From: Syncephalis fuscata
Lineage: Eukaryota; Zoopagomycota; Zoopagomycetes; Zoopagales; Piptocephalidaceae
Reading direction: 5' to 3'
Length of the DNA: 64,000 bases
Assembly (NCBI GenBank): GCA_025786725.1
Contig: JAHLTZ010000022.1
Span: 62,001 to 126,000 of the forward strand
Position 1 is the stretch's first letter, and each line of letters starts with the position of its first letter. Below, one piece after another: positions 1 through 64,000 of this stretch. The position numbers and the translations under genes were made by a program. The notes under the pieces are model-generated. The model was not told the origin of the DNA. It saw only the letters and a list, made by a program, of their open reading frames with translations, and did no database searches.

Positions 1-667
1 GTCGATCCATTGATACTAAGACACAATACGAACAGTTCTTAGTAGGCTTGCTTGGATCTTGTTCAATAGCAAATGTTCTATTGCTTTTTTAACAACAATA
101 AAAGCAATAATTTGATAGATTAGCTCAACAAGTAATATAGCGTATTTAAATTGATACTTTATTCAAATGTATACTATATATTTATTTTGCCACTAAATTT
201 GCTCATGTTTTATATATTATATTGAGGTTACTATTTACACAAATGATCAAATTAATACAAGGCAAAATCGATGAAGATCCATTAATTGTAGTAAAAAACT
301 TATGAAGCAATCATAGCCACTTAAGCATAAGGGTAAGTATGGAAAGTTACTTATATAATCATCGATAGTACTGGCTATGGTAAATCCACTCGTCAGCGTT
401 TAGAGCATTGTGTCGCTTAAACAATTGCCATGTATGTAATGCTATATTCAGCGCTGATGATTTGGATGGGTATAATTTTTTAAAGCGCACTACTTGGTAC
501 AAATAAAGCCATAAACACGTGGTATGTTAGAAATGGACAATAATTTATTGCGAAAATTGCAAAAAAAATACAAACATTAATGAACTTTTTTACATTTAAT
601 AGTTAATTTTTTAAATAAAGTGTAATCTAAACGCTTTGATATAAGCAATAAACAATCAATATCCGCC
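1..667. other. intergenic, no gene recognised
   Basis: This is AT-rich sequence without an open frame that resembles a known protein. The stretch just before position 668 is the presumed promoter and 5' leader of the secreted-protein gene that follows. Confidence 0.5.
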
Positions 668-1532
668 ATGATTATGCCAAGTACAGTTATTGCCGTTGCT
701 ACTGCCGTCTGTGCGACATTTTTAGTGGTTAATATCAGCTATGTCTCTGCTATGCCTGGCATACCTACACTATCATATTCATTAAACTATATCAGTATGT
801 ATATAAGCAAATAAATATAATACTTGGTAGTAATTAACATTTATTATCTTTTATATTATTTTATTCAAGATCAAGAATATAATGGGCTCAAGGTTACAAA
901 AGAATATAGAAATAGACATACAGCAGAAAGGTTTTTTTCTGGACATCTTAATGATGGAAGATTCAATAATCCTGTCTACGTTACATGTGGAGATGAAAGC
1001 GACAAAGAAGCAGAAACCATTTTATTTTATAAGGTAGGCTATTATTGGCGTGTTTACAAAAACCAGTGCTAAACCTTTTAATAGGATCTTATGCAAAAGA
1101 ATAGGGCAAATCTGCTTGCACCTATATTGAAACGGTATATTGCCATTCCATACGCATCTTTTAAGGTTGAAAAGATGACATGCTACATTACATCCGGTGA
1201 ATGTCGCGATAATTTGGTTGACTATCAATCACGCACTTTAGTTTCAGAAAATGGTGTTCAGCGTTTTATGCTTCATATGAATGTCATTTTAGCTGGTATG
1301 TAAATGACATGTCTAATATTGTAAATTAACAAGTTTGCCTTAGTTCGTCAGCAGATAATAAATCTTGGATGGAGTGCTCAAGCTGCGAGTAAAGGTAAAT
1401 ATTGAGCTGTATTACTAGTTAGCAAATCTAACTATTTGATACTTAGACATTTGTGTGAATGTTGATGCGGAAGGTGATCATGCATTCCTTTATGCTTTTG
1501 ATCCATTCAAGCTTACCAATGGTGTTATTTAA
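668..1532 (+). CDS. secreted protein of unknown family, five exons
   Basis: The family is not recognised. The model has five exons: 668-794, 870-1033, 1085-1295, 1344-1394 and 1447-1532. All introns are short GT-AG introns (50-75 nt) and the joined frame is open for 212 codons to TAA at 1530-1532. Exon 1 begins with a typical signal peptide: a short N-terminus, a hydrophobic core rich in Val and Ala (residues about 7-22) and a likely cleavage site after the Ser-Ala near residue 28. The rest is soluble, with four cysteines visible after the signal (TCGDE, MTCYI, GECRD and ICVNV contexts). No membrane segment or known catalytic motif was seen. It is probably a secreted effector or enzyme-like protein. 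The function is unknown; the splice model is supported by phase agreement at every junction. Confidence 0.7.
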
Positions 1533-1622
1533 ATTTAAATTTAGATTTATTATTAAAAATGAATAAAATAATATATATAGAAACATTGAGCGCAATAAAC
1601 ATCATACAGGCTACTTGGTTGT

Positions 1623-3895
1623 TTAATCGTAGTCGTTGTATTCATCATATCCATAGTCTGGCATTTCATCGTCATCTTCCTCTTCATCTTCATCTTCATC
1701 GTATTCCTCCTCTTCCTCTTCCTCCTCTTCCACTGCTGCTGCTGCTGCTGTTGCTGTTGTTGTTTCCTTTCCATCTGGTGTACTGGTTGTTGATTGCTGT
1801 TGCTGCTGACTAGTAGTCAATTCATCTACAGACGATTTGTTACTATCAGGTGATGCTACTAATGCTGCTCCTTCCGTAATATATGGTTTAACCGGTTCTA
1901 CTCCAGGTTCTTCAACCACCTCATACTTAATTGGGAATGCCATTTCTGTCTCTTCTTTTTCTATGGCTGTTGGCTCATCATCAAATAACGCATCAATCAC
2001 TGCGTAATTAATTTTACGAGAAAATCTTTTAGAGTTTAACATCTTTTTGGCCGATTCGGCGGCAGAACGAGATGACTCATCAATGGGTATATCTCCACGA
2101 CGTCGTCGCTATAATTCATCAGTAATATCAATTAATCCATTTGACATATACCGTCTAATTGTTACCTTTCTTGATGGCCGTAAAGCTGATTTTCCCTCAG
2201 CGGCTTCTCGTTTTGCCCGTTCTAATTACACATCATTAATCAGCTACTATTTAATACAGTATACTTTATACAACTTACCAGCCATTTTCTCAATGTAATC
2301 ACGATTATTCTCTTCCCAGATCTCAGTTTTTACTGCCACTTCATCTTTAGTCAAAAATATTTGCTCGATTTCATCATCATCAACATCACTCCAGTTTTCT
2401 ACATTTTCATCAACTAATAACATGCCAGTTAATAAGTAGAATACAATCGTTGCTATAAATCACGTACTATTGTCGTCTTTGTATTCACGCGGCACCGATC
2501 CAGTCATTGATACTAAAGCACTGGCTGCTTCCTTCAACAAAGCATGTGACGTGCTATCCACGGTGGCACTACCAATAATTTCCGATGTAACCGGCTTCAT
2601 ACGCAGTTTGCCCATTGTAAATGCCGGTGGGTCACACGCTTCTTCAAGTGACATGGTCTGAAAGTCAGCCATAGTCAATTTACTAGAAGGTGTTGCCATA
2701 AACTCTTCCATTCTAATTGATTAATAGCAAATGTAAATTACTTATTAAATGACTTTGTTATAGTAAATCGTACCGTCTTTTCAGCGTAGCATCACCAATC
2801 TTAACTACACGCATTACTTCAGCGGTTGTTCGCCGGAAATCATGCATTCTTGCCGCAATCAATAGGCCTAAATACATAAACAGTAGTTAGCCATGTTAAA
2901 GCTTAATCCCATCGTATTATATTTCTTACATGCACCACAAATACCCGCTGGACGTCTTCCCGTCTGGATCCAGTCACGATTCATACGCTGTACCAAACGT
3001 AATGCATCTGCTGCTACCGTAGGAGTTGCATCGCCAAATTCCAACATTGCAGCAAATCGATGGATATAAATCGATGGATCCACTAGCGGTAAACGTAGAT
3101 TTAGTTCTTTAACTAGTTTAAGAAATGTGTTGCCCAGTGAAAACACATTGATCTAAATGTACGCTGGCTTAATACCGTATAGTATAGTCATTAAAGCTGT
3201 CAAATCTTACCTGGAGTACATCAGAGAAATCAATCAACATATGGCTTGTACGTTCCATACGACAAGCAATATACAAACAGGCTGCACCGACGCTTTGTGT
3301 AGTACGTCCTCGAGTGAAATTATATGCCAGTGCCAGGTTGAAATATCTTTGTGCAGCGTCAACGTATCGTTCTGAAATACGTAATGCCGTAGCCAGTGCT
3401 TGAATACGACGACGCCCTAATATTTCATTAATAGTATGCATTGTATTATTAGTAAATATATTAACTTGGCCGATAATATCTACAATTCACCGTCTATACA
3501 CTTACCGTTGGCTATACTTTGTTCTCGTGACTCTAGCGTTGTTTGACGTCGATTCAATCCGAAAGAAACAGCCCGTCCTAGTTATTAATACGCCGTTTAG
3601 CTACACTCTCGCTTTATTTCTGCCAGTAGCTGTATAGCACTATTCCTGCTAATCTTACCCTGACCAGCACTAATATACGAGCCCATTAATACTGCGGCAC
3701 CATTGGATTTCTCGCCAAACTCCACCTCCTTCGACAAAGCGTTCTCTTCAAAGACCTAGAAACAAAACAGCTGTTTATTCACCGCTCATTGTCTACAAAT
3801 CGACGTATACTTACAATGCCACATTGCACGCAAAATGCATTGCCCTGAGCATCATCGTGCTCAAACGTGTTGCCGCCACAACCTTTGCACGGCAT
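1623..3895 (-). CDS. BRF1: TFIIIB subunit Brf1 (TFIIB-related factor)
   Basis: This is a subunit of TFIIIB, which places RNA polymerase III at tRNA and 5S genes in the nucleus. The start at 3895 opens a TFIIB-type zinc ribbon ([11 protein letters not shown], then FCVQCG), giving the CxxC...CxxC pattern. Exons downstream encode the two cyclin repeats: [15 protein letters not shown] with [15 protein letters not shown] near 3170-3440, and [13 protein letters not shown] with [10 protein letters not shown] near 2930-3145. The Brf1-specific C-terminal part follows ([10 protein letters not shown] near 2640; [16 protein letters not shown] near 1970-2030). It ends in a very acidic Glu/Asp tail encoded at 1625-1740. 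Several short introns interrupt the gene. It is divergent from the ATRIP-like gene, with about 265 bp between the two start codons, so they probably share a promoter region. The exact exon borders between about 2045 and 2460 are uncertain. Confidence 0.88.
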
Positions 3896-4160
3896 ATTAG
3901 ACGTGAAACGGACAGGTTGTTAAATGGTAAGTATGCAGTAACAATCACAGCACAAATTCAATAAAAGAAAAACCTCATTCGGTAGTTGAAACTTTTTGTT
4001 TTATTTTATTCTGTAATAGCAACACGCCGTCTAACAACAAACGTAGTAATAACAAGAGTGGAGAGGGCGTGGTCGCCGTTGATATACGAGTTAGAATAAG
4101 CGACTAGAGCGCTTAAACAATAATAAACGTGAATGCTAAAGAGACGGTAAAGAATTGACC

Positions 4161-5084
4161 ATGACTGACCCAGCTGCTCAAGAAGCGTATCTAGTTTCCG
4201 CTTCACTTAACTCGGACGATATTGGCAACGAGGTTGAAGACGACTATTTCAACGATGATGACACGCTTGACTTTGATGCTATGACAAGCGCACTTGAAAT
4301 AACTGAACAAAACTTTTTATCCCAACAGCAACAAACATCAAGATCAAAAGAGTATATAGGCGAAAGTAATGATGGTGATACACAGCATCGCGAATTGACA
4401 TCTACCCAAGTAAGTTGTACTTATAGCTATAATACTTTTCATTAGTATTGTAGAGTAATAGCATTAACATTGAGCATAATTTAATTTATATTTGTATAGA
4501 CACTACGCATTCCAATGACACAACCAGCGATAAGTCCATTGGAAATGAATATCTTACAAAAAGATGGAGAAATATCGATACTACGACAGAAATTGTTGCA
4601 AGTAAGTGCTGGTGTAATTAAAAGTGCTATCTATTTATTAACAGCTTATTGAATAGACGACCGACCAACTAGCAATGCTACAGCAGGAATTAACAACGCT
4701 AAAAGAAACAACACACCAGGAACGACAAGAGCGCGAACGAGAATATCATCGAGAGAAGAGTGGATTGGAGGTTCAATTGCAATTTGCAGTAAGTAATACT
4801 ACTACAGCCATTATAACAATAATAATAGGCATATTTATGAATTATATTAATTTACGTAATTGTATTTATAATAGAAATTGGAACAAGGTGCTCATGCTAT
4901 GAATGGAAAATTAATAGCCAGCAAAAGCAAAAGCAAGCCACCACCACCACCACCACCATTACCCTCATCCTCTCCTGCCTTTAACGATTCTTTTCCAGAA
5001 CCATCTAAATATTGCACTTTTAAAGAACAGTATCAAGAAAAACGACAGCATTGGCGCCACTTTCAATCGCTTAAATACTTGTAA
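4161..5084 (+). CDS. short ATRIP/Rad26/Ddc2-like checkpoint protein
   Basis: ATRIP-family proteins bind RPA-coated single-stranded DNA and recruit ATR kinase in the DNA damage checkpoint. Exon 1 (4161-4409) has an acidic stretch (DYFNDDDTLDFDAM) like the RPA-binding segment. Exon 2 starts at 4500 and carries the family hallmark NILQKDGEISILRQKL. It leads into a coiled coil rich in Gln, Glu and Arg (exon from about 4656). The last exon, from about 4875, has a polyproline run and a basic end (KYCTFKEQYQEKRQHW) before TAA at 5082-5084. Known ATRIP proteins are usually far longer, with a helical-repeat C-terminal half that is missing here. The next gene starts 103 bp downstream, so there is no room for it. 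It may be a truncated or minimal form; the identity rests mainly on the one motif and the acidic-then-coiled-coil order. Confidence 0.6.
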
Positions 5085-5186
5085 TAAACATTATGTAATA
5101 AATAATATCAACTATTAAAAAGTGGTGGTTAAATCAATCTTTACTTTAATTAATCTCAACTTTTCTTTAATAGCTCCAAAGTCATT

Positions 5187-6156
5187 ATGTCAGGGACAAC
5201 AAAAAAGTTACTCATTCCTTCAAGTGTAGACCAGACACTACTAGATGTATGTCTAACTATACCTGGAAATACGGACACTCGAATAGGACAACCAGCCGTT
5301 CTAATAACGCATCCATATGGTCCACTTGGTAAGAGACAATAGTAGTTGGCAGTATGGATTGTATACCAAATAGTATATGACTCGTATATACAGGCGGCAA
5401 TAGTCATAATAATGTAGTGCAAGCACTTCGATACCACTTTGTTGAACGGGGCTATGTAGCGGTTACGCTGAATTTCCGGTAATTTGTTGGTTCGACCATA
5501 GACGCAAGACTAGCATTATTAACACTAGTATCTAGGGGCTGTGGTCGTTCAAAAGGACGTACTAGCTGGCGTGGCCAGTCGGAAAACGAAGATTTAAACA
5601 CAATTGTCAAGATTATCTGTTCAGGTCAATGGCCAACTGAGAACAATAGCACACAAGCTATACCACTACTATTTCCTCCGTCTCGTTTACTGATATGTGT
5701 AAGTAAATAGGAAATGACAATAATATACCATTCAAATAATAACTTATTTATTACAACCATTCATCAACTATTAATTAGGGATATTCTTATGGTGCCATGA
5801 TTGCCGGTGCTGTAGATCCAGATGCCGTTAATAATATACCATTTACTATGGTACTTATTAGTTATCCGTGTAGTGTTACGTGGTTTCTTACATTTGGACG
5901 GTCTAGCTACTTTTACGATGCATTAAAACAATGGCTGTCACGCTCGCCTACTCCGCCTATTTTAGCAGTATGTGGCAATCAAGATCAATTTACATCGACA
6001 AAATCATATCAACGATGGATACAGTCGTTAACTGAGACAAATGCCGATGGCATAACACTAAGAATACTGCCTTCAGTGGATCATTTCTGGTTTGGACATG
6101 AAAACGAATTACTTCAATTAATACAAGATTGGCTCGATACAATTACAAATGAATAA
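5187..6156 (+). CDS. alpha/beta hydrolase
   Basis: This is a serine hydrolase of the alpha/beta fold with unknown substrate. The frame runs from ATG at 5187 through introns near 5328-5393, 5480-5534 and 5700-5778. In order it shows an oxyanion-type HPYGPLGG near residue 40, NFRGCGRSKG, the nucleophile elbow GYSYGAM (catalytic Ser), the acid region AVCGNQDQF (Asp) and the catalytic His in VDHFWFGHE near the end. It has no signal peptide or membrane segment, so it is probably cytosolic. The layout resembles the small fungal and bacterial hydrolases related to dienelactone and acylamino-acyl peptidase folds. It lies in tandem after the ATRIP-like gene, and its stop is only 16 bp from the stop of the convergent 2-thiouridylase gene. 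Confidence 0.82.
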
Positions 6157-6172
6157 ACATACATTTTTTATT

Positions 6173-8065
6173 TTATGGCGTAGCTGATTGTATAATACCA
6201 CAGCCAAGACACTCTTCTCCTTGGTAGACAACAATAAACTATCGAATTGTAAGTTGATTGATTAGAGAATGTGACCGCAGTAATAGTGGCTAACAACTTA
6301 CCTGTCCAGGTGCCGGTGCTCGTACCGGTTGTATAAAATAAACTTTAGCTTGATCGTTATTTCTATTTGTTTATTTCATTAGCGATATTAATCAATCAGT
6401 TAATTATAGTGCTTAAATAGTACTTACCCCACTTCAATATAACATTTTTCAGCTAATAGTTAGTTACATAGTCGGTTAGTTAGTGCCAAAATTAGAATTA
6501 AATAGATTAGTTTACCTATTGCTTGTTGATATCTTATCTTTGCTTCTACTAAACCACCTAATGTAATATGTAAATCATTGGGTTATCATATAAACTCAAT
6601 AGTATATCTACCTTGTTTAATAACATCTGGACATGATTGTTGGATCCATTGCCAATGGCCCACTTGAATAGTAGAAGAGAATAAATTTGGATGATGTCTA
6701 TATTATAACGTTATTATTCTATTCTATATAGTGTAAGTAAATACCTACGTTCCTGGCACAACAAATATTTGATTCTTGGTTATATCTTTACGACTAACAA
6801 ACCATCTAATAGTGCCAATAAATAGTCGTAATGATTAGATGTATTAGGTAAATCGACCACTATTCAATCATGTAACATTTAGCTTACTTTTCATTACCAT
6901 AGCAAATGGTTGCTCGTTGACCAATAGTCCAAGAGAAAATGCCTTGATGTGTGCCTAGTAAAATGTAATTATAGATCACCGTAATAGAGCAAATGACATA
7001 AATTACCAATAGATTGTCCGTTGGTGCAATAACTGGCCCTGGTGTCTGTGGCAAGTACTCGCCTAACATAACCGCATTATGTATTATTATATATATGTAT
7101 TATGTATTATATTCAAGTTATCCGTATAAACCTACCAAGAAATTGATTAAATTTACGTCTCTGTCCTACAAAACAAATACCCATACTCTCGTCTTTCTCG
7201 GCCGTTGAGAGTCTATTCTCTCGAGCAATCGATCGAATTTGTTTCTTAGTTAGATCTCCTAATGGAAATATAACCTCGATAGCCAATGTTAATATAAACA
7301 GCTATTCTAATTGCCACTCTCGCTATTCATCAATCGATTAGACTCTTACTTGTTGAAGTTGAGTACGAGAGACACCGCTTAAGTAATAAGACTGATCTTT
7401 ACTACTATCGATGCCTAATAGGCTTATAATTATCATGTCATCAATATAATCATAGTAATTTACCTTTTAATAAATGAGCTTGCTTCTGTGCATCATATCC
7501 AATACGGGCATAATGACCTAATGTACATTAGTACTGTTTAATCTATTTGAGCCACATCTACTATTATTACCAGTAGCAAACCAGTTATTTTTTAATACAC
7601 ATCGATCAAGTAATACACCAAATTTAATTTCTCGATTACAAGCAATATCAGGATTGGGCGTGATACCTGCTGCATAATCATCCAGTGTTTGCATAAACAC
7701 ACGCGTCCAATATTCTTTTACGAAATTCATCTAATTACAACGTACTTAATACAATATTATAATTACTAAATAACAATCAATACCTGTCGACATGGTATAG
7801 ACAATTGACGACATACAGTTTGTACATCTCTCCAGTCGCGTTCACCTGGACACTCGCCGCCTTCTTCAATATTATCCCAATTCTTCATAAAAACACCTTC
7901 AACATGAGCCCCCTTTTTATTTTTATTTTTATGTATATATTCCTTTTATGTTAGTTATCTACTCAAAGTATAATGGTATACTTTGACAACTTACATGTTG
8001 TTTTAATAGAAATGCTGCTACACTTGAGTCAACACCGCCTGACATACCCAGCACCACTAATAGAT

Positions 8066-8118
<53 letters not shown>

Positions 8119-8203
8119 GTAGTAGTAGTAGTAGTTATTGCACCTCAAACTATTCATTACCTCGTTTACCAGCCACTGCTGCCAACCGAGGAATACGTAA
8201 CAT
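6173..8203 (-). CDS. MTU1: mitochondrial tRNA-specific 2-thiouridylase (MnmA/MTU1)
   Basis: This enzyme thiolates U34 of tRNAs for Lys, Glu and Gln, in mitochondria in eukaryotes. It starts at 8203 with a short basic N-terminus ([14 protein letters not shown]). After an intron comes the PP-loop ATP site [15 protein letters not shown] (about 8000-8060). Next are the first catalytic-Cys region [13 protein letters not shown] (7620-7660), the [15 protein letters not shown] block (7210-7260), the second catalytic Cys in [10 protein letters not shown] and [10 protein letters not shown] (7030-7200), [12 protein letters not shown] (6900-6960), and the C-terminal [11 protein letters not shown] just before TAA at 6173-6175. 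Many very small exons separate these blocks, and one intron carries a long (TAA)n run. It is divergent from the AAA gene, with 107 bp between starts. The low basic content of the N-terminus makes mitochondrial import an inference from family membership. Confidence 0.88.
8069..8137. repeat. (TAA)n/(TAG)n microsatellite in an MTU1 intron
   Basis: About fifteen TAA triplets are followed by six TAG triplets. They lie in the first intron of the 2-thiouridylase gene, between the exon for residues 1-14 and the PP-loop exon. Confidence 0.9.
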
Positions 8204-8310
8204 ATTTGTAGTTAAAATCTATAAAAAAAAAGAAAAAAGAAAACATTTGAATTCCTACTACTTGTTTTTATGTTCTTGCTACTTTGTCAATAATATCGCG
8301 TTAATACATC

Positions 8311-11002
8311 ATGAATTACGATAGTTATGTGAACAACAACAATGACGCGACAAGCACAGGACATTGTGGTGTTCACGTAACATTGCGCCTAGTAAGCGGT
8401 ACTGACGACGAGTTGGCTGCTCAAATATTAGCTACACTGTCGACAACACCACCTGCACCACAGTCGCTTGCTTTGTTAAACGGACATGAATTGCTAAAAA
8501 GACAATTAAATAAAAGAAGGTTAGAAATAGCGAGAATGTCAAGATTGCCAGCTAATGGTCTGTATAAAATAGCTGTTGTAGGTATGCAAGTTGGTCTTAG
8601 ATGGTATAACACTTTGGTACAAGTTGTAGTAGAGAAGATGGAACTATTACTAGAAGATATCGACAATACAAGCAATGCTACCACTAGCAATGATAATAGC
8701 GGTGTAGATGCTTTGACATTGTATATGAATCGACTTAATATTAAAAGCAAGCAAATGGCTGTAATAACTTCAGTTGTTGTTGATAAAACAGTACAATTTA
8801 CGATGGAGTTACCGCAATCGATACAAGCATTTGAGGAATTATCAATAATGGCCCAACAAATTTATACTCGATTAGCAAGTATGGTAAAAGCCATGAATTC
8901 ATTAACTCGATTAAATATGAAATCATCTCCAATTCTGCTAATTACCGGAGCAGTTGATCAACAATACACACAACAACATATAAGGTAGATTAATTACTAT
9001 TCTATCTTATTTATCAACTAATATTAGGGAGTAGGGAGGCGGCACATCAGTTACAATTACGACTGTTTACGTATTCAGTCGTTAAATTGTATTATCGACA
9101 ACTAGATGATGCTGCAGAAGAGGAAAAGATGTTGAGTTGTGGCGTACACTACATATGGCATTGTCTACAGCACCGGCCGTTTTACTTTTAACTGGTATCG
9201 ATTTATTAGCCAAGAATATTAATACTGAATCTGATGCTAGTCACCGTGTAATTAAACAATTGACCACTGCGTTTGCTAAACTACACGGCGATACACGTTT
9301 AATTATTGTGTGTGTGGCAAGTCATCCGGATAAATTACCACCAGAATTAGGTCGATGGCTTGAACAACGATTGGTACTAGCACCTCTTGATAGGTAATAT
9401 GGATGCATTATAATGGTTATTATAGAAAAAATAGATGCTAATAGTATTTAGAATAAAACGAGCTACTTTAATTAAACAGATATGGTCTACAGAGATTGAG
9501 ACGATCAGTCAACAGTGGCACAAGTGGCACAGGTATGTGTTGAATACGTTAAACAATAGACTAATTAACATTTGTTGATTATAAGATGTTATCCGGTGAT
9601 AATGAACAAGAGATTCGGCGTCTTTGTCGACATGCTGCTCTTTTACATCGTATAACACCATGGTAATACTCGACTATATAAATACAATTAATATTGATAC
9701 CAATGTTATATAGTTTGCCACAGAATACCTCTCCTTTATTGATGAAGGCAGCCTATGAACTACACCCACCTGTATCATCACTCTTATTTGAACCAGTACT
9801 ATTTCCCCGTAGAGATCGTCCACTAGTAGGGTAAATAGAAATATACATACACATATATAAGAGTAGAAATAATACGTATTTATAAATGAATAGCTATAAA
9901 AAAATACGCCAACAATTAAATCGTTTATTAAGCCTTGCTTTAATACATCCTGAAGTATCGGTACGTTTTGGTGTTAAACCACCTTCAGGTGCATTATTAT
10001 ACGGCCCACCAGGTAAATAAATCAGCAATACTATAAAAATCAACTATTTAACAAATGATTAGGTTGTGGTAAAACATGGCTAGCTAAAGAGATCATTGGC
10101 CAATTAGGCATGCATGTTATTGTAGCTCGAGGGTAGGCACACGACTATTACATTCAATATACTCACTATCATTATTAGAACACAACTATTTTCAAAATAC
10201 TTTGGAGAAACAGAGGAAAAATTAAGACAGTTGTTTAGAGCTGCTCGACAACATGCACCATGTATTGTATTTCTTGATGAAGTGGATGCTCTAGGCACAC
10301 AACGAGGTAATTTTCAGTTATCTACACGTCTATCTATTAATACAAATATATATATATACATAATGCTATACTGTAGATCTAACAGATGGTGAAGCAGGAG
10401 GCAAGGTACAAGAACGACTACTTAGTACACTACTTAATGAAATGGATGGTATTAGCGGTAATACTGGTCTATTTGTACTAGCTTGCACCAACCGACCTGA
10501 TCGTGTTGATGATGCTTTATTACGACCAGGTAAATAGATATGCTAAATAATAGATGCATCACTCTAACTAATATATATATATATGTACATATATATATTA
10601 TCAATCTCTATTCAGGTAGATTAGACCATCTATTATACGTCAATCTACCCAATAAGGGTGATCGTGCAGCTATTCTTCAATGGCATGCTACTTCATTTAC
10701 ATGTCCACAAGTTGATTGGGATTTAATTGCTGAAGAAACTGAATCATTTACTTGTGGTGGTCTAGCTCAATTAGTTCGGTAAATAGAGCAATAAATATTC
10801 CTATTTATTAGTATAATAACAATACTGGCCAATATAGAGAGGCAGCATTACTTGCTATACGAGAAACACGTACAGTCACACCAGTATTACCACAACATTT
10901 ATGGAAGGCATTAAAGCGATTGGTGTATCGGCACGTAAAGGAATGAATATGGAAATGGTTAAAGCATATCAACGATTTAATCAACATAATGAACACCATT
11001 AA
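8311..11002 (+). CDS. tandem AAA ATPase, AFG2/SPATA5L1-like, first domain degenerate
   Basis: This is a type II AAA protein. The C-terminal module is intact: GALLYGPPGCGKTWLAKEI (Walker A, about 9990-10095), FSKYFGETEEKLRQLF, CIVFLDEVDALGTQR (Walker B), CTNRPDRVDDALLRPGRLD (sensor and arginine finger) and TCGGLAQLVREAALLAIRE. The N-terminal AAA-like half (8930-9400) has ILLITGAVDQQYTQQ where a P-loop should be and LLLTGIDLLA for Walker B, so it probably does not hydrolyse ATP. Two frame breaks occur, at an A4 run (9124-9127) and an A3 run (10913-10915). One extra A in each would join the family-like flanks, ending at TAA 11000-11002 rather than TGA 10944. The C-terminal module resembles AFG2-type (SPATA5/SPATA5L1) ATPases of ribosome maturation; Pex1/Pex6 or Rix7 are less likely alternatives. 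Confidence 0.72.
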
Positions 11003-11024
11003 CCCAACATTAATACAATATTTA

Positions 11025-14000
11025 TTATTGGCTTTTATCAACTGATGAAGATGCTTCAATGCTGGCCTTTTCACTCTCTTCCTTTAACTGTTTCATCCAC
11101 ATATCATAATAATGACCATCGGTACGTTTCATTAAATCAGCATGAGTGCCTGATTCAATGATTTGACCATCTTCCATAACAAATATCTGTTCAGCATGTA
11201 CAATAGTTGACAATCGATGGGCAATAATAAGTGTGGTGCGATTCTTGGTTACTTGTTGTAAGGCAGATTGAATATTTCGTTCAGTATGTGTCTAATAACA
11301 AACAAACAAACAAACAAATAAATAAATAAATATACATACTAGTAGTAATACGGATATTACTTACATCCAATGCTGATGTTGCCTCATCCAATAGCACAAT
11401 AGGTGGGTCCTATATAATTAATGTTAATTGGTATCTATAAATTCAATTTACTCAATAATACCTTTAATAATGTACGGGCAATCGCTACACGTTGCTTCTC
11501 TCCACCACTTAGTCTTAATCCTCGTTCACCTACACGTGTTTCATAGCCTAGTAATAATAGATTGCTATTAATAATAAATATTGCCATATAATTATTATAT
11601 TACCATCGGGGAAATGAAGAATCCTAGAATGAATTTGTGCAGATTCTGCCGCTTGACGTACTCTACTATCGGTGGCAGTTACTTTACCATACCGAATATT
11701 GTATTCAATTGTATCGTTAAATAATACTGTATCCTATTGGTCAATTATTAGTATTAGGTATTTGTTTGTTTAGTTGATAAGTAATCACCTGTGGTACAAC
11801 ACCAATATTGGCTCGTAGATCTTTTTGACGAACAAAACGGATATCCTGTCCATCAATCTTGATACAGCCATCGTCCACATCGTAAAAACGGAATAATAGA
11901 CGTAATAGTGTACTTTTACCTGCACCACTTGCACCCACCTAAATACATCATAGATTAGAATGTATATTTAATGAACAGCCTATTATTTGACTTACAAATG
12001 CCACAGTAGTACCACCAGGTACTATAAATGACAGATTGCGTAGCACTGGTTGACGTGAATCGTATCCGAATGACACATTCTCTAATAATAGATTGGTATA
12101 AATAGCATTCTATTATCCAATGAAATTAAATGACTTACTGAATTCAACTGTGCCATCAGAAATGATTAATGGTGCTGCATCGGGTAGATCTTGTACTTCG
12201 ACATGAACTTCAAATAGTTCAAGCATCTTTTCCATATCAATAAAATTTCTTTGCATCATACTATTTATACAATGTAATTAGCGATTATTACTAATATTAT
12301 ATCCATTTATACATTACCGATAATAGGTACCGAACCTAATTAATATTAATACATCATTTTATTAGTATAGCTATATTACATTTACCACCTTTGTAACTTA
12401 CCAATTAAGAGGCACATAAAGCTGTGTAATATAACTGAGATACAGTACAACATCACCAACAGTCATTGTACCGACAACAACCCGATGAGCACATACAAGA
12501 CAGCCAACAAGTAGACCAGTTTGGATAATAATATTCTGTGCCGAATTCAATACATTTAAACTGGCCGAGCTTTTCCACGATGCATATTGATACTTGCGCA
12601 ATGCCTCTCGTACTGATCAACTTCAAACTTCTCTGCACCATAATATTTAACCGTTTCAAAATTGAGTAACGAGTCAACTGCCCGTGCCTCCATGGCATTA
12701 TCCGATTCATTGGTTTCCCGTCTAAACTGCATTCGCCAATCGGTAATAGCAATAGTAGCCATTATATATGATGACATGGTTGCCAATACAACACTAGCAA
12801 AGTAGAGATCAAATGTGTAGGCAAAGTAGAAACAGGCCACGGCAATATCAATAAGCGTAGGTACCAATTGAAATACAATTGCTTGTAATAACGATACAAT
12901 ACTTTGTACACCTCGATCTATAATGTAATAAAATACCAAATGAGTATTACTATATTATATTAAACATGGTAGATCTATCATTAATTGGCTTACCTTGCAC
13001 GCGTAATACTTCACCCGTTTTACGATTCATATGATAGCGTAGTGATAAGCTAGTTATTGTTAAGCCAAATATCTAATTACTCAAAATGTTATATCCACTT
13101 ACCTATGAAGATGTTCAAACATCTTAATTGCTACTTCTCGTGTTGTATACTGTTACAATGATCAATCGGTGTAATTATACAATAGTACTCTCTTCTTACC
13201 TGTCCCACAGGGATCCATAAAAACGTTTGAGCTGTAGCAATAACACCAACGTTACCTTGTAGAAATCGTAGACCTACAAACCACAGTATTTCTTTCCATG
13301 CAAATGTGGGCGTATCACCACTACCGCCCAATCGATCCACTACTATTTTATACTGCATCGGTACCATGACATTGACCACACGTCCAATAAACAATAGACT
13401 GCCACATATAATAATAAGCACTTGAAGTCGGAGATCATTTTTGGGCCACATGAATGGCAATAAGGTGCGCATTCGTTGAATATATTCATCCCAACCAACG
13501 CCGCCCTGTTGATTTGTTGCGGCATTTGGCTTTGGTTTCGGTAGACCACGCGTGCCCGTTTCAAGTCCATCGGCTAGCGGCTCGTCATCTGGTGTTGGAT
13601 TAATAGCTGCTTGATAAGCATCTGACAAACGGTAATTATTCCATGCAACACGCACTACAATAACCAATATGGTTTGGAAAATGCCCCTAGCAACAAGCAA
13701 TGCAACATCCCATCCATTAGGTGCCCATGCAGCCAATGTAGGATCCTGTTCTTTTTCATCTTCTTTAACTATCCAGCGTGTTATGTCAGATGCACATTCA
13801 ATCCACGTGCATAAACATACAGCAACAAATGTGAAACGAGTAAAACACCAGCCTATTACATGGCCATCAGATAATCGCATGCTGATTATAAATAGTATCC
13901 AAGCGATTGTTTGTAAAGGCAGTGCTACGAACAGATAAGTTGGTGGTGACCATTGCGTTTCCAAATAATGTTGCAGTAGAAACATGAAAGAAACGAGTGT

Positions 14001-14373
14001 GATAGCTATAATAGTCGAGTGTAGTGATAGTATAGCATCGTTAAATGGCATAGGCGGTTTCGTCGACATAGCCATGCTTGGTACTGTTGGTGATAATAAT
14101 GGTGCTTCATGATCGTGTTGTTCTATACTAGCGATAAGTAACAGTGTAGTTGGCTATAATAAACGTATACTTACCGGAATTGCGTGCGGACGCTAAATGT
14201 TCAAGCAATTGTTGGTGACGGCGATATTCACGTCGGCGCACCCACCACAAACGAAGTGTTAGCAATAGTGCACCAGCAAATGTAATGCTAGCCGTGGCCG
14301 TTTCTAATGCTGGATATGGCACTAGCCAAGGTCTGTCCTTTACTAATAACTCGTCAGTGTTGTTGGCGCTCAT
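11025..14373 (-). CDS. half-size ABC transporter, HMT1/ABCB6 (ABCB) type
   Basis: This is an exporter of the mitochondrial/vacuolar half-transporter class related to Schizosaccharomyces HMT1 and animal ABCB6, which move heavy-metal conjugates or porphyrin-like substrates. Starting at 14373, the first exons encode an extra N-terminal membrane domain of about five helices (14075-13600) and a Pro/Asn-rich linker. The six-helix ABC domain follows (13480-12400, including [19 protein letters not shown]). The nucleotide-binding domain is complete: [19 protein letters not shown] (Walker A, about 11895-11938), [17 protein letters not shown] (signature, about 11465-11520), [14 protein letters not shown] (Walker B) and LIIAHRLST (H-loop). 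A frame break near 12604-12609, inside YE-ALRKYQY, looks like one missing base. The stop lies 22 bp from that of the convergent AAA gene. Confidence 0.87.
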
Positions 14374-15597
14374 GTTTACTTGAATAACAATAGTAGCGAT
14401 AACAAAATAGAATACTTGATCTATTCTATTGACGTAATGGTAACAAAAAGGCTGCTGTAATGATAGAAATAATAGTTGATTTCAGTAGCATTTTAGAATG
14501 ATTAATAAGTAACAGAAAATATTGGATTTGTAATCAACGACTGATTTATTTAATTACTTTAAGACAAATTAATTTAATCTGATCCGTAGAACGAAAAAAT
14601 ATTGAAGCAATAGCACAAATCTTGGCATATGATTAATATATTATACAAAAGTAATTAGTAGCTAATAAATAAAACATTTCTATTTACGCCTTGTGTATAC
14701 AAAATAATTGTTAGTTAGTAATCGGTATATCCATTGGTGCATAGCAAGTACCTAATTTGATATCTATGCATATAAATTTGTTTATTATATTCAAGTCAGT
14801 ATAACAAATGTAATAGTTGAGTAATGATAATAATATTAAATAGCAGGCTGATAATAAAATATTATTTATTAATTAAAATATTTTTATTTGCATCACGCTT
14901 TGTTTTTTGTAATGGCATTTGCCGCAGATTAAACACTCTTTAAAATGATATGTTTTCTTTTAGTAGCTGCTTCATTATTAATTTGTATTTGTTTAATAAA
15001 AACGTTTATTTTAACATTAACCACTAGCTCAATATTATTAATACTAATTATTACAGAGCATGTTCTTGTATTGTATTTTTTGAGTTGTATTTGCCACCAG
15101 TATATTGTTAAAAGTTTTTTAACAAATAAAAAACAATTGGCATTGCTAATAGTATTATTACAATTAACTTTTTTTTATCAGACATTTTCAACTTTTCAAA
15201 ATTTCCTAACTTTACTTTGACTCTTATATTTGAGGTCCTCAAAGCAAAATCGGTTTCAATTGAAGTTGATGCTGTTATGTACAAGAAACATAGCTATAGT
15301 GTTTTCATTTGGCTATTTTGAATTCACAAGGCCAACTATGGTTGCTGTTGGTCATGCGTAAAAAGATTGATTAAATATTAATAAAAGTTATTGATCGCAA
15401 TTCATATCGTTCCGCAGTTGTTATTGTTGTTACTACGTACAGTGTGGTTTTCTGCGTCTGAATGGTCTCTTCTATTTTCCAATCTTCTATTATAGCATTT
15501 TGGGCAGATTTACAATGTAAGATACTAATCTATGGCGACAAAAAGGTAGAGCGACTAGCGTTTCCAATGTTCACCATTCTCTTGAACATTCTTGATA
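14374..15597. other. intergenic, AT-rich, no convincing gene
   Basis: No conserved protein was recognised. A Leu/Ile-rich open frame at 14945-15220 is probably chance in AT-rich DNA. Positions 15341-15412 match 58052-58123 closely, so a small dispersed repeat of unknown nature is present. Confidence 0.45.
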
Positions 15598-15816
15598 TCA
15601 ACTTGGTAGGCGCAATTTATTTACCGACCATTGATGAAGCAAGTGGCCTCCACCATATGCAATAATGATAGGCTGAGTATCTTTACTAGGAAGACCTTGT
15701 GGCGACAGTTGTAACCAGAATATACGGCATGCCGTTGAGGTTGCTTGAACAGGTGTTGATGTAAAATAAGAGAAACAAAGACTAGGAATTGAATAATGTT
15801 TTTTATTGATGTTCAA
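15598..15816 (-). pseudogene. fragment of an S9A oligopeptidase-like gene
   Basis: The 72-codon frame contains IPSLCFSYFTSTPVQ, GLPSKDTQP and IIIAYGGG. These are in the order seen where the beta-propeller of S9A serine peptidases meets the catalytic domain. It has no catalytic residues, no proper start and no flanking exons. It lies just outside arm A of the inverted duplication, while a fuller S9A gene lies just outside the other end of the same arm. It is probably a leftover of a duplication or of a split peptidase gene. Confidence 0.45.
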
Positions 15817-16054
15817 ATACGCATGCTATTTATATTGTTATATTCGGCATTATTATATAATATTAGCTGCTTACTCTGATAAATAATTATATTAAGCCTT
15901 ATAATAGTTGGCTTAGTTGGTGGTCGTGTACATGTAAGTATGTAGGAAGTTACAATGTAATTGTAAATATTTATTTGTGGAAACAACCAGAATTATAAAT
16001 TATAGCGACAATAATAAGCATTTAATTACTAAAACTCATTGGTTTAGTTTTATT

Positions 16055-16148
16055 TACATCTCCTGTTCTCTGCGCGTTATCTTGGTTTAGCGTTGCTGCT
16101 GTCCTGGTCGCATTAGCAACAGCCAATTTCTTGATAAATGCAGTCTAG
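16055..16148 (+). pseudogene. signal-peptide-like relic
   Basis: An open frame ends VLVALATANFLINAV and then TAG at 16146-16148. The copy in arm B (35300-35395, minus strand) and the third copy (62828-62920) keep the same frame, and the third copy still has an ATG. It looks like the first exon of a small secreted protein, but no donor site or following exon was found here, and this copy has no ATG. Confidence 0.3.
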
Positions 16149-17219
16149 CTTAGCATAGCTATAATGATGTGCTATGATTAAACCAGTAAGCCTTTAAACT
16201 GCCAACTATTTTTCCATTAATTTCTGCTTTGGCTTGTTTTTCTATATTCTATTTTGCTTAACTTGTCAGAATTGGTTTCAGAAATATGGGTAGCAGTTAG
16301 GCCTTGGATGATTACCAATTGATATGCAATTCATTGACATTATGCACTCAAAATTGCTGATATTTGGGTAGAACTTTCTGTTGTGTCTAATCTAGTGTCT
16401 GGATATTGTATTGCGTATAGTTTAGCCGATGCAATCTAGTTTACAGCAGAAGACTGGTGACGAAATGACATGTTGGAATGTTCCATTGCTCAAAATGGTG
16501 TGATGCATCATGCTACAAACAGTACTTATTGTATAGTCAATTTAGATGATTTGAATTAGCCGCCATTTGAATGATGGCAGTTGCACAACGTGTAGTATGA
16601 TATGCCTGAATGTGATGTATTTGTGAATTCAAAGCAATTACTACCCCATAACAACGGGCATAGTGTCGAATGAAATACATACATATACCAATCAATACAC
16701 TTTATAATTTAAGGAATTATAATTGGCTTATGTATGGCAGTAAAACCTGTATAAAATACCATTTTGATACAATAAACTTGTTTTTTGCGTCAATGTTGTG
16801 TGCTATTTTGTATGCATGCAGATATTGAGAACCGACTTGGTAGAAATGGCAGCAAATACGTCATTGTCGTTTTGCAAAGCCAAATAATATACTTGTTTTT
16901 ACCAAATGGTGTTAGACCGTGTAACAGAAAATACAGAACGATGTACATGTCTGTTACATATTTACTGCTCATTGGAATTTCCGTGTTATTTGTGTAAATG
17001 CCGAGCAGGTCGAAACCAAGACTAAGCAGGTTGAATTCAAGGCTGGTCAGGTTGAAGTAAAGACCATACAAGTCAAATTAAGGCTGGAAAACATTTCGTT
17101 ACGCCATGAATCTATTGGTACACACGTATCTCAAAGCATTATTTGGATTGCTTTATTGGTTCATACTACACATCAATGATGTATTTCGTATACTGCAGCA
17201 TACTGGCATCTCAGCATAG

Positions 17220-17369
17220 CCGTAAGTTTAAATAGCCCCCAAAATATACACAACCAACTGCAATATCATCACCACACTCTACTCTCTGCTAAACACGCAC
17301 TACTCTTCATTCTACCAACCACACTCTACGATCTCTTTTATTTGTTTGTCTTAACAAATCAACATCATC
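17220..17369 (+). promoter_or_regulatory. conserved promoter and leader of microexon gene A
   Basis: A TATA-like TTTAAATAG at 17227-17235 lies about 135 bp before the start codon. Arm B has TATAAATAG at the equivalent place, read on the minus strand. The pyrimidine- and AC-rich leader that follows (CTACTCTCTGCTAAACAC and CTTTTATTTGTTTGTC) is almost the same in both arms, so both genes are likely transcribed in the same way. Confidence 0.5.
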
Positions 17370-18320
17370 ATGAAGCTTTCCATTGCCGTCGTTTGCACCA
17401 TTGTCGCTGCGCTTGTGGCCGCTACAGCCATCGTGGATGCTAATCCAGTTCCAGTTTACCACGGTATGTTGCAATAACAATAGATATGCCATAGCATTAT
17501 GCTTACTAACAGCATTTTTAATTAATAATTATAATAGAATGTAAGCTCTATTGTGTATTAACTGACGATGCGCTAATTTTATACCATGCACCGCGTATAC
17601 CAATAACTTAATATTAATAGTATGTAAGTTATATTGTATATTAATTGAGCATTGACTTATTGTATATTATGTATTGTGTGTATCAATAACTTGATATTAA
17701 TAGGTGGTAAGTGATATTGCATATTAACTGGTTATACATTAACTGCTATTTATTGATTGTACTGCTTATTTAATGTTAATAGATCGTAAGTGATATGTAT
17801 ATTAACTGAATATAAATTAACTATACTATTCATTATTTGTATTAATTGTTTAATATTAATAGCACGTAAGTAGTGTTGCATATTAACTGACTACTATTAC
17901 TTATCGTACCAATTGTTTAATATCAATAGGCAGTAAGTTATATTGTGTATTAATTAACTATACATTAACTATACTATTCGTTGATTGTATCAATTGTTTA
18001 ATATTAATAGATCGTAAGTGATATTGTATATTAACTGAATATAAATTAACTATACTATTCATTGATTGTACCAATTGTTTAATATTAATAGCTTGTAAGT
18101 GATGTTGCATATTAATTGACTACTATTTACTGATTGTATCAATTGTTTAATATCAATAGGCAGTAAGTTATATTGTGTATTAATTAACTATACATTAACT
18201 ATACTATTTATTGATTGTATCAATTGTTTACTATTAATAGAACGTAAGCTGTATTGTGTATTGATGGCTTATATATTAATTATATGTCATGTAATATATT
18301 TATTTGTAAATACAGCATAG
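17370..18320 (+). CDS. microexon gene A: secreted small peptide encoded by ten 3-nt exons
   Basis: Exon 1 (17370-17463, 94 nt, phase 1) encodes a signal peptide (MKLSIAVVCTIVAALVAA, then TAIVDA) and the residues NPVPVYH. Ten 3-nt exons follow, each bounded by an acceptor like ATTAATAG and a donor like GTAAGT: aat 17538, tat 17621, gtg 17704, atc 17783, cac 17863, gca 17930, atc 18011, ctt 18092, gca 18160, aac 18241. The last exon starts at 18316 with CA and TAG (18318-18320). Every intron is phase 1, so each codon is split between neighbouring microexons. Joining them gives ELCDPRNPCKP and the stop. The prepropeptide is 42 residues and the mature peptide about 18, with two cysteines (C-x5-C). 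Introns are 64-80 nt. The function is unknown. The open frame, the stop at the same place as in gene B, and variable triplets between conserved splice signals all support the model; there is no transcript evidence here. Confidence 0.82.
17464..18315 (+). repeat. tandem intron array A (unit about 81 nt)
   Basis: There are eleven introns. Nine units repeat at 67-83 nt spacing, with the pattern GTAAGT..TATTGTATATTAACTGA, then ATTGTACCAATTG, then TTTAATATTAATAG. The three bases between AATAG and GTAAGT differ between most units, while the introns remain alike. The shorter 67-68 nt spacings precede the two gca exons at 17930 and 18160, and the units around them look like a recent local duplication. 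Confidence 0.9.
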
Positions 18321-19455
18321 TCGATGGTTTCAAGACATCAGCATTAGTAGTGCAATTGAACCACTATTCCAATACAATTTAGGTATATATTCGGTGAAAA
18401 GCAAGACCATTTGACAACTACGCCGTCCAGTCTATTTATATATCAAGTTTTGGCCAATTCTCCGGTTTATCCAGTCTTTAACCAATGAAATCCTTATTTT
18501 ATCAACGAGCTTGCATCTAGTTGTTTCTATTCAACTGTGCAAGCTTATAGTAATAAACTTATGGTTTCATCTTAACTATATACAATCAAATTGCTATATC
18601 TATAATCACGTTCTATTTACATCCAATAATTGACAACTATTAATCAAATAGTTAAATGAACAAAATGTCTATAATCGTATCGTCTAAGCTAATAGGCATA
18701 GATTGGTATGGACAGTAGCAAAGCTATTATTATCATATAGCCAAATAATAGTATTCTGAAATTAGAATAAAGACGCTTTTCTAATAAAACATGACAACAA
18801 AGCATAGAATATTATTAAACAAAATAAATAAGCAAATCAAATACATAAATAGTGATAGTGAGACTATACTGTATGCAATTGGCCAAGAGTAATGAACGAA
18901 ATAAATCAAAATCTATTAAAAATACAGCTAGCAGTAAACTTTTAAGTTTTGTTAATATAGTTTTTACAATTTACAATATCAATGATATAGATGGGCACAA
19001 GTATCTGTATACATGATAGATATGTACAGTCCAATAATAACGATAAATAAAAATTTAATAGCCAATGACACTCACCACTCAATTTATCTTCAATAACACG
19101 AATATTTAGTTTAAATGTGTGGCTATTATAGCTATTTAATCGCCAAATCACATTAAACAACCAATAGTGTGCTTAATATTGGCAAAAGGTTATTTTTATT
19201 TAGTTAATAAAATATCATAAGATTTAATACAAATCAAGTGGATTAAATGATCCGTCACAGCACCTTTTTAAGCTTCTTTAGCCATGTTCCATGACTTTTT
19301 TAAATTAGAACATTGAAGCAACTACTGCACCATTTAAGAATGAATGTTACAGGTAGATTGTTTTAGTTTATCAATGATAAATACCATGTTGACGGCTTTA
19401 TTTTGCATATTTTCACTCTTTTGATACACCAACCAATTGATTTGAGTTGCTCAGA
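18316..19455 (+). other. last exon and 3' flank of microexon gene A
   Basis: The last exon begins CATAG and is noncoding after the stop. The following 1.1 kb is conserved with the minus strand of 30171-29036, which suggests a long 3' UTR or a shared duplicated block. No other gene was recognised in it. Confidence 0.5.
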
Positions 19456-19476
19456 ATATATTAATTAAATTAAATC

Positions 19477-21753
19477 TTATAAACAATTAAAGTGACCGCT
19501 AATTATATTAGTCAATTGAATAATGATATGTGGATTCAAGTTGCATTCATCGCCGGTTACATTTTTTGCCTGTAATTTGGCAACCCATTTTGTTGGTTCT
19601 ATTTAATAATTCATTAGTTAGTTAATTAGCTAGCCAACAATGGAGTAAACTATACTGCTTTTACCTACCCCAGTACTGCACTCGTGAACCATTAAGACCA
19701 ACTCGGCCAAGTAGATTTGGATAGTTAATATTTTCTTGTATATTATCATAGGGGGAATAGTCGCGAATAATCGCAAAATATGGCAGAATATTTGGATTTC
19801 CCCATTCGCTGTATTTCTCGACAGTCGCAGGAATGAATGGATTTATTATATATTTAAAACATCGACAAATGGCTCTAGATGCATAGATAATGGTTAGTAT
19901 AATGTTTTGTTTACCAATAACTGTCAATAGTTAGTTATACTTACAGTCGGCAATGGCCACATTAGCAATGTTTGGTTGTTGATTAATAGCGGCAACGATC
20001 AATAAACCGCCAGTACTGCCACTTTCAATGGCTAATAATTCTTTGCGTAAGTAGCCATCATTGAATAGTTTATTTGCCACAGCTATAAAGTTGTTAAATA
20101 TATTTATTGTCTAAGTTATTTCCCGTCACGATACCATGCATCGCCCAGTTCACCACCACCCCGCACATGTCCAATCGCATGTGCAAAGCTTTGATCCATT
20201 AATGACACAATCGGTGCGTCAAAAGCAGGATCAAGCAGCATGCCATAGGTGCCGTAACTTTGTAGCCACGCATAATTAGTACCATCTTTTTTTTAATTTA
20301 TCTCTTTAATAGGTAATGGGAATGGGAATCTTTATCGTGACTGCTTCATCATTGTATCCGCTATGATCGGTTGCATCTGCAAATATCTTTTCATTAATAT
20401 ACAACGATGCATTATAATTGATGATCTTTTCAGCGTAGAATTCCTCGTGTTTGCGCGTCGACATATCATAGCTATAGATTGTATAGAGCGTGGCGAGAGA
20501 CGATTATTCGCCATGAAGGATATTTGAATGGAACGATGATTAAGGTATCAGTGCATCTGCCTTGTACGAAGGCTGACCAAAGGATATATTGCACATTGCA
20601 GTATTGGCGTTCAATTGACCATTCTTATCAAGTCCAACAATTTTAATCTGTGGATTACCATTTTTACACAAAACTATTGCAATATATTGCTAGAAAACAG
20701 CATATCGACAATATCACCATTCAATATATCCAATAGCACTCTTGTTCACTGCTTAATATCATCTGATTTGTTAGTATTACAAACATAACAATCCGTTTCT
20801 TGAAGCAATTGACCATCAAACCCCATGTTGCTTTTAATAAAAAATTGATCGTTGATATGGTTGATCAAGTAAATGTGGTGATTCTCACGCTTACAAAATA
20901 GTGTTAATGTGTTGTTTGCACTATCAGCAGTAGTAAGGTATTGAGCTTTTAAACTTAGACTGCTTAAGGAAGCTATGAAAAAGTACTGCTTATTATCAAA
21001 TTTTTGCAATGAAACTAAATGTTTTTGTTTTTTTCTTCATAAACGATCGTATCACTTGCACTATTTGTGCCAATATAATGTCTTTTCACACTATAGACAC
21101 GATCAATTTCATCAGCAATAGTATAAAGAATACTTTTGCTATCTGAATTCGATACTATATTGTTTGTAGTATGTTTGATTTTATCTAGCAAAATATTGCT
21201 AGCAGCAAAATCTTTGAATTGAATTTTACATAGCTCTGAGCCAGTCATGTCGATGACAAAAGCAAGTATATTTGCATTTTCACTGATCTCAAATCTGCCG
21301 ATAAGAGAATAGCAGCTTTTGAATGTGTTAATATCCAAAACTAGTTCTTCAGTTGCATTTTAAACAATTAAACGTTTCAGTAGTAGGCCAATTGTTCTTT
21401 GTCCGTCGGATACTGCGATTAGTATTGATAATTGTTATGGGACTATACTATACCAATATTTGACCTTGTGCAGATTTGGACAATCCATCAAAAAGTTGCT
21501 TTTGTAGTAATTCTGTTTTGAACAGTATTTTGTTGGCATAATCATTTTCTGCATTAATATGCTTTGTAATCGTTGTGTTAATTCTACTATCGCTGCATAT
21601 CCAATTATATGGACCAGAAAAATTGGCATCATAGTAGTTATGGGCAAATGAATTTGGAACAAACGATGAGCACAATGCAGACTCATGGTGTGCATCTATT
21701 TTGTCTAGCACAAACAAAAGAATGCTATAATTTGCGCACATAGATACATGCAA
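19477..21753 (-). CDS. oligopeptidase B-like serine peptidase (family S9A), possibly decaying
   Basis: This is an oligopeptidase of the prolyl-oligopeptidase fold. The oligopeptidase B subtype is inferred from YSEWGNPN, YSPYDNI and the GSRVQYW-EPTKWVAKLQ block. The N-terminal part has PYNWICSDS and HINAENDYANKI (21700-21540), then propeller segments (21338-20746) and YDMSTRKHEEFYAEKI (20480-20420). The catalytic domain follows: YGTYGMLLDP, HVRGGGELGDAWYRDGK (about 20120-20200) and the nucleophile region IESGSTGGLL (about 19990-20035). The Gly usually found two residues before the Ser is Ser here. A His in SGHF lies just before the stop at 19477-19479. Several short introns are apparent, and a TAA near 20300 is not clearly intronic, so the gene may be damaged. 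It lies 22 bp beyond arm A, tail-to-tail with microexon gene A. Confidence 0.65.
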
Positions 21754-24700
21754 TTGCTTATTTTTTTGTTGAGATTTGTGAATAAAGCAAACTATTTATA
21801 GCGGTTGTGTAATGATGACATTGTAGCAAGTAAAATTAATACTATTTGTGCCATTACCAAATAAGGTAATGTGCCAGTTTAGCCTGACGTCAGACTTTGT
21901 GGAAAAATAGTACTTCCGTATGAAAGGGCAGAAGGATGGAAAGGAGGGCAGTGCAGATAGTGATATCGCGACTGTGCTATTTCCATTAGAGGAATTATGT
22001 CATAAAAACTTTTTAGTTGAGTTGAGTTGTCATTTAACAGAAAATACAATGTTTGCTATCATTCTTTAGCACCCTTACTCTTTGTACTCGTGAAATTCAT
22101 GTTATAATGTAGAAAATAATAATAATAGAGCAATAAGCAGCATTGCAAACATTGAAAACAGTGCTAGTAGGTCACGTGTAGAAAATGCAATTGCATGTAA
22201 CAAAACTGACCATAAAGTGTTTTGTTTGTCACATTGATGCCGTAAATCATAGAGTGTCATTGAAAGATTTTTATCAATTGATTGATGCTGTCTAAAGATA
22301 CTTCTAGAATGACATATCATTATTATATTTAAATTTAATACACGTGTATTGCATTAATATATTCTAATGTTAATTGTTGAGATTATAAAACTTTACTCAA
22401 TCATAAATTTACGTGTATTTTTATATTGATTATAATAAATAATGGGTGCTATGGAAACAGTTATAACAATAGGAAGATAAAGGATATGATAAACAGATAA
22501 AATCTATTAGTTGGACAAAATAGTGCAACGTTTATATTAATACAAACTGTGACTCAGTGAATTAATTATGTGTAAAGTTCTGTATAGTAATATCAACATT
22601 TATCTGCTGTACTTTTATAATAGCCATATATGTTTTATGTATAATTGTATAATGATTAGCAAACAACTACAATGTTTGAATGTAAATATTATATGCCCGG
22701 TAAAAATAAACACTATTCTATAATACTGTTTAATTATTGTAATCATAACTTTTATCAAAATACTTTCTAATTAACATTGTGTTGTATATCAAGTGTGATG
22801 ATGTCAAGATTGATTAAGAACATTTATTGTTTGAAATGCAAATAACCAATTAATTTGAATAATAATTCCAAGACCCTATTTATTTTTGTTAACTAATATT
22901 CATAATCAGTTAATGAGATACAATAGATAATTACGTATTTAATACAACAATAAAAAACCATTTAAATAATTTGCTTATTATATGCATTTTGTTTCAGTTC
23001 AGTTGACAGTTTAGTAAATTAATTCAATAAAAATGAACAGTCCATTTTGAAAAAAAATCAACAAATAGCAAAGTTACAAAACAAGAAATTACCCATCAAA
23101 ATCATGCGGATACTTTTGTATTCAGTAATTATCACCCATAATAGTAATTACCATAACGTGTTTAATACAAACATACCATTAACCATAACGTGCTTAGAAG
23201 CATTATTTCGATTATGATTACATCTAATCTTGTATAGAGCACTGATTACACTTTGTTACACGGTAGTGGCAATAGCAGCAATAGTTATAATAGTAGTCTT
23301 TTAATTTTATTTATTTTATACTGGTATTTATAGTAACTAGGTAAAAAAATACAATAATTCGTTGATATACTGTCATAACTGCTGTTGTATTAATAATTTT
23401 ATTGTTATGCTTGTAAAACAGTATAGGCGAGAATGATACGCCTATAGGTAAAAAAAATAAACGGTGTAACCAAGATTTTTGCTTTATCAATATCGAGTTC
23501 ATTTGATTTGTCATTCATTATTTGACACTCACCTCTTGCCATTGTTACAAACGTGCATTCTCTAGTTACAATAGTGATACTTGGTAACAGGTAGCGATAA
23601 TAGCTGGCCTTGTTCTGCACTTACACCAGCTGCACTTTATTCTAGAAACTAGAATATCGTCTATATAGAACAATGGATTTTGCTGTAGTACAGCATGACA
23701 ATGATACAATGTATCACCAAGGATAAGACGCTAGCACGATCGTCGAGTTCATAGTCCATAGTCTAAAATATCGCCGCTCAATTAGTCAGATGAATCTAAA
23801 TGGACGATATTGTTTTGAATGACTATTTTTGTTGATAAATGGCACAAGTAATAAATGATCAATCACAAGACTATAATTTATTAGTATATTCCGTCAGCCA
23901 TCGGTAGTTATTATAAAACATTTGTTTCAACTGTATGACAATACCAATGGTACAATACTGATGCAATGTAGGATATACTGCAACTATAATAGAGTTCTTT
24001 ATAGAATCTATAACGAGGCCTTGATGCAGAGATAAAGATTAGATTAACAAAAGTGCTGAACAACAGTCTTTGCTAGTCATTCGTTTCACTGTTCCAATTC
24101 ATTTGTTCATAAACTAGATTTTGGCAAGGACGTAGTGGATTATTCAACTTTTGCACTTTTGACGCTGTTTCTATTAAAAGTTATTTATGTGATGTGTCGA
24201 TGACGTAATTGGTGCTCGGCATCCATCACTAAAACAATATTATTACTCTTATGCACTGCACTATTCTATTGGTCTCGTGAACAATAAATCATAGTAACAG
24301 ACTGTTATTAGAATACTGGTTTGAGCATTGACACAGATTGGATTACTTTTGACACAGCTAATGAACGAATGTTTTATGATTTGTCTGCCACTGCTATCTT
24401 TCCATCGCCGCTTCTTCATTTCCGCCTTACTCACCCAATACCATTTTAACGATTTTGACACAGCCTGGCTTAGTTGGATGCCGTGACTGTTAGGGTGCAA
24501 TAATGCTTGGCTATTTTTGCTCTTTGCAATTATTCAATCAATCCTCGCGTATCACTCGACCCACCGAGTTACCTTTTAACGGTCGAGTATTTACACGGGT
24601 AAGTTCCTTGTTCCTCATCATTGCCATCTTTGCTTATCGGCCCAGTGTGCCATGCGTGGTTGCTGTTAAACATCAGTCACACTGATGGGCACGCGCGACT

Positions 24701-26176
24701 GCACGCGCACAATCCCGTGTTGTTATGCTCTTTATTTGGACACTCTTTCGCTTATGACGTTACCACTATGGTCAATAGCAATACGCTACGCTTTAGGCCT
24801 AAGAATAGTTTCTCGGCTTTTACAAGCAAATGCGATACTTGTTTTGCACAGCGCTACAAATAAAGCGGCTAATCCGTTTCCTTTCCTTCCTCATCTTCCC
24901 TTTCCCCTAGGATCGCTAAAACGGGCATCTATCACCTATTCTTTCTAGCTCTATTTCCGTCAGCTATTCTGTCTGTCTGTCTGCCTGCCTGTTTTCCCGT
25001 TTACATTGTGCTCTTATCCGACACCAAATTGCTATTCCTTTTTAGCCTAACGATACTCCGCGTGTCGGGACTTTGACACATAAACTAGCCGCCACCATCA
25101 CTGTTGTTGCTCATTTACCCGTAACACCGTTTAAGTCTCCCACTTTGTTTTATGGATAAGATAACGACATTACCGCCGTTCTACTAAGCTTTTCCACTTT
25201 ACTGACCACGCCAACTTATCTGCCGTTTTCTCAAATCTACTTTCATTACACTTTCTTTTACACTTCCCTTGATCTTTCCAAACAATTGCTACAATACATA
25301 TTACAACTACGACAACAACGTATTACAGCTACAAAGATCGGTATTCCCATTCTCTGCTATCGTCACACCCACACATTCTCTATCATTTTACTCTTTCACA
25401 GAAGGAAAAGCGTGCTATATAACGTTTATACCCACGCTCGATTAAAGATATACAAGACAGCGTTCACTTATCGTTTCTTTTTATTACAACGATTTTCTTT
25501 TTCTATTGACACGCAGCATTTCAATTCACTGTGATTGTTCCGTTCAGGAGTTTATCCCGTTATTTGCTTGGCATTGTCCCTATTTACACCGTCGTTCTTT
25601 TCTCATTGCTTCAATTTAAAGCTCTACCCAACTCATCGACCATTTGTTAGCCTTGTACAAGTTTCTATTTTAGTACTGCTATTGGTGTTGCAACCGTTAT
25701 CGCACTATTAATTGTGTTTTACATAACCTGATTAAGTGCATATAATTGCGGTGCATTGATATCCACTTCAATCCGATAGCTTCCTTGTACCAAGTTGATA
25801 AGCAACACGCGGTTGTACATACACGCGTGCATACACACAATTTATTCTCTTAACTGTTGTGGTAAATATCATTATTACTGTTGCTGTGCTATTATTATTA
25901 TTATTACTATTGTTATTGAACTTGACGAGTCTGCTGAACCTTGGTATTTGCGATTGCCCAATATTTATTGAACGCATCGTTTTAGTTTTATTTTAATTTC
26001 GATTTACCAATATTGGTGTTTGATATTGTGTAGGTAACATTCATGCGTTGATATGCCAGATAAATGAATAGAGAACAAAAACGACGATACTAACGCTTTG
26101 TTGCTTTTGTATACCTTTTGGTGACTATGCCGATTAGATACGATATCGCTTCACTACCAAATCATTTGCACTGGCC
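21754..26176. other. long intergenic region
   Basis: Positions 21.8-24.2 kb are AT-rich and hold no recognisable gene. Positions 24.5-25.7 kb on the plus strand are pyrimidine-rich with many short CT runs, and probably form the promoter and long leader of the phosphatase gene at 26177. Small open frames occur but none resembles a protein family known to me. Confidence 0.4.
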
Positions 26177-27954
26177 ATGCTTAGTTTGTTAAAGCGTCGA
26201 ACAGACGAGCAGGAATCGACTTCGAATACATCTCAACCATTTGAATTGCATATTTCTGCGTTAGAACACCACGAGTCGCTTGTCTCGGTGACAGCCGCCA
26301 CGATGCATAATACATTAAGCAATCAAGCGAAGGAGGAGACTGAGAAAGTTTTGACGGCAGCATTTGCCGCTACACTCTCCGTATCGGCCGATGGCTCTAG
26401 TGTACCCCTGCTTAGCTCGTCTCCATCAACGTTATCATTTACGTCGGCTGCTCAAGATGATGACGCTCATGATGCAAACACTTGTTCAACCGTACCATCA
26501 CTATCTATTCCCTTCAGTGACGCTAGCGATAATAAAGCCTCAGTATATCGATCATCAAGCACAAGCTCGATGCCGCTATTTACGAAAAAGCCTATTTTAA
26601 TCTACAAAGAAGCCAACGGATTTCTTGAAGCATACTCTAATGTCGAGGAGACACCGCGTAAAAAAGACACGGCTGCTTCAAGCGCGAATAAGAAGGAAGG
26701 CTGTAATGATGCGGATGTATCCGACAATGCATCACAAGATGAATCCGATATTAATACAGATATTTCTAACGATGACGTTATTATGTGCTCACGTCCATCG
26801 TTTGCATCAGTGCCATCACTACGGCCGAGACGAGGCTCTTCGTTGGATTCGTTGACATATACTAGTTCTGCAGCAGCTACCGCAATGGAAGTAAGCATGA
26901 CATTGGCAGAAAACGAACAGTGACCACGGTGGCCAGCCCAAAACTATTATTCAAAAAAACCAGCGGTGAAACTGAAGAAAAGCCCAAAAAGAAAAAGAAT
27001 ATTTTGGCACCTGTTTTATCAATTCGAGCCAGCACTTGGCCAGCTCTTTCTGAGCCGCATAGCCGACGTAATATTGCGATTGGCGATTTACACGGTGATC
27101 TGGTCAATTCAAAGGCTGTGCTTAAAATGGCCGGTTTGGTTAATGATGAGGGCCGATGGATTGGCGGACGTGATCGAATGATCCAATTGGTAAGTTATTA
27201 TATAATACATTTGCATTAAATGAAACAAAATACTAATATTACTTTTTATTAGGGAGATGTTGCTGATCGTGGTCCAGATACACTTGCGCTATTCCGCTAT
27301 CTTTATCAATTACGTAAAGAAGCAGCAGCAGCGGGCGGAGAAGTTGTGCTTATTATGGGTAACCACGAATTAATGACGCTTATGCATAAGAAGCATCGCT
27401 TGCAACTGCCGTTCATGCGTGACCCATTTAATGAACATGGCGAAATTGGTCGTTGGCTTAAACATCTACCGATTATGCAAGTGATTGACGGTACTGTCTA
27501 CGCCCATGGCGGCGTTAGTCCATACTGGGCCAAGCTTGGATGTGAACGCACCAATCTACAGGCTCAACGTTCGATGAAAAACTATATGCATAGTGGCGAT
27601 TTACTTGCGGCCAAACTACACTATCCAGTATTTGGCGACAACGGACCAGCATGGTATCGACGCTATGCTTACGATAAGGATGAGCAAGCAGTTAGTGAAT
27701 TGTTAGACGAGGCACTTCAATCATTAGGCGCACGGCGTATGGTGGCTGCACACTCACCTACTCGTTCACCTAAAATGCATGTTCGCTGCAATGGAAAATT
27801 CATAGATATTGACACTAAAATCTCGCGATTCTTCAAATGGCCTGATGGCACACCTGATGGCAATCATTTGTCGGCCTTGGAAATTATTGGCGATCAAGTA
27901 ACCGCGATCTATCCATCTGGCCGTGAACTCATCAGTGATGGCAGTACCGATTAA
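26177..27954 (+). CDS. Shewanella-like (SLP-type) PPP metallophosphatase with Ser-rich N-terminus
   Basis: This is a calcineurin-like metallophosphatase. The first 240 residues are Ser/Thr/Asp-rich and low in complexity. The catalytic part has NIAIGDLHGDLVNSK (metal ligands, GDxHG), then an intron (27190-27252), GDVADRGPDT (GDxxDRG), LIMGNHELMTL (GNHE), a conserved YAHGGVSPYWA, and a late AAHSPTRSPKMHVRCNGKFI block that includes the last His ligand region. This set and the spacing match the Shewanella-like phosphatases found in bacteria, plants and many fungi rather than PP1/PP2A. The frame breaks at an A4 run (26910-26913): one more A would link the N-terminal part to the catalytic part without a stop. 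No signal peptide is visible. The gene lies between the two arms of the inverted duplication. Confidence 0.8.
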
Positions 27955-29035
27955 GTTTGTTCATTTAACACTATCTCTTGATTTTTATATTTCTCTCCCC
28001 TTAACCTGTAATGTCTATTTACAACCGCCGCAGCCACGTCCATAACAATAACATTTGGCATAATTCTTTTTGTGCTTTTTCATCGCGTGCACTATAAATT
28101 AACTGTCATTGCTATACTTTGCATTTCATCTATATATTACGCGTAAATCAAAATAAAACTTATCCCCTCATTAAATTGTGATTATATTAAGAAATAGCCA
28201 TAGTAATGACATATAAAACAATGATACGAACAAATACGATGATTAAATAAAAATAACTTTATAAAAACTAATATATTGTACGCTTATTAATGATAATTTT
28301 TTAGAGTTATTATATTTTAATACCATTACCGGATATTTAAGTTAATGCTGATATTGCACACTTGATTCGATACTTTTTATTTCTATTGTCTATTGAATTG
28401 TTGCAATACCAATGCTAAAATATTTAATCAATGATTAAGTAACCGAGAGAGAGTAGATAAAGTAAGTGGATTACTAACGTATAGTTATTAATTCAATAAA
28501 ATATAAAGATTAATATTAGCAACACTCTTGTTCCAAATATACCTATAATCAGTAGTTCAGCGTCTTAACTGTATAATTTTAATAATTCAAACTATAATAA
28601 ATTGAAATAAAAAAAAATCAAGTCCTTTATTATTATTTGGCCCTACTAAGTACGTATACGAAGGATACAACTTTAATAAAAGCTATATCAAAATTAATGA
28701 TAGGAGAGTGTGTATTAGTACAAAAAATTGTTGAAACGTAAATTAAAACTCCATCGATTTACAAATATTAAGTAATTATAACAACATTACAGTATGATTA
28801 TAATAGCTTAATAGCTGATAATTAATCACAATTTACTAATGCATATTTTATTCCATAAACCCACTGTCAATTATTCGATAAGTGCTAGAATAATAAACAG
28901 GTTGTAATATAGCCATTTTGTTTATCGTAAAAACAGCACTGTTTAATCAATAAAATTAGACTGGCTTATTTAGAGCGTTTTAAATATCAGATTTAACAAT
29001 TAAATAGCTTCTAATTACATGGAATTAATGTATTT
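27955..29035. other. intergenic, AT-rich
   Basis: This is the 3' flank of the phosphatase followed by AT-rich DNA up to arm B. No gene, RNA or mobile element was recognised. Confidence 0.5.
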
Positions 29036-30166
29036 TGAGCAACTCAATTATTGGTTGGTGTATCAAAAGAGTGAAAATATGCAAAATAAAGCCGTCAACA
29101 TGGTATTTATCATTGATAAACTAAAACAATCTACCTGTAACATTCATTCTTAAATGGTGCAGTAGTTGCTTCAATGTTCTAATTTAAAAAAGTCATGGAA
29201 CATGGCTAAAGAAGCTTAAAAAGGTGCTGTGACGGATCATTTAAACCACTTGATTTGTATTAAATCTTATGATATTTTATTAACTAAATAAAAATAACCT
29301 TTTGCCAATATTAAGCACACTATTGGTTGTTTAATGTGATTTGGCGATTAAATAGCTATAATAGCCACACATTTAAACTAAATATTCGTGTTATTGAAGA
29401 TAAACTTGAGTGGTGAGTGTCATTGGCTATTAAATTTTTATTTATCGTTATTATTGGACTGTACATATCTATCATGTATACAGATACTTGTGCCCATCTA
29501 TATCATTGATATTGTAAATTGTAAAAACTATATTAACAAAACTTAAAAGTTTACTGCTAGCTGTATTTTTAATAGATTTTGATTTATTTCGTTCATTACT
29601 CTTGGCCAATTGCATACAGTATAGTCTCACTATCACTATTTATGTATTTGATTTGCTTATTTATTTTGTTTAATAATATTCTATGCTTTGTTGTCATGTT
29701 TTATTAGAAAAGCGTCTTTATTCTAATTTCAGAATACTATTATTTGGCTATATGATAATAATAGCTTTGCTACTGTCCATACCAATCTATGCCTATTAGC
29801 TTAGACGATACGATTATAGACATTTTGTTCATTTAACTATTTGATTAATAGTTGTCAATATTGGATGCAAATAGAACGTGATTATAGATATAGCAATTTG
29901 ATTGTATATAGTTAAGATGAAACCATAAGTTTATTACTATAAGTCTGCACAGTTGAGTAGAGACAACTGATTGCAAGCTTGTTGATAAAATAATGATCCC
30001 ATTGATTAAAGACTGGATAAACCGGAGCATTGGCCAAAACTTGATATATAAATAGACTGGACGGCGTAGTTGTCAAATGGTCTTGCTTTTCACCGAATAT
30101 ATACCTAAATTGTATTGGAATAGTGGTTCAATTGCACTACCAATGCTGATGTCTTGAAACCATCGA

Positions 30167-33100
30167 CTATGCTGTATTTACAAATAAATATATTACATGA
30201 CATATAATTAATATATAAGCCATTAAGGTACAATGCTACTTACAGCCTATTAATAGTAAACAATTGATACAATCAGTAAATAGCATGCAATTAGCACATA
30301 GTCAATTAATATACTATATAACTTACATACGCCTAATTTTGATTTGTTGATGGATACAGTACATAGTATATAATTAGTGCATAGTCAGCTAACATATAAT
30401 ATTACTTACTTTCTATTATATTAAGTTATTGATATACACAACACATGGTATAGAGTTAGTGCATATTCAGTTAATACACAATACAACTTACTGCCTATTA
30501 TATTAAATTATTGATACACACAGTAAATAGCATGTAATTAGTGGGGTAACCAATTAACATATCACAACTTACATTCTATAATTTTTGACGCATACAGTAC
30601 ATAGTATAACATTAGTGTATATCCGATTAATATAAAATGCAACTTACTGCCTATTCATATCAAATAATTAATATTATCATTAAATAGCATGGTTAATGTA
30701 TAACCAGTTAATATATAATATAACTTACCATCTATTAATATTAAAAATTGGTAAATAAGTAAATAGCATGGTTAATGTATAATTAATTAGTACACAATAC
30801 AACTTACATCCTATTAATATTAAATAATCGACGTAATCAGCAAATATTATAGTTAATATATAGTTAATTAATACACAATACTACTTACTGCCTATTGATA
30901 TTAAACAATTAGTACAATCAATAAATAGCGTAATTAATATATATTCAGTTAATATGCAATACTACTTACAAGCTATTAATATTAAACAATTGGTACAATC
31001 AATAAATAGTATAGTTAATGTATAGTTAACTAATACACAATAGCACTTACTGCCTATTAATAGCAAACAATTGGCACAATCAGTAAATATCATGTGATTA
31101 GTGTATAGTTAATTAATATATAATGCCACTTACTCCCTATTATATTAAGTTGTTGGCGCATATAATACATCGTACACAATTGGTAAATAGTCCATTAATA
31201 TATAACACAACTTAGACAGAGAAGTGGTAAGACAGAGTTGCAGTGGACACGCGCACATGTAGGTACAAGAGGGAACGAGCTGGCGGACAAGGAAGCGAAA
31301 AAGGCGGCAGCTACTACAATAATAGCAGTACCAAGATGGACGCTGAACACGTCACCAGCTCCAGTACATCAGCACAACATGCTCATGTCAAAATTAAACA
31401 CACTACTGGAGCCACGTAGTGCAGTTAAACGACAAAGTAAGGTAAGGCAAGAAAGAGCATTAAAAGAACTAATAGGAAGACAACACCCGGAGTTAGCACA
31501 AACACTACTTACCAGTACAAAAGTGGAGCTAACTATAAGAGAGGGGGTGAGACCGGAAAAAGACACGAGTAAGGAAGAGTATCAAATAGAGATGAAAGAA
31601 GAGAGTTTGCGCTAAAAATGGCAGCCGGTATACTGCCAACTCTAGAAAGGCAAAATAAGTGGTGTAAGGAGAGGTATAGAACTAATATGTGCTGCAGATG
31701 TAGTAGTGGAGAAGTAGAGACGTGGCGACATATAGTGAAGTGTGAAGGAAACGGACTAGATAGGGAAAAAGAAGCAAGAGATAAAATTAAAGACATGACA
31801 AGAAGAAAGGTGGAGTGGATAAATGAAAGAAGATCGAGAAAAGACCCGCCAATGAGACTGTTAAATGTGGGGGAGGTGGCTGAATCTATTGTCCCAGATC
31901 AGCCAATCAGCAACACCGGATTTCTATTAGGATTGGTGAGCCCACAAACACTATACAGTATGAAAAGAGAGGGGGTACGCGAAGAAGAAAGAAGAGAACT
32001 AATAAAAACAGCAACAAAGACGGCATTGGACTTTGTATGGAAAAAGATATGGAAGACAAGATGCAAGCAAGTGGACGAAGCAATAGGAAGATGGAAAACA
32101 GTACGTACCGACACACAAATAGCAGGTCAACCAGAACCACAAGAAGGTCCGGCAACAAACGCCGAAGGCCAGAGAGGCCTGAGGCAAATTTATACCTGGG
32201 ACCACATCAATAAAATGGCGTTCGACGTCGAACGCCACCTAAAGATGGTGGCCCCCGCGTGGAGTCTATAGGACCCGGCTCTATGCAAAAACGTGGCGGT
32301 CCACTCGGTATCAACAATGCTACATTGTTTAATATTTTAAAAGCTTTATTATAATTAACGCGATAACAGCATGACACTGAGAAGCAGCACAAATTCTTTA
32401 ATTATGCGCAGCGGGGGCCCACAAGCTCTTCAAAATAAAAATAAATAATATATAACACAACTTACAAACTATTAATATTAAATAATTAATATTATCATTA
32501 AATAGCATAGTTAATGTATAGTCGGTTAATATACAATATCGCTTACTGCCTATTAATATTAAATGAGCAATGTCATCAATAAATAGTATGATTAATGTAT
32601 AATCAGTTAATATACAATACCACTTACTCGCTATTAGTATTAAGTGATTGGCGCAATTAGTAAATAACAGTTAATATATAGGCAGTTAATATACAATACA
32701 ACTTACGATCTATTAATATCAAATAATTGGTACAATCAGTAAATAGCATAGTTAATATATAGGCAGTTAATATACAATACCACTTACCCTCTATTAATAT
32801 TAAATAATTGGCACAATCAGTAAATAGCAGTTAATGTATAGTTAATTAATCTACAATACCACTTACTCGCTATTAATATTAAACAATTAATACCGTCAGT
32901 AAATAACATTATTAACATATAGTCAGTTAATATACAATATTACTTACAAGCTTTTAATATTAAACAATTGGTACAATCAATAAATAGTATAGTTAATGTA
33001 TAGTTAACTAATACACAATATCACTTACCCTCTATTAATATTAAATAATTGGTGCAATCAGTAAATAGTATAGTTAATATATAGTCAGTTAATATACGAT

Positions 33101-34100
33101 ACAACTTACGACCTATTAATATTAATCATCAGTACAATGAGTAAATAGCATAGTTAATATATATTCAGTTAATATGCAATACTACTTACAAGCTATTAAT
33201 ATTAAACAATTGGTACAGTTAGTAAATAGCACGTGATTAGTGAGTAATCAGTTAGTATACAATACTACTTACGTCCTATCAATATTAAATAATTGGCACA
33301 ATCAGTAAATATTATAGTTAATACATAGTTAATTAATATACAGTGTTACTTGCCCACTATTCCATCAAGTTATTGATACACATGGTGCATGACACACAAT
33401 TAATTTATAAGTCAGTTGATATATAATGCTACTTACTGCCTATTAATATCAAGTTATTGATACACACAATACATAATATACAATAAGTCATGCTCAATTA
33501 ATATACAATATAAATTACATGCTATTAATATTAAGTTATTGGTATACGCGGTGCATGGTATAAAATTAGTTTATATTTAATTAATATGAAGTGCTACTTA
33601 CCAACTATTCCATCAAGTTATTAATACACATAATACGTGGTATAATTAATGTATAATCTATTAGTATACAATACCACTTACAGCCTATTAATATTAAGTC
33701 ATTAATGCACATGATGCATAGCATGTGATTAGTGAGTAATCAATTGATATACAATATAACTTACATTTTTCTAATATTAAGTTGTTAATAGATACAGTAC
33801 ATAACACATAGTTAATGCATGTTCTGTTGACATGTAATGCAACCTACCATCTATTAATAGTTATTTTTTGATGCACGCAATGCATAGTATATAATTAGTG
33901 AGCAATTAGTTAACATACAATATAACTTACGATCTATTATAATTATTAGTTAGAAATGCTGTTAATAAACAAATGCTGTTATATTTATTATTATTGTAAC
34001 ATACCAACACGACGAACTAAGGCTGGTTTAGCATCCACCATGGTTGTAACGGCCACAAGCGCAACGACAATGGTGCAAACGACGGCAATGGAAACTTCAT
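30167..34100 (-). CDS. microexon gene B: secreted cysteine-rich peptide encoded by 31 exons of 3 or 6 nt
   Basis: Exon 1 is 34005-34100. It matches the signal exon of gene A but lacks one base near 34094 (AAGTTTCC against AAGCTTTCC), which throws it out of frame; this may be an assembly error or a true defect. Then come 31 microexons, given by lower coordinate: 33931, 33848, 33765 (6 nt), 33682, 33602, 33519, 33437, 33354, 33273, 33190, 33110, 33029, 32948, 32867, 32788, 32707, 32628, 32547, 32466, 31134, 31051, 30970, 30889, 30808, 30729, 30648, 30573, 30492, 30410, 30327 (6 nt) and 30244. The last exon starts at 30171 with CA and TAG. Read in phase 1, the array gives 34 codons without a stop, and the TAG is the same one used in gene A. 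The segment has six cysteines, C-x2-C-x3-C-x11-C-x4-C-x3-C, as in small disulfide-rich secreted peptides. The function is unknown. Confidence 0.8.
31196..31214. repeat. left target-site duplication of the LINE insertion
   Basis: The 19-nt string TAATATATAACACAACTTA is repeated exactly at 32446-32464, on the other side of the insertion. It ends within the conserved donor sequence of a microexon unit. Confidence 0.9.
31238..32271 (+). pseudogene. LINE ORF2 C-terminal fragment (RNase H plus C-terminal region)
   Basis: The first frame has QWTRAHVGTRGNELADKEAK, the His and Asp region typical of the RNase H domain in I/Tad-type LINEs. After a frame break near 31600-31618 a second frame continues with AAGILPTLERQNKWC, CCRCSSGEVETWRHIVKC (a Cys/His cluster common after RNase H in these elements) and ends at 32271. 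Reverse transcriptase and endonuclease are missing, so the fragment cannot move by itself. Confidence 0.8.
32217..32236. repeat. perfect 20-nt palindrome in the LINE 3' region
   Basis: GGCGTTCGACGTCGAACGCC is its own reverse complement. It overlaps the end of the LINE ORF, and its RNA could form a hairpin. Confidence 0.85.
32446..32464. repeat. right target-site duplication of the LINE insertion
   Basis: This is identical to 31196-31214. Together with base 32465 it supplies the donor for the exon at 32466-32468. Confidence 0.9.
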
Positions 34101-34260
34101 GGTGATATTGATTTGTTAAGACAAACAAATAAAAGAGATAGTAAAGTGTGGTTGGTGTAGAGTGGAGAGTAGTGTGTGTTTAGCAGAGAGTAGAGTGTGA
34201 CGATAATATCGCAGTTGGTTGTGTGTATTTTGTGGACTATTTATACTTATGATTATGCTG
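34101..34260 (-). promoter_or_regulatory. promoter and leader of microexon gene B
   Basis: On the minus strand a TATAAATAG (34237-34245) lies about 140 bp before the start codon. It is followed by an AC-rich leader with CTACTCTCTGCTAAACAC and TTTATTTGTTTGTC, as in gene A. Confidence 0.5.
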
Positions 34261-35932
34261 AAATGCTAGTATGCTGTAGTATACGAGATATATCATTGAT
34301 GTGTAGTATGAACCAATAAAGCAATTCGAATAATGGTTTGAGGCGCACGTGTACCAATAAATTCATGGCGTGACATCATGGCTCCCAGCCTTGGGTTTAA
34401 TCTGGTCGGTCTTGATTTAACCTGCCCGGCCTTTACTTCAATCTGTCAGTTATTCGCACGAATGATGTAACAATGTTCATAATCCAGTAAATATGCGATA
34501 AACATGACATATCCTGTTTTTTGTTACACGGTTAACTATTTGATAAAACAAGTCTATTATTTGGTTTGTAAAACACAATGATGTCTTTGTTGCCATTTCT
34601 ACCAATTCAGTCCTCAATATCTGCATGCATACAAAATAACACACAATACTGATGCAAAAACAAGCTTAATGTATCAAACTGGTATTTTTACAGGTTTTTA
34701 CTGCCATGCATAAGCCAATTATAATTCCTTAAATTATAAAGTGTGTTGATTGGTACATGCATGGTTTCATTCGAAACTATGCCATTGTTATGGGGCAATC
34801 ACTGCTTTGAAATCACAAATACATCACATTCAGGCATATGATGCTACATGTTGTGCAACTACCATCATTCAAATGGCGGCTAATCCAAATCACCTGAAAT
34901 CGACTATACAATAAGTACTGTTTGTAGCATGATGCATCACAGCCTTTTGAGCAATGGAACATTCCAACATGTCATTTTCGTCATCATTTTCAGCTGTAAA
35001 CTAGATTGCATCAGATAAATTACACGCAATACAATATGAAGACACTAAACTAAATACAACAAAAAACTCTAGCCAAATATCAGCAATTTCAAGTGCATAG
35101 TGGCTGTGGATTGTACATCAGCCGATAATCATCTAAGGCCTAAGCGCTGTTTACATTTCTGAAACCAATTCTGACAAGTTAAGCAAGATAGAATATAGAA
35201 AAACAAGCCAAAGCAGAAACCAATGGAAAATAGTTGGCAGTTTAAAGGCTTACTGGTTTAATGATAGCAAATCATTATAACTATGCTAAACTAGACTGCA
35301 TTTATCAAGAAGTTGGCTGTTGCTAATGCGACCAGGACAGCAGCAACGCTAAACCAAGATAACGCACAGAGAACAGGAGATGTAAATAAAACTAAACCAA
35401 TGAGTTTTAGTAATTAAATAGCTTATTATTGTCGCTATAATTTATAATTCTGGTTGTTTCCACAAATAAATATTTACAATTACATTGTAACTTCCTACAT
35501 ACTTACACTACATGACCATCAACTAAGCCAACTATTATAAGGCTTAATATAATTATTTATCAGAGTAAGCAGCTAATATTATACATTATTGCGATAATAG
35601 AAAAAATATATTATTTTTATTTATTAACCATTAATAAAAGCTGTATAGCTATATGTTAAAATAAAATAAAACATTGGATTGAGCGCGTAATATCTATATG
35701 ATCAAATTATTTTTAGTTTTTGCATCGCAACGCAACAATTTTAATATTTTAATTACATCTAATTACAAAAATAAATATTGGCAATTTGTTTATTAGCAAT
35801 TAATTATTAAATACGTAATTTAAAATTAATTTACTTTTTAATCAACAACCATTGGTGACATATTATTTTACTATTTAATGCTCGACCCAGTGGTACTATT
35901 AAACATTAACTACTTCCAATTATTTGATAACA

Positions 35933-36870
35933 ATGAAGCTCCACGATAGTTTTAAGCTAAACACTGGGCATACCATCCCTGCCGTTGGACTGGGCACTTG
36001 GCAAGCGGAACCGGGATTGGTAGAAGCAGCCGTAGCGCACGCCATTCAAATTGGCTATCGTCATATAGACTGTGCAGCAATCTACGGACAAGAGCAAGAA
36101 GTTGGCAAAGGAATAAAAAAAGGCGGTGTGCCACGAGAACAGTTGTTTATTACTTCAAAGTTGTGGAATACACGACATGATCCAAAAGATGTTGCAGGCG
36201 CGTTTGAAAAGACGCTAAAAGATCTTGACCTAGACTATCTTGACCTCTACCTTATGCATACGCCGGTAGCCTTTAAATCCCATCTCAACGTGGCATTCGA
36301 AAATGTTACCATGGACATGGTTGACAATATCGATTTCTGTGATACTTGGAAAGCTATGGGAGTAGGTACTTTTTAATAGCTATTATACAAATATTTATAT
36401 TTATTTACTAGGAACTACTGGCTACTGGAAAAGTTCGATCAATTGGTGTATCCAATTTTAACATCACCAATATGGAGCGACTTCTTTCCAATACAAAAAA
36501 CGTTCCTGCTGTCAATCAAATAGAGCTGCATCCGTATCTACCGCAAGACGAGTTGGTTAAATTTTGTCAAAGCAAAAATATCCATGTTACTGCGTACAGT
36601 CCACTTGGGTCTGCAGGTGCACCACTACAGTCCGAGCCGATCATTAACGAAGTAGCCAAAAAGCATCAATGTACCCCAGCCCAAGTGCTTATCAACTGGG
36701 CAGTGGCACGCAATACGTCAGTCATCCCGAAATCCGTTGACTCGGCTCGCATCGAATCAAACTTTGCTGAAAACCCGTTGAATCAAAATGATATCGACAA
36801 AATAGCGCAAATTACAAAGCGTGAACGCTACTGCAAATTCTTACCTTGGGGAAAGACCATTTTCGACTAG
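35933..36870 (+). CDS. aldo-keto reductase
   Basis: This is an NAD(P)H-dependent reductase of the AKR superfamily, acting on aldehydes or sugars in the cytosol. It has two exons, 35933-36361 and 36412-36870. The (beta/alpha)8 signature elements are all present: [16 protein letters not shown] near the start, [14 protein letters not shown] (catalytic Asp and Tyr), [13 protein letters not shown] (Lys), DLYLMHTPV (His), [28 protein letters not shown] and [15 protein letters not shown] (cofactor binding). The length of about 295 residues is normal. The ATG at 35933 precedes [10 protein letters not shown], which fits the family N-terminus. It starts about 340 bp outside arm B of the inverted duplication and is otherwise an ordinary housekeeping gene. 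The substrate is not predictable. Confidence 0.93.
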
Positions 36871-37172
36871 ATTAGTTTGTAAATAAACATTTACTACGTT
36901 TTTTAATCGTACATTAAATAATGCAGTATAAATCTGCACTAGTCTTTATTCAGATTTGACTGCTCTCCTTTCGCTGGCATAAAAAAGAATTGCTGAGTGG
37001 TTTTTTGAATTTTGTATCACATGTTGCCATTTGACTCCTTCATGTTTACATGACCAATACAAAGACTGGCTGTTATTATTACTATTATTATTAGGTCAAC
37101 TGTTCTTTATTGTTTTATTCTACGATAGTCTAGTCTCCTCTTGCGGCCACTTGCCTCGATACTAGCAATAGT

Positions 37173-39109
37173 ATGGGCAATACGCAGGCATTGCCGTCGG
37201 GATCGGCCTTTGATTCTTCTAGGCTATCTGTATCCAATCCACAAACTTCATCGTCTAATCCTACCGAAAAACGCTCTGCACGCTTAGCAGAGCAGGCGAA
37301 TCGACGTGCCACTATGGCATTTGAGACGCCAAGTGTACTTCGGGTAGACAGTGCTTCGATGATTACGTCAATTGCGTCTACACCAGCCACGGGTAGATCA
37401 CGTCGTGTATCAATAGAGCCGATAGAACACCCTGGATATCAACGACATGCGGCCACGTCACCCTCTTCACCATCAACACCGGCCCGACAGCTTGCTATTG
37501 TTGGTGGCACACGACGCGATACCAACCAGCAAAGGTTGACTTCGACAGGTAATAATATAAGGAGTGATAATAACGAAAGCGAAGCAACAACGCTACTGAC
37601 CTCTAAGCCTATGCCGATTCGTCAGCGTCGGGACGGGCCAACCGGTGCCGATTCATTAAATTCAAACAGATTTTGTGATATGCCAGAACGACGAGGACGG
37701 CAAGTACTGGGTACATCGCTATCAGCTTACCCGTTTGTCGGATCACCGTTATCGTATAGTGAATTAAGTAGCGTTGATAGATCGGTAACAAGTTTAACGG
37801 CACTGGCACAACCTGTTAAGTTTCCATCCCTTGAAGAGACTGAGGCCCAGCATTTAAGACCAGGCCAACGTGGCCGCTCTTCAACCAGTCCCAGTGTTAT
37901 GCGAGCACATCGAACGGAAACGGTCACAATGATGGCCAATTCAGCTATTGCACCAATTAAAATAGTCACCGACGACAATGTGGGCAATACAAACGATAAA
38001 GATAATCAAGAACCGGAGATATTTAAAGCTACACCTGAAGATACACTACAGCTACCAGGCAATAGTGTTATAAATACTCGTCCTATGGATATTCCAGGTC
38101 AACCACGCTCTACATCTGGCCATCTTGCTTTATCAACAAGTGCACAAGACTCACAGGCAGGCAGTTGTGAAGCAGAAATGCCATGTAAGTAATTTATATT
38201 TATCTGTACTTACTACTTATACTATTGTACCTATATAGCAAACGAGCAACTTGTATCAACCATTATTACATGGAATGGAGGCGGCAATGTAGTTTACGTC
38301 ACAGGTACTTTTAATCGTTGGCGACGTAAAATCAAAATGCTTAAAAGGTAATTTATATTAAAGATAACAGTATTTATTAATTAAATCTGTAATACCATAG
38401 CTCGCCCAGTGATGAAGACTTTACAACGGTGCTTCATTTGCCAGTGGGCACACATCAACTAAAGTTTATTGTAGATGATGAGTGGCGATGTAGCGAAGAT
38501 TTAGCAACAGCTCCAGATATCAATGGCAATCTTGTAAATTACGTATCAGTGGATCCAGACATGTTGACAGAAAACATGGGATCGCTGCCGGATGCATCTG
38601 AGGGTGGTGCACGTAAGTATAAGCAGTTCAAATAATTGATACAGTTTATTAATATAAATCAACACTAGATGTATCGTTTCCTTCTTCACCAGAAGGCTCT
38701 TACACCAGCCATCGACCGGCCTATCTTGATCTTGCTTTACAGCCACATCCCATCACATTACCAAATGAGGCCACTGATACAACCATTACGTCAACAGATG
38801 CATCTTCAATAGCTACAGAAGCAGCAGCTGTTCGGCGTATGCAGCCACCTACACTGCCACCTCACTTGGAACATGTGCTTTTAAATACGGTTACCGTCTC
38901 ACGCGACGATGAAAGTGCCCTACCAACACCACAACACGTCGAACTTAACCATTTGTATGCATGCTCTATTCGAGATGGTGTTATGGCTATGGCTACCACT
39001 AAACGGTATCGGGAAAAGGTAAATAATGGTGTTATAATAATTAATATATTAATAATAGTAATTAATTTAGTACATTACGACTGTTTATTACAAGCCTGTC
39101 TTCCACTAG
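37173..39109 (+). CDS. Snf1/AMPK beta subunit
   Basis: This is the scaffold subunit of the Snf1/AMP-activated kinase (Sip1/Sip2/Gal83 in yeast, PRKAB in animals). It starts MGNTQALPSG, an N-myristoylation motif. A long Ser/Thr/Pro-rich N-terminal region follows (to about residue 340). After an intron at 38187-38238 comes the CBM48 glycogen-binding domain (IITWNGGGNVVYVTGTFNRW, LPVGTHQLKFIVDDEWRCS). The ASC domain follows (LPPHLEHVLLNT, HVELNHLYACSIRDGVMAM). A final exon at 39071-39109 encodes YITTVYYKPVFH and TAG. Reading through the last intron would give a different, hydrophobic tail, but the spliced end matches the family. The long disordered N-terminus is more fungal than animal. Confidence 0.9.
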
Positions 39110-39171
39110 TTGACTAATTAACTAGCCACAATTATTTGTTTTTATTAAAATGTGCAACAATAAATCTATGT

Positions 39172-40099
39172 CTACAATGGAAAGCCATCTTTGCGTAATT
39201 GATCAGCTGAATGTCTAAATAATTCAATAGGATCACTAGTAAATGCAGATTCCTGTTGATTTGATTGATTTGATCGACAACAACCTGTACTAGTGTTAGT
39301 CTCAGTAATAGACGCGGTTTTAGTTGAGGCACATGCACAATGTTCTTTACTAGCGTTATTGCACGAGGTTGTTACCTCTTCTACTGTGCCTATGGACATC
39401 CAGCCAGATAGACTTGTCGCTAATTGTGCGGGACTGCAACGCTTTTCAAAATCAATAGCTCGCTGCATTAGTTTATCATCTACGTTAACCGGCATTGAAT
39501 GGCCCAATTGATACGCAGTAATAATTGATCTAATAAATGATTAAATTAAATAAATACTTCAATATTGTAAATACTAAAAACATATACTTACGCCAATTTA
39601 CCACGCAATAAACCAATTTCTTTACCTAGTGCCAGTCCTTCTTGATAGCCTTGATCAAATCCACGTTGTAATGTGCGTTCCTTGCCCATTTCCAAGCCTT
39701 CTCGGTAGCCATCCTAATATATTTGTAAATGAGACATAGCATACTATATCATTTGCGTACATTATGATGCAATCGTTCTAAACGAGTCCATTCTCGGTCT
39801 GACATTGCTTGATCGTATCGCTGTATCGTGCCATGACCACGTTGATCCATAACAGCCATGCTGTGCTCGTTATCTACCTCTCTATCATTATCATTGTCAC
39901 TACCCCAGACATCGTCGTGGTGGTTATTGTAGTTGGACTTATCCGGACTAGTACAATTGCTACTTGTATTCAACGAAGAAGCTTGGTGATCTATCGTAGA
40001 AGACCCATACCCGGTTGAATTATCGCTGCTATCACCTCCATTCCTCTCACTGCTATGTCCAGCATGGTTGGTATCAATAGATAAGCTGTTGGAAAACAT
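39172..40099 (-). CDS. Yae1/Lto1-type deca-GX3 protein
   Basis: Yae1 and Lto1 form an adaptor that helps deliver Fe-S clusters to Rli1/ABCE1. From 40099 the protein has a Ser/Asn-rich N-terminus, then MSDREWTRLERLHHN. After a short intron (about 39715-39765) come DGYREGLEMGKERTLQRG, FDQGYQEGLALGKEIGLLRG and KLA, a run of Gly every fourth residue (deca-GX3). A second intron follows, then a C-terminal half with ITAYQLGHSMPVNVDDKL and a Cys- and Ser-rich end. Its stop is 62 bp from the stop of the convergent AMPK beta gene. Whether it is the Yae1 or the Lto1 partner cannot be decided, though the length favours Yae1. Confidence 0.75.
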
Positions 40100-40798
40100 T
40101 GATTATGAATCTTAAACGTCGAAAATAGACGTGCGTTTAGTTGAAATAATAGTAAAAATGTTAAATATTTTCAATCTTTTTAATAAACAATTCGACCACA
40201 TTTTACACTAATCACCCTCTTACTCAAATCTATTTCGATAATTGTTGCCTAGTCGCGCAAACTTTTTCTCTTTGTAGCATCTCGTTGGCACTTTTGTATT
40301 AACGGATATTGAATACCCGGGCAATCTAGTAAGTGATCACACAGCTAGATAGGCTGAATGAGCCCAACACTAAGGGGATTATGCTAATATGCCCAGCAAT
40401 TACAATAGTGGCTGGGCGTATTAGCTATTTCTACTGCTTCTATTGCTATTATTGCATTGTTATTGTTGTGGGAGAGAGAGAGAGAGGATATATGCATCTA
40501 TAGAATGAGTGCAGAAAGGAGGATAGTTTGACTTTCTTTCCTCTGTCTCTTCCTCTTTTCTTCTTTCTTTTTTTGCTGCTACAGCCGCTGTTACTATAGT
40601 TGCTGCTGCTGCTGTAGTTGTTGAGTGGTGTTGTATGTGGGTGGGTTCTGTTGTGGCATCGTTTCACTTGCACTAATCCAACTTGCATATCTTTCTGATA
40701 TCAGCCACGCGTTTACCTCCTATTTTCTAACTGTATTTTTCTTTGATTATTGACAGATCGCGCATAATCAGTAAGTGCTCTATTGAGACGACTATTAG
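40100..40798. other. intergenic between divergent Yae1-like and CK2 beta genes
   Basis: This is a shared promoter region with simple-sequence stretches: a GA run near 40470-40486, a CT-rich stretch at 40530-40570 and GCTGCTGCTGCTG near 40600. No gene was seen. Confidence 0.5.
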
Positions 40799-41848
40799 AT
40801 GATAGCGGCTCTACATCCAGGCAATTACAACTATAAACTAACTATAGCCGTTTTGTTTTCATCGGTAACACTTGTCTCAGTGGATCTTCTATCTAGCGGC
40901 TCAGAAAGCGACTATCAAAAGTACTGGGTAGACTGGTTCTTAAGTTTACGTGGCAATGAATACTTTTGCGAAGTTGATGAAGATTATATTTTGGACCGTT
41001 TCAATTTGACCGGCCTTAGCGCTGAAGTACAGCATTATGCACAAGCATTGGATCTTATTACCGATGCAATGGGTGGGCTACTAGCTAATCTATTAAGCAT
41101 GTAGTATAAAGGCTAATGAATTATGCGATATAGAGGCAGAACTAGACGAAGATTTGCGGGAGGCGGTAGAAAAGTCGGCTCGTCATTTATACGGTCTAAT
41201 TCATGCTCGATTTGTTATTACGGGTCGTGGTCTTAACAAAATGGTAGGTTAAATACGTAGAAATAGATAGACAAATAGTTGGTTAGATTGAGAGATAATA
41301 ATTATGGATAAATGTGTTAACGGTTAATACGCATATATATATATATATATATACATCTCTACACGTATATATAGTTGGAAAAATATAAAAAGGCCGAGTT
41401 TGGTCGTTGTCCACGGGTACTCTGTAATGGACAACCAACCGTGCCAGTGGGTCTTTCCGACCTTTCCTACAACAAAGCCGTTAAACTATACTGTCCGCGT
41501 TGCCAAGACATTTATACGCCAAAGTCTACTCGACATGCCACTATTGACGGTGCATACTTTGGCACTACGTTTGCGCATATGCTTTTTATGGTTTATCCTA
41601 ATCTAGTACCGCAGCGTACCAGCGAACGATACATTCCTAAAATCTTTGGTTTTAAGATTCACGAGATTAGTAAGCAGCACCGAAGACAGGATGAGCTACG
41701 TGAGGATCAACAGCGCCGTTTGGCGCAGCCACACTCGCAATTGGCGGCGGCGGCTGCTATCGCTACAACATCGTTGACAGAAAACAACAATGCGAATAAC
41801 GGTGCACTGCCTTCAACCGGGTTTAGAGAAGGCAATCAAGTGGCTTGA
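40799..41848 (+). CDS. casein kinase II beta (regulatory) subunit
   Basis: This is the regulatory subunit of the CK2 holoenzyme. The core is unmistakable: [88 protein letters not shown] with [13 protein letters not shown] (the CxxxxxC...CxxC zinc site), [13 protein letters not shown] and [13 protein letters not shown]. Introns lie near 41101-41129 and about 41242-41370. The start is uncertain: the frame is open from ATG 40799, but the first 30-35 residues are hydrophobic and unlike the acidic start usual in this family, so an upstream short exon or a later splice is possible. The C-terminal tail is rich in Gln, Ala and Asn. Confidence 0.88.
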
Positions 41849-42356
41849 TAGTTTTTGCTTTTTTTCTTGCTAACAATGATGCTGCTAATAATAAGAGCAA
41901 TATGTTTTCTTATTTATTATCCCACTCTATAATTATAATAGTGCATGATAATAAGCTGTACACCATTGTTTCACGTTAATTATTGTTCATCTTAATATAG
42001 CAACATCAAATTCAAAATATCTGACGGGGAGCTATTTTACTTGAGCCGCATACTTTTATTTGGAAATAAAAGGTATGGGACTCAAAGTCCACTTCAACAC
42101 CATAGTTTCTTTTTTACAAATATTAATATATTACAATTAGTTACATTCAATACAGCTACATTGACACGGCTCATTTTAACAATAATATGAGTGATTTATT
42201 TGTGTTGTTTATTACAGAATATTAAACAATCTGCTAATAATCTAGAATAGTTTGGTGTCAAATAAATTTATGTAATAACATTCATGTAATTAACTAGTAT
42301 TTCTTTATAATGAAGATGAGAATGGGTGATAAAGAATATTAATAATAAAATCATTA
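41849..42356. other. intergenic
   Basis: This is the 3' flank of CK2 beta followed by AT-rich DNA leading into a foldback element. No gene was recognised. Confidence 0.5.
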
Positions 42357-42977
42357 CATTTAATGTTTTATTTTGGTGGTCAAATGACTAACATTTAATA
42401 ACAACCAATCTATTAAACATGATGATGGATGGTGAATGACATCAATTATCAAATACTCATCAATGTAGATTCGTTATCCAATATGCGTATATTCAGTATA
42501 CATATATCCTCTATTCACATATATCATTATGTGATATATTAGGTATTTTGTTTATAATATGCTGCACTAAACTTTATTCAGACCACTCATTACGTTATGT
42601 GCACTATAGCTTTAACATCATTTGTACGCTTTTTCATCGTACATTTATCATTTTATATATCGTTTTATGCTCTCCTAGCCTTCCTCTATCCAAAGCTGTT
42701 TTTATATTTGTTCTAGCTTTGTTATTAATAAATTTTATTTCATTTACTTCATTCATTTAACAGCCGATATGTAATTGCAACCTATAACAATAGAATGTTA
42801 TATACTTGTATAGACGTACATTGTTAATGCCATAGGTGAATAGAATATATGCACATTGGATAATAAATCTATGATGATGAGTATTTGATGATTGATGCCA
42901 ATCACCACCCATCATCATGTTCAATAGATTGGGCGTTATTAAATATTAGTCATTTGATTATTAAATCACATTAAATG
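42357..42977. mobile_element. foldback / MITE-like element with about 150-nt inverted repeats
   Basis: The left arm (42357-42520) and right arm (42840-42977) are imperfect reverse complements. Both contain a block like CATGATGATGG-TGGTGA, the string CATCAAATACTCATCA and ATCCAAT-TGC-TATATTC. The outer ends are CATTTAATG and CATTAAATG. The middle 320 bp is AT-rich with a short hydrophobic frame that is probably not a gene. It codes for no transposase, so it would be non-autonomous. Target-site duplications could not be fixed with certainty. Confidence 0.6.
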
Positions 42978-43392
42978 ACTGGTAAATTGTTTAATATTTG
43001 CAAATAAAAGTTTATCTTTATTAATTAATAAATGAAATGATATATAAAATCCATAAATTGAATGGCATTGTACATATAAAAACTATAAATAAATTAAAGT
43101 ATTGATGAAAAAGTTGTTCAGTGGTGGAATAAAATAAAGAATAAAAATCAGTTGTATAAAAGCAAGTATATTCATAAAATATGCCATCAGTAAAACAATA
43201 AATGTCATAAGAAGAATAGATAACAAACAATAAGGTATGAGATAAACTTCGCTTCAACCTTTGACAGCTTGTCATTACAATCACTTGTTTAAATCAAAGC
43301 TTTATTTTATAACAATTACGCTATACATTTAACGCTATCGTATATTAGCTATTACGAATAGCCTCTCTCTCTTAATGATAGTTTATCTGTGT
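42978..43392. other. intergenic
   Basis: AT-rich 3' flank of the heme lyase gene; nothing recognised. Confidence 0.5.
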
Positions 43393-44441
43393 CTATACAG
43401 ACTCTGATCGTTCAACACCGGTCACTGGTGCAGAGGGTGTTTCTTTTGGTGCCCAATATTCACGGAATTCACGCATTCCCATACGAACACGATCCCATAC
43501 ATTTTCAAATGAATCGGCGGCAGGTCGTACATCTACACTGAATGTTGGATAGCCTGATTCATCAGATGGAGCAGCATAATAGTCAAGTACATAGCGTATC
43601 TGACGTCCACATCGATCAACTGTCCAGTCATGTCGATCAAATGGTTCGGGTGCACTATATATACATACATATTAGTTGTGTGTTAATTAATGGAAACATA
43701 GTAAGCTAATTATTATATCAATAATTATATTATAATTATATCTTACCCAAACCAACCAAAAAAGCGCGCCTTTGGACTTAATGTATTGGTTTACCACAAA
43801 ATTTAACTAATAAAGGACGACATTGTTCACTATATTATAAATAGTGGCAACATTATTAATATTGATAATAAAACTATCATTATCCACTTACTCGGCGTGT
43901 AATGATTCCCAGTAAAGCACTTGTTCCCAACAGGCTTCATTTAAAAAGTTATGAATATCCAACATGGTATCAACATGCTGTTCAGGTGCGTCCTTGCCTC
44001 TACGACGTAGTGCATGATAGAATTGTTGTGGCGATGGATATTCCCAGTTCTCTACGCCATCGCTTCGTGGTATCGAAGAAAGTGTACGTTCCGTAGAAAG
44101 TTGAATCGATTGGTCAGCAGCCGGTTCTTGCGACAGTTCAGGCATTTGGTTTAACGGATTCACTGGCTGTTCCTTTTGTAGATGCTCCATATAAGCAGTA
44201 CGCGTACCATGATCTACGGGACAGCCAGAAATAGCTGGTAGCTGTTCTAATTCGTTGGCAGCAGCGGCCTTCTTTTGCTTTGCATGGTCAACAGGACAAC
44301 GCGGCTTATCGGTAGGCTTTGTCAAGTGGCTATGATCTACGGGACAACCTGACTTGGTTTATCTTCGTTGCTTATAGTATCGGAAGCAACTTTTGACGCT
44401 GCCTTGTCGCCGCTACTACTACTACTACTAAACGGCCACAT
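43393..44441 (-). CDS. CYC3: holocytochrome c synthase (cytochrome c heme lyase)
   Basis: This enzyme attaches heme to apocytochrome c in the mitochondrial intermembrane space. It begins MWPFSSSSSSGDKAAS at 44441. Three heme-regulatory CPVDH motifs follow (SGCPVDHSH, RCPVDHAKQ, GCPVDHGTR). Then come the family core VENWEYPSPQQFYHALRRRG, FLNEACWEQVLYWE, the exon with LSPKARFFGWFG, and the C-terminal FDRHDWTVDRCGRQIRYVLD, YYAAPSD and FSVDVRPAADSFENVWDR before TAG at 43393-43395. The His in DRHDW is in the heme-contacting region. The frame breaks at 44356-44357 (GG on the plus strand), between the Ser-rich start and the first CPV motif. One extra base would connect them, so this is probably an indel error. 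Introns are near 43657-43745 and 43790-43892. Confidence 0.9.
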
Positions 44442-44612
44442 AGTGAATACAAGTAGAAACGACGATGGATTCCAATAAAGATAAAAAAGAAAAAGAAAAA
44501 AGCAAACTATGGCTCGTTCTCTATTCTCCGGCTTCTTCCTATTCCCTGACGGCTATTTATCCAACGTAGTGTGCTGCTGTTTTAGGTGCTTGTCTGTGCG
44601 TGCATTATAACA

Positions 44613-46182
44613 ATGGCATCCCCATTGAATCAGCCAATGCTTGATAGTACGGAAAGCAGCACTGTTGTATTGGAATTACCACCTGCATTGCGTTTATTTG
44701 CTCGTCAAAATAATATCGATGAACGTAATTTTATTACTGATATACCAGATAGCTTACAAGTTGAATCGAGACCACGGGCTGTTCATCGATATATACGCGT
44801 ACCCATTCAATGGCAAGCAACTGTATCACTAAACTACTAGCTCATGATTTAAGTGTAAGTACATCGGATATTCAGTCTGTTCAAGGTATGGACGGATTCT
44901 ACGCTTTACCACCTACAACACGACTAGCACACGGATCACAATTGTAATTATATATTAGATCTATTTTAATAGACAGTTTATTAACTATGTTACTATTAAA
45001 TGTAATTAGATATCAAGAGGGAAAAGTACGTAAATGATCATGTATAGCAATAACGATTAATAGTATGATGGATAAATAGATATTTGGTATTGATATTACA
45101 TCGGCCATTGCTGTCAATGCTTTATCGCTGATTTCTGGTGATCAAGTACTCGATCTCTGTTGTGCACCTGGTGCTAAACTATGTTATATATCGGATCAAT
45201 TAAGCCATTTAGAATCAATCCCTGTTACAGAAGAAGGTACACATCAACGATGGGGTACGGTTACGGGTGTGGATATTTCTCCTCAAAGAATGGCGAATAC
45301 ACGAGCATTATTACGTAAATATCTACCACCTGGACTGCCCAATGCGCGTCTATTTGTAGCAGATGGTACAACATTTAATATACATGCACCGATACGTGTA
45401 GGACCCCATTGGACATCTTCTGGATCTCATTTATTAAGAGAACAAGATGAATTGATAAATAATGGAACATCAACTATAAAGCCATTCTATGCACCGAAAA
45501 CGCTTCGATCTGATCCACAAATTGAGCATCCAACTCTTTTGTATACCAAAGTAAGCCATTTAATATAATGTCGACTATACTATTTATTTATTAATATGCA
45601 TATTCAATATGTATATTTAGGTATTGGTGGATGCAGAATGTAATTAATATTATTAAAATGACCATTTATTTTAATTCATACTAACATTAATATTATATAG
45701 GTACTCATGATGGTTCAATAGCTCACGTACGTAAACATGAACAACAAGGCTGGGTTGATTTGGAGAAAGCCTTTTTGTCTGCAGATCGAGTAGCTCATAT
45801 TGATGAATTACAGGTAAATATTAATATCTATATTATTACACCTATCTACTATTGTATAATAATGTTATATCAATTAGCGATCCTTATTAGAACAAGGATG
45901 GGGATTATTGGCACCAGATGGTGTATTAGTCTATTCTACTTGTTCACTATCTGTACAGCAGAATGAAGCAGTTATCGCATGGTTTTTAAATGAAGGTGCA
46001 GGTGCAAATGGACAAGCAATACTTGAGCCGGCCATCAATCCAACCGATATACCTTCCGTACCAGCCCGTGAAGTATCCGGCCTTCTTCATATCAATCTAC
46101 GTGTCTACTTCGATTTGAACCATGGCACTGTGGAACTTCAGGTTTATTTATTGCTCGATTACGTAAATCGGCCAATGCATAA
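44613..46182 (+). CDS. RsmB/NOP2/Sun-family RNA m5C methyltransferase
   Basis: This is an S-adenosylmethionine-dependent RNA cytosine-5 methyltransferase. Elements in order: a helical N-terminal region from 44613, GIDITSAIAVNALSLISGDQ, the SAM site LDLCCAPGAKLCYISDQL, VTGVDISPQRM, VLVDAECTHDGSIAHVRKH (conserved Cys of motif IV), LLAPDGVLVYSTCSLSVQQN (catalytic Cys of motif VI, TCS), and a C-terminal HCGTSGLFIARLRK. The last block is in another frame from its upstream part, with the break near 46094, where one missing base would explain it. The true stop is then 46180-46182. The VDAECTHDG form resembles the organellar or unassigned eukaryotic subgroup more than Nop2 or Trm4, so the target RNA is not assigned. 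Divergent from the heme lyase gene with 171 bp between starts. Confidence 0.85.
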
Positions 46183-46288
46183 TTACACATAAACACGCGA
46201 AAGAGAAATAATAAGATAAATAGATAAACATATATATATATATTGTGTGTGTGGATAGGTGAATAGACAGATAACAAGTGAACAAATA

Positions 46289-47152
46289 TTAAACGTCGGC
46301 TTCACTCCTGCCAAATCGTAGAATAAATGTACTATGAATTGCATATTCATTATTAGATTAGATTAGATTAGATTATTAACATTCATTGTCATCACTTACC
46401 TAATAAAGATAAGGGCATTTTGTACAAGTACAACCCATCCTACCTTTAAATCAAGTATACTTTCATTATCGTAAATATCATTAACAGGATTATAGTCATA
46501 ATTATGCTGTACAGCTGATAGTATAGATGTATTCACAAGTGTAAAATGATGGTTATCACTTGTTATACTAAGTAGATCGGTTAACCACCACCAAAGAGAC
46601 GTAAGTAGACCGGCAAATCCTGCTGTAAATGCTGTTAATATTGCACATCTTGCTCTGGCCATTTCTTCATCTGCAGCAATATAGGCATCTCGTTGCAGTA
46701 GTTCACTTGGAATCATATTAATCCTAATAAATAAATAAGATGATTAGTAATTACTATTGAACAGTCCTATAAACATTATAGCAATTACCATATAAGAGCA
46801 ATGGACGATAGAATACCAGGCAGACAACTCCATCCATTGATTCGGGCCTCTTCTGGCTTTTGAATACGACTTACAATCCAAACATCTATTAGAATAGTGA
46901 TATCGTTAGTTAAAGTTGTTACTATTATGTCTATTAACGCTACCTAACCATATCCACCAACCAGCCGCAAACTGATTTAGTATGACAGCAATGACAATAA
47001 CAATAGCAATTGGTTAGTAGGCTGGCAAGCTATTTATTACTAGCGCTACTACTTACTAAAGCACCTGCCATAATACAGGCAGCCTGATTCGACATGATGG
47101 GTCGTCTACTATAGGCATAAGAGGTACTGGAGGAAGCGTAGTCGTGTACCAT
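46289..47152 (-). CDS. Vps68/TMEM50-family membrane protein
   Basis: This is a small four-helix endomembrane protein family (yeast Vps68, animal TMEM50A/B). The exon chain from 47152 encodes a short polar start, SNQAACIMAGAL, FAAGWWIWL, EARINGWSCLPGILSSIALI, INMIPSELLQ, ARARCAILTAFTAGFAGLL with LTSLWWWLTD, and VGWVVLVQNALIFIR. After an intron (46304-46394) a last exon gives SEADV and the stop at 46289-46291. The GWVV-QNALIF helix and the short polar tail are typical. Reading through the last intron would stop immediately after IFIR. Yeast Vps68 acts in endosomal and vacuolar sorting and lipid-droplet breakdown; the role here is inferred from the family. Confidence 0.8.
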
Positions 47153-47420
47153 ATTAGGTTAAAGTCAACTATCGTATAACAAGACTGGTTCGATTGTTCT
47201 GTTGCTCAGTAAAGTAATCAATAGTGCTTATATTGATCATGCAATAAAATAAGAAGAAAAGGAGAATACACGACGATAAATAGGCAACGTCATCCTTTTC
47301 TTTCTCTTTTCTTCTCACTCTTGGCTGGTTGAACTTGTTATTTGCCAGTACCTTCGCCGTTTTATATCCTTTATCGTCTTTCATTCTGCACGTTAGGGAA
47401 AAGACGAACTGTTTACCGAT

Positions 47421-49162
47421 ATGGCTGATCAGAATTCATTGATTGCCAATTTCGTGGCGGCTACAGAAGCAACAACAGCAACGGCGGAATTCTATCTCCA
47501 AGCCAATAATTGGGATTTGGCTGTAGGTTACTACTACATCTATTAAGCTGTATATTAATACTCTTGTGCACATAGCTTGCTGTTAATAGTTATTTTGCGC
47601 AAGGACCGCCACCGATCGAAGCGTCATCTATTGCTGCAAGCTCTTCTCATGACTCAGAAGCTGCAGTGCCTACAACATCTCACTCTGGTACAGGCAAAGG
47701 CTCTAGTAGCTCTTCTACATTTAGACAGTGAGTTAATAGATTTAATCTAATAAAAGCAGTTATTTATTGTAAATAGAACAAAAATTACTACATTACAAGA
47801 TATATTAAAGCGAAATGAAACTGAAGGGGCCGACGACGAAGAGGAAGGAGAAAAGTATTATGCAGGCGGTGAAAAATCGTAAGTTAATTGTTAATCAAAT
47901 AAGTGGTCTATTAATAACCGTGATATAGTGGCACTATGATGCAAGGTGCAGCCAAACCCACCAATGATGATAATTCAAAATCGCTTATTAATCGTATTCT
48001 TAAGAAAGCGGCCGAGTAAGTAACAATTATTAAATCTATAATTGATATTAATGATGCAATAAGACAACAGCCGATGCCACCACCATCAGAGCTTGAACAA
48101 GGATCAAATAGTACGGCACAGCCATCATCATCATCGTCGTCATTTACGGGTCGAGGTAAGTAAAATAATGATATGAACTAATCATGTAGCTTATCGAGTC
48201 GTTAGCCTATCGAGTGGGAGAGGAAGTGCCAGTTAGTTTGGATGAACCAGTAACAACGATTAAATCACATGAACAAGATACGGGAAATGATGAAGATTCA
48301 TCCAATACAGTAAGTTGTTATTATATTAGAATTGGCCATTGTATTGCTATTGTTATTATTATTATTGACATATAATACAAGGTTGTGCGTCATCTTACAT
48401 TCTGGAGTGATGGATTTACCATCGATGATGGCCCATTGGAAAGCTATGATGATCCGGCCAATAAGGCATTTTTAACTGCCATTAACAACGGACATGCACC
48501 ATTGGATCGATTGAATGTAAAACGAGGTCAGCCAGTTGAGTTGGCAGTGGAAAGACGTTTATCAGAGAAATATACACCGCCACCACCACCACCTGCAAAA
48601 CCATTTAGTGGTGCAGCACATCGATTGGGCAGGTAAGTTATTATTAGATTCAATTAAATAAAATACAGGCTTATTACGGATATTTATAGTCCAACACCGT
48701 CCATGAGCAATGCTTCTACGGCAACACAAGCATCTAGTTCATCTTCAAGCACTCCTGCCTCAACACTTCCACCACAAAATATGGTAGGCGTAGATGAAAG
48801 TGAGCCAGTTACTACACTACAAATTCGATTAGCCGATGGTACAAGGTAAATAGTATTGTATGCTAATACTATTTATAACTTACTAATGTTTATTACTATA
48901 GACTAGTGTCTAAATTCAATCATACACATACGATTGGAGACATTCGACGATTTATCAATGCGTAAGTGAATAGCGTGAATAGGAATAGTGTAAATATGAT
49001 ATTAAACTACTTGTTATCTGCATTGATTAATATAGTGCACGAATTGATAATCGAAATTACATACTACAAACGACATTTCCGCCCAAATCACTAACCGATG
49101 ACAGTATCTCCATCAAAGACGCAGGACTACTGAATGCTGTGGTAGTACAGCGATTTGTTTAA
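47421..49162 (+). CDS. SHP1: UBX-domain Cdc48/p97 cofactor (p47/Shp1/NSFL1C type)
   Basis: This adaptor links the Cdc48/p97 ATPase to ubiquitinated substrates and to membrane fusion. The N-terminal UBA-like domain reads [20 protein letters not shown], then [11 protein letters not shown]. The SEP domain follows ([42 protein letters not shown], residues about 200-280). The C-terminal UBX domain runs from [19 protein letters not shown] through the FPPK turn to NAVVVQRFV at the stop (49160-49162). Linkers are Ser-rich, and [12 protein letters not shown] precedes the UBX domain, as in Shp1. About eight short introns are present, several splitting small exons. Confidence 0.92.
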
Positions 49163-49328
49163 TAGAGTGTAGCAGCTTATTAGCGCGTAGTCATGTTGAT
49201 GATTATGAATTAAATATGAATCAAAACAAATGTGAACTTTGGATCAAATGGTGGATAATTTAAAGTGTTTTTTCTTGATTGTTGTTATAAAATTTACTTT
49301 ATTTCTTTTTTATTGACTCTTGTACGTC

Positions 49329-50895
49329 ATGCTGGTCAAGTCATTGACTGACCGTTTACGCCTCTATACAGCTTCTAGTGCTGTCAGCCCACTAAGTAGA
49401 CTATCTAGTCGGGCTGTAGTGTTCTCGAGTATTGGGCCACAGTATCTACGTCACTATAGTACGCTGAAAACAGATGCAGCCTCTACAGTACCATTGCTAC
49501 TGCTTCTACTACTTTTAACCATAATAATAACGATACGACAACCGTACAATGGCCAGCTACTGTTGGGCTAACTGGACCGGGAATTCCGTCTATACTGACC
49601 ACTTTTTACAGAACCGCTTTGCAACTGTGCCTAATCGTGCTTTTCTTCAGTTGTCAGGTGAAGATACGGCCAAGTTTCTACAAGGTCTTATTACCAATAA
49701 TATGTCCAATATAGCCACTGGCGGTGATGGATTTAATGCCGTCTTTTTAACACCTCAGGTTAGTTTAGTACATCAATATACATAATACAACAACAACAGT
49801 AATAATAATAATAATAATACGCGGTCTATACTAATAGGGCCGTGTATTAAGTGAAGTGTTTATTTATCCGCGTAATCGAGGAGTGGCCTTTCCTCATCCC
49901 GTATTTCTAATTGACTGCCCATCAGCACAACGTGATATTTTATTAGCTCATCTACGCAAATATCGATTAAGATCCAAGGTAACTATTGAGCCCATCGAGG
50001 ATTATACTGTATCAAGTGTATGGGGTCCAGCAACATCACAGCTATGGTGGCGACATCATTCTATTCAAAACACCGAAGCGGCAAAGTGGCCAGCTGGTCA
50101 ACTTATTAAACAGAATGGCATTGGATTTGCAGATATTGGTATGCTTGATTGTCGAGCCACCGGTATGGGATATCGAGTAGTAACGCATAAAGAGCATCCA
50201 TGTAAGTAACTGGCCAATAACACACTTATTTAACTTGGATGCCTCTAGTGAATCTACCCTCTTGTTTTACTGAATTAACATCTGATGATTACAATACATG
50301 GCGTATTCTACGTGGTGTGACAGAAGGTGTTGATGATTTCGTTTCTAATCAGTCACTACCATTGGAATGTAATCTCGATTATATGCATGGTGGTAAGTTA
50401 ATATATATATATATATGTATATTTGATATGATTTTTATTGGTATTAATGGTAAATTAATAGTTGATTTCCGTAAAGGATGCTATGTGGGTCAGGAATTGA
50501 CTATTCGCACTTATCATAAAGGTGTTATACGCAAGCGTATTATGCCAGTTCAATTGATCCCGGCAACAATTCCTGAGGATCAATGGACATTAGTACCATT
50601 TAGCTTTCCTAGTGAAGCATTGCCTGTGCCCGGTACTGATATGCAACTATACGAACGAGGTGCATTGGATAATAATTCGGCCGGATCTGCTCGTTCTCGT
50701 CGTGCTCCAGCTCGACTCTGTTCCGTGTCTACTAATATGAATGTGGCTTTGGCACTACTACGACTAGAACACGTACAAGAGGGTCGGGTCTTTTTAGTAC
50801 CAGGTGCCACTAGCCAATCACCAAATTGGCTAGCTAACCATGGATTCCCCAATGGTGGCCAAAAATTGCTAATGAAGCAACATCCGCGTCGATAG
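49329..50895 (+). CDS. IBA57: mitochondrial IBA57 (Fe-S assembly, YgfZ/GcvT-like)
   Basis: IBA57 works with ISA1/ISA2 in maturation of mitochondrial [4Fe-4S] proteins. The N-terminus (MLVKSLTDRLRLY, SRLSSRAVVF) is basic, Ser-rich and free of acids, as in a mitochondrial targeting peptide. The core has FLQLSGEDTAKFLQGLITNN, RVLSEVFIYPRN, FLIDCPSAQRDILLAHLRKY and the family signature KGCYVGQELTIRTYHKGVIR, with its conserved Cys and RxxHKG. Introns lie near 49758-49838, 50206-50248 and 50394-50460. Between the targeting peptide and the core (49480-49590) no single frame reads through, so a small intron or one or two indels must be present. The end at 50895 is clear (LMKQHPRR). Confidence 0.87.
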
Positions 50896-51492
50896 AATAA
50901 AATCAAATGCCATGAAATAAATAATAATTAAATAGCAACTATTATGTCAATGTTATTGTTACTCTTTATTTTAGTTAGACGCTAAAATTGCCTATTTGTA
51001 GATTTATATAAAAGTATTTATAATGCTATAACAGTAAAATTAACAATAAACACCGCTCAGTCGTTTTTTACTATACATTTAAAATGGTCCGTGCCAAAAA
51101 TGTTAATTTTATATTTTATTGTTAGTCTCAGTTCAGTTACTTTAAATAATTAATGCATCGGCAACGTATCTATAAGATATTAATTAAATAATTACATTAG
51201 CTACCATTGCTCTAATTATATATATTAATAAATAAATACATACTATTACAATATCAATATTCATCTATCTATAAAATCTGAGATGAAACCAAGATTCATT
51301 AAACGACCTTTATCGGTGTTACTTAGATCACACGTATCATTTTTTTACCCCAACCGGCTTGCTAACAAACCGACCATTGGCGTTGACTTGGAGTGCACGG
51401 TACACAAGACTCTATCGCTTCTCTTTCCTGTACTTCATTCTCTATCCAGTACTTACGCAACCCGTTTAGCTTGCTAGTTTGAAGTAATTAAC
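50896..51492. other. intergenic
   Basis: AT-rich DNA between IBA57 and the ketoreductase gene. It includes the promoter of the latter; no other feature was recognised. Confidence 0.5.
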
Positions 51493-52997
51493 ATGGTGTC
51501 AAAGTGTCCATTTACAGGCGCTGAAGGCCTGGCCCATAGCATAGGTATCAACCATGCTGGTAAGTCTTTTGGCTAGTATATTCAACCAGCTATTAATACG
51601 CTATATATGATAGCTGCGTGTTCTGCGTCACGTTATGCCCTCTATGCTTCGGCATTAGTAGGCCTAATAACGCTAAGCTACTACGGCTTTACTCTATTCC
51701 GTATGTTCTTTGATACGACTATTCGTCGTGGTGTTAGTGTACGTAGATATGACCCAGTGTTATTTATTGGCTCTAATTAATTCAATACTACTATTAGCTA
51801 TCTAAATTTGGCGCTAAACGTGGTGCTTGGGCCGGTAAGTAGCAGAAGAACGCGTTCTTTAGTATAGTAGATTGTTATCGGCAAATCGACCGCTATTTGC
51901 CATTGATTGGTTGCTAAGACGATTGTTATCTATAGTTATTACTGGTTGCACGGATGGTATTGGTAAAGCCTATGCACAGCAATTAGCTGCTGCCGGATTC
52001 AATATTGTGCTTGTATCGCGTACATTAAGCAAACTTGAAGATTTAAAGCAAGAAATTGGTAGGTGGTAAATACATGTCAACTTGGTTTTAATTAATCATT
52101 TTCACTATAATCTAGAGGCCAAGTACAAGGTAGAAACAAAAATTGTCACTATTGACTTTGCCCAGGCTGATCCATCAGACTATGAGCAATTGAAAGTGGC
52201 AGTCAGTGATATCCAAGTTGGCGTTTTAAGTAAGTATACTATCAGTATTAAAGATAATCATTGATGAATAACACTTGTAAATAATAGTTAATAACGTTGG
52301 TACAAACCACGAATTCCTATTCGCTTCCAAGATGAAGATGAAACAGTAATTGAAAATATTGTTGAAGTTAATATTATGGCCCAATTACGCGTTACTAAAA
52401 TTATTGTACCGCAAATGGTTGAACGGTAAGTAAATAGTAATGGTTTTATTAATATCAAGCTGATTATACTATTCAATATTAATATTTTATTATAATCATT
52501 AGTAAAAATGGTCTTATTCTTAATGTCGGCTCAATGTCGGCTGTAAGCCCCACACCACTTCTATCCGTTTATTCCGGTACCAAATCCTTCCTTCGTATCT
52601 GGAGCCAGACGCTTGGTGAAGAATTGGCCGGACAAGGCATTCTCGTTGAATGTATCAATGCCTATTTTGTCGTTTCAAGCATGTCAAAGATCCGCCGTTC
52701 AAGCTATATGATCCCTTCAGCCGACAAGTATGTACGCGAATCATTAAAGCGTATTGGTCTTCATGGTGGATCGGCCGTTCCCTTCAATAACTCGCCCTAT
52801 CTACCCCACGCTGTCATTGATTGGGCTGTAGAGCGTGTATTACCACGCAAGCTAATGCTTACCTATAATCATCGTACGTAAACCATAGATTAATACCTGT
52901 AATAACATAAAACTAATGCATCTATTTGCTAGATACTCAATTGTCGATTCGTAAGCGTGCTCTAGCCAAACAAGCCCGCTTGGCCAAATCACAATAA
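51493..52997 (+). CDS. IFA38: very-long-chain 3-oxoacyl-CoA reductase (KAR/HSD17B12 type)
   Basis: This is an ER short-chain dehydrogenase that performs the first reduction of the fatty-acid elongation cycle. The N-terminal exons give a membrane segment ([20 protein letters not shown]) and [12 protein letters not shown] just before the NADPH site [20 protein letters not shown] (TGxxxGxG). Then come [15 protein letters not shown], the substrate loop [11 protein letters not shown]-type segment and the catalytic YSGTKSFL (YxxxK). A C-terminal exon encodes [18 protein letters not shown] with a basic tail. Introns are short and numerous (after 51558, 51740, 51834, 52063, 52229, 52425 and 52875). 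The identity is strong because the [12 protein letters not shown] lead-in is characteristic of this family. The C-terminal ER-retrieval signal is not a classical KKxx. Confidence 0.92.
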
Positions 52998-53493
52998 ATA
53001 GTACGAATGAACATTTGAATAAAATAAACTGTTTTTGTTCTAAGCAATATTTGTTATTAACGTCTTGTTAAAAACAAACATGAACAATCATGCAAATATA
53101 CAAGTAAACATATACGTATATAGAAATAGATAAATGGATAGATAGATGGATTGAAGAAAGTATATATGAATAAATGAATAAAGATATATTATTTAATATA
53201 ACATTACTTATTCTGATATATTAATGATTTTTTTAAAAGTAGATTTATTTTGCTATAAAAATTGATAATACGTAACCCAAAGATGGCACAAAAAGGACAT
53301 ACAAGCATTGTAAATAGGAAAATTGATGGAAAGAAAATGTCATCAGCTTAAAGGCCAATGAATGTAAAAGTGCATCTTCTATTTCCTTGACGATGGCGTT
53401 TAAATGAACAAAGAATAATAAAAAAGATGGCAATTATTTACTTAATACTAGTAACAGTAGTAGTAGTAGTAGTAGTAGCAATAACAGCATCAA
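52998..53493. other. intergenic between convergent genes
   Basis: AT-rich DNA with an (AGT)n run at about 53456-53479. Nothing else was recognised. Confidence 0.5.
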
Positions 53494-55373
53494 TTATATC
53501 AATGGAAATGTTGGTGATGCTGTAGCAGATGATTGCAATTGTTGCATTGCTTCAATCATTTGCTGTTGCGTTACAACACAAGCATCTTGTTGCACAAAAG
53601 AAGAAGCAATTTGGCGCAACAATAAAGATGTGTCGTCATTTTGTTGATCATTGTAATTCACCGGGGATGTCGTCGCAGGTGGTGGTGACGTACTTGGCGT
53701 TGATAGATTCGTCATAATCGGAAATGGATAAGCACCTAGAGGTGAACTTGGTGTGGCAGGACACTGGGCAGCAAACTCAGCCGGGTAATTCATCGGTGTA
53801 GTCGAGACAGATGCCGATGTCGTTAATGGCGCCGATAGTTGTTGGTGTGGTGGTGGTGCTAGATTGGGCGTTACCACCGTCGATGATGCAGCAGATGACG
53901 ATGAATTTATTTGATGTTGATTCATCAAATGTTGTAGCAATAGCGTAACACCGGTCGAGTTAAACATACGCGGTGATGGCAAAGGTGTTGCCACCGGTGT
54001 TATTGCCGATGGCGTCATAGCAGCCATAGGTGTCATAGGCGAGTCAGGCCAAGTCAACTGGTTATGAGCGGCCAATAACTCAGTGTGAGCGGCCAACATA
54101 TTTATATGATGCATTGTATGGGCCGGCCATGGAGAAGGCGACACCAATAAATGCTGAGCATGTGAATACTGTGGCTTTGGATGATGTATCATAGGTGGCG
54201 ATACTAATGTTTGTTTAGGCATGTAATTGACAAAATTATCATTCAATGCCGATGACGGTCTAGGTGTGATGGGGGCCGAAGGAAGTGAAAATGATTCGGT
54301 GCGGCTCTTGTTTTACCGTCACCGCAGACGAGTCGACTCGATCCTTCGATTCGGTAAGGATTGAAGGGAAGACAGATGTGGCACTCACCATTGACATGGG
54401 TGAAGATACGACAGATGAAGAAGGTGGTGAAGACGATGAAACAATGCCTCGTTGTGTCGGGCGGCGATGCAACATGCGATGATCTATAGTGACTACGGCA
54501 TAGCTATGATCTGTAGCAATAGCCACTTTAACTAGACCACCACAATTGTAGCAATCTAGAAAGCGCCAGGCCGGTAATGGAGGCTGTTGTTGTTGTTGTT
54601 GCTGCTGTCCGTGTTGTTTAGTCATTCCAGTTGACGTGTAACCCATGCCATGACAGGTGGTACGACGTTTGGCTGGATCAGTACGTAATGAGCAACGATA
54701 ATGAAAAGTTTGTGCAATGGTGTTATCGGCATTAACGTAAGATGCACCAGGCTGCCACGCATAGCCATCACCTTCACCGACACGGTGAACAACAGCATCG
54801 GCAATAACGCGCGGAGTAGCGCGGCGTAAAGTTGTTTCCTTTAAAAGGGATACTTTAAACAGCATATGGAAGGCTTCTTGCTCCGACGGCGTAGCCTGAT
54901 GGTCTTCACGATAATTGCGCTTTGACTTTTGGTGGTGGTGGTTGCTCAAAAGGCGAGGTGGCACGACGTGTATCAATAATGGAGGCCCGTACGTACCCAG
55001 CAACACCATCCAGCGTAACTGGAACGCTTTCACGTGCTACAGAACGCTCTGCCTTCTGTTGGGCAAATCGAAGACGGTTGCGTTCGCGACAGCCGCCACA
55101 CGACTTGCGTATCATTGTGCCTTTCATAAAATGGTCAACTGGTAGCACTTTCATGCAGCGGTTACAGTAACGGACTGCACCGGTACTACTGCTGCTAGTA
55201 CTACTACTATTACTATTACTACTACCATTGTTATGCACTGTTGTCGTAGACAAAGCAGTGGAAGGAGAAGAAGACGAGGACAACGACGACGAAGGGGAGG
55301 AAGACGACATTGGTATCATTATGCTTGGATGGGGCGTAGAAATCGTAGGGGCGTTAACCATTGTAAATATCAA
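53494..55373 (-). CDS. zinc-binding regulatory protein, putative transcription factor
   Basis: It is not assigned to a named family. From 55373 a long Ser/Thr-rich start leads to a four-Cys module, YCNRCMKVLPVDHFMKGT then CGGCRERNRLR (CxxC...CxxC). A second domain follows with HYRCSLRTDPAKRRTTCHG, FLDCYNCGGLVKVAIATDHS and VVTIDHRMLHRR. The latter Y-x-C...C...H-x-H layout resembles the FAR1-like or WRKY-GCM-type fold seen in many fungal proteins, but this is only pattern similarity. A polyglutamine run and a 250-residue Pro/Ser/Thr/Gln-rich tail complete it, in the style of an activation domain. Two frame breaks, at TTTT 54927-54930 and GGGGG 54271-54275 (plus strand), fall in homopolymers and probably reflect indels, so the three frames are treated as one gene. 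Confidence 0.55.
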
Positions 55374-57600
55374 TTCAATTTAATTCAATCAAAATAATGG
55401 CCTTTTAAAAGATTGGTAATAAGAAAAAAGGTTAAAAGTAAGACAGAGACTTCGACCTGATGTGCGTCAACTAAAGAAAACTAGTTGGTCGATAAGCGTA
55501 AATTCGTTAATAGTCGTGGATAAAGAGAAGCTACGAAAATAAAGGCATCAATAAACGAGAAGAGGTAAGAGGTAAAAGCGGAGGAAGAAAAGGGCAATAT
55601 CGCAGTGACCACGATATAAAGGCGTTAACAAAAAATAGAAAACTAAAAGTAAGCCGTAAAAGAGAAAGAAGGAGGAGATGAAAAAAAGGCAAAGACAGAC
55701 GATAAACGACGCACAGTCCACTAATTGTGCATTGGAGGGCGATCGAACAGGGCAGCCGTGCTTTTATGTGCTTTCGCTGTCTCACCCCGTCTAGTGCCTC
55801 GCTATTTCTATCTGTCATCTCTATCTATCTATCTCTCTCTCCCTCTCATCTTTCTATTTCTATTTCTATTTCTATCTATGTTAATGGAGAAGCAAGTTGA
55901 ATGGGGAAATAGCCGAGTTAAGCCTTTGGTTCAGTGGGTGCCAATCCAGCTATTCATCCTAAAGAATGTGTATTATTATTTCTGTAACCATAAAGATACA
56001 GTGCCCGTTATATCAATGTGTTATCTACTATCTGTGTATCCATTTGTTTATTCGTCTATTCGTGTACACTTCTACCTTGAACATTACTCATGGCATAATG
56101 AATGTAGCTGGAAGGATCAACTCAAAGCAGTCGCCTAAATCGTCGTTTGTTCACTTTTACCGACTTTTTACGCTTTCTGATTGCGCGTATCGTTACAGCT
56201 GTTTGTGTGCGTACAGTACTTGACCATCGGGAATCTCATTGGTTCACATGAGGTGCTAAGGCATCGGCTAACGAAAGCCATGCATTCTTGTCGGTCAATA
56301 GCTTTCTTTTGCTGGCTTGCACGCTAGCGAAGCCCGCCACAAGTTACGTGCGTCTCCTTTTGTGTACTACCACACGCGCGAGCCTTTTTGGTGGCCATCA
56401 GTCCTTCCCCTCATCCATACACTACACTAAATTATCCATTAGACTCGTGTTGCTATCATTTGCGGTAATCTAAAGATGGCATCACGTGTTAACGCCATCC
56501 ACTGATGCGGATGATTGAGTAATGATGCCGATGTAGAGAAATGGTATCAATCAGTCATTGTAAATTAACCAGCAAGTAAATAAACGGTGGTATAGACGAG
56601 CAAATAATAAAGATTACGCAATGGGTGGCCCTAACTGCTTTTTTGCATGTTTCGGAGTTGACCATGCCGCGAAACTTTGTTCTATCATTATTGGCGCTCC
56701 TTATTGTTCCGTTTACCGGTTCATTTTAATGCTACACCTCTATGGCATGCCAATTCTTGATACGGTGTCTCTTATTACTCATTTGCATTCTTTATTGCAA
56801 TGTATACGTGGGTGGGGTATGTGTGTTTGTGTTTGTGTGCCCATACGGACCGGCAGAAGCGGGCTGCACTGTGACGACTCACTGCCGTGAACAGAAGCAA
56901 AAACTACAGTCTTGGTTATGGCACGCACGACCATTTACATTGTGAAAAAACTCTTTGTTTCTTGATCATTGCACAATGTCAGTCAGTCGATAGATTGTAC
57001 TGGATAGCATAGGAATAGCATACTAGTTATTGCCGTTGGTACGACTATGCTGATTGCTGTTGATAACGAGCATAGCAACTAAATGTTAAACATGCTTTAT
57101 TATCGCTATAACTATTAACTATAAAGATCAGCGTACTAATTGTTATCATTATTAGCATTATTTTGATCGGATCAGTGATATCATTTAACAATTTATTTAA
57201 TATAAATTTCAATAGATAATAAAGAATTGTTTGTAATTAATTTGTTTTCATTTTATTTTTTTTGCAACAATGTAGAGCAAGTGGAACATGAAAAGACATA
57301 GTTTTGCTGAAAAGACACTATTTCATTATTGTTTTGAAACGTCTTTGTCCTTGGCCTATGTTAAGTGCCTAGGGGCTGCAACATTACAAAGTTGTAAAAG
57401 ATAAAAATTATACGCTTTTATGGAAATTAATCCGTTGCCATAATTAGTGTTGCAGAAATGCAATAGTAGATGTATATACGCAAGGCCTTTTAGCCAACAA
57501 GTAGCGTTACCGACGTACAGAACTATGTATGTATATTAATTGCTTGTTTGTTCATTTCTTGTATAGCAATAGCTATTTTGGGTATATTGGTAACATTTAG
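55374..57600. other. long upstream intergenic region
   Basis: This is probably the promoter and leader of the divergent regulatory gene. It includes a CTAT/CTCT simple-sequence stretch at 55808-55878. Several small frames exist, none recognised. From 57.0 kb on, the DNA is AT-rich. Confidence 0.4.
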
Positions 57601-57601
57601 T

Positions 57602-57785
57602 CGACAAGGCACTAGCGGCCTATGTTCTAGGCAGTATCCTTGAAGCAGCGGTACGGGCACGGAAGAATACATTAAACTTGACAGAATATACTAACAACGG
57701 TATAGAATCTGGTCTTGTTCTGGCACTGGGTCTTTGTATTATGTGTATAGTGATGTATTATAGTTACGCCATGTTATATATTTAA
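57602..57785 (+). pseudogene. possible exon of a membrane protein
   Basis: After a possible acceptor (CATTTAG at 57595-57601) a frame reads KALAAYVLGSILEAAVRARK, a polar loop, then a hydrophobic helix (SGLVLALGLCIMCIVMYYSY) and stops at TAA 57783-57785. No convincing upstream exon was found. It may be the last exon of an unrecognised gene or a remnant. Confidence 0.25.
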
Positions 57786-59380
57786 GTAGTTATATAAAGA
57801 AATATGATATGGGTTTATTTTATATGTAATTATATGATGTTAATATGATGATAATGATACTAATAATGATGCTTGTACTGTACTTTGAATCGCACATTTG
57901 TTCCCGAAGCACAATTCGTTCTAATTAGAGTCATGCTGTTATTATACACATTACAGTTATATTACTTCCTATTAAAATATTGTTAATAAATTAATTTAAA
58001 TACATAATGTAACATACTATTTGATTTCTTTGAAATATTTAAGACTGATCATTGTTGTTGGCCATGTGTAGAAAGATTGATCGAATATTAATAGAAGCCA
58101 TATGATCGCAATTCCATATCGTTTCTCATTACTTCTGTTGCCTGTTTGTCATACTGCACATCAAACTGTTATATGATTTATTTCTTTTGTATCTTGTTTC
58201 TGTTTACTTGAACCACATTTGCATATTATAATAATTATATTTAATAATCGCAATTATTTTATTATTTTATACTTGTAGACCATTTCAACAAAGATATTTA
58301 ACAATTCAGTGTAAAAAGCCTTTTATTTTATTAAATGTTACTTCAACTTCAACTAATACCATAATGTGCATATTTAATTACATTATTGTATTGATAATTA
58401 CACATGAATTGATTAGTGTTGGATGCAATATTATACATGGAATAATGATGAGTGAATGTTTAATTGTATTTAAAAGTGTTAAGAAGGTGAAATGGATAAA
58501 TAAAAATGTGGGAGTCAAAGTACAGTAGCTCCACCACTTTAATCGTAAACACATTCAAGTAAAGCGACTCGTGTTACCATCTTATCATATTCTCTTTTTT
58601 TTGGTCAAATTCCAACGAAGCATGACGTACAACAACCCAATCAAGCAAAGATGAGCAGCCGAGCCTTTAGCTTAAATTGGAAACGATATGCCGAAAGAAC
58701 ATTGAGGTCCTCCTGTCGGCAAATCACCTATTTTATTAAATTATCACATGGATATTAAGCGCTGATATGGTCAAAAGTGCCGCGGTATAGCTTAATTTGG
58801 TAACACGCAATGATTAATGGGGGGATGAATGGTAAATAGATTGTCCAAACACCAAATAGCAATCATGGTAATAAAAATATACTTTAGTTTGTCATTGTAT
58901 ATTAAACTTGACTAAAGTTTTGATACAAAAATACATGGCACATGAAGCGATTGAAATGCGTGTTGTTGTTATTATTGTTGTAGTTAATTGTCGATGGTAG
59001 TGGTGATTTTTATGGATAAAAAGCTCAGGATAATCTATTTCAAGGCGACTTGTAAATAAATTGCGTTGATGTGCATTAGCCATTTTGTGGCTATAATTCT
59101 AATTAGGATAATCGCTGATGTTGCCATGAATCAAAACAACAATAGTTTTTTAAAAAAAGGAAATAATGGCAAGTAACTCCACCCGATGACAACGTGCAAG
59201 TGTTGCTGAATAGCAAAAAAAAAGAAAATAAGAAAAACGACGTAATTTTCAACGATGAAGATAAATGTACGAGTGTTTTGCCATTTAAAAATACTGCTGT
59301 AATAAGACCAAACTGAATATGTGAATATAATAAATTAATTGAAATAATTAAATTCTTTATTCTTTTTGTATAAATGACTA
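57786..59380. other. intergenic with one dispersed repeat
   Basis: AT-rich DNA. Positions 58052-58123 match 15341-15412. No gene or RNA could be supported. Confidence 0.4.
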
Positions 59381-59906
59381 TTATAGAATATTAAGTCTAA
59401 AGTACTGACTTTCATTATTGTTACATACTGCAAGTTTAAGATGTAAATCATTTTTTTCCAAGCATAGTTGGGGATTTTTAGGACCAGTATTGAACATTAC
59501 CGGTACTATCCTGTAACGGCCAGTAGATGTAGCTTTGTTTTCAGCTTCAAACGTCCATTTTGATTGTCATATTTTGCCATGCAGCCCTGCATAGTCACAT
59601 TTGGTGACATATTTACAAGACACATGTTCATCTTTGTAGATCTAATTGTATAGATTTTTGTTTTTTCAAAAATTTCTACTCGCACCCAGTAAGTATCTTC
59701 CTTGGAAATATTCGCATCTAATGAGGTAAAATACGGCGTTTGTTTGCTATTTTCAAATCTTGCACCAAGATAAACGTCTTTAGATCCATCTGCAGGCTTT
59801 TGGCCAGGTAAAATTTGCAAATCATCACGAGTTATACCTGCTAGAGCACCATCAATACTGAAAGTAGACAATAGAACGGCGGCAACAAAGTCGGTAAAAG
59901 TTGCAT
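59381..59906 (-). CDS. secreted beta-trefoil (ricin-B-like lectin fold) protein 1
   Basis: This is a small secreted protein of about 175 residues. The likely start is ATG 59904-59906, by comparison with the paralog at 61583. A signal peptide with a VAAVLLSTFS-like core and an end at ALA follows. The body has TPYFTSLDANISKED and IYTIRSTKMNMCLVNM. A QxW-type repeat then appears (NQ-KW in another frame near 59565), and a second, SQYFRL, lies near the stop at 59381-59383, with paired Cys in CLEKNDL and KLAVCNNN. The spacing Cys-x(n)-Leu-x(n)-Cys-x(n)-QxW suggests a ricin-B-type beta-trefoil, that is a carbohydrate-binding fold; there is no sign of an enzymatic chain. Frame breaks at about 59890 (T run) and at A4 near 59570 are either indel errors or decay. 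The paralog lies head-to-head 1.7 kb away. Confidence 0.55.
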
Positions 59907-61582
59907 GGTTTTTAATAATGACGAGCCACTTGTTTGGGTGCACGATATCCCACTAAATATTTAGTGGTAGTAGATATGTAGTTAAGAAGATGAGTAATTT
60001 AGTGATTAATGTTGCAAATAAGCATTGAATTGTGATTGTTTATATATTAAGTTTTTGGATTAATTGGACGCCATTCATCTGGCAATGCTGTAAATCACGC
60101 GGTAAATCAACTAAACATTACGCCGAACCAATCTAGGCCATATCAAAATCAGAAATTGCCTTGTATTAATTATGGCAATCCGTCTTCCGGTTTACGACCA
60201 ATAAACATTAGGCTATTTTTATGTTGAATTCTAGCAATTAAGTAAAAGCGGCCATAAAATAATTATACCACAGATCAAGGCCTAAACCAAGCTAGGCAAT
60301 GTATCCAATAAAATAAACCAGACAAAATACTTGTTTTTTACTGCCATTATTTTTGCGTAGATTAATCCGTAGATCAGGTATTTTGTGCAGCCTCATAGCA
60401 TTTACAAACATTTATCAATATACAGTCTATTAATATATCCATTGCTATGAATGTCTAATTGTTAAAAATAACTGAGTTGATTTTGTTTTCACGCAGCAGA
60501 GTAATAAAAACAGATATACCGCCGTATAACTCATCTAGTATTGGCTAAAGACAATTTTTTATTTCTAAATACTGTATCGTATATAATAGTTTTCACAGTG
60601 CCAGGTTTGATGTAACTTCAAAAACTTGATTTACCAAATGACCATTTAATTAATAATGCATTGGTTAAAAACTTAAATTAGCTACCCGATTCAACATCCT
60701 ACTTGTTCTTGTTGACAATTGTGCTGAATCAAGGCGATGTTCTTCTAATCGGCATTGCTTTGAATTGCTTAATTAATTTCAGGTTTTTGAACGGTACAAT
60801 ATTAAATAATAAATCATACGGTAAATTGAATTTTTTATGCTAGTAAAGCTAATACTTTAGAGCTTACCAAATGCAATACTTGAAATAAAAAAGGCTTTTT
60901 ATTTATTTAATATTGCACAAATTGTACAGCTGTACAGCTGTTTTTATTACATTGTTGCGTAAAAATTTTAGTTATTTGTAATAATTAGGTAGCCATAATA
61001 ATATATATGGAAATGGTTGTATACTAGTAAATGTCTATAAATGTTATGAGGCTGTGGAGAATACCTGTAGAACAGAGTAGCCTAAAATAAAACAGTAACA
61101 GTAAGAAAATACCGCCTTTGCTGTATACTATCATAAAAAATAAGTATTGTGCTTAGTGAGATTTTATTGGACACCACGCCTAGATTGACTTAGGCCTTGT
61201 ATTCCAAACAGTTGCCCTATGGTTGTTTTTACTTGTTTGCCAGAAACCGGTATAAGCAGTATGTTGATTCTATTATATAAATTAAATAAAGACTAATATA
61301 GTTGATGCAATAATAATTTCTGCCTGCGATATGGTCTAGAATCAGTTCGTAGTATTTATCTAATTTACTGTAGTGGCCCACAACGTTATTGAACGGGTTT
61401 TATTCAGTTAATGCGAATAGCGTCAGATATGGATGTTTGAAACTCATTATGTAGACCATTCCAATTTAATGCTAATTTTAATTACTATTACTACTCGCTT
61501 ATCCAGTTTTATATCTACTATCCATAATCTTTTCAGTGAGATATTGTCATCTAATGTAAATTACTTGTCACTGTTATAAATT
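59907..61582. other. intergenic between two divergent secreted paralogs
   Basis: AT-rich DNA with no recognised gene. It probably holds the promoters of both flanking genes. Confidence 0.4.
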
Positions 61583-62109
61583 ATGCAGCTTTTATCAAGT
61601 TTCAGCGTCGTCGTACTATTGTCTGTTTGGATTATTAATGGTGTTTTAGCAGATATAACCCTTGATGGCTTGCAAATCCTGTCTGATCAAAAATCCTGCA
61701 GATGGACTCACTTCTAAAGAAACATATTTTGGTGTAAAAGATGAGAACAACAAACAAACGCCGTATTTTACCTCATTAAATGCAAATATTAAAAAACATT
61801 TGCTGGGTAAGAGCAGATATTTTGAAAAGATAAACGTTTATACGATTAGATCTGAAAATATTGACATATGTATTTCACGTATGGTAACTGGTCTAGATGT
61901 GTCCATTTGCAGCCCAACTACAGACGGTCGAAAATGAGAGTTTTATAGGGAAGATAACGCTAAATTTAACGACCGTTATAAAATAATACCATTAACTTTT
62001 AATGCTAATCCCAAAAAATCCTCAATGTTTGGAACAAGATAATTTGCATGCTAAACTATCTAAATGTAGCAATAGTGAAAATCAATATTTTGCAATCAAA
62101 AAACAATAA
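61583..62109 (+). CDS. secreted beta-trefoil-like protein 2 (paralog, with frame breaks)
   Basis: It starts MQLLSSFSVVVLLSVWIING with cleavage expected after VLA. The next segments are ITLDGLQIL, then in a second frame ETYFGVKDENNKQTPYFTSL and VYTIRSENIDICISRM. In a third frame come DRYKIIPLTFN and NPQCLEQDNLHAKLSKC, ending SENQYFAIKKQ and TAA 62107-62109. These align along their whole length with the gene at 59381-59906. Breaks occur after about 61676 (an A5 run with one base more than the paralog), between about 61790 and 61830, and near 61935 and 62020. It is either a decaying copy or a gene hit by several indel errors. The protein would be secreted and bind carbohydrate if the fold call is right. 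Confidence 0.5.
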
Positions 62110-62315
62110 TGATTATTTTATATATGAAAAATAATCGTGTGTGTATTCATTTTGAGCACATATTATTCGCGTATTACGGATATAGAAGTGGCGTATACTT
62201 TTTAGGCCTTTAATCAATTAAATTGAAATTTTAATTTATAAAATATAGTATCGAATGCCTACTCTTGCAAGCACTAGACAAATTTTAGAATCATTGGTTT
62301 AATCAGCAACTACAT

Positions 62316-62337
62316 AAATATAAACACACCTAAGAAG
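62316..62337. repeat. left target-site duplication of the SINE
   Basis: The 22-nt left copy differs by one base (CC against CT) from the right copy at 62643-62664. Confidence 0.85.
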
Positions 62338-62642
62338 GGGGAGGCGTGGTGGCCTAAACGGTCAACGCGTCTTCCCTAAAGTAGGAAAATGTTGGTTCGC
62401 CTAGTTCGAATCTTGTTTTCAGGAAATGCGTGATGGGATCCTTCCGTAGAAGAAATGGTCGATATTCCAACATGTGAGGAGAGCCACCAACGGTTTTCAG
62501 TTGTAGATGGCAGGTTCCGCGTTGCGCGCGGATAGGTTTGAAAATGAACCGTCTATTCTCCTAGGGGTGGCAGACAAATGCTGCAAATGCGCGGTTAGGT
62601 CCTACGGACCGTTGTCTCACTTAAGCTAATAAATCCAAATCC
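62338..62642 (+). mobile_element. tRNA-derived SINE
   Basis: The 305-bp element begins with a tRNA-like head. GGCGTGGTGGCCTAAACGG resembles a Leu/Ser-type A box, and GTTCGAATC at 62413-62421 is a good B box, 60 nt downstream. The body is much more GC-rich than its surroundings and has no open frame. The end is a short repeat tail (AATCCAAATCCAAAT). A 22-nt target-site duplication with one mismatch flanks it. Such elements are moved by LINE proteins in trans; the LINE fragment at 31215 has a different tail, so it is not obviously the partner. Confidence 0.85.
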
Positions 62643-62664
62643 AAATATAAACACACTTAAGAAG
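62643..62664. repeat. right target-site duplication of the SINE
   Basis: This is the right copy of the 22-nt string at 62316-62337, with one substitution, so the insertion is not very recent. Confidence 0.85.
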
Positions 62665-62827
62665 CTCAAGACGCGTTTACAAATATTTGTTCGTACAAGC
62701 AATTAGCATTATAAAATATTGTGGCAATAAAGTATGATTCAGCTATCAAAGCTTATCAAGTTAATTTTATAAACGTAACTGCACTATTATATAGACACTT
62801 TTGCAGTTTTATTCAATGCTATGTACA

Positions 62828-62920
62828 ATGCTTTCTGTTTTCTGTGCATTATCTCGGTTTAATGTTGCTACTGTTTTGGCCGCATTAGCAACAGCCAACT
62901 TCTTGATAAATGCAGCCTAG
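62828..62920 (+). CDS. signal-peptide-like short frame
   Basis: ATG 62828 to TAG 62918-62920 encodes 30 residues (MLSVFCALSRFNVATVLAA, then LATANFLINAA), shaped like a complete signal peptide. The two inverted-repeat arms keep the same frame without the ATG. It may be a relic first exon of a small secreted peptide gene, or chance. Confidence 0.3.
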   Translation: MLSVFCALSRFNVATVLAALATANFLINAA

Positions 62921-63573
62921 CTTAGCATAGTTATAATGATAGCAAATCATTAAACCAGTAAGCCTTTAAACTGCCAACTATTTTTCCATTGGTTTCTGCT
63001 TTGGCTTGTTTTCTATATTCTATCTTGCTTAACTTGTCAGAATTGGTTTCAGAAATGTAAACAGCGCTTAGGCCTTAGATGATTATCGGCTGATGTACAA
63101 TCCACAGCCACTATGCACTTGAAATTGCTGATATTTGGCTAGAGTTTTCTGTTGTATCTATTTTAGTGTCTTCATATTGTATTGCGCGTAATTTATCCGA
63201 TGCAATCTAGTTTACAGCTGAAGATTGATGACGAAAATGACATGTTGGAATGTTCCATTGCTCAAAATGTTGTGATACATTATGCTACAAACAGTACTTA
63301 TTGTATAGTCGATTTCAGGTGATTTGGATTAGCCGCCATTTGAATGATGGTAGTTGCACAACATGTAGCATCATATGTCTGAATGTGATGTATTTGTGAA
63401 TTCAAAGCAATTACTACCCCATAGCAATAGGCATAGTGTCGAATGAAATGCATACATGTACCAATCAATACACTTTATAATTTAAAGAATTATAAGTGGC
63501 TTATGTATGGCAGTAAAAACCTGTATAAAATACCATTTTGATACAATAAACTTGTTTTTTGCGTCAATATTGT

Positions 63574-64000
63574 GTGCTATTTTGTATGCATGCGGATATT
63601 GAGAACCGACTCGGTAGAAATGGCAGCAAATACGTCATTGTCGTTTTACAAAGCCAAACAATATACTTGTTTTTATCAAATAGTTAAATCGTGTAACAAA
63701 AAATACAGGCTAGTATGTCTATTTTTATCGCATATGTACTGGGTTATGAACATTGTTACATCGTTCGTGCGAATAACTGACAGATTGAAGTAAAGACCGG
63801 GCAGGTTATGTGCTATTTTGTATGCATGCAGATATTGAGGACTGAATCGGTAGAAATGGCAGCAAAGACATCATTATCGTTTTACAAAGCCAAATAATAT
63901 ACTTGTTTTTTTACCAAATAGTTAGACCATGTAACAAAAAACAGGCTAATATGTCTATTTTTATCGCATATGTACTGGATTATGGACATTGTTACATCAT
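63574..64000 (+). repeat. tandem duplication, period about 236 bp
   Basis: The block starting GTGCTATTTTGTATGCATGC at 63574 is repeated from 63810 with high similarity and continues to the window end. Arms A and B have only one copy (16797; 34640 on the minus strand). Confidence 0.85.

Follow-up and report, generated by a model that had tools for sequence, protein, structure and literature searches.

Can a peptide be encoded by a gene that is interrupted by an intron at nearly every codon? The question is raised by a stretch of DNA of 64 kb (the window; positions 62001-126000 of contig C135) in the genome of the zoopagalean fungus Syncephalis fuscata, which comprises 28.95 Mb in 299 contigs. 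In the original prediction, 31 exons of 3 or 6 nt on the minus strand (array B) were joined into a short cysteine-rich product, its cysteine framework was held to be unexpected by chance, and selection was proposed to have acted on the spliced product. Our best reading, to which we assign a probability of roughly 0.86 with a host-directed role included, is a hypervariable family of secreted peptides that would be encoded by single-codon exons.

The proposed exons of array B were all recovered, at the same place, by a gene model built from splice signals and spacing and blind to reading frame (Table 1). This model replaced a stricter one, also frame-blind, which had failed to detect 6-nt exons and variant acceptors. 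The microexons, 29 of 3 nt and two of 6 nt, total 99 bases and follow a tandem period of about 81 bp. With one base added from the end of exon 1 and two from the start of the last exon, they form the 34 stop-free codons that had been predicted; joined in phase 1 these read DHEKCFACMGPCQASKDPSIWSTCRYGKCKSVCS, followed by the TAG, with six cysteines at the spacing 2-3-11-4-3 given beforehand. Strict splice motifs are present at 28 sites of the array, and a single GC donor is located at 33353.

Table 1. Coordinates of array genes and associated features within the 64-kb window
Feature	Position	Strand	Remark
Gene A, exon 1	17370..17463	+	MKLSIAVVCTIVAALVAATAIVDANPVPVYH + first base of next codon (phase 1)
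Array A	17538..18243	+	ten 3-nt exons
Array A, exons 1-5	AAT 17538, TAT 17621, GTG 17704, ATC 17783, CAC 17863	+	
Array A, exons 6-10	GCA 17930, ATC 18011, CTT 18092, GCA 18160, AAC 18241	+	
Gene A, start of last exon	18316..18320	+	CA TAG
Gene B, exon 1	34005..34100	-	96 nt; signal-peptide leader; donor GTATGT
Array B	30244..33933	-	31 microexons; frame-blind model from splice signals and spacing
Array B, microexons 1-6	ATC 33933-33931, ATG 33850-33848, AAAAAT 33770-33765, GCT 33684-33682, TTG 33604-33602, CAT 33521-33519	-	
Array B, microexons 7-12	GCA 33439-33437, TGG 33356-33354, GAC 33275-33273, CTT 33192-33190, GTC 33112-33110, AGG 33031-33029	-	
Array B, microexons 13-18	CTT 32950-32948, CGA 32869-32867, AGG 32790-32788, ATC 32709-32707, CGA 32630-32628, GCA 32549-32547	-	
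Array B, microexons 19-24	TTT 32468-32466, GGA 31136-31134, GCA 31053-31051, CTT 30972-30970, GCA 30891-30889, GAT 30810-30808	-	
Array B, microexons 25-31	ATG 30731-30729, GCA 30650-30648, AAT 30575-30573, GCA 30494-30492, AAA 30412-30410, GCGTAT 30332-30327, GCT 30246-30244	-	
Gene B, start of last exon	30167..30171	-	CA + TAG stop; TAG at 30169-30167
Retroelement-like insertion	31215..32445	+	bounds approximate; A-rich 3' end; inside array B intron 32465-31137
Stretch homologous to regions upstream of genes A and B	62835..63428	+	precedes third array gene

Since any length but 3 or 6 nt is penalised in the gene model, the claim on exon length is based on a separate scan and on genome-wide motif counts. 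The pattern TTAATAG-NNN-GTAAGT occurs at 1,992 sites of the genome, compared with one for the pattern read backwards. With 1-2 nt between the same signals there are 16 sites genome-wide and 16 in the control, and with 4-30 nt there are 165 and 85. A weight-matrix scan of 311 kb, in which exons of 1-30 nt were allowed, gave 814 candidates, 803 of them exactly 3 nt long (the others were five of 2 nt, four of 6 nt, one of 1 nt and one of 16 nt); its base-shuffled control, on one strand, gave one. As this length scan relies on the TTAATAG-type acceptor, it under-detects 6-nt exons, which are real but follow an ATATTAG or ATTAG acceptor. Among 546 strict units, the intron bases up to about 14 nt from the triplet and outside the search pattern are mostly one base at 75-97%, and the triplets comprise 58 different words. 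The introns of the arrays are mostly 78 and 80 nt long and all related, about 72% alike whatever their position and 72-82% at the same position.

Joined frames were compared across the family. From 25 arrays, five near-copies were dropped, and one more for a 2-nt exon; the 19 remaining, all modelled blind to frame, were set against 10,000 randomisations in which the triplets of each array were reordered. Phase 1 contains one stop in 568 codons versus 33.9 after shuffling (SD 4.2, minimum 18), and 97 cysteines versus 44.9 (SD 4.8, maximum 64). Stops number 61 in phase 2 (shuffled, 51.6) and four in phase 0 (shuffled, 4.0), where a single cysteine occurs. Neighbouring triplets, separated in the DNA by about 78 nt, are matched in phase 1 and in neither phase 0 nor phase 2, and these family statistics make the coding signal overwhelming. 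The lone phase-1 stop, in C165:5442 after DPCDPFHPCTS, may be a true gene end. Six cysteines are found in 12 of the 19 arrays, eight of which fit the spacing 2-3-(9-14)-(3-5)-(3-4); the other seven arrays have two to five, partly where the sequence read ends. Taken by itself, array B leaves some room for chance: when its own triplets were shuffled 100,000 times, 0.7% of the outcomes lacked stops and had six or more cysteines.

The phase-1 stop and cysteine statistics reject neutral drift of the triplets, the case against which the original prediction had been set, and likewise a satellite-only reading. In the latter, the arrays would be a satellite-like tandem repeat, untranslated, with splice-like motifs arisen by chance, and both the periodicity of about 81 bp and the many AT-rich copies, some of them within damaged genes, would be accounted for. 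It is nevertheless extremely improbable, since a satellite would hardly fix a gap of 3 nt and yet let those 3 nt vary; coding-phase matching over about 78 nt, with the stop and cysteine counts above, and a peptide framework common to intronless paralogues also speak against it.

The genome contains at least 150 matches to the 31-residue leader of gene A, a lower bound with 150 of 285 candidates scored and near-identical contigs included. Where the sequence downstream of the leader was read (33 cases), an array follows in 25 and the leader runs into a single open mature part in 8. In gene B and the 24 other array genes modelled there are 698 internal exons, 662 of 3 nt, 33 of 6 nt and three of other length; 695 are thus 3 or 6 nt long, lengths that the model favours. 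The longest modelled run has 39 consecutive one- or two-codon exons. Since the strict motif detects 329 of these 698 microexons, its genome-wide count extrapolates to perhaps 4,200 microexons in some 150 arrays. With the frameshifted gene B set aside, every one of the 24 array genes modelled has an exon 1 of 94 or 97 nt that closes on codon position 1, and the internal exons keep this phase, starting at codon position 2. The leader is conserved in the family alignment, and LVRR terminates 30 of the 33 copies of exon 1; a hydrophobic leader followed by LVRR suggests secretion and cleavage. Four more leaders, partly read, are followed by arrays (two), a Cys-free intronless peptide (one) and a normal donor with no microexon in the 1 kb read downstream (one), and with such differing sequels one leader would serve several mature parts. 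Damaged copies are also present: C2:601085 is without the exon-1 donor and the array at L059 has a changed start codon. The array at C1:475325 fits the model poorly.

Gene B is itself probably a recent pseudogene of the array family. Compared with intact paralogues, it lacks one base of exon 1 close to the ATG; the frame opened by the ATG therefore runs into a stop before exon 1 is over and, as assembled, the signal peptide is not joined to a start codon. Because the frame of array B is still open, the loss of gene B, if real rather than an assembly error, would be recent. The retroelement-like insertion in the array, about 1.2 kb long, is flanked by the repeat TAATATATAACACAACTTA, likely its target-site duplication. 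No Pfam family scored above cut-off in the 232-aa ORF of the insertion; an RNase H-like stretch in it was read by eye. A tRNA-like head of short insertions, also suspected by eye, was discarded, Rfam returning nothing in L029.

Eight loci, corresponding to seven distinct proteins, carry the leader, the mature part and the 3' end without introns. All seven proteins have six cysteines, with spacing 2-(3/4)-(8-17)-(3/5)-(3/5): 2-3-11-5-3 in three, and 2-3-13-3-3, 2-3-17-5-3, 2-3-9-3-5 and 2-4-8-3-5 in the remaining four. Aligned to array gene A, they lose homology 7-16 nt short of the 3' end of exon 1; six of the seven regain it no more than 10 nt from where the last exon begins, and C157 does so 90 nt later. 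Intronless sequence spans the predicted outer splice junctions of the arrays, for example TGCG/CATAATCGATG (slash, junction); at the 3' junction, array gene C190 when joined gives TGCG/CATAATCGATGG and intronless C236 gives TGCGCATAATCGATGA. In the four cases tested, array and intronless genes remain homologous upstream for 0.5-1.6 kb, a reach capped by the 1.6-1.8 kb that were compared. Plain retroposition as the sole source of the intronless paralogues is ruled out by this common upstream sequence, and we prefer recombination with cDNA, by which all introns would have been lost.

The direction could also be the reverse, with intronless genes as the functional ancestors and arrays as their copies, invaded at nearly every codon by an introner-like element. 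This would agree with the leader, upstream sequence (in the four tested) and 3' end common to both forms, with an intronless form that is no plain retrocopy, and with the relatedness of all array introns. We consider it unlikely, because about 30 insertions would be needed, one codon apart and always in the same phase, whereas one cDNA-mediated loss of all introns yields the intronless form in a single step; being under coding selection, the arrays are also not mere debris. Introners spread over many genes; the related introns described here, among the genes surveyed, lie in tandem within one family. A point of likeness is the many near-identical introns in one genome, which excerpts of a paper on fungal introner-like elements describe (PMC4457414).

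Triplets and introns of related arrays diverge at different rates. Collinear units were compared, and the figures refer to the 45 pairs of lowest divergence; pooling of unit pairs by intron similarity was abandoned, since it mixes non-orthologous units. Between C135:126652 and C293:5180, the introns differ at 119 of 1,362 core bases and the non-Cys triplets at 23 of 55 bases (p=2e-10). The respective values are 46/1,039 and 7/45 for C164 and C267, 59/1,038 and 14/45 for C164 and C35, and 157/1,498 and 31/69 for C246 and C267; C164, C267, C35 and C246 form one subfamily, so these pairs are non-independent. The ratio of non-Cys triplet to intron divergence is about 3.5-5.5 in the four pairs, and in related pairs at 4-12% intron divergence the change in non-Cys triplets outpaces that in introns severalfold. 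A triplet excess is present in each of the 40 listed pairs whose introns differ by 4% or more; in the five closest pairs no significant excess was found (0/60, 1/60, 0/25, 0/72 and 6/86). Whole-gene alignments point the same way, with 16 nonsynonymous codon changes and one synonymous change between C135:126652 and C293:5180.

Cysteine codons are an exception to this rapid change. In 11 chosen, non-independent pairs, 25 of 31 codons that specify Cys in at least one gene agree, against 37 of 155 other codons; this count replaced a circular one, in which Cys was labelled only where both genes have it. A check of this kind had been suggested for related strains and gave the anticipated outcome on paralogues within one genome. 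The stop and cysteine statistics speak for selection; a raised local mutation rate would be the alternative for the fast triplets. Phase-1 matching of triplets, six-Cys intronless paralogues, and cysteine codons kept among fast-changing others support the proposed selection on the spliced product.

The same observations bear on recursive splicing, in which AG-NNN-GT would mark ratchet points of one long intron and the mRNA would contain few triplets or none. Acceptor and donor do adjoin here, as at recursive sites, and a stepwise order is plausible for exons so short, but discarded triplets would give no cause for stop avoidance or for kept cysteine codons, and we regard this course of events as very unlikely. 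Stepwise splicing that retains the triplets is compatible with our best explanation.

That the array encodes a peptide through splicing of single-codon exons is, in our judgement, highly likely. Exon 1 would provide a signal peptide and a short propeptide, usually ending in dibasic RR, where cleavage would free the mature peptide. Removal of about 10-40 introns, all alike and mostly 78-80 nt long, would join the one-codon (sometimes two-codon) exons so that all triplets enter the mRNA, and these exons, all beginning at codon position 2, would specify a short peptide, mostly with six cysteines; the last exon would give the stop. Splicing of about 30 successive 3-nt exons is mechanically demanding, which counts against the best reading. 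The conserved part of such a gene would be its introns and splice signals, and the variable part its triplets, save the cysteine codons. The cysteines likely hold a small fold, with loops that would vary through base substitutions and through whole 81-bp units, each an intron plus a codon, being added or removed, events that cannot break the frame. The array might further be a generator of diversity with the codon as exon, in which recombination or alternative splicing lets single residues be gained, lost, swapped or skipped in frame, a proposal to which we give an even chance.

To our knowledge, no microexon gene with long runs of one-codon exons has been known, and runs of up to 39, as modelled, would exceed any that we are aware of. 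Conotoxin- and defensin-like families have a conserved leader, a processing site before the mature peptide, kept cysteines and variable loops, and are coded by ordinary exons. The S. fuscata family resembles them in its conserved leader, variable mature part and kept cysteines, and differs in that the mature part would lie in single-codon exons. Among small-exon genes, schistosome microexon genes (MEGs) are described, in excerpts of one article, as encoding secreted parasite products, with many short exons mostly in multiples of three, and as difficult for automatic annotation; exon lengths are 3-81 bp (6-81 in its text), mostly 15 bp, and introns 0.1-5 kb (PMC10526429). By this description the coding region of the arrays is likewise made mostly of short exons in multiples of three, but with exons of 3 nt and near-repeat introns of about 78 nt; the organisms belong to different kingdoms, and the family-alignment search, of limited reach for short peptides, brought up no sequence relation. 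Excerpts on aphid bicycle genes describe a large, fast-evolving family of putative effectors with many small internal exons, nearly all starting at codon position 2, and about 17 exons on average (PMC9168663). Array internal exons start at the same position; bicycle exons are there called small rather than single codons, and the lineage is unrelated to S. fuscata. On these partial descriptions, MEGs and bicycle genes, secreted or effector-like with many small in-frame exons, are the nearest in kind.

A family-alignment search of 5.8 billion proteins (153 candidates), of limited reach for short peptides, retrieved eight proteins, all from S. fuscata; one is an intronless family member and none is an array-spliced product. 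Proteins of other Syncephalis and of Thamnocephalis, present in the database, gave no match in this search, which is limited by its dependence on shared short words. No Pfam family passed the cut-off in seven family proteins, PDB sequences did not match the profile of the intronless family, a peptide search with the gene A product had no match, and no report of the array peptide family stood among the papers listed by literature searches. The predicted fold of one intronless member is all helical with low confidence (pLDDT 62.7, pTM 0.31), too uncertain to guide a search for relatives.

Once secreted, the peptides would most probably leave the fungus and serve as effectors or toxins on the fungi that it parasitises; we hold this with moderate confidence, because it draws on secretion, variability and lifestyle. 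The same architecture could instead serve the fungus itself, in mating, self-recognition or microbial defence. Variable Cys-rich secreted peptides are known in all these roles, and gene L056 has the family leader with a Cys-free peptide and several dibasic sites. This is possible and less probable than action on hosts: at least 150 copies, many of them diversified, suit an arms race, and excerpts of a review term Piptocephalis and Syncephalis mycoparasitic (PMC10386755).

If confirmed by RNA, the arrays would be a natural test of the spliceosome on exons too small for recognition on their own. Such a gene would be inside out, with conserved introns and hypervariable exons, intron-exon structure might serve evolvability, and a large set of effector candidates would have been overlooked by gene prediction. 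Intronless siblings permit the comparison of array and plain gene inside one genome.

A further family member lies in the window. Array A, in gene A, joins to ELCDPRNPCKP, followed by a stop. The 3' region of gene A is an inverted copy of that of gene B (arms 18201-19437 and 29050-30286, 94-100% identical in three blocks), and the region after the gene B stop is common to gene A and the intronless paralogues. Exon 1 of a third array gene, C135:126652, lies just beyond the window end. An aldo-keto reductase gene (35934-36870), whose product matches an S. fuscata protein at 100% over 295 residues, adjoins array B.

The array genes, in which one-codon microexons alternate with short, nearly identical introns, seem to derive from a common old plan and not from random expansions, because 6-nt exons recur at corresponding places across the arrays and are preceded by an acceptor unlike that of other microexons. 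The 6-nt exon is the third microexon in many arrays, and another position lies close to the 3' end. A short subfamily (C165:5442, C230:154955 and gene A of the window) contains 10-13 microexons and only two cysteines, with joined peptides such as DPCDPFHPCTS and ELCDPRNPCKP.

Array introns carry insertions in at least 8 of the 25 modelled arrays: B, C164, C135:126652, C168, C35, C46, C165 and C1:475325. These are 0.4 kb long, except for 1.2 kb in array B, share similar ends and lie antisense to their host gene, at a nearly constant point about 16-20 nt downstream of the donor. They seem to be retroelements with apparent preference for array introns.

Genes A and B have 3' regions that match each other in inverted orientation, with 100% identity in two blocks, one of 457 nt and the other of 355 nt, whereas the upstream arms are 84-97% alike; this suggests recent duplication or gene conversion.

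Features of the window discussed in the text
Feature	Position	Strand
6-nt exon, array B	33770-33765	-
6-nt exon, array B	30332-30327	-
Intron insertion, array B	31215-32445	
Inverted copy, 3' region of gene A	18201-19437	
Inverted copy, 3' region of gene B	29050-30286	

Loci L056 and L057 and proteins P0126 and P0127 share the family's signal-peptide leader but have very unlike mature parts. One mature part found behind this leader is a cysteine-free peptide with several dibasic sites, another a 111-residue protein, also without cysteine; the leader thus resembles a secretion exon that has been shuffled.
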